From positions 1-40,858 of the forward strand of contig CALUTG010000010.1 in the NCBI GenBank assembly GCA_944323615.1: DNA of 40,858 nucleotides, read 5' to 3'. This DNA is from Candidatus Gastranaerophilales bacterium. GTDB lineage: Bacteria > Cyanobacteriota > Vampirovibrionia > Gastranaerophilales > Gastranaerophilaceae. A program made the position numbers and the translations under genes. The notes under the pieces were generated by a model. That model was not told where the DNA came from and searched no databases. It saw nothing but the letters and a program-made list of their open reading frames with translations. This document shows positions 1 to 40,858 of the stretch, in pieces (the stretch's first letter is position 1; each line of letters begins with the position of its first letter).

Positions 1-2
1 CA

Positions 3-689
3 GGTGACCCATATCAGGATGATGATGGTATTTGGATTGTTCCTCAGCAGATTACGCAGACATTCTATGAGCTTATGCCTGCTACTACATATATAACTTG
101 GCAGATGAATTATTTAATTCAAAACCGCAAGGCAAGAGTTCTTGCTAATCCAAAAATTTTAATTACTAACGGGCAGCAGTCTGTTATTGATTTGACTCAG
201 GATTATGTAGAAAAAGTTACATCTGAATATCTTACATCTTCTGTTACAGGAACTGGAACAACAGGTACAGCACAGAGAAACTACACAATTGGTAAAGATT
301 TAGGTATTAAAGTTACGTTAACTCCGTTTATTTCACCGGAAGGTTATGTAACAGTTAATGTTAAACCTGAATACTCTACACAAGCAGGTGAAGTTAGAAC
401 TCAGAGTGAAGTTGAAGGCCAGACTGACTTGGCTGCGACATTATTAAGCAGAAGAAATCTTGACCTTAAAAATGTAAGAATTAAAGATGGTGAAACGCTT
501 GTTATCGGCGGTTTAATCCAGGAATCCGAGCAGAAGACCGTTAATAAAATTCCTCTTCTTGGTGATTTACCTGTTATTGGTACTGTATTTAGAACAACGA
601 TTACGTCTAAAACTAAGTCAGAACTCGTTGTTATGCTTACACCAAAGATTATTAACGATGACGAAGGTACTGTTGCGGATACTCTATAA
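3..689 (+). CDS. type IV pilus / type II secretion secretin, C-terminal part (5' end outside window)
   Basis: Outer-membrane secretin, the gated ring through which a pilus or secreted substrate leaves the cell. The reading frame is open back to the first base, so only the C-terminal 228 residues are present; the Met at 75 is internal. Diagnostic secretin-domain text is visible: VLANPKILITNGQQ, then the conserved end IKDGETLVIGGLIQ, NKIPLLGDLPVIGTVF and ELVVMLTPKII. The assembly ATPase starts six bases downstream and the platform protein follows, so this is an operon. PilQ versus GspD cannot be decided from the C-terminus, but the neighbours and lack of pseudopilin genes here make PilQ a reasonable guess. 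Family call is firm; exact subtype is inferred. Confidence 0.9.
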   Translation, partial: GDPYQDDDGIWIVPQQITQTFYELMPATTYITWQMNYLIQNRKARVLANPKILITNGQQSVIDLTQDYVEKVTSEYLTSSVTGTGTTGTAQRNYTIGKDLGIKVTLTPFISPEGYVTVNVKPEYSTQAGEVRTQSEVEGQTDLAATLLSRRNLDLKNVRIKDGETLVIGGLIQESEQKTVNKIPLLGDLPVIGTVFRTTITSKTKSELVVMLTPKIINDDEGTVADTL

Positions 690-694
690 TAATT

Positions 695-2752
695 ATGTCT
701 AATCAACTGGAAAAACTCAAAAACAGTATAAGAAAAGAATATGCTAAATCTTTTGAATTAAACCTGATGAAATCATCAGGTTTTATTCCAGTTGATAAGA
801 GGCAAAGTGATTTTTTTATAATTTTGAATAAGGGCAATGTTGCAAATAAACAAAAAGTAGAAGCCTTGATTAAAGAGAAGTTTGAGGGCTATACTCCAAA
901 ATTTATACCGGTTGATTCTGCTGATTTTGATGAGTTATTTAGTTCAATATCCAATGTATTTCCTAAATCTTCTTCAGAGCATGAGCAGAGTACTTCTGAT
1001 GACCAAAAAGAAACAAAGGACCCTTCAGCAGAAGAAATGCTTGTGAGTATTGGGTGGATTACGCAAGAACAGCTTAAAGAATGTGCAGCTGCTGCTGTGG
1101 AAGAAAATGTTCCGCTAGATTTTGTTTTTAAAGAAAAAGGATATCTGACTTATGAGCAGATAGTTTCTTATTTAAAGAAAAAATATGGTGTAGAAGTTGT
1201 ATCTAAATCTAATATTGTTGTAGATAATACAATATTAAAAATGCTTCCAGATGATTTTATTGAGAAAAAACAAACTATCATAATGTCAATGGAAGGCAAT
1301 AAGCTCGCAGTAGCAATGGTCAATCCTACTGATAAATATACTATCAGGGAAGTTTCTCTTTCTACAGGTCGTCCGTTGAATGTATATTGTATTCCTTATT
1401 TCGAATATGAAATGTATTTGAAAGAATATTTCATTCAGAAAAAAAGTGAGCAGACTGCCAGAGAAACTGAAAGGATTATTCAAAGTATTGAAGAAGAATC
1501 TGCTCAATTTAATAATGAAGAAACTTTATGGGCACAGGTAGAAAAAGAACTTCAGGATGCCAGTGGTAATGTAGCAAAGTTTGTTTATAAAATTATTACT
1601 GATGCAATTGACGCAAAGGCTTCCGATATACACATAGAACCGAGATTGGGTTACTATGTTGTACGCTTGCGTACTGATGGTATATTGAAAAAAGTATTAG
1701 AGATTCCTGGAAGTATTGAACAGGCTGTTATTACCCGTTTCAAAGTTCTTGCAAGAATGAATATTGCGGAGCACAGACGTCCTCAAGACGGTACATTCTC
1801 TATCAAATATAATGACAGAATGTACGATTTCCGTATAAATACACTTCCTGTTTCCGGAAAAGAAAAGGTTGTTATTCGTATTCTTGCTCCGGCTGTAAGT
1901 TTAAAAGCCGGAGGGGATAGGATGGTTATTGCTGGGGCTTCTGAGAGTGACCTGCAAAAGATTCATGACATGGTTCAAAGCCCAAATGGAATTATTTTAA
2001 CATCAGGGCCTACGGGATCAGGTAAAACAACAACTCTTTATACAATTTTAAAAGCTCTGAATAAAGAAGATGTTAATATTACTACAATTGAGGACCCGAT
2101 AGAAATCAAACTTGAAGGTATAAACCAGTCGCAGGTTAACCCTAAAGCTGATATTACGTTTGCTTCTTGTATGAGAGCTATTTTAAGGCAGGACCCTGAT
2201 ATTATACTCATCGGTGAAATCCGTGACTTTGAAACTTTAGAGGTTGCAATTTCTGCAGCTTTGACCGGTCACTTAGTTTTAAGCACAGTTCACACGAACT
2301 CTGCTGCTGCGACGGTTACTCGTTTGATTGAAATGGGTGCAAAAGATTACCTTGTATCGTCAACCTTAACCGGTGTAATTGCACAGCGTCTTGTAAGAAG
2401 GCTTTGTGATAAATGCAAGGAAGCCTATTTCCCTACAGAAGAAGAGGCAAAGCATATTTCTACAAATCCTGAAGTTCAAAAACAGTTGATGCAAACAAAG
2501 ATTTACAGAAAAAAAGGATGCAAGGATTGTGGCTACCTAGGTTATACGGGTCGTCTCGGTATTTATGAAGTTATGCCTATAACAAGAGAGATTAAAAAAT
2601 TAATTGCTCAGGGTGCGCATGATATTGAGATTGAAGAAGCTGCAGTTGGTGCAGGAATGGTAACGTTAAAAGTTTCCTGCCTGAATCATATTATAGAAGG
2701 TAATACTACAACCAGTGAATTTATAAGAGTTCTTGGTTATGCAAGTGATTAA
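695..2752 (+). CDS. type IV pilus assembly / type II secretion ATPase (PilB/GspE family)
   Basis: Cytoplasmic hexameric ATPase that powers pilin polymerisation. The 685-residue protein has an N-terminal extension, an MshEN/T2SSE-N-like region (about 110-250), then the ATPase core. Walker A GPTGSGKT lies at residues 438-445, followed by the Asp box (TTIEDPIE), Walker B (DPDIILIGEIRD) and His box (GHLVLSTVHTN). A zinc tetracysteine, CDKC at 571-574 and CKDC at 609-612, is typical of PilB/GspE and argues against a PilT retraction ATPase. The first about 100 residues (acidic linker near 85-110) are longer than in many homologues. It lies between secretin and platform genes with very short gaps, so it is probably co-transcribed. 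Confidence 0.95.
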   Translation: MSNQLEKLKNSIRKEYAKSFELNLMKSSGFIPVDKRQSDFFIILNKGNVANKQKVEALIKEKFEGYTPKFIPVDSADFDELFSSISNVFPKSSSEHEQSTSDDQKETKDPSAEEMLVSIGWITQEQLKECAAAAVEENVPLDFVFKEKGYLTYEQIVSYLKKKYGVEVVSKSNIVVDNTILKMLPDDFIEKKQTIIMSMEGNKLAVAMVNPTDKYTIREVSLSTGRPLNVYCIPYFEYEMYLKEYFIQKKSEQTARETERIIQSIEEESAQFNNEETLWAQVEKELQDASGNVAKFVYKIITDAIDAKASDIHIEPRLGYYVVRLRTDGILKKVLEIPGSIEQAVITRFKVLARMNIAEHRRPQDGTFSIKYNDRMYDFRINTLPVSGKEKVVIRILAPAVSLKAGGDRMVIAGASESDLQKIHDMVQSPNGIILTSGPTGSGKTTTLYTILKALNKEDVNITTIEDPIEIKLEGINQSQVNPKADITFASCMRAILRQDPDIILIGEIRDFETLEVAISAALTGHLVLSTVHTNSAAATVTRLIEMGAKDYLVSSTLTGVIAQRLVRRLCDKCKEAYFPTEEEAKHISTNPEVQKQLMQTKIYRKKGCKDCGYLGYTGRLGIYEVMPITREIKKLIAQGAHDIEIEEAAVGAGMVTLKVSCLNHIIEGNTTTSEFIRVLGYASD

Positions 2753-2777
2753 TTTAATAAAAGAAGAGGGTATTTAA

Positions 2778-3977
2778 ATGCCAATATATAGTTATACAGC
2801 ACTAAAATCCGGAAAAGAAGTTGTAACAGGTGAGGTAACGGCTTCAAACCTTAAGGATGCCAGAGATGTAATCAGAAAAATGGGTCTGGTTCCTACAAAG
2901 ATTAACGAATTTAATGATGCAAAGCAAAAAAAGGCTGCTGCAATTTCAGATTTGTCTTTAAGTGAAAAAATAGATTTTATATCAACTTTGCAAATTCTTT
3001 TACAATCAGGTATTCCTGCTGTCGAATCCCTGATGTTTATGGAACAAGAGGCTGCGAAAGCTAAAATCAGAAGAGTTTCAAAGATTCTTAAAACCCAGAT
3101 TATGGCAGGTTCAACTTTTGCAGATACCCTTGCAAGATATCCGCAGGTTTTCGGTTATATCTTTATTGGTTTGATTAAAGCCGGTGAAGAATCTGGTGAA
3201 CTGGAAAAAACTCTCGGACGTATCAGGGATTTACTTGCTAAACAAGCTGCTATTAAAGGTAAAGTTATCGGAACTCTGATGTATCCGATGTTTGTAATTG
3301 TACTTGCATTTATTATTACTATAGTAATGCTTGTGTTTGTATTCCCGGCATTCAAGGAGATGTTTGAATCTCAAGATAAGGCTTTGCCTTTTATTACAAC
3401 AATGATGATTAATGCAGGAGATTATTTAAAAACATACTGGTATACAATTCCAATATTTATTGTTGCGTTTATTGTATTCTGTATTGTTATGGTGAAGTGG
3501 CAGCCTGCAAAGAATCTTTTAGACAAAATTGTATTAAAAATACCTTTATTGAATAACCTTATCTTATATTCAAACTATTCAAACTTTTTGTCAGTTTTAA
3601 GTGTATCCTATGATGCAGGTATTCCTATTGTTGACTGCTTGCATTTGGCGGTTATTACACTTACAAACTCTGTATTGAGAAACAAAATGAGCGGTGCGAT
3701 AGTTAAAGTTCAGCAAGGTTTGCAGGTATCTCAAGCTCTTAAATCTACTAAAATTGTTCCGAGAATGCTGTTGTTTATGATTGCAACCGGTGAACAGTCC
3801 GGTCGTTTGGGCGATATGCTTGAAAAAGGGGTAAACTTCCTGGATAGAACTTTGGATGGTATTATTGATACAATGACGAAGATGATTGAACCGATTATGC
3901 TTCTTGTAATTGGTAGTATAGTACTTGTTATGGCTTTGGCACTATACCTGCCGTTGTTCCAGTCATATATGAGTTAA
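2778..3977 (+). CDS. type IV pilus inner-membrane platform protein (PilC/GspF family)
   Basis: Inner-membrane platform on which the assembly ATPase acts. The 399-residue length is standard. The start MPIYSYTALKSGKEVVTGEV is the usual PilC/GspF opening, and two homologous GspF domains are visible, each with the F-L-Q-I/Y-D-A-G-I-P pattern (LSLSEKIDFISTLQILLQSGIP near 60-80; NFLSVLSVSYDAGIPIVD near 270-290). Hydrophobic segments lie near 165-200, 220-240 and 365-395, as expected for three membrane helices. It starts 25 bases after the ATPase gene with GAAGAGGG as ribosome binding site. No minor pilin or PilM-P genes are inside the window, so the rest of the machine is upstream or elsewhere. Confidence 0.95.
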   Translation: MPIYSYTALKSGKEVVTGEVTASNLKDARDVIRKMGLVPTKINEFNDAKQKKAAAISDLSLSEKIDFISTLQILLQSGIPAVESLMFMEQEAAKAKIRRVSKILKTQIMAGSTFADTLARYPQVFGYIFIGLIKAGEESGELEKTLGRIRDLLAKQAAIKGKVIGTLMYPMFVIVLAFIITIVMLVFVFPAFKEMFESQDKALPFITTMMINAGDYLKTYWYTIPIFIVAFIVFCIVMVKWQPAKNLLDKIVLKIPLLNNLILYSNYSNFLSVLSVSYDAGIPIVDCLHLAVITLTNSVLRNKMSGAIVKVQQGLQVSQALKSTKIVPRMLLFMIATGEQSGRLGDMLEKGVNFLDRTLDGIIDTMTKMIEPIMLLVIGSIVLVMALALYLPLFQSYMS

Positions 3978-3996
3978 GAAGGAGGGGTAAATAATA

Positions 3997-4278
3997 ATGG
4001 AGAATAAAGAGATTTTAGAACTTACTACCTCCGCATGGCGGGAAAAAGTTTATATTGAAACAGCAGAACACGTAATTTGCGGCTATATTTTTATGCCGAA
4101 AATTGGAAAAAAAAGCCGTCTTTTATCAGAGGTATTAAATACAAATAAAAGTTTTCTTGCAGTGAAAAATTGTACGCTTGAATATAAACTTAATCCTTCA
4201 AGAGATGTTGAAGAGCATGATTTTCTACAGGTCAATATTTCATCAATTCTTATTATGAGACCATTGTATGAAGACTAA
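3997..4278 (+). CDS. small conserved protein of unknown function in pilus operon
   Basis: A 93-residue soluble protein with no signal peptide or membrane segment. It has a very strong ribosome binding site (GAAGGAGGGG) just after the platform gene stop, and its end overlaps the following dehydrogenase by 11 bases, so it belongs to the same transcript. The pattern (KVYIETAEHVICGYIFMP, then KKSRLLSEVLNTNKSFLAVKNCTLEY, then hydrophobic VNISSILIMRP) suggests a small beta-barrel-like fold and reminds me of the bacterial DUF6812 group, which has the same IET...G...RLSDLLN...FL pattern. That resemblance is from memory and unverified. No function is proposed. Confidence 0.75.
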   Translation: MENKEILELTTSAWREKVYIETAEHVICGYIFMPKIGKKSRLLSEVLNTNKSFLAVKNCTLEYKLNPSRDVEEHDFLQVNISSILIMRPLYED

Positions 4279-5095
4279 AACTTATGTGGTCACAGGTGCA
4301 ACTTCGGGTATCGGCAAAGCTTTAATTGAAAGACTTGCTCAAGATAATATTGTTTTTGCTTCTTATCGTTCGGAGTCAAAAGTTGATGAATTAAAAAGTT
4401 TTTCGGAGAATATTTACCCTTTTTATGTTGATTATGCAAAACCGGAAACAGTAAAACCCGCCGCAGAATATATTTTGTCAAAATGTTCTAAAATTGATAC
4501 TCTTGTAAATATAGCAGGATGTGTAGTTGCGGGGCCTGTCGAAAAAATATCAATTGATGAAATCCGACGCCAGTTTGATGTTAATGTATTTGGGCATCTT
4601 GAAATGGCGCAAAGGCTTGCAGAGATGCTGGAAAACGGAAAAATTATTAATGTCAGTTCAATGGCAAGTTACGGAATATTTCCGTTTATTTCTCCGTATT
4701 GTGCATCTAAAAGATGTCTTGATATGTTTTTTAATTCGTTTTTAATCGAAAATAAACATAATATTAAGGTTGTTTCCATAAAGCCGGGCGTAATTGCAAC
4801 TCCTCTTTGGGGTAAATCTATTGATGAGAATACAAAACATCTTGTGAACTGTGACGGGTTTGAAAAAGAAATGGAACTTATTATCACAAATGCACAAAAG
4901 AATGAAAAAAATGGACTTTCTGTTTCAAAAGTTGTTGATACTATTATAAAAGCGGATTCTTTTAGAAATCCAAAGCTTTCTTATACAGTCGGAAAAGATG
5001 CTTTTTTTGCTTCGTTAATCTCAAAACTTCCTCAAAATATTGTTAATTCTCTGGTGAAGCTTGGTCTGAAAGCGAAAATGAGAAGGGTTAAATAA
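4268..5095 (+). CDS. short-chain dehydrogenase/reductase (SDR)
   Basis: NAD(P)-dependent oxidoreductase of the classical SDR family; substrate unknown. In 275 residues the Rossmann motif TGATSGIGKAL (about residues 8-18), the NIAG-type motif (VNIAG), the catalytic Ser in INVSSMASYG, the YCASK active-site Tyr-Lys pair and the PG motif (IKPGVIATPL) are all visible. Arg in place of Asp after strand beta-2 (SYRSESK) suggests NADP(H) preference. The start overlaps the end of the small upstream gene by 11 bases, so translation is likely coupled, although an enzyme of this type has no obvious role in pilus assembly. It is followed by a terminator, closing the operon. Confidence 0.9.
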   Translation: MKTKTYVVTGATSGIGKALIERLAQDNIVFASYRSESKVDELKSFSENIYPFYVDYAKPETVKPAAEYILSKCSKIDTLVNIAGCVVAGPVEKISIDEIRRQFDVNVFGHLEMAQRLAEMLENGKIINVSSMASYGIFPFISPYCASKRCLDMFFNSFLIENKHNIKVVSIKPGVIATPLWGKSIDENTKHLVNCDGFEKEMELIITNAQKNEKNGLSVSKVVDTIIKADSFRNPKLSYTVGKDAFFASLISKLPQNIVNSLVKLGLKAKMRRVK

Positions 5096-5198
5096 AAAAT
5101 GTAACAAAATGTTAAATTTTTGACTCAAAAATAGCAAAAATTTTTTTGTGGGATTTTTTATATAGATATAAAGCTCTCTCTTCTTATTTAAACGGACA

Positions 5199-5224
5199 GG
5201 CCTTGGTTACAAGGTCTTTTTTTT
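5199..5224 (+). terminator. rho-independent terminator after the SDR gene
   Basis: The stem GGCCTTG / CAAGGTC (one G-T pair), with a GTTA-type loop, is followed directly by eight T residues. It lies about 100 bases after the dehydrogenase stop and before the ECF sigma leader. It could instead act as an attenuator within a leader for the downstream genes. Confidence 0.7.
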
Positions 5225-5353
5225 GTGCTACGCACGTAGAAAAACAGGCGGCTGAGAGGGGAAGGGACTCTTAGATTTTCGTATTTTGCCGGCTCAGCCT
5301 TAATGTGTTAATTATGAGCCAAAAGTTATCTTTTTAGCTACGCACGTAGAAAT

Positions 5354-5382
5354 GAACAAATTTTTTTATTTTTCGTTATACT
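5354..5382 (+). promoter_or_regulatory. candidate promoter of the anti-sigma/ECF sigma operon (ECF-type or sigma-70 -10)
   Basis: GAAC at 5354-5357, preceded by T, is followed after 16 bases by CGTT at 5374-5377. This matches the general TGAAAC-N16-CGT pattern of ECF-type promoters and would fit autoregulation by the sigma factor encoded below. The overlapping TATACT (5377-5382) could instead be a sigma-70 -10 box, with only a poor -35 (GAACAA). The ribosome binding site AAGAGG and ATG at 5403 follow shortly after. Confidence 0.4.
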
Positions 5383-5402
5383 AATATAAGAGGTACAAAG
5401 AT

Positions 5403-5747
5403 ATGGAAAATAAATGTTCAAAATACGAAGGCTTATTTGTTTTCTCTGATGAGGAAACTTTGAACAGCCATATTAAAGAATGTGAGGACTGCAAAAAAGA
5501 ACAGGAAAAAATGGACAAAGTTTCTGCCCTTCTTGGAGAAGTAAAATTCTACTATAGAGCAAAAAACAAAAAGCTTAAAAGACTAAAAGCCGTTTGTGCC
5601 ATGTTTTTCTTAATATTTTTCAGTGCAACATTCGGTATTCTCTCAAATGACAGCGATCTTACCGATGCTTTGATGTATGGGGATACTCTTTCTGCTGAAG
5701 AGTTAGGTTTTCCTGTTGATTCTTACGGGTTATTAATGGTGGATTAA
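5403..5747 (+). CDS. probable membrane anti-sigma factor with zinc-binding HxxxCxxC motif
   Basis: Likely inner-membrane inhibitor of the ECF sigma factor encoded immediately downstream. The cytoplasmic N-terminus has H23-x3-C27-x2-C30 (HIKECEDC), the zinc-associated anti-sigma (ZAS) signature, with an additional Cys5. A basic stretch (KNKKLKRLK) leads into one membrane segment (about 64-82), and only about 30 residues remain outside. The 114-residue length is small for the class. Its TAA overlaps the sigma-factor ATG by one base (TAATG), so the two are translationally coupled. The order anti-sigma then sigma is the reverse of the commonest arrangement. Function is inferred from motif plus position; overall similarity to named anti-sigma factors cannot be checked here. 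Confidence 0.75.
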   Translation: MENKCSKYEGLFVFSDEETLNSHIKECEDCKKEQEKMDKVSALLGEVKFYYRAKNKKLKRLKAVCAMFFLIFFSATFGILSNDSDLTDALMYGDTLSAEELGFPVDSYGLLMVD

Positions 5748-6244
5748 TGAATTTTAACGAAATTATCAAGGCAAATAAGCAAAATGTCAAAAACATTATA
5801 CGCTTAATTACCAAGCAGGATAATGAGGACCTGGAGCAAGAGGTCTATCTCAAAATATGGAAAAATTCAGATAAATACCGTGAACAGGGTACTATGAAAA
5901 GCTGGATTAGTACCATTGCTAAAAATGTTTCCAAAGATTACTTAAAATCAGCTCATTACAGGTATACAAGTGACTTTGTTTCTGACGACCTTGTATTAAA
6001 CAGTATAAAAGATAAAAAGGCAACACCGGAAAATTTTATTTTACTTTCCGAGAGGCAAAAACGAATCATTGAAGCAATAGAATCTCTTAAGCCAAAGCTT
6101 AAAGAAACTATTATGTTATGTGAAATTTACGGATATACGTACGAAGATGCCGCAAAAAAATTAGGTTGTCCTATAGGGACTGTAAAATCAAGAATATATA
6201 ATGCTAAGAAGGAATTAGCGGATATACTTGCAGATTTGATATAA
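5747..6244 (+). CDS. ECF-family RNA polymerase sigma factor
   Basis: Extracytoplasmic-function sigma-70 family member, 165 residues, with only regions 2 and 4. Region 2 is visible as DLEQEVYLKIWKNSDKYREQGTMKSWISTIAKNV, where the DLEQEVYLKIW and W-I-x-x-I-A-x-N pieces are typical. Region 4 is the C-terminal helix-turn-helix: AIESLKPKLKETIMLCEIYGYTYEDAAKKLGCPIGTVKSRIYNAKKEL read in sections. It is coupled to the anti-sigma gene upstream, and a periplasmic LTxxQ protein follows 19 bases downstream. The set looks like an envelope-stress or metal-response regulon. The candidate promoter at 5354-5382 would allow autoregulation. Confidence 0.93.
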   Translation: MNFNEIIKANKQNVKNIIRLITKQDNEDLEQEVYLKIWKNSDKYREQGTMKSWISTIAKNVSKDYLKSAHYRYTSDFVSDDLVLNSIKDKKATPENFILLSERQKRIIEAIESLKPKLKETIMLCEIYGYTYEDAAKKLGCPIGTVKSRIYNAKKELADILADLI

Positions 6245-6263
6245 GAAGTATAAGAGGTGATTT

Positions 6264-6773
6264 ATGAAAAAAGTTTTCGTTTTGATGTTTGCATTATGTG
6301 CAGTCGGTTCAAGTGTTTATGCAGCTGAAAGTACGGCTGCTAATACCACAACTGTTCCGGCCCAGAAAGTTCAGCCGCAGAGACCTGATATGAAACACAG
6401 AGATATAGCTTTTGAAAGACGCTTGGGTTTGACTGAAGCTCAAAAAGTTAAAGCAAGAGAGCTTAGAATGCAAGGTCATGCAAAATTAAAGCCAGTTTTA
6501 GATGAAATTAATAATAAAAAACAAGAAGCTAAGATGGTTAAGCTTTCAAGAATAGCTGTTTGGGCGCAAGAAGAAGAATTGGCTAAGCTTGATAAAGAAA
6601 TAGCAGCTCTTGAAAAGAAAGCTAATGAAATAAGAAAAGCTAATATGAAAGAGTTTGAATCAATTTTAACAAGAGACCAGAGGAAAATATTAAAACAAAT
6701 GAAAAAAGAAGGTCGACAAAGATACGAAAGACGTAAGGCTCTTGAAGCAAGCAAATCCGCAAATGTTAAATAA
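6264..6773 (+). CDS. periplasmic LTxxQ-motif protein (Spy/CpxP-like)
   Basis: A 169-residue exported protein. The signal peptide MKKVFVLMFALCAVGSSVYA ends with a VYA-type cleavage site near residue 20. The mature protein is almost all charged helix and has two LTxxQ-type motifs, LGLTEAQKVKARELR near 53-67 and ILTRDQRKILKQMK near 134-147. This motif pair defines the Spy/CpxP family of small periplasmic chaperones and stress sensors. Position behind an anti-sigma/ECF sigma pair suggests it is the regulated output or the periplasmic sensor of that circuit. The ribosome binding site is AAGAGGTG. A strong terminator follows directly. Family call is by motif and layout; which stress is sensed is unknown. 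Confidence 0.8.
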   Translation: MKKVFVLMFALCAVGSSVYAAESTAANTTTVPAQKVQPQRPDMKHRDIAFERRLGLTEAQKVKARELRMQGHAKLKPVLDEINNKKQEAKMVKLSRIAVWAQEEELAKLDKEIAALEKKANEIRKANMKEFESILTRDQRKILKQMKKEGRQRYERRKALEASKSANVK

Positions 6774-6804
6774 AAAAGGGGATTTTAAAATCCCCTTTTT
6801 TATT
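6774..6804. terminator. bidirectional rho-independent terminator
   Basis: AAAAGGGGATTTT and its complement AAAATCCCCTTTT form a near-continuous stem with A-tract on one side and T-tract on the other. It lies between convergent genes ending at 6773 (plus) and 6812 (minus), so it can stop transcription from both. Confidence 0.85.
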
Positions 6805-6811
6805 TATATTT

Positions 6812-8005
6812 TTAACTTTGCGGATTGTTTAAAATAACTAAGGCTTCATCTGCAGCTACTGATACGGTTTCATTTTGATCTTTTTTGACAAGATTGAATA
6901 ATGATAATAATTCTTCTTTATATTCCGGTCTTTGGATATAAAGGAGCGCATCTATAGCAGCAATTTTTGTTTCAGGATTAGAGTTATATCTCAAAGTGTC
7001 TACAACTGTTGAAACACCAGGTAAGTCGGTTAAAGGAATAACAGTTCCTGATTCTTTTTCAATTTCGTCTGTATAAACTTTTGCCAGAGCAGCCATTGCA
7101 TAGAGTGCATATTCTTTATTTCGTTCTGCAAGCTCCATTGGGGTTAATTCAACTGCACTCGCGATTTCTTCTTTTGTTAATTTGTAAGGAAGTTCCATTT
7201 TTTGAGGATCAAGATTCTTTTCTTTTGCATATTCTTTTATAACTTCGTTTACAATAATCTGTCTTCTGGTTTCTGTTTGAGCAGGACTTGGGGCAGGAAG
7301 TTTACTTGTATCGTTTTGAACTATTTCAATAAGACTTAAGAAAACATCTCTTACAACGAAAGGAAGAGCTTTTTCCGGAGTAGTCATTGCAGTTCTTACT
7401 ATTTCTTCCATTTGTGCTGCCTGAATGTCGTAATCAGAATTATGGAGATTTGATACAACATTTGGGATATCTACCTCAGGGAGAATTTCTTCTGCAGGTA
7501 TTATTTCAGGTTCTTTTTTTGCTCGAAAATTTAATCCTGCCGCTGCCGCATCAGCTTTTTCTGCTTCTACAGTGGTGTAGTTAGCTTCCGGAACTTGCGG
7601 TTCTGCCGGAATTACTTCCGGAGTGATTTCTTCTGTTTCCGGTTCAATCTCTTTTTCTTTTTCTTTAGCTTCTTTTAGTTCAAATTCTATTTCGTAAGCA
7701 TTATCATTATGAACATAAGTCCTGTTGCTTATTAAATTGGTCTGGTAAGCTAACGGGAGTTTGGCATTTTGAATTGCCATGTCATAAGGAACTATTCCGG
7801 TATAAGCCGGATATTCATATAAAGATTTGGTATAAGGCTCTACAGAGGGTCTGTTTATCTGAATATCTACTCCGGTATAAATTCCGTTATCCTCTGGATT
7901 TGTTTTATAATCAGGAGAAATCTTTGTTTTAGGATCATTTATTTGAATTTTTACAGCATTATAATTAGCCTGTTTGTTGTTGACTGCTGGAACCGGATAT
8001 GTCAT
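6812..8005 (-). CDS. unknown protein: disordered proline/glutamate-rich N-terminus, helical-repeat C-terminus
   Basis: Not recognised. The ATG at 8005 is preferred over an upstream GTG (8029) because GAAAGGAAG precedes it at good spacing; this gives 397 residues. Residues 15-24 and 43-52 hold a repeated motif, Y-[NT]-[AG]-V-[KD]-I-Q-I-N-[DR]-P. Residues 105-175 are acidic and proline-rich with the lineage-type motif LNFRAKK at 158-164. From about 190 the protein is helical, ending with HEAT-like pairs (ETKIAAIDALLYIQRPEYKEELLSLF and ETVSVAADEALVIL). No signal peptide or membrane helix. It lies downstream of the motA/motB-like operon on the same strand but after a gap of about 100 bases, so it may be transcribed separately. 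Confidence 0.7.
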   Translation of the reverse strand: MTYPVPAVNNKQANYNAVKIQINDPKTKISPDYKTNPEDNGIYTGVDIQINRPSVEPYTKSLYEYPAYTGIVPYDMAIQNAKLPLAYQTNLISNRTYVHNDNAYEIEFELKEAKEKEKEIEPETEEITPEVIPAEPQVPEANYTTVEAEKADAAAAGLNFRAKKEPEIIPAEEILPEVDIPNVVSNLHNSDYDIQAAQMEEIVRTAMTTPEKALPFVVRDVFLSLIEIVQNDTSKLPAPSPAQTETRRQIIVNEVIKEYAKEKNLDPQKMELPYKLTKEEIASAVELTPMELAERNKEYALYAMAALAKVYTDEIEKESGTVIPLTDLPGVSTVVDTLRYNSNPETKIAAIDALLYIQRPEYKEELLSLFNLVKKDQNETVSVAADEALVILNNPQS

Positions 8006-8112
8006 ACTTCTTCCTTTCGACGTATACACTTTTGTACTTACTTAAAACATGTAAATTCTAAAATTTGCTTAATTGTAGAACTTGTTTTTACAAATATTAA
8101 CATAAAAATATT

Positions 8113-8721
8113 TTAAATGATATTAATTACGTCCAGATTTTTAAATTCAAAAATAGTTTTTGTATTATTTTTTAATTTTTCTTCAGCAAGAATTGTCCCG
8201 ACAATTGCTTCAAGCTGTGCAACAGGCATCATGTTTGCAGGAATTTCATCAAACCCGTATTCAAGTTTTAAAGCATTTTGGAGAAATTTACAATCAGCGG
8301 AAGAACGCTCCTTGTAATTAGAGTATAAATTAAGTTTTTGTCTTGTAAGATATGTTTCAAATCGTGTAATATCTGCACCTTTTTCTCTTAGACTGAATAA
8401 AAGATCTGAGCCTCTGGTTGAGAATCTCTGTGTCCAATTATCAGTATTTAGAAAATGGGTAGTTTCGTTGGAGTTAATAAGCTGATACGGTTTTGACAGC
8501 ACTCTCCATTTGCCTTCAAGCATTGTATTATCCCATGGTATTGATACGCAAATAACGGAATTATTTATAGATGGATAATTTTCAAAAAATAAGGAAATAT
8601 CATTCATAGAAAATAATTTATCCACGTAGATTAATTTATTGCTGGAGATTTCCTTAACCGCAACTCCGCTTTCTATGGATGAAGCTGCTCCAAGAGATAA
8701 CCCCACCAGATGTGTTATCAT
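8113..8721 (-). CDS. unknown protein co-operonic with motB-like gene (possible RNase H-like fold)
   Basis: A 202-residue soluble protein with no named motif. The start overlaps the stop of the motB-like gene as ATGA, so expression is coupled to the stator pair. The alternating strands at the N-terminus (HLVGLSLG, then GVAVKEI, then LIYVDKL), a central VICVSIPW strand, and a C-terminal helix with conserved-looking acidic residue (PVAQLEAIVGTILAEEKL) are reminiscent of RNase H-like/DUF429-type proteins. This is an impression of fold only; I cannot verify it. A role in stator function is suggested only by the operon. Confidence 0.65.
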   Translation of the reverse strand: MITHLVGLSLGAASSIESGVAVKEISSNKLIYVDKLFSMNDISLFFENYPSINNSVICVSIPWDNTMLEGKWRVLSKPYQLINSNETTHFLNTDNWTQRFSTRGSDLLFSLREKGADITRFETYLTRQKLNLYSNYKERSSADCKFLQNALKLEYGFDEIPANMMPVAQLEAIVGTILAEEKLKNNTKTIFEFKNLDVINII

Positions 8722-9785
8722 AATCCGAAATCCTCATCTTCCGGTATATTGGTATTGAGTTTTATAACTCTGCGTTCAATAGGTGGAAGAGAAGATTCTT
8801 CCGTATTTGTTTCATTATCCAGATTTATGTATAGTTCCATTTTTCGGTTTGAAAGTTTTTCCTGTTTTTGTTTTGCGATACGATCCCTGTTTTCTTCCAA
8901 GAGTTTTCGTGCAGCAAGAGAGATAGAATCACCTTCTACGGTTTTGATAATTTCCTCTCTTTGTCTTTGAATTTTGTCCTGTTCATTTTTAGTAAGTCTG
9001 AGCGTGTTGTCATTTCTTGTTCCAAACTGGTTCTTATACTTATTTTTAAGAATAAGTATTTCCACTCTTCTGTTGGCAGGATCTTTTGGAGAGATTGCCG
9101 TCTCAAGAGGTCTTGTATCCGCATAACCGGTTGCAGAGAATAGGGATGGAGAGAATTTAAATCTGCTTATTAAATACCTTACAACAGCACATGCTCTTGC
9201 ACTTGAAAGTTCCCAGTTAGACGGGAAGAGAGCACTTCTTATTGCTAGGCTGTCCGTATGACCTTCAACAATCATGGCATGGAGTACAAATTTTTTGCAA
9301 ATAAGAACTCCAACTTTATCCAGAAGTTTTCTTGCGCTGCTGTCAAGATAAGCAGAACCGTTTGCAAAAAGATACTTATCTTCAAATGTGAGTAAAAGCC
9401 CTTTTTCGGTTATCTTTGCTGAAATACCGTCAAGCTCGCCCATTTCTGTCAATTCTTTAACTTCTTGTTCAATTTCGTTAAATGAAGCTTCCTCATACTT
9501 AGGACTGATGTACTCAAGCATTAGTGATGGGATAAAAGAGTTTGCCTGCTGCTGATCGAAAATAGAATCGCTGCCTTCAAGAATAGCTTCTTTGCCTTCA
9601 AGAAGAGTATTTTGGCTGAACGCATTTTTTAAAGATTCTTCCAGCTTTGCAAAATCTGTTGCATCAACCTGAGCAAGTGCATAAAGAACTACGAAGGTCG
9701 CAAAAAGCAGAGTAATAAAATCTGCATATGAGACCAGCCACCTTTCTAAATTTTCATGTTCTTCGTGTTTCTTTTTTCTAGCCAT
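8718..9785 (-). CDS. motB: MotB-like stator protein with OmpA peptidoglycan-binding domain
   Basis: Peptidoglycan-anchored half of an ion-driven stator. The ATG at 9785 (MARKKKHEEH) is preferred over one 17 codons upstream: it has the ribosome binding site AAGGAGC and gives the usual MotB N-terminus. The single membrane helix (about 17-40) contains the ion-binding Asp22 in SYADFITLLFATFVVLY. A plug/linker region follows, then an OmpA-like domain (EGHTD, NWELSSARA, ATGYADTRP, NRRVEILI). After that domain, near residue 245, there is an unusual charged tail of about 110 residues. The start overlaps motA by 8 bases. No flagellar structural genes are in the window, so the motor could drive a flagellum encoded elsewhere or another process. 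Confidence 0.88.
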   Translation of the reverse strand: MARKKKHEEHENLERWLVSYADFITLLFATFVVLYALAQVDATDFAKLEESLKNAFSQNTLLEGKEAILEGSDSIFDQQQANSFIPSLMLEYISPKYEEASFNEIEQEVKELTEMGELDGISAKITEKGLLLTFEDKYLFANGSAYLDSSARKLLDKVGVLICKKFVLHAMIVEGHTDSLAIRSALFPSNWELSSARACAVVRYLISRFKFSPSLFSATGYADTRPLETAISPKDPANRRVEILILKNKYKNQFGTRNDNTLRLTKNEQDKIQRQREEIIKTVEGDSISLAARKLLEENRDRIAKQKQEKLSNRKMELYINLDNETNTEESSLPPIERRVIKLNTNIPEDEDFGL

Positions 9786-10545
9786 TTTGCTCCTTGTTAT
9801 CTTTTTCAAGGATGAATGAACGGAGCTTTCTTTCAATCAATACAGGACTTTCACCGGCTTGAATAGATAAAACTCCTTCAAGGATCATATTTTTGTATAA
9901 AAATACGCTCTGGTAAATAAACTTAATTCTGGTACTTATAGGAATCATAACAAGGTTAGCAGCAAACAAACCATAAATAGTTGCAACGAAGGCCACAGCA
10001 ATACCTGCACCGAGCTTTGACGGATCTGAAAGATTTTGCATAACCTGAATAAGCCCCATAACGGCACCGATAATACCGAGTGTCGGAGAATATCCGCCGA
10101 AAGATTCAAATACTTTAGCACATCCGTTTACATGGTTTTCGTATTGTTCAATCTGGTTTTCCATCATTTCTCTTACAAGAGTCGGGTCTGTACCGTCCGC
10201 TACAGCTCCCAGACCAAGTGTAAGCAGAGGATCTGAGGCATTATAGGCTTCTTTTTCAAGTGCAATAATTCCTTCTTTTCTTGCTTTTGTAGCAAACCCG
10301 CCAATTTCTGTTATGAGTGCGTTAAAATCACTTTTCGGAGGCATAAAAACATTCTTTAGCATTAATATTGCATCTCTTAATTGTGCCGGAGGAAAGCTTA
10401 ATACAATAGCACCTGTTGTACCTCCAAGCACAATAAATGCCGCGGTAATTTGAAGAAGCTGTCCGATATTGCCGCCTTCAAGCGCCTGCCCTGTCAAAAT
10501 AAAGCCAATCCCGAGGAATAAACCTATGACTGCAAATATATCCAT
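9778..10545 (-). CDS. motA: MotA-like stator protein
   Basis: Membrane-embedded ion channel partner of the downstream MotB-like protein; 255 residues, normal for MotA/PomA. Four hydrophobic segments are visible (about 4-20, 33-50, 148-170, 180-205). The signature block GGYSPTLGIIGAVMGLIQVMQNLSDP followed by LGAGIAVAFVATIYGLFAANLVMIP is classic for MotA/PomA, including the Pro and the Ala/Thr ion-path residues. The cytoplasmic loop contains the charged stretch expected to contact the rotor (RKEGIIALE). Start context CGGAGATAATT-ATG is good. First gene of the four-gene minus-strand group. TolQ/ExbB is less likely given length and PomA-like block. Confidence 0.9.
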   Translation of the reverse strand: MDIFAVIGLFLGIGFILTGQALEGGNIGQLLQITAAFIVLGGTTGAIVLSFPPAQLRDAILMLKNVFMPPKSDFNALITEIGGFATKARKEGIIALEKEAYNASDPLLTLGLGAVADGTDPTLVREMMENQIEQYENHVNGCAKVFESFGGYSPTLGIIGAVMGLIQVMQNLSDPSKLGAGIAVAFVATIYGLFAANLVMIPISTRIKFIYQSVFLYKNMILEGVLSIQAGESPVLIERKLRSFILEKDNKEQNG

Positions 10546-10639
10546 AATTATCTCCGATTATATACTATTCTGATTATATTAAACTATAATTTAATCTCTT
10601 TGAAATCCTTTAAATATAGTATGTTTGGAGATAAAATCT

Positions 10640-12895
10640 TTATTTGGCGGGAAAGTTTCCGGACAGGATTTTTATTGCGTTATTTTCTGCTCTGTCTGCA
10701 CGTTTTAATGCTGAAGCTAAGCCTGAGTTATCAAAGCTCTTTTTAATATTTGCAGGAGTCTGAGCCGGAATATATTTTTGCGCAGTTTCAGTAATATTTT
10801 TACCTAATACAGAATCCTGGGACGGAATATATGTATATGAGTCATATTCAGATTTTGTCTTAGGAATATTGGAGTCTTGAGAAGGGATATATGTATAGTT
10901 ATCATATTCCGGTTTTACTCTCGGTACTGCCGGATTTTGAGAAGGTATGTAATTGTAATTGTCGACTGGTTTTTTGCTATCCATCTTTGATTGAATTATA
11001 TTATCGGCAGCAGCTGTTCCCGCACCGGCAGCTGTTTCTTCCGCATAAGCCGGCTTTTGTTCTTGAACCTGTTGTACAGGATCTGTTGTTGAAATTTCTT
11101 GCTGTGCAGCCGGATCTGATTGAGCCGGTGCTGCTATAGGAGGATTTTTTTGTGCTTCAAGTTTTGCTGACTGAGCTTTAAGCAATCTTTCCTGTAAATC
11201 TTTTCTCAGGAATTCTTCATTACCTTTCTTTTTGCTTTCATATTCTTCTTCTTTCATTTCATCATAGTAGTTTCCGAATATAGATTTGCAAATCTTTGTC
11301 AAAGTTCCGTCAAATAATGAACTTGATATCATTAATGCTCCAACAAATCTTAGAGGAACTCCAATGATGTTCTTTCCGAGATTAGGTAATTTCTGGAGAA
11401 TAGTCCTTCCTTTTAGTCCGTTGTTTCCGATATCAATAAATGAACCGATTTTTCTGAGCATTTTTACAAGCAAGTTTTGAGGTTTGGTCGGCTTTTTCAA
11501 TTCCTTAATTTGTTTTTTTAAGGCATCTCTTGCTGCTTTATCTTCTGCAAAACTTGCAAATTCTTTATTTTTAACTTTATTGTTGAATTCCTTCGTTAAT
11601 TCATATATTTTTTTACGATTTTCTTCGCTTACTCCGATATTTTGCATACCGCCTAAACCGTAAACTAATTTAACACCTAGAGGAATTGTAACAACCCAAG
11701 ATACAGCCATTAACAGACCATTCATAAGAGTTCCGACTTTGGAATCTTTTTCTGCTTTTTGAACATTGCTGACAGTATTAATTAAATGCGGAACCATAAA
11801 GAATAACAGCCCTAATTTACCTCCTCCGAAAGTGGCCATTCTGTGGAAAATCTGCATAGTTTTAGCGCATATTCTTCCTGTTGTGGTTTTAGCAGAGGAT
11901 ATGCTGTGAAATTTGTTATAGAACTGATTGGATGTAATATAACGGCTGAATGGTTGGAACGGTCCGGTCCATCCGATGTTACCGCTTGATATTTTTAATT
12001 TTCCGCTTGCTTTTTCAAGTGCCTTTTCAAGAGTTGGGATTGTTTTTCCCGTGGTGTCCTTCATTATGGTTTCAAGTGTTGCTTTATCCAAGTCCATAGC
12101 TTTTAGCATTTGTTCTTGAACTTTTTTGCTGGCATCAGGGCTTGATATAATATTTCTAATTTCAGATTCATCAAGTTTAAGCCGTTTAAGTCTGGCGAAG
12201 TTTACATAATCGGCATCTTTGATTTTTGAAATGCTGTTCACATTAAAGAATTTCTTAGCGGCTTCGGCTTCAGCTTTATCAAGACGAATATTTTTTCGTT
12301 TCATTACCCCGTCAGAGTTAAGACCTATATCATTTGCAAAACTCTTGAAATCCTGAAGAGTTCTCATCTGCTGCGAGTGAAGTTCTGATTTAGGCATTTC
12401 CCAATCCGGAATAGCCGGTTTGTCCAAAATAGCAGATGTAATGCTATTTTTATGTAATAACTTATTTGTTTTATCTCGAGTAGTTCTCAGTTGATTTAAT
12501 ATTTTTGGAGACATTTTACCCTGAAGCTTGTCTCCGAATCTGCTTGCTTTTCCCACCAAACTTTTCTCATACTCACCGCCAAAATGTTCACCCAGTACAT
12601 CAAAACCTTTAAAAAGTCCGCAGGTTAAAATAAGAGCAAGGAGAGGGTGCTCTACTATCGGAGAAATCATGCCCATCGGATCTGCTTGTTTAACAGCTTC
12701 TTTAAAGTTTTTCGGTTGATAATTGTCATTTGTCATGTAGTATATATCAGGCAGCTGAACATCAGGCATCTGCGGCTGCGTAGCAGGCATTTGCATTGCC
12801 GGAGCCTGTGCCCCAATCCCTTGAATATATTGAGGGTATTGAGGATATTGGGCTAATTGATAATTATTAAAATTATTTTGATCGATTGTACTCAC
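10640..12895 (-). CDS. large lineage-type membrane protein with C-terminal 20-residue tandem repeats
   Basis: Unknown function. I prefer the GTG at 12895 (MSTIDQNNF) over the GTG at 12913: GGCAGG precedes it at six bases, and the putative promoter motif at 12925-12953 leaves no leader for the longer form. This gives 751 residues. The N-terminus is rich in Gln, Pro and Tyr (QYPQYPQY). Hydrophobic segments lie near 83-96, 358-378, 390-412 and 508-530. Basic helical stretches separate them. The C-terminal 200 residues are disordered (Ala/Gln/Pro) and contain YIPSQ-type repeats at 649, 669, 689 and 708. It follows the 731-residue membrane protein on the same strand after a gap of about 115 bases. 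Confidence 0.7.
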   Translation of the reverse strand: MSTIDQNNFNNYQLAQYPQYPQYIQGIGAQAPAMQMPATQPQMPDVQLPDIYYMTNDNYQPKNFKEAVKQADPMGMISPIVEHPLLALILTCGLFKGFDVLGEHFGGEYEKSLVGKASRFGDKLQGKMSPKILNQLRTTRDKTNKLLHKNSITSAILDKPAIPDWEMPKSELHSQQMRTLQDFKSFANDIGLNSDGVMKRKNIRLDKAEAEAAKKFFNVNSISKIKDADYVNFARLKRLKLDESEIRNIISSPDASKKVQEQMLKAMDLDKATLETIMKDTTGKTIPTLEKALEKASGKLKISSGNIGWTGPFQPFSRYITSNQFYNKFHSISSAKTTTGRICAKTMQIFHRMATFGGGKLGLLFFMVPHLINTVSNVQKAEKDSKVGTLMNGLLMAVSWVVTIPLGVKLVYGLGGMQNIGVSEENRKKIYELTKEFNNKVKNKEFASFAEDKAARDALKKQIKELKKPTKPQNLLVKMLRKIGSFIDIGNNGLKGRTILQKLPNLGKNIIGVPLRFVGALMISSSLFDGTLTKICKSIFGNYYDEMKEEEYESKKKGNEEFLRKDLQERLLKAQSAKLEAQKNPPIAAPAQSDPAAQQEISTTDPVQQVQEQKPAYAEETAAGAGTAAADNIIQSKMDSKKPVDNYNYIPSQNPAVPRVKPEYDNYTYIPSQDSNIPKTKSEYDSYTYIPSQDSVLGKNITETAQKYIPAQTPANIKKSFDNSGLASALKRADRAENNAIKILSGNFPAK
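10760..10960 (-). repeat. 60-base tandem repeat within the large membrane protein gene
   Basis: Encodes four consecutive copies of an about 20-residue unit with consensus EYD-x-Y-T-Y-I-P-S-Q-D-S, then a variable Lys/Pro stretch. The third copy is the nearest match to the second, and the fourth (KYIPAQ) is degenerate. The spacing of the YIPSQ cores is 20, 20 and 19 codons. Confidence 0.8.
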
Positions 12896-12924
12896 AATAA
12901 ACCTGCCAAACACTAACTATTCTA

Positions 12925-12953
12925 ATAAAGTATTTTAGTACTTAAAAATTGCC
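12925..12953 (-). promoter_or_regulatory. promoter-like motif GGCAATTTT-N13-ACTTTAT (copy C)
   Basis: Read on the minus strand, GGCAATTTT (12953-12945), 13 bases, then ACTTTAT (12931-12925), 30 bases before the preferred GTG start at 12895. The same two blocks with the same 13-base spacing occur at 22184-22212 and 36113-36141. Confidence 0.55.
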
Positions 12954-13010
12954 CGTTTATCATGGATTTGAACCTGTTTTGTAAAATTTCGTTACATTCT
13001 GTTATGTAAT

Positions 13011-15206
13011 TTATTTGTTATTAATTTTAGAATTTACAGGAGCAAAAATTTTGGAGTCATCAATTTTATCCATAGCTTTCATAATACCAATTTTCCCTGC
13101 TTTTTTCTGAATATTTGTTAACCAGGCATTGAATGCATAAGGAACTGCAAAGACTATTCCAAGAATTGGAAGACTTGCAACTATTCCTGTATTTATAAGG
13201 GTATTGTAATTCTTATAAGTAAAATTCATTTTCAATTGCTCTTGAACTTCTTTTGGTATTTCTATATCAGCTTTAGAAGCTTTTGATTTTGCCCAGAGTT
13301 TTCCGCTTTGTGCTATCATATTGCGTCCCCATTTTGCAGCCGGGGTTTGTTTAAGGTGTTTTTCCAAAAGCTTGGAAAATGTTTTTGCAAGGTCATCTTT
13401 ATTATTGGAACTCATAGACTTGGTGATACTTTCATTTCCTATTTTGCCGACTTCCATGAGCAATATATCTACTGCATTGCTTATTTCTTTATTTTCAGTT
13501 TTTTGCAGGAATGTCTTGAGATTACCTGATACAAGAGATTTTTGGAATTTCTGAACTTTTGGCTTGCCGGATTTTTGTACTATGTTGTAAACATTATTTA
13601 TTGCTGATTTTACAGGAGATTTAGAATCAAATATCATATTTGTAAGTTTGTTCCCGGTTTTTATAATAGGGAATTTGCCCTTGCTGACCAATATGGCTAA
13701 AGCGGCTAAACCAGCCATTGTTCCTAATGTCCATAGAGTTGATGCAGTTTGTTTAGCTATTTCTGCTCCTGCTTCGACATCTTCGGAGTATCTTTGAGAC
13801 ATTTCATCAATTTCATCAAAGACAGTGAATACATTTTTTTGTAAAGTTTCAGCCTCTGTTTTTTGGGTTTCAGTAATTTCTATTTCTTTAAATGCTTTTT
13901 GCAGTTTCTCATTTTGTGCCCGGATAGTTTTTTTATAATTATTGTACTCAGACTTGTCTTTAAAATAGGTGATAAGGAATGAAAAACTTCTTCCGAGTTT
14001 TTGGAAGAAAGATTGTTTCTGTTTTTCAGCTTTTATATGTGAAGCTTTTTCCATATCTTTTTCTGAAAAGGCTATTAATCTTTCAGGGTGAGAAAGTAAT
14101 TCTTTTCTGGCTTGATATCTTCCTATTCTTGAAGCGTTCTTTTCTTCAAATGTGCCCTTCATTTGGATAATCAGCGGTGTGATAATCGGAATTATTGTTG
14201 AGACAGCTGCTCGAACTTTTTTATTCGTTTTCGCAAGTTTTAGTAATTTGTTAATCCCGAAACCGGCAGGGGCGGCAATCAACCATGAAAGAGTTCCGAT
14301 TGTATCAAAAGTGTTCTCTACATTTTCTGAATATTCTTCAGCTTTTATATTAATATCTTTTATAATATTGACTATTAATTCCTGATCATCCCGAGCCTTT
14401 TCTAATTCTTCCGGAGTCAGTATAACTGACTTGAGTTTTTCAATTTCATCAGGATCTTTTTGATCAAGCCAAGCTCTATAAGCATCTTTATCTTTTTCAA
14501 GTTCTTGCAATTCGGAAATTATTTTACTCAAATTATTCTTATTTTTTTCGTCCGGAATGGTTAAGGCAATTTCTTTAGCTTTTTCAATTTGTTCAGGGGT
14601 ATAAATAACAAAGTTCTTAACATCTTTTAATTCATTTTGTTTAGCCTGATATCTTCCGATTCTGGATGCTTCTTTTTGTTTGGAATTTCCCCATAGTATC
14701 ATACCTATGGTACTTGCAAACATAAGCCCCATTATTGCGTACGAACCGTTACTTCTTATTTTACTGCTTATTTTATTTGCTTTTTTACTTAAATCAAGAT
14801 ATTCTTGTTTTTTTATTGCATAAGCGGGCTCATTAGTAGAAAGCCTGTAAAGCTCTTTCTTTAAGGTAGTTATCTGTTTTCTTATATTTGAAGTTAACTG
14901 TTTGTCTGCAAACTTGATAATAGGTTCCTGTAAGAAAGTTAATCCGAGAACCGGAACCATTGAAATAATACCCGTAAGTTGTTCCATATTCTGGCAGTTA
15001 TCTTCTGAACGGGCATCCATGATTTCACTCGCTCTAACAACCGTTTCAGCTTTTTTTTGAGTTAATTCCAGTTTATCTTTCGGAATTTCTATATTTGCGG
15101 CCAGATATTCTTTTTGGGCTTGTCGATCTGCTTGTTTTTGTTCCCAATCATCGTACTTGCCATAATTCTTTCTTACTTCATTTATTGAGTTTAAGAATTG
15201 TCCCAC
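13011..15206 (-). CDS. large membrane/coiled-coil protein with tandem about 180-residue modules
   Basis: Unknown function, 731 residues, GTG start at 15206 after AGGAGG. Hydrophobic segments lie near 78-94, 155-173, 302-348, 488-508 and 671-693, separated by charged helical stretches of 100 residues or more. Two modules are visibly duplicated: KEASRIGRYQAKQ at 178 matches KNASRIGRYQARK at 356, and EEYSENVE at 290 matches QRYSEDVE at 471. Both show the same offset of about 180. A third variant, QKKAGKIGIMKAM, follows the last membrane segment at 700. A smaller repeat, [IV]-x-[TS]-[PE]-E-x-x-E-K-A, recurs at about 199, 260 and 378. The divergent AAA+ gene starts 200 bases away on the other strand. 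Confidence 0.75.
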   Translation of the reverse strand: MGQFLNSINEVRKNYGKYDDWEQKQADRQAQKEYLAANIEIPKDKLELTQKKAETVVRASEIMDARSEDNCQNMEQLTGIISMVPVLGLTFLQEPIIKFADKQLTSNIRKQITTLKKELYRLSTNEPAYAIKKQEYLDLSKKANKISSKIRSNGSYAIMGLMFASTIGMILWGNSKQKEASRIGRYQAKQNELKDVKNFVIYTPEQIEKAKEIALTIPDEKNKNNLSKIISELQELEKDKDAYRAWLDQKDPDEIEKLKSVILTPEELEKARDDQELIVNIIKDINIKAEEYSENVENTFDTIGTLSWLIAAPAGFGINKLLKLAKTNKKVRAAVSTIIPIITPLIIQMKGTFEEKNASRIGRYQARKELLSHPERLIAFSEKDMEKASHIKAEKQKQSFFQKLGRSFSFLITYFKDKSEYNNYKKTIRAQNEKLQKAFKEIEITETQKTEAETLQKNVFTVFDEIDEMSQRYSEDVEAGAEIAKQTASTLWTLGTMAGLAALAILVSKGKFPIIKTGNKLTNMIFDSKSPVKSAINNVYNIVQKSGKPKVQKFQKSLVSGNLKTFLQKTENKEISNAVDILLMEVGKIGNESITKSMSSNNKDDLAKTFSKLLEKHLKQTPAAKWGRNMIAQSGKLWAKSKASKADIEIPKEVQEQLKMNFTYKNYNTLINTGIVASLPILGIVFAVPYAFNAWLTNIQKKAGKIGIMKAMDKIDDSKIFAPVNSKINNK

Positions 15207-15407
15207 CGATAAACCTCCTATTTATTTAAAACTGAAAGATTTTATTTCTTGCCTTTTCTTTTCATATGTTTACATTTTGTAATACATATTAGGAATTTAC
15301 CGATAAGAGTTACTATTAAGAAATGTAAAATAAACACTTTTCAATTCTTGTGTTTCAGGGCTTAAAAAAGTATCATATATTTATATCCCTAGCTAGGAGG
15401 TTATTAT

Positions 15408-16901
15408 TTGAGAATTCTTCCGGTTAAACAGAATATTCAAACACCTTTTTGTGCTAAAAACAGTCTTTCCGAGTATCAGGAAAGAAACAGCCCTTCTTCA
15501 TTTACTGTTCACGATAATGTTTATGGCAGAGCACAGGTTAATTTTGGCGCAAGAGTTACTAATATTCGCAAATCGGTTGATAAAATAGCTCTGGATGATA
15601 AGTTAGCGTATGCTCTGCAAATACTAAAACCCGGAGAGTTTTTAATTGCGGCAAAAGATTTGGTGTCGCAGGCATCCAAGGTGAGAGATTGTATTACTTC
15701 TGCAAACTTTCTTATAACAAAGATAAATGTTTTAACGGATAAATCTTTGAATGATACTCTTTTATTTACAAAGCTGCTGGACGGGAATAAAATGATGTTT
15801 AATCCTAACGAAGATACCATTTTTCTGAACGGATTTCAGCCTGTGAAGCATAACGATGTAACTATAATTGATGAGAATGATATGATTATCTTATCAAATC
15901 AGGCGATTAATATTAAAGATGCTCCAGAAGGCTGTTTTGATATGGATCAATACGCACGGTATTTTCTAACGGAGTTTGACTTTAAACAAGATGCGCGAAA
16001 GGCGGCAATTGAATATAATTTGCAAAAATTATCCCAGCTTTCACACCCAAAAGTTACGCAAGATCCTGATGCGGTTACTTTTGCCAAAGTTGGCGGACAA
16101 AGGGATGTTATTGATAAAATTAAGAAAAGAATTTTATTTCCAATGAAGTATCCTGCAGTTTTTAGAAATAATAATATAAATCATGGAGTTATACTTTATG
16201 GTCCGCCAGGAACCGGTAAAAGTCTTCTAGCAGAAGCTCTTGCTAATGAATCAGGTGCTTCTGTCTTTAAGCTGTGTGCTACGGATTTGACTTCTAAGTG
16301 GGTTGGTGAATCAGAAAAAAATTGGAGGAACCTGTTTGCGGATGCTAAGGCGGCACAACCCAGCATTATTTATATTGATGAGTTTGATGCTATCGCCAGA
16401 CAAAGAGGCGGGGCTGATGTCTATGGTGATAAACTTATTAATCAGCTTTTATCATTAATGAGTAATATTGAAAAAAGCAAGGATAATATTTATTTAATTG
16501 CTGCGACAAATAATTACGGTGTCATTGATCCTGCTATATTGCGTTCGGGAAGATTCGGGCTTCATTTAGAAGTTAAAGCCCCTGATTTGGAAGGAACTAA
16601 AGAAATTTTGAAAATCCATACCAAAGATAAGCCTATGGCAAAAGATTTTGATATAGATGAAACGGCTGAATTAATGTATGCAAAAAACATGACCGGTGCA
16701 GACATTGCGGCGGCTATTGACAGTGCATATTCCAATGCGCTTGAACGTCTTGATTTTTATAAGGCTATGGATGAAGAAAGCTTTACACCTTCAATGATGA
16801 ATTATTTTGATATAACCAAAGAAGATTTAATTAAAGCAATATCCGATTTTGAGCGTAAAAAGAAAATCAGGGAGCCTATCGGTTATAAATCAAATCAATA
16901 G
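15408..16901 (+). CDS. AAA+ ATPase of the classical Cdc48/FtsH clade, no protease domain
   Basis: Probably a hexameric protein remodelling or unfolding ATPase. TTG start at 15408, supported by TAGGAGG seven bases upstream; 497 residues. One AAA domain (about 225-445): Walker A GPPGTGKS 265-272, pore loop SKWVGESE 296-303, Walker B IIYIDEFD 320-327, sensor-1 AATNN 365-369, and RSGRFGLHLEV with the Arg-finger region near 379-389. TGADIAAAIDSA near 429 is the usual C-terminal subdomain helix. There is no HExxH, so it is not an FtsH protease. The first 60 residues look disordered and include TPFCAKN and VNFGARV, the lineage-type short motif; 60-200 is an unrecognised, possibly substrate-binding domain. 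Substrate unknown. Confidence 0.9.
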   Translation: MRILPVKQNIQTPFCAKNSLSEYQERNSPSSFTVHDNVYGRAQVNFGARVTNIRKSVDKIALDDKLAYALQILKPGEFLIAAKDLVSQASKVRDCITSANFLITKINVLTDKSLNDTLLFTKLLDGNKMMFNPNEDTIFLNGFQPVKHNDVTIIDENDMIILSNQAINIKDAPEGCFDMDQYARYFLTEFDFKQDARKAAIEYNLQKLSQLSHPKVTQDPDAVTFAKVGGQRDVIDKIKKRILFPMKYPAVFRNNNINHGVILYGPPGTGKSLLAEALANESGASVFKLCATDLTSKWVGESEKNWRNLFADAKAAQPSIIYIDEFDAIARQRGGADVYGDKLINQLLSLMSNIEKSKDNIYLIAATNNYGVIDPAILRSGRFGLHLEVKAPDLEGTKEILKIHTKDKPMAKDFDIDETAELMYAKNMTGADIAAAIDSAYSNALERLDFYKAMDEESFTPSMMNYFDITKEDLIKAISDFERKKKIREPIGYKSNQ

Positions 16902-16992
16902 TAAACTTTTTTTACAAAATACCTGAAAATAGAAGCTTTTTTTTGCATTTTACTATACAATGTTCATGTCAAATTAAGGATTAAGAAAAATA

Positions 16993-17826
16993 ATGGAAAC
17001 CTTTGAATTAACCAATTATAATTTTTATTCAAGCCGTTTGGATATGGAATTAATAACAACTATTGTTGATGCGCTTAAAGAAATTTTGGAAGAAGATAAA
17101 AAACAGGAACAGCCTTTGTTTTTAAAGGTTGCTGATAACTTTATTATGGATATAGCAAGAAAAGTTGTTCAAGAAAAAAAGAGGACTTTTCTTATTGGTA
17201 TAACCGGTGAAAGTGCTTCCGGAAAAACAGTTTTTGTCGATAATACGATAGAGGCTGTTGTAAGAGAGAAAAAAGAAGGTATTTATACAGTAATCAGATG
17301 TGATGATTATTACAAAGATACATCTAAAGAGCTTCAAGAAGCCGGCAGTTATGATGCATTGTTTAAAACCGGGTTTAGTTTTGACACTCCGGATGCTATT
17401 GATTTAAAGCTTATGCGCAAGCATCTTCTAGCGCTTAAGAATCTTGAGACGGTTGTTTCGCCGAAGTATGATTTTGTAACCTGTGTTTCTGACCCCAACG
17501 GTGATGTAAAAAAACCGGCAAAGGTTATTCTGACAGAAGGTTTGTACGTTTTAAACGAGGATGTCCGTGATATTATGGATGTTAAGGTATATGTATTTAC
17601 ACCTCTCGAAGTCATCAAAGAGCGCTGGTACAAGCGTGCGGTATTAAGAGGTAAAACCGGAGAGGCTGCTGATTTGCAGTTTAAAAATGTAAATGAGACC
17701 GCTCAGCAGTACATAAGACCTACCTATCAGATATCTGATTGTATTATTAACGGTATGGTTGATAAAGAGTATATTAAAGTTATTACAGACAAGATTTTAA
17801 ATAAATTAAGCGAAATTTGCGCTTAG
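16993..17826 (+). CDS. uridine kinase-like P-loop kinase (PRK/Udk family)
   Basis: Likely phosphorylates a nucleoside or related small molecule using a nucleotide triphosphate. After an N-terminal 70-residue helical extension come Walker A (GITGESASGKT) and the RCDDYYKD motif characteristic of uridine kinase/phosphoribulokinase relatives. Then DSFDTPDAID-type text (FSFDTPDAIDLKLM) follows, then VILTEGLYVL in the position of Udk IVEGI, and a lid-like basic KERWYKRAVLRGKTGE. The 277-residue length exceeds classical Udk (about 210) because of the extension. Substrate specificity is not certain. ATG at 16993 is preceded by AAGGA; QueD follows 24 bases downstream, starting a close-packed plus-strand run through DeoC. 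Confidence 0.85.
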   Translation: METFELTNYNFYSSRLDMELITTIVDALKEILEEDKKQEQPLFLKVADNFIMDIARKVVQEKKRTFLIGITGESASGKTVFVDNTIEAVVREKKEGIYTVIRCDDYYKDTSKELQEAGSYDALFKTGFSFDTPDAIDLKLMRKHLLALKNLETVVSPKYDFVTCVSDPNGDVKKPAKVILTEGLYVLNEDVRDIMDVKVYVFTPLEVIKERWYKRAVLRGKTGEAADLQFKNVNETAQQYIRPTYQISDCIINGMVDKEYIKVITDKILNKLSEICA

Positions 17827-17850
17827 TTTCACTATGGAGGGGAAGGCAGA

Positions 17851-18210
17851 ATGTTTGAATTAAAGGCTCAGATGTATTTTGCAGCCGCACACCACCTGTT
17901 GAATTATGAAGGAGAATGCGAAAACCAGCATGGTCATAACTGGCTTGTTGAAGCGTATGTAAAAGGAAATTCTTTAGATAAAAGTAATATCCTTATAGAT
18001 TATAAAGTTTTAAAGCGGGAACTGAAAGCTGTTTTAGATTTACTTGACCATAAAGACTTGAATGAACTTCCTTATTTTAAAGGCGAAAGTCCTTCAAGCG
18101 AAATGATTTCAATGTTTATTTATAATAAACTTAAAGAAAGAGTTAACCTTGTAAGCAAGGTTTCTGTCTGGGAAACTCCGACATCTTGCGCAAGCTACTA
18201 TGAAGAATAG
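17851..18210 (+). CDS. queD: 6-pyruvoyl-tetrahydropterin synthase / 6-carboxytetrahydropterin synthase family
   Basis: QueD makes 6-carboxy-5,6,7,8-tetrahydropterin from dihydroneopterin triphosphate in queuosine/7-deazaguanine synthesis. The 119-residue protein has the zinc-binding His of FAAAHHL, the catalytic Cys and paired His of CENQHGHNW, the DHKDLNE stretch with catalytic Asp-His, the PSSEMISMFIYNKL helix, and the ETPTSCASYYE end with the substrate-anchoring Glu. ATG at 17851 follows ATGGAGGGG. QueC, QueE and QueF are not in the window, so assignment to queuosine rather than another pterin product is by family expectation. It lies between a uridine-kinase-like gene and uppP. Confidence 0.9.
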   Translation: MFELKAQMYFAAAHHLLNYEGECENQHGHNWLVEAYVKGNSLDKSNILIDYKVLKRELKAVLDLLDHKDLNELPYFKGESPSSEMISMFIYNKLKERVNLVSKVSVWETPTSCASYYEE

Positions 18211-18229
18211 TTTTTGGGGAGGATAATAA

Positions 18230-19069
18230 TTGGATTTAATACAATCAATATTAATGGGGTTTATACAGGGTCTGAGCGAGTTTTTGCCGATTTCGAGCTC
18301 TGCGCATCTTGTGTTTACTTCTAATTTTTATAAAGTTTTTAAGGGAATTGAAATTGTTCAGGAATCCAATCAGGAAATTTTTCTTGATATTATGCTTCAT
18401 TTAGGAACTTTGATTGCGGTTTTAATTTTCTTTAGAAAAGATATTATGAATATTTTGCGGGCACTTTATCTGGGGTTTAAAAATAAGGATTATAATAATA
18501 CGGAATTTAAATTGGGATTATATATTATTCTGGGAACGGTGATTACTGTGTTTATAGCATATCCTCTTAACGAGGTTGCGGGCGGACTTGTTTTTAAACC
18601 TGCTATAGTAGGAATTCTTCTTGTATTTACGGGAATTTTGCTTTTGTCAAGCGAATATTTTGCTAAAAAACACCAAGAGAAAAAAGAATTGTCTTTGAAA
18701 AGTTCAATTTTTATTGCTATAGCACAAGGTTTAGCCGCACTTCCGGGTTTTTCACGCTCCGGGCTTACAATTGCGACCGGACTCTTTGCCGGCATGGATA
18801 GGACAAAGGCGGCAAGATACTCATTTTTGCTTTCTGTTCCGATAATACTCGGAGCTTCAATGGTTTATCCTCTGGTTAAACTTGACTTGCATGAAGTTCT
18901 TGCTTTTAACTGGACGGCTATTATTGCAGGTACTGTTGTTTCCGGTATTGTCGGTTACTTATGTATAAAGTATTTTATAAAATTTGTTTCCCGCTTTTCT
19001 CTTGCGGTTTTTGGTTATTATTGTTTGATAGTAGGAATTTTTACATTTATATTTTTTCTGGGGAGGTAG
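18230..19069 (+). CDS. uppP: undecaprenyl-diphosphate phosphatase (UppP/BacA)
   Basis: Integral membrane phosphatase that regenerates undecaprenyl phosphate, the lipid carrier for peptidoglycan and other envelope glycans; it also gives bacitracin resistance. The TTG start at 18230 is supported by GGGGAGGATAATAA. The 279-residue length is standard. Both signature blocks are present: GLSEFLPISSSAHLV near 14-28, with the catalytic Glu, and the second motif LPGFSRSG near 169. Multiple hydrophobic segments span the protein. It packs between queD and deoC with gaps of 19 and 3 bases, suggesting co-transcription by position. Confidence 0.96.
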   Translation: MDLIQSILMGFIQGLSEFLPISSSAHLVFTSNFYKVFKGIEIVQESNQEIFLDIMLHLGTLIAVLIFFRKDIMNILRALYLGFKNKDYNNTEFKLGLYIILGTVITVFIAYPLNEVAGGLVFKPAIVGILLVFTGILLLSSEYFAKKHQEKKELSLKSSIFIAIAQGLAALPGFSRSGLTIATGLFAGMDRTKAARYSFLLSVPIILGASMVYPLVKLDLHEVLAFNWTAIIAGTVVSGIVGYLCIKYFIKFVSRFSLAVFGYYCLIVGIFTFIFFLGR

Positions 19070-19072
19070 CTG

Positions 19073-19726
19073 ATGGAATTAAACAAATACATAGAACATA
19101 CTCTTCTTAAACAGGATGCAGGTAAAGATGAAGTCATTAAACTTCTTGAGGAAGCGAAAAAATATAACTTTTTCGGAGTTTGCGTTAATCCTGTTAACGT
19201 AAAAATGGCTAAAGACTATCTTGAAGGTACAGATATTAAAGTTGTAACGGTTATTGGTTTCCCTCTCGGACAATCGACACGAGAGGTGAAAGTTCTTGAA
19301 ACAATAGATGCCATTAAAAACGCTGCTGATGAAATAGATATGGTAATTAATGGCGGCAAGCTTAAAGACGGCGAGTTTGCTTATGTAAGAGATGAAATTG
19401 CTGCGGTTAAGATGGCATGTCAGGGTAAAAATCTCAAAGTTATTTTGGAAACAGATTTGTTAAATAAAACCGAGATAAAGAAAGCTTGTGAAATTTGTAT
19501 AGAAGCCGGTGCCGATTTTGTTAAGACTTCAACAGGTTTTGTAAAAAACGGGGTCGGAGCTAAAGAAGAAGATGTTAAGCTTATGTATGAGACAGTGAAG
19601 AGTTCTGGACTTAAGGTTAAAGCTTCCGGCGGAATCAGAGACAGAGAAGCTGCTATTAGGATGATTGAAGCGGGAGCATCTCGTTTGGGTACAAGTTCCG
19701 GTGTAAAAATTTGCGCCGAAGGCTAA
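19073..19726 (+). CDS. deoC: deoxyribose-phosphate aldolase
   Basis: Cleaves 2-deoxyribose 5-phosphate to glyceraldehyde 3-phosphate and acetaldehyde in deoxynucleoside breakdown. The 217-residue class I aldolase has the usual N-terminus (KYIEHTLLK), TVIGFPLG, EIDMVINGG with the catalytic Asp region, VILETDLL, the Schiff-base Lys in FVKTSTGF, and VKASGGIRDREAA with the second active-site Lys, then the phosphate-binding GASRLGTSSG. ATG at 19073 follows GGGGAGGTAGCTG three bases after uppP. A terminator lies about 95 bases downstream. Confidence 0.97.
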   Translation: MELNKYIEHTLLKQDAGKDEVIKLLEEAKKYNFFGVCVNPVNVKMAKDYLEGTDIKVVTVIGFPLGQSTREVKVLETIDAIKNAADEIDMVINGGKLKDGEFAYVRDEIAAVKMACQGKNLKVILETDLLNKTEIKKACEICIEAGADFVKTSTGFVKNGVGAKEEDVKLMYETVKSSGLKVKASGGIRDREAAIRMIEAGASRLGTSSGVKICAEG

Positions 19727-19820
19727 GTCTTTAGGATTAGATAGCGGGTAAGTAAAAAGTTTAATGTATTGATGAGGGTTTAAGTTTAATATTATATAGA
19801 ATCCTCATCGCTCAAATTTT

Positions 19821-19851
19821 CCTCTCTTTTTTGTAAGAGAGGTTTTTTTTA
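19821..19851 (+). terminator. rho-independent terminator after deoC
   Basis: Stem CCTCTCTT / AAGAGAGG with a six-base TTTTGT loop, followed by eight T residues. It closes the plus-strand run ending with deoC and abuts the stop of the convergent XRE gene. A longer imperfect stem (GATGAGG...CCTCATC) lies just upstream at about 19770-19811. Confidence 0.85.
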
Positions 19852-20085
19852 TAATTCTATTTTTGCTGTATCAACCAGTTCCGGAAGGCTTACCTTAAGA
19901 GCTTTTGCTATGCGATACAGAGTTTCTATTGTCGGGGAGCTTGTACCTCGCTCAATAGCGCCTATAGAATTTTTGCTAAGTTCAGCTCTTTCTGCCAGTT
20001 CTTCTTGCGACAATTTTAATTTTGTCCTCAAGAGCTTAACTTTTAAACCTATTTTACTGTTTATGTTATTTACTTTATTTGTCAT
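19849..20085 (-). CDS. XRE-family helix-turn-helix transcriptional regulator
   Basis: Small DNA-binding repressor-type protein. The HTH_3 domain fills most of it: IGLKVKLLRTKLKLSQEELAERAELS is helix 1-2, then KNSIGAIERGTSSPTIETLYRIAKALKVSL. Recognition helix is SKNSIGAIERG. I chose ATG at 20085 (78 residues) over a TTG at 20124 because a good promoter (TTGAAT-N17-TATTAT) lies across the longer form; the resulting transcript would be nearly leaderless, and indeed no ribosome binding site is seen. It is divergent from the small gene at 20173, with a perfect 16-base palindrome between them as the likely operator. Whether it represses itself, its neighbour, or both is inferred. Confidence 0.88.
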   Translation of the reverse strand: MTNKVNNINSKIGLKVKLLRTKLKLSQEELAERAELSKNSIGAIERGTSSPTIETLYRIAKALKVSLPELVDTAKIEL

Positions 20086-20095
20086 ATTAACAACT

Positions 20096-20124
20096 ATAAT
20101 AGGTAATTGACAATTGTTATTCAA
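20096..20124 (-). promoter_or_regulatory. promoter of the XRE regulator
   Basis: On the minus strand TTGAAT (20124-20119), a 17-base spacer, and TATTAT (20101-20096). The expected transcription start is within a few bases of the chosen ATG at 20085, giving an almost leaderless mRNA. Confidence 0.6.
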
Positions 20125-20144
20125 GGAAGTAGGCTTGTTATATG

Positions 20145-20160
20145 AACAAGTTAACTTGTT
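20145..20160. promoter_or_regulatory. perfect 16-base palindrome, likely operator of the XRE regulator
   Basis: AACAAGTTAACTTGTT is identical on both strands and lies between the divergent XRE gene and the gene starting at 20173, just before the latter's AAGGAGG ribosome binding site. Size and symmetry fit binding by an XRE dimer. A TTGACA at 20107-20112 may be the -35 of the plus-strand gene, with only a weak -10 (TAGGCT), so the palindrome would cover the start of that transcript. Confidence 0.6.
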
Positions 20161-20172
20161 AAGGAGGTGGGT

Positions 20173-20427
20173 ATGTTAATAGAAAATTTACTTGTTGATT
20201 TAAAGTATCCTTGTGTAGGAATAGGAATTGCCGCAGAACAACTGTCAGATAAATTGTCTGATTCCTGGGAAGTGTTTAGTTCTTCCGGAACTGTCGAAGA
20301 TTTTAATAGCCTGCAAGGGTTGTGCTATGTGCTGGTTGCCGCTTCTGAGCATTTGAAAACACTTACTGAGAATTATCAACAAGAAGTCAGGAAGAGGTTC
20401 TCGGAAATTACAACAAAAGAGCTTTAG
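20173..20427 (+). CDS. small unknown protein divergent from XRE regulator
   Basis: 84 residues from ATG at 20173, chosen over a GTG two codons earlier because AAGGAGG (20161-20167) sits five bases upstream of the ATG and overlaps the GTG. The protein begins MLIENLLVDLKYPCVGIGIAAEQLSDKLSD, predicted helical with no membrane segment, and ends in a charged helix (ENYQQEVRKRFSEITTKEL). No family recognised. It is the likely target of the XRE regulator across the palindrome. The pair looks superficially like a toxin-antitoxin or phage-type module, but nothing in the sequence identifies a toxin. Confidence 0.65.
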   Translation: MLIENLLVDLKYPCVGIGIAAEQLSDKLSDSWEVFSSSGTVEDFNSLQGLCYVLVAASEHLKTLTENYQQEVRKRFSEITTKEL

Positions 20428-20432
20428 TAAAT

Positions 20433-20466
20433 AAAAAAAGAACACCCTAGAAGGTGTTCTTTTTTA
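20433..20466. terminator. bidirectional rho-independent terminator
   Basis: AAAGAACACC / GGTGTTCTTT stem with a CTAGAA-type loop, A-tract before and T-tract after. It ends the small gene on the plus strand and also stands directly beyond the tRNA-Glu 3' end on the minus strand, so it serves both. Confidence 0.85.
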
Positions 20467-20468
20467 AA

Positions 20469-20544
20469 TGGTACCCCCAAGCGAATTCGAATCGCTGTCT
20501 ACACCGTGAAAGGGTGTTGTCCTAGGCCTCTAGACGATGGGGGC
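20469..20544 (-). tRNA. tRNA-Glu (UUC)
   Basis: Read on the minus strand the 76-base sequence begins GCCCCCATCGTCTAGAGG, has the anticodon arm ACACC-CTTTCAC-GGTGT with anticodon TTC, the T arm GCGATTCGAATTCGC, and the acceptor end TGGGGGT-A-CCA with CCA encoded. Acceptor pairing is complete with one G-U at the first position. Glutamyl-tRNA synthetase lies 5 kb away but is separately transcribed. Confidence 0.97.
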
Positions 20545-20559
20545 TTATCGACAATCTCT

Positions 20560-20587
20560 ATACTATCAAATCAATTTTTAATGTCAA
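20560..20587 (-). promoter_or_regulatory. promoter of tRNA-Glu
   Basis: Minus strand TTGACA (20587-20582), 16-base spacer, TAGTAT (20565-20560) preceded by an extended TG. Transcription would start about 8-10 bases before the mature tRNA 5' end at 20544. Confidence 0.7.
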
Positions 20588-20604
20588 GCAATTTCGTTAA
20601 TTAC

Positions 20605-20633
20605 TTGAATACAATACTTTTTAGTCGTACAAT
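20605..20633 (+). promoter_or_regulatory. sigma-70 promoter of map
   Basis: TTGAAT (20605-20610), a 17-base spacer, and TACAAT (20628-20633), about 33 bases before the map ATG with GGGAGG ribosome binding site between. It is divergent from the tRNA-Glu promoter. Confidence 0.7.
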
Positions 20634-20666
20634 TGTTTTATAAAAAGAGGTTATTGGGAGGTTTTT

Positions 20667-21419
20667 ATGATTAATCGTAAATCCAGAGACGAGATAAAGA
20701 GAATGAGACATGCCGGACATATTGTTGCTCTTGTTCATCAGGAGATGAAAAAAGTTGTTGAGCCGGGTATTTCTACAAAAGAGCTTGATAATATTGCTAT
20801 GAAAGTTATTAAAGCTAATAAAGCTATTCCTACGTTTCTGGGTTACAGCGGTTTTCCGGCAAGTATCTGTACTTCAATTAATGAACAGGTTGTACACGGA
20901 ATTCCTTCCGAAGATATTATTCTAAAAGAAGGCGATATTATCGCAATTGATGTAGGCGCAACTTATGGCGGAATGGTCGGCGACAGTGCCTGGTCTTATG
21001 CCGTTGGTAAAATTTCTCCGGAAAAAGAACGCCTTATGAAAGCTACCGAAGAAGCTCTTTATGCCGGAATTGCCCATATGAGAGCAGGGAATGTTCTTGA
21101 TGATATTTCAGGCGGAATCGAAGATGTTGCTAAAAGAGAAAAATTAGGAATTGTCCGTCAGTACGGCGGTCACGGTGTCGGGCACGTTATGCACGAAGAT
21201 CCGTTTCTCTTTAATTACAGAGTAGGTGACCAAACTCTTATTAAGTCCGGCATGGTTATTGCTATTGAGCCGATGTTGAACTTAGGCTGCGATGACGTAA
21301 AAGTCCTTGATGACGGCTGGACAGTCATAACAAAAGACGGTGCACCTTCCGCTCACTTTGAACATACTGTTCTGGCAACAGAAGATGAACCGATCTTAAT
21401 GACTACTTTAATGGAGTAA
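20667..21419 (+). CDS. map: type I methionine aminopeptidase
   Basis: Removes the N-terminal Met from new proteins. The 250-residue length is standard for the bacterial type I enzyme. All five metal-binding residues can be placed: Asp in AIDVGATY, Asp in GMVGDSAW, His in YGGHGVGHVMHEDP, Glu in IAIEPMLN, and the final Glu in SAHFEHTVL. The substrate His of VVHGIP is present too. ATG at 20667 follows GGGAGGTTTTT. Monocistronic, with its own promoter; its stop is directly adjacent to the stop of the convergent gene at 21420, with no terminator between. Confidence 0.97.
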   Translation: MINRKSRDEIKRMRHAGHIVALVHQEMKKVVEPGISTKELDNIAMKVIKANKAIPTFLGYSGFPASICTSINEQVVHGIPSEDIILKEGDIIAIDVGATYGGMVGDSAWSYAVGKISPEKERLMKATEEALYAGIAHMRAGNVLDDISGGIEDVAKREKLGIVRQYGGHGVGHVMHEDPFLFNYRVGDQTLIKSGMVIAIEPMLNLGCDDVKVLDDGWTVITKDGAPSAHFEHTVLATEDEPILMTTLME

Positions 21420-22148
21420 TTAAAGTCCCAAAAGTTTTTGTAAAAAGTTCTTTTCCTTTATAGGACAAAATTCATCCAGTGGAACTCTTAGTTCATTTCC
21501 ATGAGTGTATTCATCTCTTTTTACGCTCATCTGGCTGAAACCAAAATTCTCTATGATTTCGTCACGGGTTCTTGTGATTCCTTCTTTTATATCAATTACT
21601 ACAGTATCGCCGTCAAGCTTGATAGTATAGTATTCATCCAAACCTGTATTTTCCAGTTTCGTTTGTGCTTTTTCCAGATTTTCACAAGCTTCGCGGTAGT
21701 TTACCTCTTGTGCCTCAATTGATTTTTTTGAGTTTGTAAAATCCTCATCTTCCATGTGAGCATATTTTACTCCATGTTCTTTTACGTAGTTACCAAAAGT
21801 AACTTCATTATAAGCTTTTTGTTCGCGTTTTGACTCCGGCGGGTTAATGGCATTGATTATTTTAGTGGTAGTCGAATTATACTTTCTGCAAACTTCTGTT
21901 GCATTGGGGTATATAAATCTGTCATTCTTTTCATCGTAAACATCAAGGGTTCTTATTTCAACAGGTGTTATATTCGTGAAGTCGAAATCATATCCGCAGC
22001 GGTTTTTAATATCGTTTTTAAAAATTTCAATTTCTTTGCCGTCAAGCATACCGTTTCTGTTTCCATTTTCATCAGCGTTAACAGCCCACTGTCTGAGTTT
22101 GTTTGCGCCGTACATATCAAATAATGCTAGTGAATAACTGTTTGGCAT
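21420..22148 (-). CDS. unknown protein with EF-hand-like loop
   Basis: Not recognised; 242 residues, soluble, acidic. Near residues 25-40 the stretch NADENGNRNGMLDGKEIEIFKND resembles a calcium-binding loop: Asp, Asn and Asp spaced as in an EF-hand or dockerin-like loop, with a following acidic residue, though it is not canonical. The middle is helical (EVNYREACENLEKAQTKLE). The end has beta-type text (YYTIKLDGDTVVIDIKEG). It starts MPNSYSLALFDMYGANKLRQWA with AAAGGAG upstream. It is transcribed from a region with the shared promoter-like motif at 22184-22212. Convergent with map, stop to stop. Confidence 0.65.
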   Translation of the reverse strand: MPNSYSLALFDMYGANKLRQWAVNADENGNRNGMLDGKEIEIFKNDIKNRCGYDFDFTNITPVEIRTLDVYDEKNDRFIYPNATEVCRKYNSTTTKIINAINPPESKREQKAYNEVTFGNYVKEHGVKYAHMEDEDFTNSKKSIEAQEVNYREACENLEKAQTKLENTGLDEYYTIKLDGDTVVIDIKEGITRTRDEIIENFGFSQMSVKRDEYTHGNELRVPLDEFCPIKEKNFLQKLLGL

Positions 22149-22183
22149 AATATTCTCCTTTAGAAAATCTCGTGTACATGTAT

Positions 22184-22212
22184 ATAAAGTTTATATCAGT
22201 TTTAAAATTGCC
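22184..22212 (-). promoter_or_regulatory. promoter-like motif GGCAATTTT-N13-ACTTTAT (copy A)
   Basis: Minus strand GGCAATTTT (22212-22204), 13 bases, ACTTTAT (22190-22184); the last base lies 36 bases upstream of the ATG at 22148. Identical blocks and spacing to the copies at 12925-12953 and 36113-36141. Confidence 0.6.
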
Positions 22213-22302
22213 TTTTCTGTAAACTTTTGTAAATCTTTACAAAAGATTTTTTGTGTTATAGAATCATGTGTAACTGTTAATATCTTAATCAATGAGGTAA
22301 AA

Positions 22303-22545
22303 ATGGATCAGATTGTTAAAATAGCATGGGAATTAAACGAAAATACTGATAACCGATATAAATTAGTATACGAAATCGCCGAGCTTGCTAAAAAACTGGT
22401 TGATGAAACACAGATGAAAAAAGCCCGAGACGAATTCGGTTTCGAAGAAGTTGTACAGGAAAACTCTTATAAAAAAGAAAATCCTGTTGAACACGCTATT
22501 ATGGTGAAGGCTTCGGAATCTGACGATACAGAACTTGTCGGATAA
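22303..22545 (+). CDS. small protein resembling RNA polymerase omega subunit
   Basis: 80 residues. The core NTDNRYKLVYEIAELAKKLVDE resembles the omega signature N-x-R-Y-x-L-V-x-x-A-A-x-R-A-x-x-L, and KENPVEHAIMVKASES sits where omega has K-P-V-x-x-A-x-E-E-I. Length also fits omega (70-100 residues). If right, it is the assembly-assisting subunit of RNA polymerase. The basic residues of the omega MR(E/K)A helix are reduced here (IAELAKK), so it is divergent. It has its own good start (GAGGTAAAA-ATG) and a strong terminator, so it is a single-gene unit. No other candidate is in the window. Identification is by pattern only. Confidence 0.55.
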   Translation: MDQIVKIAWELNENTDNRYKLVYEIAELAKKLVDETQMKKARDEFGFEEVVQENSYKKENPVEHAIMVKASESDDTELVG

Positions 22546-22564
22546 CAAAGCATTAGTTTTAAAC

Positions 22565-22598
22565 TAAAAGGAGCCTTCGTTTTGAAGGCTCCTTTTAA
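22565..22598 (+). terminator. rho-independent terminator after omega-like gene
   Basis: Perfect 13-bp stem AAAAGGAGCCTTC / GAAGGCTCCTTTT with a five-base loop, followed by a short T-rich stretch. Confidence 0.8.
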
Positions 22599-22668
22599 TA
22601 TGTAAAATTTTGTTAACAATCAGGCAATTTAATTCTTTCACGGAGTTAATTAGAAAGGAAGGCAGCGT

Positions 22669-22719
22669 ATGAGAAAGAACTGTTACAAAAAACTTATGAA
22701 TATGAAGTGGGGTTTGTAG
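22669..22719 (+). CDS. 16-codon mini-ORF (leader peptide or N-terminus cut off by TAG)
   Basis: ATG at 22669 has the best ribosome binding site in the locus (GAAAGGAAGGC) and encodes MRKNCYKKLMNMKWGL, then TAG at 22717-22719. One codon later, in the same frame, is the ATG (22723) of the large membrane protein, which has no comparable ribosome binding site. So either this is a leader peptide whose termination drives re-initiation on the downstream gene, or the TAG is a nonsense mutation that separated a short N-terminal extension. Sequence alone does not decide. Confidence 0.45.
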   Translation: MRKNCYKKLMNMKWGL

Positions 22720-22722
22720 ACT

Positions 22723-24045
22723 ATGATATTGAATGCAGCTAATATATTTTCAACATTAGGAAACCCTAATTCACTTGTGCCGCTTGCGGTTAAAGATTTG
22801 TCAGCTACCGCAGGCATGACGGCAGGTTCATTCGTTACAGGAAAAGAAGAAGGCGCTGACAGATTTATTGATGAAATGGGAACTGAGGTTATATGGCTTT
22901 TCGGAATTCCGGCTTTTAAATGGCTATATAATAATACTGTTTACAAAGCCGCAAAGCTTGATTCAAGTTTTGATGCCAGAAACCTTAAAAACAAAGAAAT
23001 TTTCGAAAAAATTAAAGAATACGCCCCAAATGAAGATGTAAAAAAAGAAATTGAAAAAATCGGAAGTAAAAGCAAACTCTTTAAAAATATTACAACCGGT
23101 AAATTCTTTGTTGCAACAGGGTTAACTGTTGCCGCATACTTAGGACTTACTAAAATAAAACAAAAATATACTGCCAAAAAAATCAGAGAAAATCTTATTA
23201 AAGAGTATGAAGAGTCTAAAAAACAGGAAAACGCGAAAAAGACTGAAAATAAAGAGACGCTAAATTCAGCAAATCCTTCATTCAAAGGCGCCGGCTCGGT
23301 AATTGAATCACTTGCGTTTTCTCCTGTAAAAAATATGTATGTTCTTGACGGATTTATTACTGCAACAAGATTGACGGAATCAAGAACCCCTCAAGAGTTT
23401 GTCGGGTATTCGATAAAAGAAGCAATGACACTGTGTTTTATGTATTATGCAGGTGGGAAAATCCAGGAATTGCTTGAAAAAAGAGCAATGAATAAGTTTA
23501 ATAAATCTATAGGTCTTGATGCGAGAGTTCTTGAAGATCCCGCATTCAAAAAAGCTTTTGAGGACGGGTCAATTGAAAAGGGTTTAAAAGAGTTTGAAAG
23601 TATTAAAGCTGCCCAAAGCGGGGAAAAACTTTCTAAAGACCCTCTTGCTCTCTATGAATTTATCCACAAGAATCCTGATAATTCTATTGTAAAAGCTGCA
23701 AAAAAATCAGATATTATCAAGTTGTATGAAAAAACCGATAAAATTGATACCAGAAAGTATATTGATCTAAAAGAGTTTGAAGGGGTTTATGATAATATGT
23801 CTAAACTCTATAATCAGTATAAAGATGCCCTCAAAAAAGGTGATACTTCCGGGAAATTTTTTGCGGGAGTTAAAAATTTAAAAAGAGGTTCAATTCTTAC
23901 TAACATAGGAGCTTGTATTTTAGCACTTGGAGTTGTTACTCCGGGGCTTATGCTGCTTAAAAGATTTACATCAAAAGGGGATGAAGAATTCCAGACTAAA
24001 AAAGAAATAAGGGAACAATTAATTAAAGAGGGAGTAATCGCATGA
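22723..24045 (+). CDS. lineage-type membrane protein with two homologous halves
   Basis: Unknown function; 440 residues. The N-terminal text (VPLAVKDLSATAGMTAGSFVTG, then ADRFIDEMGTEVIWLFGIPAFK) recalls a family I associate with Gastranaerophilales genomes, from memory only. Two halves look duplicated: RFIDEMGTEVIWLFGIPAFKWLYNN...DARNL...IFEKI (about 47-96) against EFVGYSIKEAMTLCFMYYAGGKIQELL...DARVL...AFKKAF (about 225-280). Each is followed by a membrane segment (126-143 and 391-412). A charged linker (145-185) carries the short motif NPSFKGAG at 184-191. Start at ATG 22723 is poorly supported by its own ribosome binding site (see the mini-ORF). The next gene overlaps by four bases. Confidence 0.7.
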   Translation: MILNAANIFSTLGNPNSLVPLAVKDLSATAGMTAGSFVTGKEEGADRFIDEMGTEVIWLFGIPAFKWLYNNTVYKAAKLDSSFDARNLKNKEIFEKIKEYAPNEDVKKEIEKIGSKSKLFKNITTGKFFVATGLTVAAYLGLTKIKQKYTAKKIRENLIKEYEESKKQENAKKTENKETLNSANPSFKGAGSVIESLAFSPVKNMYVLDGFITATRLTESRTPQEFVGYSIKEAMTLCFMYYAGGKIQELLEKRAMNKFNKSIGLDARVLEDPAFKKAFEDGSIEKGLKEFESIKAAQSGEKLSKDPLALYEFIHKNPDNSIVKAAKKSDIIKLYEKTDKIDTRKYIDLKEFEGVYDNMSKLYNQYKDALKKGDTSGKFFAGVKNLKRGSILTNIGACILALGVVTPGLMLLKRFTSKGDEEFQTKKEIREQLIKEGVIA

Positions 24046-24293
24046 TAATCAAGCTGGCGCTGCTTTTTTTCTTATGGTTATTTATAGCTCCTGAATCCCA
24101 GGCATTTCTGGTTTATTCTTATGACGGAGACGGAAACAGAATATATTACAGAGTTGATCCTGCCGATTATCAAAAAAATAAATCAAAAAAATATGCACAT
24201 ATCTATGAAACCCAAGGCCCGAGAGGCTGGCGTTATTATTCTAAAGAAGAAAGAGATAAATATCGCGCTCGTCTACGCTATTATCACAACTAA
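24042..24293 (+). CDS. small secreted or periplasmic protein of unknown function
   Basis: 83 residues with a signal peptide (MIIKLALLFFLWLFIAPESQA, cleavage after SQA near 21). The mature part is short, tyrosine-rich and basic (YSYDGDGNRIYYRVDP ... RGWRYYSKEERDKYRARLRYYHN) with no Cys and no membrane segment. Start overlaps the upstream membrane-protein stop as ATGA, so the two are translationally coupled and may act together at the envelope. No family recognised. Confidence 0.7.
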   Translation: MIIKLALLFFLWLFIAPESQAFLVYSYDGDGNRIYYRVDPADYQKNKSKKYAHIYETQGPRGWRYYSKEERDKYRARLRYYHN

Positions 24294-24297
24294 CAGA

Positions 24298-25155
24298 CTA
24301 ATCTTTTTGAAAGAATTTTTTCATATATGACGGAGTTAATGGAATCCCCTTTTTGTATGCATCATAGCTTTTTACAATGTGTCCGAGATCAAGAGCCTGG
24401 TAACCGATATTTGCTAAATCATAAGCCATAACGGTTGCAGTTGGTCCAAGCAATATAACAATAAGTTTTTCTTTAGATGTTCTTTTTACTTGATTTAAAA
24501 TTTGATTATATTTGTTAAAAGCATTTACGGTAGGCGCTTTTATATATTCTACAGTTTTTGCATTATCAAAAATATTGTACTGAATATGTTTAAAAACCCT
24601 ATCTCCAGAAACAACTACAATATCTCTTTCTTGCCATATTTGGCGAATCTGATTATATTCTTCTTGAGAGCCTGGCAGTATTGTAAATTCGGCATTCAAA
24701 TACTGTTTATCAAATTTAAGCTGTTTAAAAAACCAGTCTATATGTGCTCCCCAGAATTTCCTGACGAAAATTTTGCCTGCAGAGTTGGCTTTTGCTAACG
24801 AGTGCCCCGGCAGACTGCATATTCCAATTTTAATTTTATTATTATCAGAACATAAAATTTCTACTAACTTTTTTGCCAGTAACGGATTATATTTTTGAGC
24901 TGCAGAATCTTCTCCTCTCATGATTCTTACTTCACCATCGCCATAGCGCGCTATACTCGCTCTGTTCTTGATAATATAATCAACAGTTTCTTTTCTGCTT
25001 AAAACCTGAGGAACAAGAATATTATTGATATCTTCTTTAATTTCATACTTCATATAATCAAAAGCATTTACCGCATAGTCTAAATCTTTATACATTTTCT
25101 TTAAATCAAAACGCATCAGATATCTCAAATTTTTTATTAATAATCCCAGTCCCAT
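24298..25155 (-). CDS. GT-D-fold glycosyltransferase (DUF1792 / SP_1767 type)
   Basis: Probable sugar transferase in cell-surface glycan or glycoprotein assembly. ATG at 25155 (MGLGLLIKNL) is chosen over one 21 codons upstream because AAAGAGGATT precedes it; this gives 285 residues. The block SIARYGDGEVRIMRGEDSAAQKYNPLLAKKL matches the GT-D consensus (ARFGDGE, then I-x-x-Q-x-Y-D), including the DxE metal-binding residues characteristic of the GT-D fold. Later SGDRVFKHI and LIVILLGPTATVMAYDLANIGYQALDLGHI fit the second, Rossmann-like part of the family. The N-terminal 60 residues are helical. Donor and acceptor are unknown. Downstream of gltX but separated by a hairpin, so probably independent. 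Confidence 0.8.
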   Translation of the reverse strand: MGLGLLIKNLRYLMRFDLKKMYKDLDYAVNAFDYMKYEIKEDINNILVPQVLSRKETVDYIIKNRASIARYGDGEVRIMRGEDSAAQKYNPLLAKKLVEILCSDNNKIKIGICSLPGHSLAKANSAGKIFVRKFWGAHIDWFFKQLKFDKQYLNAEFTILPGSQEEYNQIRQIWQERDIVVVSGDRVFKHIQYNIFDNAKTVEYIKAPTVNAFNKYNQILNQVKRTSKEKLIVILLGPTATVMAYDLANIGYQALDLGHIVKSYDAYKKGIPLTPSYMKKFFQKD

Positions 25156-25201
25156 ATAATCCTCTTTAAGTGGTAACAATATATTATTCATTATAAAGTA
25201 A

Positions 25202-25227
25202 GGCGGCGGGTTATTCAACCCGCCGCC
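25202..25227 (-). terminator. GC-rich hairpin after gltX
   Basis: Perfect 11-bp stem GGCGGCGGGTT / AACCCGCCGCC with a four-base ATTC loop, 19 bases beyond the gltX stop on the minus strand. The T-run after the stem is better on the plus strand (CCTTTTGTTT) than on the minus strand (TTACTTTA), so it may be an imperfect terminator. It is strikingly GC-rich for this genome. Confidence 0.6.
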
Positions 25228-25245
25228 CCTTTTGTTTGTAATTTT

Positions 25246-26724
25246 TTAAACCCCTGCTAAATTTTTAATAGCTTTTTTAGCTCTGTTGAGTGAGTGTTCT
25301 TTACCTAAAATTGCTAGAGTTGCTGTCATATCAGCTCCGCAGAGTCTGCCTGTAACGGCGGCTCTTATTGCCCACATAGTGAACTTAGGTTTGTAGCCTT
25401 TTTCTTTAAAATCCGCTCTGAATTTTTCCAGTTTTTCATGCAGATTTTCTTCCGTCCATTCCCAGGTTTCGCCTTGTTCAACAAAAGCTTTGAGTACTTC
25501 TTGAGATAAATCAGTATCAATATTTTCAGCGGCTTTTTCGTCTATTTCAACGTTATCACCGCCAAAGAAATAAGCTACAGCATCAGTTATATCTGATAAC
25601 AGAGTTAACGGTTCATAAGTAATCTCTATCATTCTTGTGTATTGAGCATCAGTAAGTTCTGACAGATCATATTTTGTAAGATACTTTTTGAGTCTTTCTT
25701 TTAAATCTTCTATCGGAAGCATTTTAATATAATGGCTGTTCATCCATTTTAATTTATCGTATTCAAAAATTGAGTTGGATGAAGAAATTTCTCCGATTCT
25801 GAAGTCTTGAGCGATTTCATCAACTGTTTTAATTTCCTGACCGTCAGAAGGTGACCAGCCTAAAAGTGCAACAAAGTTAACGAGTGCATCTGTTAAGTAA
25901 CCTTGTTCAACAAAGTCTGAAACTGCTGTTGCGCCATGTCTTTTTGAAAGTTTGCTTCTGTCCGGTGCAAGAATCATGCCTAAGTGTCCGAATCTCGGAA
26001 CTTCAAATCCTAAAGCTTCAAAAATCAGGATTTGTTTATAAGTATTTGAAATATGGTCTTCCCCTCTTATAACGTGTGTAATTTTCATTAAAGCGTCATC
26101 AATTACAACAGCGTAATTATAAGTAGGAGCCCCGTTAGATTTCATAATAACAAAGTCGCCTATCAGGTTTGTATCGACGTGAAGTTTTCCTTTCACAAGA
26201 TCAACAAATTCAAGAATTGATGAATCATGAAAAGCTTTTTGTGCTTTTGAAACATTAAATCTGATTGCAGGTTTTCTGCCTTCAGCTCTTAATTTTGCTT
26301 TTTCTTCTTCTGTTAAGTTTTCGCATTTTTTTGTATAGACATAAGCCTTTTTATTTTTAGCAGCTTCTTCTTTTTCTGCTTCTAATTCTTCCGGAGTACA
26401 GAAGCATTCGTATGCAAAACCTTTATCAAGAAGTTCCTGAATATATTTAGGATAGATATCAAATCTTTCGGACTGGGTATAAGGGCCGTAAGGTCCTCCT
26501 ACGTCAGGTCCTTCATCCCAATTCAAGCCGAGAGCTTTAAGAGAGTCAAAAATATTTTTAACATATTCCTGGCTTGTTCTTTCGGCATCAGTGTCTTCTA
26601 TTCTTAAAATAAATTTTCCGTTATTTTTCTTCGCGAATAAATAATTAAATAAAGCTGTCCTTGCCGTTCCGATGTGGAGGTTTCCGCTCGGGGAAGGTGC
26701 GATTCTTACTCTTACTTCACTCAT
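25246..26724 (-). CDS. gltX: glutamate-tRNA ligase
   Basis: Class I aminoacyl-tRNA synthetase that charges tRNA-Glu (and tRNA-Gln where GatCAB converts it). ATG at 26724 (MSEVRVRIAPSPSG) is chosen over one 24 codons upstream: AAAGGG precedes it and the family begins here. At 492 residues it is full length. The HIGH motif is PSPSGNLHIGTARTALFNYLF, KMSKS is SKLSKRHGAT near 250, and VIRGEDHISNT is the conserved pre-KMSKS block. The zinc-site Cys in ECFCTP and a later Cys are visible near 105-130. The C-terminal anticodon-binding helical domain ends WAIRAAVTGRLCGADM. A single tRNA-Glu gene is at 20469-20544. Confidence 0.97.
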   Translation of the reverse strand: MSEVRVRIAPSPSGNLHIGTARTALFNYLFAKKNNGKFILRIEDTDAERTSQEYVKNIFDSLKALGLNWDEGPDVGGPYGPYTQSERFDIYPKYIQELLDKGFAYECFCTPEELEAEKEEAAKNKKAYVYTKKCENLTEEEKAKLRAEGRKPAIRFNVSKAQKAFHDSSILEFVDLVKGKLHVDTNLIGDFVIMKSNGAPTYNYAVVIDDALMKITHVIRGEDHISNTYKQILIFEALGFEVPRFGHLGMILAPDRSKLSKRHGATAVSDFVEQGYLTDALVNFVALLGWSPSDGQEIKTVDEIAQDFRIGEISSSNSIFEYDKLKWMNSHYIKMLPIEDLKERLKKYLTKYDLSELTDAQYTRMIEITYEPLTLLSDITDAVAYFFGGDNVEIDEKAAENIDTDLSQEVLKAFVEQGETWEWTEENLHEKLEKFRADFKEKGYKPKFTMWAIRAAVTGRLCGADMTATLAILGKEHSLNRAKKAIKNLAGV

Positions 26725-26793
26725 AATAATCCCTTTCTTTGCAGGAAAATTATCCTGCAAAGTATCCCAAAAGTAAAGAGGCAGGGAACACAT

Positions 26794-27280
26794 CATTTTA
26801 CATAAAATGGAGAATAATTTATCGGGGCTGATGCCGCCCCGTACCCCGCACCATATTTCTTTCTTTTATTGTTTTACAACAGGCGGAGTAGTTTGTTAGT
26901 TAAGCCTACAAGCTTAATTTGCCCCCGATACAAAAAGAAAGAAATATGGAAAAGAAAGAAAAACAACGCACTGCTGCATTTTTCTACCGAAAAATGCCTG
27001 TAACCCCCTCTCCTTAGAGGAGAGGGGTAGGGTGAGGTGTCAACCGCGAGCGTGTGTCCGGAGGACACAATAGCGAGCGTGAGAGATTGTGTGAAGCACA
27101 ATTCCTACGATGCCCGAAGGGCATTAAAAACATTGCGGGTTTCTTTTTTCTTTTCGTACTTTTCTTTTTTTCTTTTCTTAGCAAAAAAGAAAAAAGAAAA
27201 GTACAATTAAGATTAAACACCGTTTCAATCCTGCCCGCAGGCGCGGGTAAATTAACACACCATTTTATGTAAAATGGTGT
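26794..27280. repeat. hairpin-dense repeat island with inverted ends (possible MITE-like element)
   Basis: No credible gene. The 17-mer CATTTTACATAAAATGG (26794-26810) has its reverse complement at about 27262-27278, itself inside an 11-bp-arm palindrome (27257-27280). Inside are many hairpins: CGGGGC/GCCCCG (26823-26841), 17-bp arms CCATATTTCTTTCTTTT (26851-26867) with its complement (26933-26949), CCCCTCTCCT/AGGAGAGGGG (27005-27027), TGTGTCC/GGACACA (27053-27069), ATTGTG/CACAAT (27086-27102), ATGCCC/GGGCAT (27110-27124), and 15-bp arms at 27156-27170 with 27190-27204. Base composition is patchy and GC-richer than its neighbours. It looks like an accumulation of mobile intergenic repeats between gltX and pcrA. 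Confidence 0.6.
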
Positions 27281-27285
27281 ATTTA

Positions 27286-27327
27286 ATGCACATTTAAAGA
27301 AATTTTAAAATTTCTTTAAATGTGCAT
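27286..27327. repeat. 42-base perfect palindrome over the pcrA stop codon
   Basis: Arms of 21 bases meet without a loop: ATGCACATTTAAAGAAATTTT followed by its exact complement. The pcrA stop (27305-27307 region) and its last six or so codons are inside. As RNA it forms a very stable AU-rich hairpin and may act as a terminator or 3'-end stabiliser for pcrA. Confidence 0.85.
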
Positions 27328-29836
27328 AGGCTGCATCCATGGCCTTTTTGCCGAGTTTGCCAAAATCTATCGTATACATAGTACTGTCGCCGATTTGGAT
27401 TACATCCGTGATATGCCCTACTCCGAGTTTTTCGTGAAAAACTCTTTCTCCGACATTAAAATAGTATTGAGTTGCAGTATCCTTCAATTCTTTTTCTTTT
27501 TCCGCAATTTCGGCTTTTTGAGCTTCTTCCTTTTTCCTTTCTTCAAGACGGCGCTTCATAACATTATCACGGAAGAAAGCTTCAATTTTTTCTTCCTCTT
27601 TTTGTTTATTAATCGGATTCTTCTTAATAATCATTCTGGCAGGAGATTTTTTTACAACATTAGTAGCTTTATTTACCCCCGGCGCTACAAAATTTGCACC
27701 AAACCCTGTAGTAGGTTTTACATACCCGTCAGATGTAAATGAACTCTTCTGTGAGTATCCGTCTTCGGAATATTTACCATCATTATCTGTATATTTACCC
27801 CTGCCCCTGCTCCAGTCTCTGTTCTCTTTTACAGACTGTACAGCACTTGCAAACGTACTTGAATGAGATCCTGTATATTCGGATTCTTCCTGTTCAACCA
27901 AATTTGAAGGAATTTCTTCCAAAAATCTGCTTGGTGAGTAATATTTGTATTCACCCCACATTTGACGGCGCTTTGCGGTAGTCAAATAAAGCTTCTGTTC
28001 GGCTCTTGTAACGCCAACGTACATCAATCTTCTTTCTTCTTCCAGTTCAGAAGTTATATTCATGGTTCTGGCTGACGGGAAAATACCCTCATCACATCCC
28101 GCTATATAGACTATCGGAAATTCCAGCCCTTTGGATGCGTGAAGGGTCATAAGAGTTACGTTGTTTGCAATCTCGTCCATTCCGTCTATATCCGAAACTA
28201 ATGACACCTGAGCGAGAAACTCCCCTAACGTATTATCAAGTTCTTCCGGCTCAAACTCATTGGCTACGTTAACAAGTTCCTGCAAGTTTTCAATTCTGGT
28301 CTCGTCTTCAGGCGTGTTTGAAATCTGCAGTTCTCTTAAGTATCCGCTCTTTTCAAGAACAAGGCTTAAAAATTCCGGCAAGTTGTAGTTTGGCTGTGCT
28401 TCCTGAAACTTCATTATAAGGTTTGAAAAATCTTTTAATTTAGAAGCCGTACCGGATTTAATAGTAGAAATATTATCCACATCAAGTATTGCGGCAAAAA
28501 GACTTATATCGTTTTCATCCGCATACTCTTGGAGATGCTTAAGAGTAGTTTCACCTATTGCGCGCTTAGGAACATTAATTATACGTCTCAAAGACTGGGA
28601 ATCATCAATGTTATGGATAAGTTTAAGATAAGCTATAGCATCTTTAATTTCTTTGCGGTCATAGAACTTAAGCCCGCCATAGATTCTGTATGGAATCCCT
28701 GCGGCTATAAGAGCTTCTTCCAGCGCTCTGGACTGAGCATTAGTTCTGTACAAAACAGCAAACTGATTATAGTTATCTGATGTTGAAGAAATAGAATTAA
28801 CTATATAGTTTGCCTCATCCGCTTCATCCTGAGCTTCATAGTATGTAATCTTTTCTCCGTCGCCTTTCTGTGAGTACAGAACCTTATCTACACGCTCTTC
28901 GTTATTCTGGATAATAGAATTTGCCGCATTAAGAATATTAGCGGTAGAACGGTAATTCTGCTCAAGTTTGACGATTTTTGCATTAGGAAAATCCTTCTGG
29001 AAGTTCATAATTATCCTAAAATCCGCACCTCGCCAGCTGTATATAGATTGGTCAACATCGCCTACAACACACAAAGATCTCTCTGGCGGAATATTCGGCT
29101 GCAGATTTGTGTAAAGCGCGTTCACAAGCTGATATTGCGCAAGGTTTGTGTCTTGATACTCATCTACCAGAATATGCTGGAACTTATCATAATACTTTTT
29201 ACGAACTTCTTTGTTTTGCTCCAATAATTTAACCGTCAAAAGAAGCATATCGTCAAAGTCTATGGCATTATTGTTATTCAAAGCATTCTCATAAGCTTCA
29301 TAAACTTTTGCTATCTGCTGGGATTTAAAGTCTCTTGCGTAAGTCGCAAACGAATAAGCATCCTGCATTTTGTTTTTTGAATTAGATATAACGGCTTTAA
29401 TTAGTTTTGGCTGATAGATTTTATCATCAAGGTTAAGTTTCTTTATAGCCTGCTTTATGACTGCAAGAGAGTCTGTTTCGTCATAAATAGTAAAGTTTTT
29501 ATCAAGTTTTTTACCTGATTGGAATGAGTAGTTTTCAATATCCTGTCTTAAAATACGTCCGCAGATACTGTGAAAAGTCCCTACCCACATATATTTAACC
29601 ACTCTGTCTCCAAGAATGGAAGCCAGCCTTTCTTTCATCTCACGGGCAGCTTTATTGGTAAATGTTACGGCAAGAATTTTCCCTGCAATAGCACCCTGCT
29701 GTATCATATAAGCTATTCTTGTTGTTAGAACTCTTGTTTTTCCGCTTCCTGCGCCTGCAAGAATCAAAAGCGCACCCTGTGTAGTTTTGGCAGCTTCAAG
29801 CTGTTCTTTGTTGAGATTTTCTAAGATATTTTCCAT
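27305..29836 (-). CDS. pcrA: ATP-dependent DNA helicase PcrA/UvrD
   Basis: SF1A 3'-5' helicase in nucleotide excision repair, replication restart and removal of recombination proteins. ATG at 29836 (MENILENLNKEQLEAA) is chosen over one 12 codons upstream, which has no ribosome binding site; AGGGGA precedes the chosen one. At 843 residues it is slightly long. Motifs in order: Q-motif LNKEQLEAA, Walker A GAGSGKT 28-34, TFTNKAAREM, motif II LVDEYQDTN, VGDVDQSIYSWRGAD, QNYRS, LMTLHASKGLEFPIVYI, and RRLMYVGVTRAE. A charged linker leads to a PcrA-type C-terminal Tudor-like domain (GERVFHEKLGVGHITDV), which binds RNA polymerase in relatives. The 3' end lies in a 42-base palindrome. Confidence 0.96.
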   Translation of the reverse strand: MENILENLNKEQLEAAKTTQGALLILAGAGSGKTRVLTTRIAYMIQQGAIAGKILAVTFTNKAAREMKERLASILGDRVVKYMWVGTFHSICGRILRQDIENYSFQSGKKLDKNFTIYDETDSLAVIKQAIKKLNLDDKIYQPKLIKAVISNSKNKMQDAYSFATYARDFKSQQIAKVYEAYENALNNNNAIDFDDMLLLTVKLLEQNKEVRKKYYDKFQHILVDEYQDTNLAQYQLVNALYTNLQPNIPPERSLCVVGDVDQSIYSWRGADFRIIMNFQKDFPNAKIVKLEQNYRSTANILNAANSIIQNNEERVDKVLYSQKGDGEKITYYEAQDEADEANYIVNSISSTSDNYNQFAVLYRTNAQSRALEEALIAAGIPYRIYGGLKFYDRKEIKDAIAYLKLIHNIDDSQSLRRIINVPKRAIGETTLKHLQEYADENDISLFAAILDVDNISTIKSGTASKLKDFSNLIMKFQEAQPNYNLPEFLSLVLEKSGYLRELQISNTPEDETRIENLQELVNVANEFEPEELDNTLGEFLAQVSLVSDIDGMDEIANNVTLMTLHASKGLEFPIVYIAGCDEGIFPSARTMNITSELEEERRLMYVGVTRAEQKLYLTTAKRRQMWGEYKYYSPSRFLEEIPSNLVEQEESEYTGSHSSTFASAVQSVKENRDWSRGRGKYTDNDGKYSEDGYSQKSSFTSDGYVKPTTGFGANFVAPGVNKATNVVKKSPARMIIKKNPINKQKEEEKIEAFFRDNVMKRRLEERKKEEAQKAEIAEKEKELKDTATQYYFNVGERVFHEKLGVGHITDVIQIGDSTMYTIDFGKLGKKAMDAAYAHLKKF

Positions 29837-29923
29837 TCCCCTATTCCCAAAAGCATAAATTTGTGGTATCATACACTAGCATACACAAAATAATTATTAT
29901 TTGCAATTGATAAAGGTGGTACG

Positions 29924-30499
29924 ATGATTGAAATTTTAGATTCTTTGGATGATGAGCAAAAACAGCCGTCAATAATGGTTCCTATGGATGATATGGATGT
30001 GGCTGACAGTGCTCCGGATACTGTAGATGAGCTTGCAATGGAATTGGCAACTATTAAACAGCCCGCGAAAAGAATCGCAATCATAGGTTCCCGTAACCTT
30101 GCGATAACTCACCAGCAAATGATTGAAACGTTAACTACCGCACTTGTAAGACAAGGCAATACTATTATTACATCCGGCGGTTCATGCGGAACTAATGCTG
30201 CTGCTATTAGAGGGGCGATGAAGTCTAACCCTGATAAACTTAAGGTTATTTTACCTCAAACTATCGGTCAGCAGCCTTCTGATGTACAAGATCAGCTTAT
30301 CGGTGTTCCGAACATTGTTGAACATGCTGACAGAGCTATGATGACTCTTGCTGATGCTTCAAGAGTATGCAACAGAGAGATTATCGATGACTGCAATCAG
30401 TTGATTTGCTTCCTTTCTCACACAAGCCGTACACTTCATACAGCTGTTGAGTATGCTGAAGAAAATCATAAAGTTGTTACAGTGTTCTACTTAGATTAA
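29924..30499 (+). CDS. stand-alone DprA/SLOG-like Rossmann-fold protein
   Basis: 191 residues. After a disordered acidic N-terminus, a single SLOG domain (about 48-191) shows DprA-type motifs: KRIAIIGSRN (49-58), TIITSGGSCGTNAAAIRGAM (80-99) in place of DprA SGLA-GID-AAH, a hydrophobic VILPQ strand, and SRVCNREIIDDCNQLICFLSHTSRT (146-170), like the DprA R-N-x-I-x-x-x-S block. It lacks the SAM-like N-terminal and winged-helix C-terminal domains of full DprA. It could bind single-stranded DNA and RecA like DprA, or bind a nucleotide like other SLOG proteins. Divergent from pcrA; a helical-repeat gene follows 13 bases downstream. Confidence 0.75.
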   Translation: MIEILDSLDDEQKQPSIMVPMDDMDVADSAPDTVDELAMELATIKQPAKRIAIIGSRNLAITHQQMIETLTTALVRQGNTIITSGGSCGTNAAAIRGAMKSNPDKLKVILPQTIGQQPSDVQDQLIGVPNIVEHADRAMMTLADASRVCNREIIDDCNQLICFLSHTSRTLHTAVEYAEENHKVVTVFYLD

Positions 30500-30512
30500 C
30501 GGGATTAATTTT

Positions 30513-31688
30513 ATGGATCTGATAAAAAAACTCACGGGGAAAAATCCTTCTGAGTATGAGCCCATAGCTGAATCTCTTGTAAACAACTCTGATAAGGAGT
30601 TGTATTCTGCCCTTGTAAAACAGGATGATTTTTTATTTGATTTTATAAAAGATAATGTCGCAAGAAGGATTCAAAGAGCTTGCAATAAGGATAATTACCT
30701 TAACCTGTTAGAATTCTTTGATTATTATTCCCCTTCGTATGACACTATGATAGCGGAAGTCCTTCATACATTCAGCGGGGATGAACTGCTGCCTACAATT
30801 AAAGAAATTTACATTAACGGAAATGACTCAAATAAAGCTTATGCTGCCAAGTACTTTTCTTTTGTAACTAAAGAGCTTTTGGAAGATATAATACCGCTGT
30901 TAAGGCAGACGGCTCTTTCCAGATTTGAACCGCTTGCGGTTAATTCCATTGAAGTGTTATCCATTCTGAATGACAGCGAGTCAAAGAATGAAGCTATAAA
31001 AAGGCTGGAATCAGATGATGATTTTACCAAATTTGAAGCAGTTAAATTTCTGGTAAATTATCAGGCAAAAGATTCTATCACTAAGATTCTGGAGGTTATG
31101 AAAAAATCTTCGCTGTCAGAAAATATTGCCTGTGAAATACCGTTCTTAATTCCGTTGGACGAGCTTGTTGAACAAGATGAAGAGGGCGCTCTATTAGTAC
31201 TTTGCCATATAATCAATGCTATTCCGGAAATTAATCCGCCTTCATCCGTTATAAATTACGGTTTATATAATATTTTTGAAAACCTGATAAAAGCACCTCT
31301 TACAAGCTCCTCTGCAGTACTTTTAAGAATGGCAAAGGATAAATTTCAAGAATTAGTCTCAAATGACGAATATTTGTTTGATTGTGACAGAAACACAAAA
31401 GAAGAGATTAAAGAGATTAACTCTTTACTTTTAAAGATAAACACAAAAAAATTAGACAGTCTTTTATATGATGAGCTGTTTGAAGAAAGCGAATTTGTGT
31501 TCTTTGCCCTAGATTTTGTTAACGAAATAGAAGAACTTGAAACCCTTTTAGATAGTACCAACCCTACACTTATACTAAAAGTGCTTACTTTATTGAAAGA
31601 GAAAAATGCATTAACAAAACATGCTAAAGAGGAGGCTCTTCAGCATGTTACTAATTCTGATATTAAAGCTGTTATAAATGCATTATAG
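30513..31688 (+). CDS. unknown helical-repeat (HEAT/ARM-like) protein
   Basis: Not recognised; 391 residues, acidic, entirely helical in appearance, without signal peptide or membrane segment. Repeats of about 35-40 residues are suggested by blocks such as LLPTIKEIYINGNDSNKAYAAKYFS, IIPLLRQTALSRFEPLAVNSIEVLS, and EAIKRLESDDDFTKFEAVKFLV, giving a solenoid of HEAT or ARM type. Such proteins usually serve as scaffolds. It starts 13 bases after the DprA-like gene with a weak ribosome binding site, so co-transcription is likely. Its end overlaps the convergent gene on the other strand by six bases. Confidence 0.7.
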   Translation: MDLIKKLTGKNPSEYEPIAESLVNNSDKELYSALVKQDDFLFDFIKDNVARRIQRACNKDNYLNLLEFFDYYSPSYDTMIAEVLHTFSGDELLPTIKEIYINGNDSNKAYAAKYFSFVTKELLEDIIPLLRQTALSRFEPLAVNSIEVLSILNDSESKNEAIKRLESDDDFTKFEAVKFLVNYQAKDSITKILEVMKKSSLSENIACEIPFLIPLDELVEQDEEGALLVLCHIINAIPEINPPSSVINYGLYNIFENLIKAPLTSSSAVLLRMAKDKFQELVSNDEYLFDCDRNTKEEIKEINSLLLKINTKKLDSLLYDELFEESEFVFFALDFVNEIEELETLLDSTNPTLILKVLTLLKEKNALTKHAKEEALQHVTNSDIKAVINAL

Positions 31689-32204
31689 CATTTTATCAGC
31701 ATTTTTCTCAAGAATTTTGGTAGTATCTTTTACCATATCTATGAAATTCTGTTTCTTTTGACCTTTCTTTTCTGCAAGTTCAAGGGCATCCATCATGAAA
31801 TTTGGCATGAAATTGTCTTGATGAATAGTTTTAGTCTTTAATTTATAAATCTGAGCAGATAGAACTGCAGATATTTTGCCAAAGAACCCTGAATTATCAA
31901 ATTTGTTGCCCAGGTTTGTCAAAATCAGTGCCTGACGGGACATATTATTATTTACAAAATTACTGATCCTATTACCTTTGCTGTCTAGTACAGCCATGCT
32001 TGCTAATCCTTTATCATTAGCAGGTGTAAATAAAATATTATAATGCGGATTTTTTCCTGCACGCTTAATAAATTTATCAAGACCTTTCTTTTTTTTATTA
32101 GTTGTTGCATTTACTATTTTTGCAAATTCTGTATTGTGCTGTGCTGGGACTTTAAACATAGCCATGCCAAATGACGGCTGTGAATTACTAACGTTAGTAA
32201 TCAT
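31683..32204 (-). CDS. small lineage-type protein with N-terminal PSFGMAM motif
   Basis: Unknown function; 173 residues, basic, soluble. The start is well supported by AAAGGAGAAAG. The first 20 residues contain NSQPSFGMAMFKVP, the clearest example of the short F-[GKR]-[AGM] motif that recurs in several otherwise unrelated proteins of this window. A beta-rich middle (HYNILFTPANDKGLASMAVLDSKGN) and helical C-terminal half follow. Upstream on the minus strand a sigma-70-like TATAAT is present near 32238-32243. Convergent overlap of six bases with the preceding plus-strand gene. Confidence 0.65.
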   Translation of the reverse strand: MITNVSNSQPSFGMAMFKVPAQHNTEFAKIVNATTNKKKKGLDKFIKRAGKNPHYNILFTPANDKGLASMAVLDSKGNRISNFVNNNMSRQALILTNLGNKFDNSGFFGKISAVLSAQIYKLKTKTIHQDNFMPNFMMDALELAEKKGQKKQNFIDMVKDTTKILEKNADKML

Positions 32205-32302
32205 TACTTTCTCCTTTCATATCAAGTCTGCTAGTGTATTATAAACTAAAACATAAAAACACACAGATTGTTACTATATTTTTTTAGAATTTTAATATTT
32301 TG

Positions 32303-32587
32303 TTACATTATGTAACTGCTGTTTCCCAATTCAAGCTCTCGATTAAATTCTTTTATTATTTCTGAAGATATTTTCCAGTTTATTTTTCCGTTGGGATATT
32401 TAATATAGTGTTTTGCGGAACATACGGTTGAAACCATGCAGGCATCAAGAACATTCATATATGAAATATCAACATTTAAATTTTCGCAGTGATATTTTTC
32501 AATATATGAATCTATAAATTCAACAGCTTCTTTCGGGTCGGTGCTGTCCGGAGTGAGTATTTCGCTTTGGGGTAATAGTTGAAGCAT
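32303..32587 (-). CDS. small unknown protein
   Basis: 94 residues, no signal peptide or membrane helix. Text such as NLNVDISYMNVLDACMVSTVCSAKHY (a strand followed by a helix with an Asp/Ser pair) followed by GKINWKISSEIIKEFNRELELGNSSYIM loosely resembles a STAS-like small alpha/beta fold, but no signature confirms it. ATG at 32587 follows AAGGAATA. The stop lies inside a 15-base inverted repeat (GTTACAT-T-ATGTAAC, 32302-32316). Transcribed alone, facing away from kdsC. Confidence 0.6.
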   Translation of the reverse strand: MLQLLPQSEILTPDSTDPKEAVEFIDSYIEKYHCENLNVDISYMNVLDACMVSTVCSAKHYIKYPNGKINWKISSEIIKEFNRELELGNSSYIM

Positions 32588-32722
32588 GTATATTCCTTAT
32601 ATCAATTATTTTTACGGAATAAATTTAAAATTCTTTATGTTTTTTGAAAATAAATCAACCTTTCATATGAAATTTATAATATAATTATTTTATAGTCAAA
32701 TTAGAGAGTATGGGGGAATATT

Positions 32723-33265
32723 ATGACTGTAAATAAAGAAAATGCTTTGGAAGCCGCCAAAAAGATTAAACTTCTTGCGTTTGATGTGGACGGAGTTATG
32801 ACTGACGGAAGTGTTACTTATGATGAAAATGGAGTTGAATACAAAACTTTTAATGTAAAAGACGGGCATGGTCTTGTAAGAATGAATCATTCAGGCTTTA
32901 TTACCGCCATAATTACAGCAAGAAATAACGGTACGGTAAGACATAGAGCTGAAAATCTTAATATTACGGAGATTTATCAGGGGCAAAAATACAAGCTTCC
33001 TGCACTTGAAGAAATTATGAAAAAATATAATCTTACTTTTGAAAATGTATCCTACATGGGCGATGATCTTCCGGATGTCTGCATTCTGGAAAAAGTAGGA
33101 CTCGCTTGCTGCCCTAATGATGCGGTAAAAGAAGTTAAAGAAATTTGCAACTTCCAATCCTCAATTAACGGCGGAAGAGGGGCTGTAAGAGAATTATGCG
33201 ACTTTATTCTTGATGCACAAGGAATTGAAAAAGAATATATTGTAGCGGAAGGTAAAAACAGATAA
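32723..33265 (+). CDS. kdsC: 3-deoxy-D-manno-octulosonate 8-phosphate phosphatase (KdsC)
   Basis: HAD-superfamily phosphatase (C0 type, tetrameric) giving Kdo for lipopolysaccharide. The 180-residue length is standard. HAD motif I is LLAFDVDGVMTDG, followed by the family text NVKDGHGL, motif II Thr in ITARNN, the motif III Lys region (GQKYKLPAL), and motif IV VSYMGDDLPD. The C-terminal SSINGGRGAVRELCDFIL is typical of KdsC. ATG at 32723 follows GGGGGAATATT. The presence of KdsC implies an outer membrane with Kdo. KdsA, KdsB and KdsD are not in the window. ComEC starts 13 bases downstream. Confidence 0.93.
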   Translation: MTVNKENALEAAKKIKLLAFDVDGVMTDGSVTYDENGVEYKTFNVKDGHGLVRMNHSGFITAIITARNNGTVRHRAENLNITEIYQGQKYKLPALEEIMKKYNLTFENVSYMGDDLPDVCILEKVGLACCPNDAVKEVKEICNFQSSINGGRGAVRELCDFILDAQGIEKEYIVAEGKNR

Positions 33266-33277
33266 GGGTTTTAACTG

Positions 33278-35683
33278 TTGTTAAGAAGGATATGTGCTGC
33301 TCTATGTCAGAGTAAAAATCTTTTAATGCTTCTGACTGCCGGGATTTATATTCTGGCTTTGTACTCGGTATTGAGCGGACATTTGCTCTTCTTTTCCTCA
33401 GCTGTAACAATTCTGGCAATTATTGCGGTTATCCGGAATCTTTTTCCGATTAAGTATATTGCTGTTTGGACTTTAATTTTTTATCTGGGCGCGGTAAATA
33501 CAGTTTACAGACTCAAAGATACTGATGAATTGTTAAACTTAGCTCCTGTAAATTCTAAAATCACGGGTACGATAATCTCAATTCCTCAAGGAGTTACAGA
33601 AAATAAACCTAAATTTTTCTTCAAAGTGAAAAGTATTGAATTCGGCTCGGTGAAAAAAGAGTTTAAGAATGAACAAACACTTGTAACCTATAATCCGGAT
33701 TTAACAAAGCCAATATCTTATGAAGGATTAAAACTATATAATTCCTGTATTCTGGAAGGCAGACTTTCTACTCCGTTTAAAGCCGGAAACCCGTCACAGT
33801 TTGATTACGGAAACTATTTAAGAAACCATGGGACGTATTCTGTCTTTTACGCTAAAAGCTTCAAAATTTTAGAGACAAAACCCTCTAAACTCCAAAAATT
33901 TATGCAGGGGATAAATGATTATAGGGAGAAGATTATAGATATCCACTCAAATTACCTTAAGTCTCCTAACCTTGAAATATTAGGCGGTATCGTATTCGGA
34001 GATGATGCTGTTTCACCTCCCCAAAATATCAAACAATCTTTTATAAATTCCGGTCTTTTGCATATTCTTGCAGCTTCCGGCATGAATGTTGCCTTTATTT
34101 ACTCATTTTTCTACTTCTTAATGTCTTTATTCGGAGTGAATTTTAAGCTTAAAGTCTCGTTAGGAATTCTTACCGTTTTAATTTATTCACTTATGACAGG
34201 TTTGGGCGCTTCCGTTATAAGAGCAGCCTGTATGTTAATCTTTGTACTTATAGGGAAACTCATTGACAGAGATGCTCACAGCATATCCCTGCTCTCTTTC
34301 GTTGCGCTATTGATGCTTTTATACAATCCTCTTTATGTAAATGATGTCGGATTCCAGCTTTCTTTTATCGTAACTTTTGGTATCCTTATTATGGCACCCG
34401 TAATTGTCCGGTTTGAGAATCGTTTTGTTGATTTTATTGCCGGAACGATTAGTATTCCTGTTATTGCGCAACTATGGGTAATTCCCGTTCAAATATTTTA
34501 TTTCAATAACATAAGTCTCTATTCAGTATTTGCAAATATAATGAGTGTTCCGATTCTTATGGTGGTGAGTTTTGGAGGCTTTATAAGCTCTCTTCTGGCA
34601 GGAATACCGATTATATCAAATCTTGTATGCAAAACCTTTGACTTTGTTTTAAACCCGTTGATTACTCTTCTTGTCAATATTTCAGACTTTTGGGGTAAAC
34701 TTCCGCATGCGGCTTTACAAACCACTCATCCTTCAGTATTCCAAATACTTATTTACTATGGAATTTTGTTATCCATAACGGGGCTTTTCTATAAAGAATT
34801 TAAAGAGAAGCGGATTTTAAAAGTCATTCTTCCTATTCTTGTTATAATTCTTTCTCTATCGCTAATACCGACGAAAAATCGAGATTTGGAAATAACAGCT
34901 TTTGATGTCGGAAACGCAGACTGCTTTTTAATTAAAACACCAGATAATAAATATTTAATGATAGATACCGCACGCAGCGGCTACAGAGGAGGGAAGGCTC
35001 AGGCGGAAATAATTGTGCTTAAGTATCTGAAAGACAGAGGTATAAAGAACATTGATTCCATAATCGTTACTCACTTTGACAATGATCATTGCGGCGGAGC
35101 TGTCTCTCTTATGGAAGGAGTCAATGTCTCCAAAATATACGTAAACACGCTCAACCATAACTCTAATGCTGCAAAACAAATTTATGACACCGCCAAAAGA
35201 ACAAATACAAAGCTTATTGAAGTTAAAAACAGAGAATATGTCTATAATAATTCCGGACTAAAAGTTATAAATTACTCTGGAACAGCAAGCAGCGGGCATG
35301 ATAATGACGATTCCATCTTAACAATGGCGGAATACAATGATTTTCGCATGCTGTTTACCGGAGATGCCGGCGCAGAAGAGATTTTAAAGCATAATGACAT
35401 ATCAGGTAAAGTAACCGTGCTTAAAGTCCCTCATCATGGCGCAGCCGGAGGGGTAAATAAAGAATTAATGAAGAAATTTTCTCCTGAGTATTCAATAATT
35501 TCCGTAGGTGAAAATAAATTTGGACATCCAAACCTTTACACGCTTAAATTGCTTGAACCTTCCAAAATATTGAGAACTGATATTGATAACGCAATTCTTT
35601 TTAAGGTTAACCAACAGCGTTATGATGTACTGACTTATGATATTCAAAAACGTAAATTTAATAAATTAAAAGTTTACCAATAA
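33278..35683 (+). CDS. comEC: ComEC/Rec2 DNA uptake channel
   Basis: Inner-membrane channel that takes up single-stranded DNA in natural transformation. TTG start at 33278; ribosome binding site AAGGG is moderate, and no closer in-frame ATG fits the family. 801 residues. Order: N-terminal membrane segments plus a soluble DUF4131/OB-like domain (about 60-210), the Competence membrane core (about 230-520, including LLHILAASGMNVAFIYSFFYFL and GASVIRAACMLIFVLIGKL), and a C-terminal metallo-beta-lactamase domain. The latter begins ITAFDVGNADCFLIKTP and has HFDNDHCGG (599-607), FTGDAG and VPHHGA, all metal-site motifs intact. Fits with the pilus genes and DprA-like protein in the same window. Confidence 0.95.
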   Translation: MLRRICAALCQSKNLLMLLTAGIYILALYSVLSGHLLFFSSAVTILAIIAVIRNLFPIKYIAVWTLIFYLGAVNTVYRLKDTDELLNLAPVNSKITGTIISIPQGVTENKPKFFFKVKSIEFGSVKKEFKNEQTLVTYNPDLTKPISYEGLKLYNSCILEGRLSTPFKAGNPSQFDYGNYLRNHGTYSVFYAKSFKILETKPSKLQKFMQGINDYREKIIDIHSNYLKSPNLEILGGIVFGDDAVSPPQNIKQSFINSGLLHILAASGMNVAFIYSFFYFLMSLFGVNFKLKVSLGILTVLIYSLMTGLGASVIRAACMLIFVLIGKLIDRDAHSISLLSFVALLMLLYNPLYVNDVGFQLSFIVTFGILIMAPVIVRFENRFVDFIAGTISIPVIAQLWVIPVQIFYFNNISLYSVFANIMSVPILMVVSFGGFISSLLAGIPIISNLVCKTFDFVLNPLITLLVNISDFWGKLPHAALQTTHPSVFQILIYYGILLSITGLFYKEFKEKRILKVILPILVIILSLSLIPTKNRDLEITAFDVGNADCFLIKTPDNKYLMIDTARSGYRGGKAQAEIIVLKYLKDRGIKNIDSIIVTHFDNDHCGGAVSLMEGVNVSKIYVNTLNHNSNAAKQIYDTAKRTNTKLIEVKNREYVYNNSGLKVINYSGTASSGHDNDDSILTMAEYNDFRMLFTGDAGAEEILKHNDISGKVTVLKVPHHGAAGGVNKELMKKFSPEYSIISVGENKFGHPNLYTLKLLEPSKILRTDIDNAILFKVNQQRYDVLTYDIQKRKFNKLKVYQ

Positions 35684-35706
35684 AAAAATACCCCGAATCC
35701 GGGGTA
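35681..35706 (-). terminator. rho-independent terminator for the minus-strand gene at 35787
   Basis: Stem TACCCCG / CGGGGTA with a four-base loop. The T-tract follows the stem only on the minus strand (TATTTTTTTA), so it serves the small gene ending at 35787, although about 80 bases beyond its stop; on the plus strand, after comEC, only A residues follow. Confidence 0.7.
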
Positions 35707-35716
35707 AAAAGCTTTA

Positions 35717-35768
35717 GTAAGATGTAAGATGTGTAAGATGTAAATATAAGAGAGGGGGTAAATATAAG
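35717..35768. repeat. short direct repeats in comEC / 35787 gene interval
   Basis: GTAAGATG occurs three times (35717-35724, 35724-35731, 35733-35740) and TAAATATAAG twice (35741-35750 and 35759-35768), filling the 3' untranslated region of the small minus-strand gene. Confidence 0.7.
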
Positions 35769-35786
35769 CCCCGTTGAGTTATTTAA

Positions 35787-36077
35787 TTAAGCGATGAAAT
35801 TGTTACCGAATCTGTTAGCGCCGTAGAAGAAAGATTCTCTCATAACCTGCTGGAGGGATCTTTTTCTGACGATTCTGTTACCGACTTTGGTGTTTTCTAT
35901 ATCTTCAACAGATTTTTGATACTGAGAAGAAACAAGTGAAGAGATGTATTTAGAAACAGGAGTTTCTTCAACAACGTCATTCACGTCAACTACTTCAATT
36001 TCTTTGTCATACTGTTTGAAGAAGTTGTTAATAGAGTTAAGTTCTTCGTTGTTAACTGTATTAGTAGTGAATAACAT
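35787..36077 (-). CDS. small unknown protein, probably highly expressed
   Basis: 96 residues, acidic in the middle and basic near 65-75, ending RESFFYGANRFGNNFIA. No family, signal peptide or membrane helix recognised. Codon choice differs sharply from its neighbours: Asn is AAC 9 times against AAT 3, and Phe is TTC 7 times against TTT 0, in an otherwise AAT/TTT-rich region. This is the pattern of a highly expressed gene. ATG at 36077 follows AGGAGC at good spacing. It has the shared promoter-like motif at 36113-36141 and its own terminator at 35681-35706, so it forms a complete single-gene unit. Confidence 0.75.
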   Translation of the reverse strand: MLFTTNTVNNEELNSINNFFKQYDKEIEVVDVNDVVEETPVSKYISSLVSSQYQKSVEDIENTKVGNRIVRKRSLQQVMRESFFYGANRFGNNFIA

Positions 36078-36112
36078 CTTATAAAGCTCCTGTATTTATC
36101 TCTTACATATAT

Positions 36113-36141
36113 ATAAAGTATATAAGAAATAAAAAATTGCC
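36113..36141 (-). promoter_or_regulatory. promoter-like motif GGCAATTTT-N13-ACTTTAT (copy B)
   Basis: Minus strand GGCAATTTT (36141-36133), 13 bases, ACTTTAT (36119-36113), ending 36 bases before the ATG at 36077. Same blocks, spacing and distance to start as the copy at 22184-22212. Confidence 0.6.
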
Positions 36142-36287
36142 TTTTTTAAGCTCAAATATTAAGAAATGTAAAATTGAATTTAATTTTTGGTAAAAATCGC
36201 AATAAATATTAACACTGCAAAAAGCTGTGCTAACTGTTTCTTAAGGACATGATATAAATGAATTTTTACAAAACTTTATATTGTTTT

Positions 36288-36296
36288 TGATATAAT
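36288..36296 (+). promoter_or_regulatory. extended -10 promoter of GT2 glycosyltransferase gene
   Basis: TGATATAAT (36288-36296), a perfect extended -10 box, 22 bases before the ATG at 36318; no good -35 at 17 bases (a TTTACA lies further away with a 20-base spacer). The remaining 36142-36287 holds nothing else I can identify. Confidence 0.5.
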
Positions 36297-36317
36297 CATG
36301 TTTGTGCTGGTGGAGTT

Positions 36318-37664
36318 ATGAGAGAAAGAATTCTTTTATTTATAATTTTATCAATATTAGGAGTGTTCCTTTTTGTATTCCAAAACTACGTTAATACGGT
36401 AGTGGGCTTTGTGATACTGTGTGTGTGTATGTCCATTTACGGACTTTACCTGATTGCAGCGACTAAGTATCAAAAACGTAAGTTGAGAAAGCATCCGCCT
36501 GTTATTAACGAAAATTATAAGCCGTTTGTGACTGTGATGATACCTGCTCATAATGAAGAGTATGTTATCTCAAATACGGTTGAGAATGTTTTGCAAATGG
36601 ACTATCCAAACTTCGAGGTTATTGTTATTGATGACAGAAGTTCCGATAATACGGCTAATGTTATAAAAGAATTAGAAGCAAAATACGATAAGGTTACGGC
36701 TCTTATAAGAGATAAAGATGCTTTCCCGGGGAAATCAGCAGTTTTAAATGATGCTTTTAAGATTGCTAAAGGTGAAGCTATTTTGGTCTTTGATGCCGAT
36801 GCTACGGTTGCACCGGACTTTCTAAATAAACTTATTCCTAATTTAGAACCCGCCGATGTTGGAGCTGTGCAGGCAAGGAAAATTATTAGAAATAAAGATT
36901 ATAACTTTTTAACAAGATGTCAGAATAATGAATATTCAACAGATACCCACTTTCAGGTGGGAAGAGATGCCGTTAAAGGGGCTGTTGAACTGCGCGGGAA
37001 CGGTGAGTTAATTAAAAGAGAAGCTATTGAGGACATAGGCGGATGGAATAATTATACAATTACGGATGATTTGGACATGTCTACCAGACTCCATATTAAA
37101 GGCTGGGATATAAGATTTTGTCCTGATGCGTGTGTATATGAAGAAGGTATTATTTACCTTATGCCGCTTTTCAGACAAAGAAGACGGTGGCTTGAGGGAA
37201 CCATAAGAAGATATCTAGAGTATTTCGGTGAAGCTATGCGCTCTGAGCATATGTCTCTTCGTGCAAGATTTGATATGGCTGTTTATATAACCCAGTTTAT
37301 AATGCCGTTATGGTTTATTCTTGAAATTGTATTCAGAGTTATTAAGTTATTTACGGATAAGATCGATCCATACAGCTTGCACAATGTGCTGTGGTCATCT
37401 TTAATCGTTTCTTCGGTTGTCGGTTTGGGCTTTTTCCTTGCTATCAGGTACAGCTTGAGAAGGTATGATTTTCTTCCAAGACTGCAAGCGTTTAAGCAGG
37501 CTGCAGAAACGACATTTTACTTCTTTATTATATGGTTTCCGATGGTATTGTTTATTTGTGGTAAAATATTATTCTGTAAAAAAGATATGAAATGGGGCAA
37601 AACTGCCCACGGTCTGGTTATGGAAGAAAAAATCAGGCAAGAACACGAGCTTAATGAGGTATAA
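36318..37664 (+). CDS. processive family-2 glycosyltransferase (PgaC/BcsA-like), membrane-bound
   Basis: Polymerises or transfers sugars from a nucleotide sugar at the inner membrane. 448 residues: two N-terminal membrane segments (about 5-22, 26-47), a GT-A catalytic domain, and three C-terminal segments (about 315-335, 360-385, 405-425). Catalytic motifs of processive GT2 enzymes are all visible: DD at 105-106 (IDDRSSDNT), DAD at 159-161, TDD at 249-251 (TITDDLDMS), and QRRRW at 287-291. The overall layout is that of poly-N-acetylglucosamine or hyaluronan-type synthases. The product is unknown. ATG follows GGTGGAG. apt starts six bases after its stop. Confidence 0.9.
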   Translation: MRERILLFIILSILGVFLFVFQNYVNTVVGFVILCVCMSIYGLYLIAATKYQKRKLRKHPPVINENYKPFVTVMIPAHNEEYVISNTVENVLQMDYPNFEVIVIDDRSSDNTANVIKELEAKYDKVTALIRDKDAFPGKSAVLNDAFKIAKGEAILVFDADATVAPDFLNKLIPNLEPADVGAVQARKIIRNKDYNFLTRCQNNEYSTDTHFQVGRDAVKGAVELRGNGELIKREAIEDIGGWNNYTITDDLDMSTRLHIKGWDIRFCPDACVYEEGIIYLMPLFRQRRRWLEGTIRRYLEYFGEAMRSEHMSLRARFDMAVYITQFIMPLWFILEIVFRVIKLFTDKIDPYSLHNVLWSSLIVSSVVGLGFFLAIRYSLRRYDFLPRLQAFKQAAETTFYFFIIWFPMVLFICGKILFCKKDMKWGKTAHGLVMEEKIRQEHELNEV

Positions 37665-37670
37665 ATAGGG

Positions 37671-38222
37671 ATGATGACTATGACAGATAATTATCAGTAT
37701 GTAAAAGATCATATAAGAATGATTCCGGATTTTCCTAAAAAAGGAATTATCTTTTTGGATATAACTACGGCAACAAAAGATGCTAAAGCTATGAATACTA
37801 TGATTGATTTCCTATATGAAAAATTTCAGGATGAGAAAATCGATTATGTTGCCGGAATTGAATCCAGAGGTTTTATCTTTGGCGCACCTCTGGCATGCAA
37901 ATTAAATGCAGGGTTTGTACCGATAAGAAAACCTAATAAACTTCCTGCTGAGACAATAAAAGAAACCTATTCTCTGGAATACGGTACTGATACAATCGAA
38001 ATGCATACAGATGCTATTAAGCCGGGAGACAGGGTTGTTATTATAGATGATTTGCTTGCTACAGGCGGTACGGCTGCTGCAGCTTGTAATCTGGTAAAAA
38101 AAGCGGGCGGTGAAGTCGCTGCTGCAGCATTTATTATTGAGCTTACTCCGTTAAAAGGCAGAGCCAAGATTGAAGAAAAAGGTGTTAAAGTTGTTACAAT
38201 GCTGGATTATGATTTGGATTAA
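37671..38222 (+). CDS. apt: adenine phosphoribosyltransferase
   Basis: Converts adenine and PRPP to AMP in purine salvage. 183 residues from the first of two adjacent ATGs at 37671; a third ATG (37680) is equally possible. Family features: IRMIPDFPKKGIIFLDITT, GIESRGFIFGAPLA, the RKPNKLP flexible loop, LEYGTDTIEMH, and the PRPP-binding motif RVVIIDDLLATGGTA. Six bases after the glycosyltransferase gene, so probably co-transcribed although functionally unrelated. Its stop abuts, within three bases, the stop of the convergent exported-protein gene. Confidence 0.96.
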   Translation: MMTMTDNYQYVKDHIRMIPDFPKKGIIFLDITTATKDAKAMNTMIDFLYEKFQDEKIDYVAGIESRGFIFGAPLACKLNAGFVPIRKPNKLPAETIKETYSLEYGTDTIEMHTDAIKPGDRVVIIDDLLATGGTAAAACNLVKKAGGEVAAAAFIIELTPLKGRAKIEEKGVKVVTMLDYDLD

Positions 38223-38224
38223 AA

Positions 38225-39382
38225 TTATTCCATTTCAAACGGGTCATCTTCTTTGTAATAATTCTTTTTAGCTTTCTTTAATTTAGCATTTCTTTTTTTA
38301 ACGTCTTTTGATACGTTTTTGTAAGCGTTATCAAGAGATATTCTGGTAAGAGGTTTATTTGTTGCTCTGTCATTTACCACAAGCCAGTAGGAATGTTTTA
38401 CATTACTTACGGCAAAAGATATTTTCCCTGCTCTTCTGTCACCGGGTTTAAACTGGGAGAATAAAAGTTTTGTATCACCAAAGATTGAGGGGTTATAAAC
38501 TGTGTTATAGTCGCTTACCAGAGCTAAATCCATTCCGGCAAAGCTTTTGTCTGACATATTAGCTATAGATAGAGAAAGGGTTATTGTGTTAACTTCTCCA
38601 AAAGGATCTTTTTCATAAACAATATTAGCAATCCTGATTTCAAGTCCCGGATATTTTTGTTCTTTTTTCTTTAAAGCCTCTTCTTTATATACTGGAAGTT
38701 CTACATCAGAAAGAATTTTTACCTTAATTTCGTCTCCCGGAGATATAAGAACGTTTTTCCCTTTTCTGTACAAAGACATTCCTAAACCTATTGCTCCGCC
38801 TATCGCGGCACCACCTGCAAGAGTATATCCTTGAGACGCGATAGCAGCTTCTATTCCGAGAGCCTGCGCTGCAAAAACACCTCCGGCAAGACCTCCGAGA
38901 GCCGTATAGCCGATATCTGTTGCGACGATTTTTGTTGCGGCTTTAACAGGATGAAGTTTTGTGGACATTTTCCCTTCAATAGGGATTTCACGTCCGTCAG
39001 GGGTTACTAAATAATCAAAGCTTAAATCAAGATAGCCGTCTCTTCCGAGCCGTTTTGCTTCTCTGGTTTCTTTAATGACACCATGTGCAACAGTACCTTT
39101 AGGAATAATTACCCCTTTGTCCCCGATAACATCGCTTGTAACCTCGGCAAAAAATTCATCTCCTTCAAAAGAGAAGCTTCCGTCAAGGACTTGAGATACT
39201 GTCATTTCAATAGTATCCCGCTTTTCCAGTGTTTCGGTTTTTCCTGTGAATAATTTTTCATCCAGAGCAGAATACTCATCATCATATTCGGCATGCCCTT
39301 CAAAAGTTTCGGGGGCAGCGAATGCAAGATTATTAAGCAGAAATATGCTTATAAGTAACAGCCCAAGTCTCTTTTTCATCAT
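38225..39382 (-). CDS. exported envelope protein of unknown function
   Basis: 385 residues with a signal peptide (MMKKRLGLLLISIFLLNNLAFAAP, cleavage after AFA). The mature part has a beta-rich domain with VIIPKGTVAHGVIKETREAKRLGRDGYLDLSFDYLVTPDGREIPI, reminiscent of the TrbI/VirB10-like beta-barrel text in secretion proteins. A Gly/Ala-rich hydrophobic stretch near 165-205 (ALGGLAGGVFAAQALG, AGGAAIGGAIGLGMSL) resembles a glycine zipper, and a second beta domain follows. The C-terminus is very basic, ending KKNYYKEDDPFEME. Resemblance to VirB10 is only local. The two adjacent Met codons at the start have a weak ribosome binding site. YqeK and NadD are upstream on the same strand. Confidence 0.7.
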   Translation of the reverse strand: MMKKRLGLLLISIFLLNNLAFAAPETFEGHAEYDDEYSALDEKLFTGKTETLEKRDTIEMTVSQVLDGSFSFEGDEFFAEVTSDVIGDKGVIIPKGTVAHGVIKETREAKRLGRDGYLDLSFDYLVTPDGREIPIEGKMSTKLHPVKAATKIVATDIGYTALGGLAGGVFAAQALGIEAAIASQGYTLAGGAAIGGAIGLGMSLYRKGKNVLISPGDEIKVKILSDVELPVYKEEALKKKEQKYPGLEIRIANIVYEKDPFGEVNTITLSLSIANMSDKSFAGMDLALVSDYNTVYNPSIFGDTKLLFSQFKPGDRRAGKISFAVSNVKHSYWLVVNDRATNKPLTRISLDNAYKNVSKDVKKRNAKLKKAKKNYYKEDDPFEME

Positions 39383-39414
39383 AATCCAATTATACTATTT
39401 TCTTAAAATTAAGT

Positions 39415-39984
39415 CTACAACACTGATAATAATTCATTATAAATGGTAATTGTCTGAGGGCATATTCTGAGGTTTCTGTCCACAAGGCTTTTTATAGTGT
39501 TTTTGTAGCAGATAAAAAGCGCTTTATTAAGTCCGTTTTCTTCTTTTAAAGCTTCTCTTATGGGCTGGACGTAATCTTCCGTTCTGGTTTTAGGTTCTAT
39601 TTTATCGGCAATAAAAATTATTTTTTCAAAATCCGTCATATTTTCTTTGCCAAGGGTGTGCCATCTTATAGCTGAAAGAATTTCTTCATCAGTTATATTA
39701 AATTCTTTCTTTGCAACAGGGATACCTGCCGGTGCGTGATAAGTTTTAGGGTTAATAAATTCATCTTCGTGAATATTTTCCATTTTATGAAGTATATCTA
39801 AAAGCTCCTCTTTTTTAAGACATTTTGCACAGTCATGAATAAGCCCTGCAAGATAAGCCTTTTCTTTATTAACTCCGTATTTTTCGGCAAGCTCGGCAGC
39901 GCATTCTGCAGTACCCAGAGAGTGCAGATACCGCTCCTCCGTCAAATTCTCTTTCAGCCATTTTTTAATTGATGTATAATCCAT
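39415..39984 (-). CDS. yqeK: HD-domain bis(5'-nucleosyl)-tetraphosphatase, YqeK type
   Basis: Hydrolyses Ap4A symmetrically to two ADP; genes of this type are commonly next to nadD, as here. 189 residues. HD-domain metal motifs: LHSLGTAECAAELAEKYG (first His), LIHDCAKCL (HD), YHAPAG (His), and IRWHTLG followed by EKIIFIADKIEP with the final Asp. The start ATG at 39984 lies inside the nadD coding region, an overlap of 20 bases, so the two are co-translated. The order nadD-yqeK is conserved in many Firmicutes and relatives. Confidence 0.93.
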   Translation of the reverse strand: MDYTSIKKWLKENLTEERYLHSLGTAECAAELAEKYGVNKEKAYLAGLIHDCAKCLKKEELLDILHKMENIHEDEFINPKTYHAPAGIPVAKKEFNITDEEILSAIRWHTLGKENMTDFEKIIFIADKIEPKTRTEDYVQPIREALKEENGLNKALFICYKNTIKSLVDRNLRICPQTITIYNELLSVL

Positions 39985-40534
39985 TTTTCTTTATATAATC
40001 CTCCACAGCCTTTGTTGTTTCTCCATTCTGTTTATCATGTCTTATTTCGGTGGATGAAATATCTATGTAGTTCATAGGAGCGATTTCAAAGTCGTATCCG
40101 TTATTTCTAAAATATGTATAGTTAGGTTCATCCCCTCTTCTCGGGAATATAATAAAATGCACCAGATTCTTAAGTTCGTCTATTTTATACCAGGTCTCAA
40201 GTTTTGTAAAAGCATCAGTTCCTATAATAAAGTTTAAACGATCTTTAAGGTTATATTTTTCAATAATTTTTTTTACCGTGATAAGAGAGTAAGAAGGAGA
40301 GTCTGATTTGTACTCTATATCTGATACTTCAAACTTAGGATTCTTTGAGGTAGCTATTTCTACCATTTTGTATCTGTGTTTTGCAAGATTAGATGATAAT
40401 TCTTTATGAGGCGGAATATAAGCCGGAATAAAAATTATTTTTTCGAATCCGAAATATTTTAAAGCAAATTCAGCCATCTGAAGATGTGCATTATGTATTG
40501 GATTGAATGTTCCCGGAAAAATACAGATACTCAT
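39965..40534 (-). CDS. nadD: nicotinate-nucleotide adenylyltransferase
   Basis: Makes deamido-NAD from nicotinate mononucleotide and ATP in NAD synthesis. 189 residues, typical. Nucleotidyltransferase motif GTFNPIHNAHL (the (H/T)xGH-type site), FIPAYIPPHK with the conserved PPHK, DIEYKSDSPSYSLITVK, NFIIGTDAFTKLETWYK, and the C-terminal ISSTEIR motif are all present. ATG at 40534 follows AAAGAGAAC. It overlaps yqeK by 20 bases downstream and is preceded by about 120 bases of non-coding sequence after the S74-type gene. Confidence 0.96.
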   Translation of the reverse strand: MSICIFPGTFNPIHNAHLQMAEFALKYFGFEKIIFIPAYIPPHKELSSNLAKHRYKMVEIATSKNPKFEVSDIEYKSDSPSYSLITVKKIIEKYNLKDRLNFIIGTDAFTKLETWYKIDELKNLVHFIIFPRRGDEPNYTYFRNNGYDFEIAPMNYIDISSTEIRHDKQNGETTKAVEDYIKKNGLYIN

Positions 40535-40599
40535 AATGTTCTCTTTATGCTACCCATTGCCACAATATTATTTTAATACAAACACAAAAGAGTCAAAGA

Positions 40600-40627
40600 A
40601 ATGGTGTGAAATTTATTAAACTCCACA
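40600..40627 (-). terminator. weak hairpin after the S74-type gene
   Basis: GGTGTG / CACACC six-bp stem with a wide loop about 30 bases beyond the stop at 40657, followed on the minus strand by a T-rich stretch (ATTTCTTTG). Marginal. Confidence 0.35.
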
Positions 40628-40656
40628 CCAGACAAATAATAGTAATTGTATAAATT

Positions 40657-40858
40657 TTATTTACTTTTCTCAAGCCGGGCTAATCTTTTTTCCAGCTTAG
40701 TAATTCGTTTCTCAAGCTCCAAGTTCTGTTTTTCAAGTTCATCTATTTTCTGCTCTCTCTTTATCAGAGCTTCCACTTTAGAATCCAATTCTTTTACGGC
40801 ATTAACAAGCGCATAGAACATGTCTTCCATTCTTATTCTTAAGAATCCGTCTTCTCCT
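40657..40858 (-). CDS. C-terminus of a tail-spike-like protein with S74 intramolecular chaperone end (truncated by window)
   Basis: Only the last 66 residues are inside the window; the start is beyond 40858. The text GEDGFLRIRMEDMFYALVNAVKELDSKVEAL followed by a heptad-pattern coiled coil (LIKREQKIDELEKQNLELEK, then RITKLEKRLARLEKSK) is the usual end of Peptidase_S74 / intramolecular chaperone domains: a short helix with A-x-x-E-L then a trimeric coiled coil. Such ends fold and then self-cleave from phage tail spikes, and they also occur on cellular surface proteins. The catalytic Ser-Lys part would lie upstream and cannot be checked. Stop TAA at 40657. Confidence 0.7.
   Translation of the reverse strand, partial: GEDGFLRIRMEDMFYALVNAVKELDSKVEALIKREQKIDELEKQNLELEKRITKLEKRLARLEKSK

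Follow-up and report, generated by a model that had tools for sequence, protein, structure and literature searches.

A hairpin-dense intergenic cassette beside pcrA in a Candidatus Gastranaerophilales genome, probably held between two palindromic inversion sites

Between the gltX and pcrA genes of a Candidatus Gastranaerophilales bacterium lies an intergenic island of about 490 bases that is crowded with hairpins and closed by inverted ends, which raises the question of what kind of element it is and what its ends do. The island was found in a window of 40,858 nucleotides (contig CALUTG010000010.1, assembly GCA_944323615.1), and a sequence-only reading of this window had proposed a non-autonomous mobile element or nested REP/ERIC-like insertions. 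Having compared its copies within the window's own genome (G000) and across related genomes, all of them draft assemblies, we think that the island is probably a mosaic cassette, non-coding and dense in hairpins, with an inversion site on either side. The names of the flanking genes used throughout (gltX, pcrA, infA, infB, uvrB, ispE, pflB, pflA, mrp, rpoC, queA, and serS) are by-eye readings.

Architecture of the island

The 17-base inverted ends reported by the sequence-only reading are present, with CATTTTACATAAAATGG at 26794-26810 and its complement within CCATTTTATGTAAAATGG from 27260; what had been overlooked is that each of these ends is palindromic in its own right, around a centre of 4 bases, CATTTTACATAAAATG within the left one occupying 26794-26809. 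The parts of the island and its neighbours are given in Table 1.

Table 1. Features of the hairpin cassette and its neighbouring genes in the window.
Feature	Position	Strand	Remarks
Whole hairpin cassette, both terminal palindromes included	26787-27283	.	In the window
Left terminal palindrome	26790-26813	+	Outer arm ACATCATTTT, centre ACAT at 26800-26803, inner arm AAAATGGAGA
Hairpin GGGGC-TGATGCC-GCCCC	26824-26840	+	Shared interior begins here
Hairpin with 17-base arms CCATATTTCTTTCTTTT / AAAAGAAAGAAATATGG	26851-26949	+	Arms 26851-26867/26933-26949
Hairpin GCATTTTTC-TACC-GAAAAATGC	26976-26997	+	
CCCCTCTCC...GGAGAGGGGTAGGGTGAGG piece	27005-27039	+	Own-genome BLAST matches to the piece alone
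Hairpin GTGTCC-GGA-GGACAC	27054-27068	+	
Hairpin ATGCCC-GAA-GGGCAT	27110-27124	+	
Long pyrimidine/purine hairpin, end GAAAAGTAC	27140-27204	+	15-base arms 27140-27154/27185-27199
Right terminal palindrome ACACCATTTT-ATGT-AAAATGGTGT	27257-27280	+	Core and centre are the reverse complement of the left
gltX neighbour	25249-26724	-	Start at 26724 conserved; named by eye
pcrA/uvrD-type helicase neighbour	27305-29872	-	Named by eye

A greedy hairpin scan (perfect arms of at least 8 bases, loops of 3-70) retained five hairpins with 122 paired bases in the island, compared with a mean of 0.87 hairpins and 15 paired bases (maximum 88) in 157 further stretches of the window, each 497 bases long and overlapping one another, none of which reached the island's 122. 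Once the shorter stems GGGGC/GCCCC, GTGTCC/GGACAC, and ATGCCC/GGGCAT are added, the inverted repeats number eight, in agreement with the at least seven counted earlier, and the two said to have arms of 15-17 bases were recovered with arms of 17 and 15; the loop of the former contains an insert common to the copy at C40. Folded as RNA, the minus strand gave z = -13.2, and none of 100 shuffles folded equally well. The base composition is patchy, as had been claimed, with GC of 0.31 to 0.58 in 100-base intervals fully within the island and 0.26 to 0.47 in those fully outside it (26300-27800), but the further claim that the island is GC-richer than its surroundings holds for about 26950-27149 only.

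No terminator-like sites were found in the island, and its three promoter-like sites are weak (1.6 expected), so that the switched promoter or gene cargo of an inverton was not seen. An Rfam search with three element loci gave 38 matches up to E = 1, none of them at the gathering score. The sub-threshold matches include n00280, a C. difficile sRNA in a helicase gene, which was matched inside pcrA (L030:2479-2575, L031:2494-2589, and L001:2693-2785; 49.7, 43, and 34.6 bits, where 65.2 are needed), probably reflecting pcrA coding sequence. Immediately beyond the cassette, at 27286-27327, a perfect 21-base palindrome spans the pcrA stop codon and is retained, slightly altered, in genomes G004, G010, G015, and G072.

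A dispersed family with a mosaic, covarying interior

BLAST with a 521-base island query returned 85 matches in the window's own genome and matches in 19 of the 37 genomes searched as relatives (own genome included), the strongest in G010, G004, and G015; the island is thus neither unique in its genome nor fixed at one place in all relatives. The core motif (at most two mismatches) occurs in 5 of 65 genomes of the genus, namely G000, G004, G010, G015, and G072, and the exact motif in 33 stretches from named genomes, 32 of Candidatus Gastranaerophilales and one of a bacterium from roe-deer rumen. Five more named loci outside the five element genomes (L216, L225, and L232-L234) have short core stretches only, with no flank matches.

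The interior is a string of hairpin modules, one of which, the CCCCTCTCC...GGAGAGGGG piece (CCCTCTCC), disperses alone: 22 of the 85 own-genome matches span query positions 200-268 only, and at least one of these (C6:48116) sits within another element copy. Given this separate dispersal, and given that copies vary by module inserts, we regard the element as a mosaic, and the nested, dispersed, multi-copy insertions proposed at the outset are borne out. Palindrome and interior are also separable, since the copies at C10 and C40 have 93% of their interiors in common and unlike palindromes; at the C40 locus, the palindromes of G010 and G015 have identical arms and the G015 interior differs. The proposed non-autonomous mobile element therefore stands as regards nesting and dispersal, but the classical picture is incomplete, with no target-site duplication seen and with ends, often locus-specific, that stay while the interior changes or flips, and the evidence points to inversion sites in its place.

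In the loci read (genes by eye), an element may precede a gene, follow one, or stand between two divergent genes. One locus of the window's genome (L014, C43:150-870) contains two cassette parts, inverted to each other, that have a single pair of ends in common, and at mrp-rpoC in G010 (C130, L174) a glycosyltransferase-like gene (by eye) occupies the position that a cassette has in other species.

Covariation of the stems was scored in 19 aligned copies, which remained of 46 element instances after 23 without a recognisable end and four more had been dropped. The structure comprised 49 pairs in six helices (909 cells, 99.3% of them paired); the CCCTCTCC and long pyrimidine/purine helices, which aligned poorly and left many cells unpaired (the long hairpin is misaligned in alignment A1), were excluded from the count, as were four long-range pairs. 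Double changes were seen at 9 pairs in 37 cells, compared with 5.4 and 9.7 in shuffles and with 0-4 pairs and 0-7 cells in slid structures; kinship of the copies inflates such counts, and the slid control preserves this kinship. Compensating changes fell in five of the six helices scored, while pair types beyond these showed no excess (20 versus 20.1 in shuffles). The copies show covariation at three stem positions of the hairpin with 17-base arms (TAT/ATA, ACA/TGT, AAG/CTT, and AAA/TTT), and one pair of GTGTCC-GGA-GGACAC occurs as UA, CG, AU, and GC; the GCATTTTTC-TACC-GAAAAATGC hairpin had no double changes in the 19 copies.

Palindromic ends with opposed centres

The window's ends read CATTTT[ACAT]AAAATG on the left and CATTTT[ATGT]AAAATG on the right, and are reverse complements of each other. 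With at most one mismatch, CATTTTAYRTAAAATG has 10, 4, 6, and 8 sites in G000, G004, G010, and G015 (counting one G010 site, on C65, of unread position), and the reversed-pattern control has none; the sites read are element ends, that on G010 C112 being placed by its neighbour gene alone. Elsewhere the palindromes are different, such as CAACACAAT-GTCT-ATTGTGTTG at C40 and ACAACATTTT-GGAT-AAAATGTTGT at C22, and at mrp-rpoC the arms vary by species yet remain palindromic, most poorly in G015. In length, the inverted end repeats fall within the 10-40 nt of invertons.

Centres were compared by script in 26 copies, a subset of the 67 loci considered below that was picked for having both ends; copies at contig edges, most composites of G072, and C17 and C53 of G000 do not belong to it. 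In 18 copies the two centres are reverse complements of each other, in one they are direct, in six they are neither, and one copy gave no pair; one of the six is a mis-pick (G015 C20) whose right end is inverted by eye. Reverse-complement centres hold also where the palindrome is locus-specific. At C58 in G000, the centres are direct, not inverted.

Orientation of copies between matched flanks

Flanks were compared at 67 loci with an interior score of at least 100, and both flanks were matched in at least two genomes at nine of them, the window's own locus not being one of the nine. The compared genomes, which are different species, carry the element in opposite orientations at five of the nine (uvrB-ispE, pflB-pflA, C6, C43b, and C58) and in the same orientation at four (C17, C43a, infB-pcrA, and mrp-rpoC), where C43a is composite in G000 and was oriented by its stronger part; at loci L139 and L191, both the orientation and the extents of the element were set by hand. 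At mrp, a G000 copy matched by a single flank is in the opposite orientation.

Two of the flips, C58 and C6, are clean and palindromic. At both, the outer arms remain with the flank while the inner arms and copy-specific sequence go with the element, and the copy-specific right-end sequence, present in both orientations, is absent at other loci (299 sequences scanned), which argues for inversion in place. C43b, which differs in orientation between G000 and G015, has inverted repeats for ends but no full palindromes, and uvrB-ispE and pflB-pflA, whose ends are degenerate or composite, are weaker cases. At uvrB-ispE in G010, moreover, the palindrome remains with the flank in its entirety, its inner arm too, which counts against inversion; the same site holds a lone imperfect palindrome in G004 and the element, with unlike interiors, in G000 and G015. 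G010 provides the flipped copy at three of the five opposite loci, both clean ones among them. Of two queA matches in G010 (C61 and C11), one is 100% identical to the G072 piece and the other 82%, and this metagenome-assembled genome may mix two species.

The neighbours of the element at pcrA also change. The order is infB-element-pcrA in G004, G010, and G015 and gltX-element-pcrA in the window; infB of G000 stands at a contig end inside an element, gltX adjoins infA in G004 and G010, and no infA was found in the G000 assembly at the search threshold. The change may be a rearrangement that took place at the element, or it may be a chimeric join. The 3' flank of pcrA bears the outer palindrome half in G000, G004, G015, and G072, and a degenerate one in G010. 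No empty site could be read among the 30 pcrA loci listed, since those from genomes other than the five with the element have different genes beside pcrA.

Related 28-base sites around promoter-like segments

A looser palindrome search of 12 genomes, whose reversed control also gave 0-3 hits in each, turned up two palindromes in G019 that flank non-repetitive DNA at a spacing of 164 bp, and a similar 28-base site is present in six species other than the cassette carriers (G019, G061, G062, G065, G075, and G077). Thirteen of the 21 loci read have a pair at 121-189 bp, with reverse-complement centres in 12 and direct centres in one; another, at the end of a contig, has two direct sites close together (47 bp), and seven have one site by pattern, including G077 C4, where the second site is an imperfect one. 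The two pairs with direct centres count against an inversion reading. In the sister species G077, the G019 segment lies the other way round between the same flanks (reverse-complement score 224, forward 51), and a TTCACA-16-TATAAT match (11/12) lies on opposite strands of the two; a third segment (L288) has a promoter-like match of like kind. As promoter-like matches are no more numerous in these segments than in shuffles, the weight of this evidence lies in how good the match is and in its being flipped, not in number.

The core AACATTTT-NNNN-AAAATGTT is common to the 28-base sites and to the ends that some cassettes have at uvrB and mrp, and the window's own ends have CATTTT-NNNN-AAAATG in common with these sites. 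The right 28-base site, followed by a T-rich stretch, scores as terminator-like too, so such palindromes may have another role. A FliD_N domain begins three of nine proteins taken beside the sites. Segments resembling invertible promoters were noted at L258:7489-7680, L279, L280, L285-L290, L293, L295, L296, and L298, some of them upstream of FliD-type or unknown proteins.

Recombinase and transposase genes

Serine recombinases (PF00239) occur in all five cassette genomes and in 38 of the 60 others; their types are unlike, with none common to the five, and they were rejected as the cassette enzyme. A small invertase of 182-212 aa (G000, G072, and G004) was likewise set aside, the inverted repeats near it being unlike the cassette palindromes. 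It has genes with alike MSDE... starts nearby, which in G072 and G004 lie on both sides of it together with an inverted repeat (58 bases in G072, 31 in G004); no such repeat was found in the G000 stretch. These Hin-like loci (L246:1400-2011, L247:1712-2347, and L248:847-1392, with two-sided MSDE... genes in L247 and L248) are a probable separate phase-variation locus. Two serine recombinase hits in G015, of 479 and 537 aa, are of another type. A crude motif scan of the collected loci showed no recombinase next to the sites.

The Y1 transposase family was matched in one of the five element genomes (G010) and in 35 of the 60 others, with no match in G000 (all drafts); not being associated with the elements, it led us to reject a REP/RAYT reading. 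No target-site duplication was seen at the element loci read: a TA duplication would fit many ends, not that of G072 C20, and is indistinguishable from the repeat. A search for autonomous relatives (end pattern with at most three mismatches, 65 genomes) listed same-contig pairs less than 0.75 kb apart, save where two element copies were involved.

Inversion sites and the alternatives

In the arrangement we favour, the palindromes at the two ends are built on the core CATTTT-NNNN-AAAATG, extended outwards by locus-specific sequence, and their asymmetric 4-base centres point towards one another. A putative site-specific recombinase would exchange strands at or near these centres, so that the inner halves would go with the cassette and the outer halves would remain with the flank. 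One recombinase family may serve both kinds of site, with inversion ongoing within populations and cassettes spreading by site exchange. The differences in arms between loci (CAACACAAT at C40) count against inversion, because a sequence-specific recombinase should not tolerate them. So do the direct centres at C58 in G000, the six copies with other centres, the four matched loci that show the same orientation, and the ends of C43b, which flips although they are not full palindromes.

Inverted terminal repeats and dispersal are also what a non-autonomous, MITE-like family would have, inserting at palindromes or TA with a transposase supplied in trans; the lone palindrome and the occupied sites at uvrB-ispE and the TA adjoining type-B ends speak for it as well, and opposite orientations would then be independent insertions at hot spots. 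Such insertions should not, however, produce the copy-specific right-end sequence that C58 and C6 carry in both orientations and that none of the other loci scanned has. The end palindromes are, moreover, inverted and not direct copies in 18 of 26 cases, the Y1 family is found in just one of five element genomes, and target-site duplications were not seen; we therefore hold a MITE-like family to be unlikely.

Less likely by far is a structured RNA or regulatory hairpin element, in which selection on the RNA hairpins would maintain the stems and the palindromic ends and movement would be incidental, by homologous recombination. Stem covariation and the fold (z = -13.2) are in its favour, whereas none of the three element loci matched an Rfam family at gathering level, the island lacks terminator-like sites, and placement relative to genes varies (upstream, downstream, or between divergent genes, by eye); homologous recombination of interiors cannot flip an element within its own two flanks. 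Hardly credible, finally, is an artefact in which short-read assemblers joined or flipped repeats and made the gltX-pcrA junction a chimera. G000 contigs C5, C13, C14, and C74 do end inside or beside an element, the order in G004, G010, and G015 is infB-element-pcrA, and infA was not found in the G000 assembly at the search threshold, but terminal repeats of about 25 bases are short relative to the usual assembly k-mers, and opposite orientations span several separate assemblies and recur between G019 and G077 at another kind of locus.

Relation to known systems

MITEs such as Correia elements have terminal inverted repeats, are free of genes, and occur in many copies; the cassette differs from them in that its ends vary by locus and no target-site duplication was seen. 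Invertons are intergenic segments with inverted repeats of 10-40 nt and variable orientation (PMC11892184). The elements described here are alike in their short inverted repeats and variable orientation, and the segments between 28-base sites are promoter-like too, whereas the cargo in the window is a mosaic of hairpins that is dispersed and has no good match to a promoter, held by palindromic sites with locus-specific arms. The text consulted on neisserial intergenic mosaic elements defines dRS3 as ATTCCC(N8)GGGAAT and relays a suggestion that a phage integrase recombines it, causing rearrangements (PMC3898611). A mosaic of repeat units and short palindromic repeats is common to both; the organism and the sequences are different, the ends here, CATTTT(N4)AAAATG, do not have the dRS3 form, and in-place flips of the units are not among the features that this text describes. 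REP/BIME sequences with RAYT are dispersed intergenic palindromes, also in composite arrays (PMC3733652, PMC2817692), while the palindromes here, about 24-30 bp long, enclose a cassette a few hundred bases in length, and four of the five element genomes gave no Y1 match. A search of the open-licence literature for intergenic or inverted repeats returned no publication on such repeats in Gastranaerophilales, and what it returned for Melainabacteria with phase variation concerns flagellins.

A wider reading, which we offer tentatively and think possible rather than likely, is a genome-wide inversion system in Gastranaerophilales, in which one type of palindromic site would flip promoters and also hold, flip, and exchange hairpin cassettes, reshuffling intergenic architecture in a shufflon-like manner and placing even infB or gltX beside pcrA. 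Within such a system, the covariation of arms by locus would suggest that sites are recognised by palindrome or hairpin shape over a fixed arm sequence. The inversion-cassette reading itself joins intergenic palindromic repeats and phase-variation invertons, which are usually treated apart; if it is right, some intergenic hairpin repeats are DNA-inversion cassettes, and why palindromes retain covarying arms becomes a testable question.

Variants of the ends were also noted in other genomes. A pair of cassette-like end sequences lies about 490 bases apart in G042 (C15:24987-25475), a genome without the core motif, and cassettes of G072 (L096, L100, L103, L106, and L118) have GTCATTCCGG...CCGGAATC or GTCACCCTGAACTT... 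palindromes on their left side, which resemble dRS3-like repeats.
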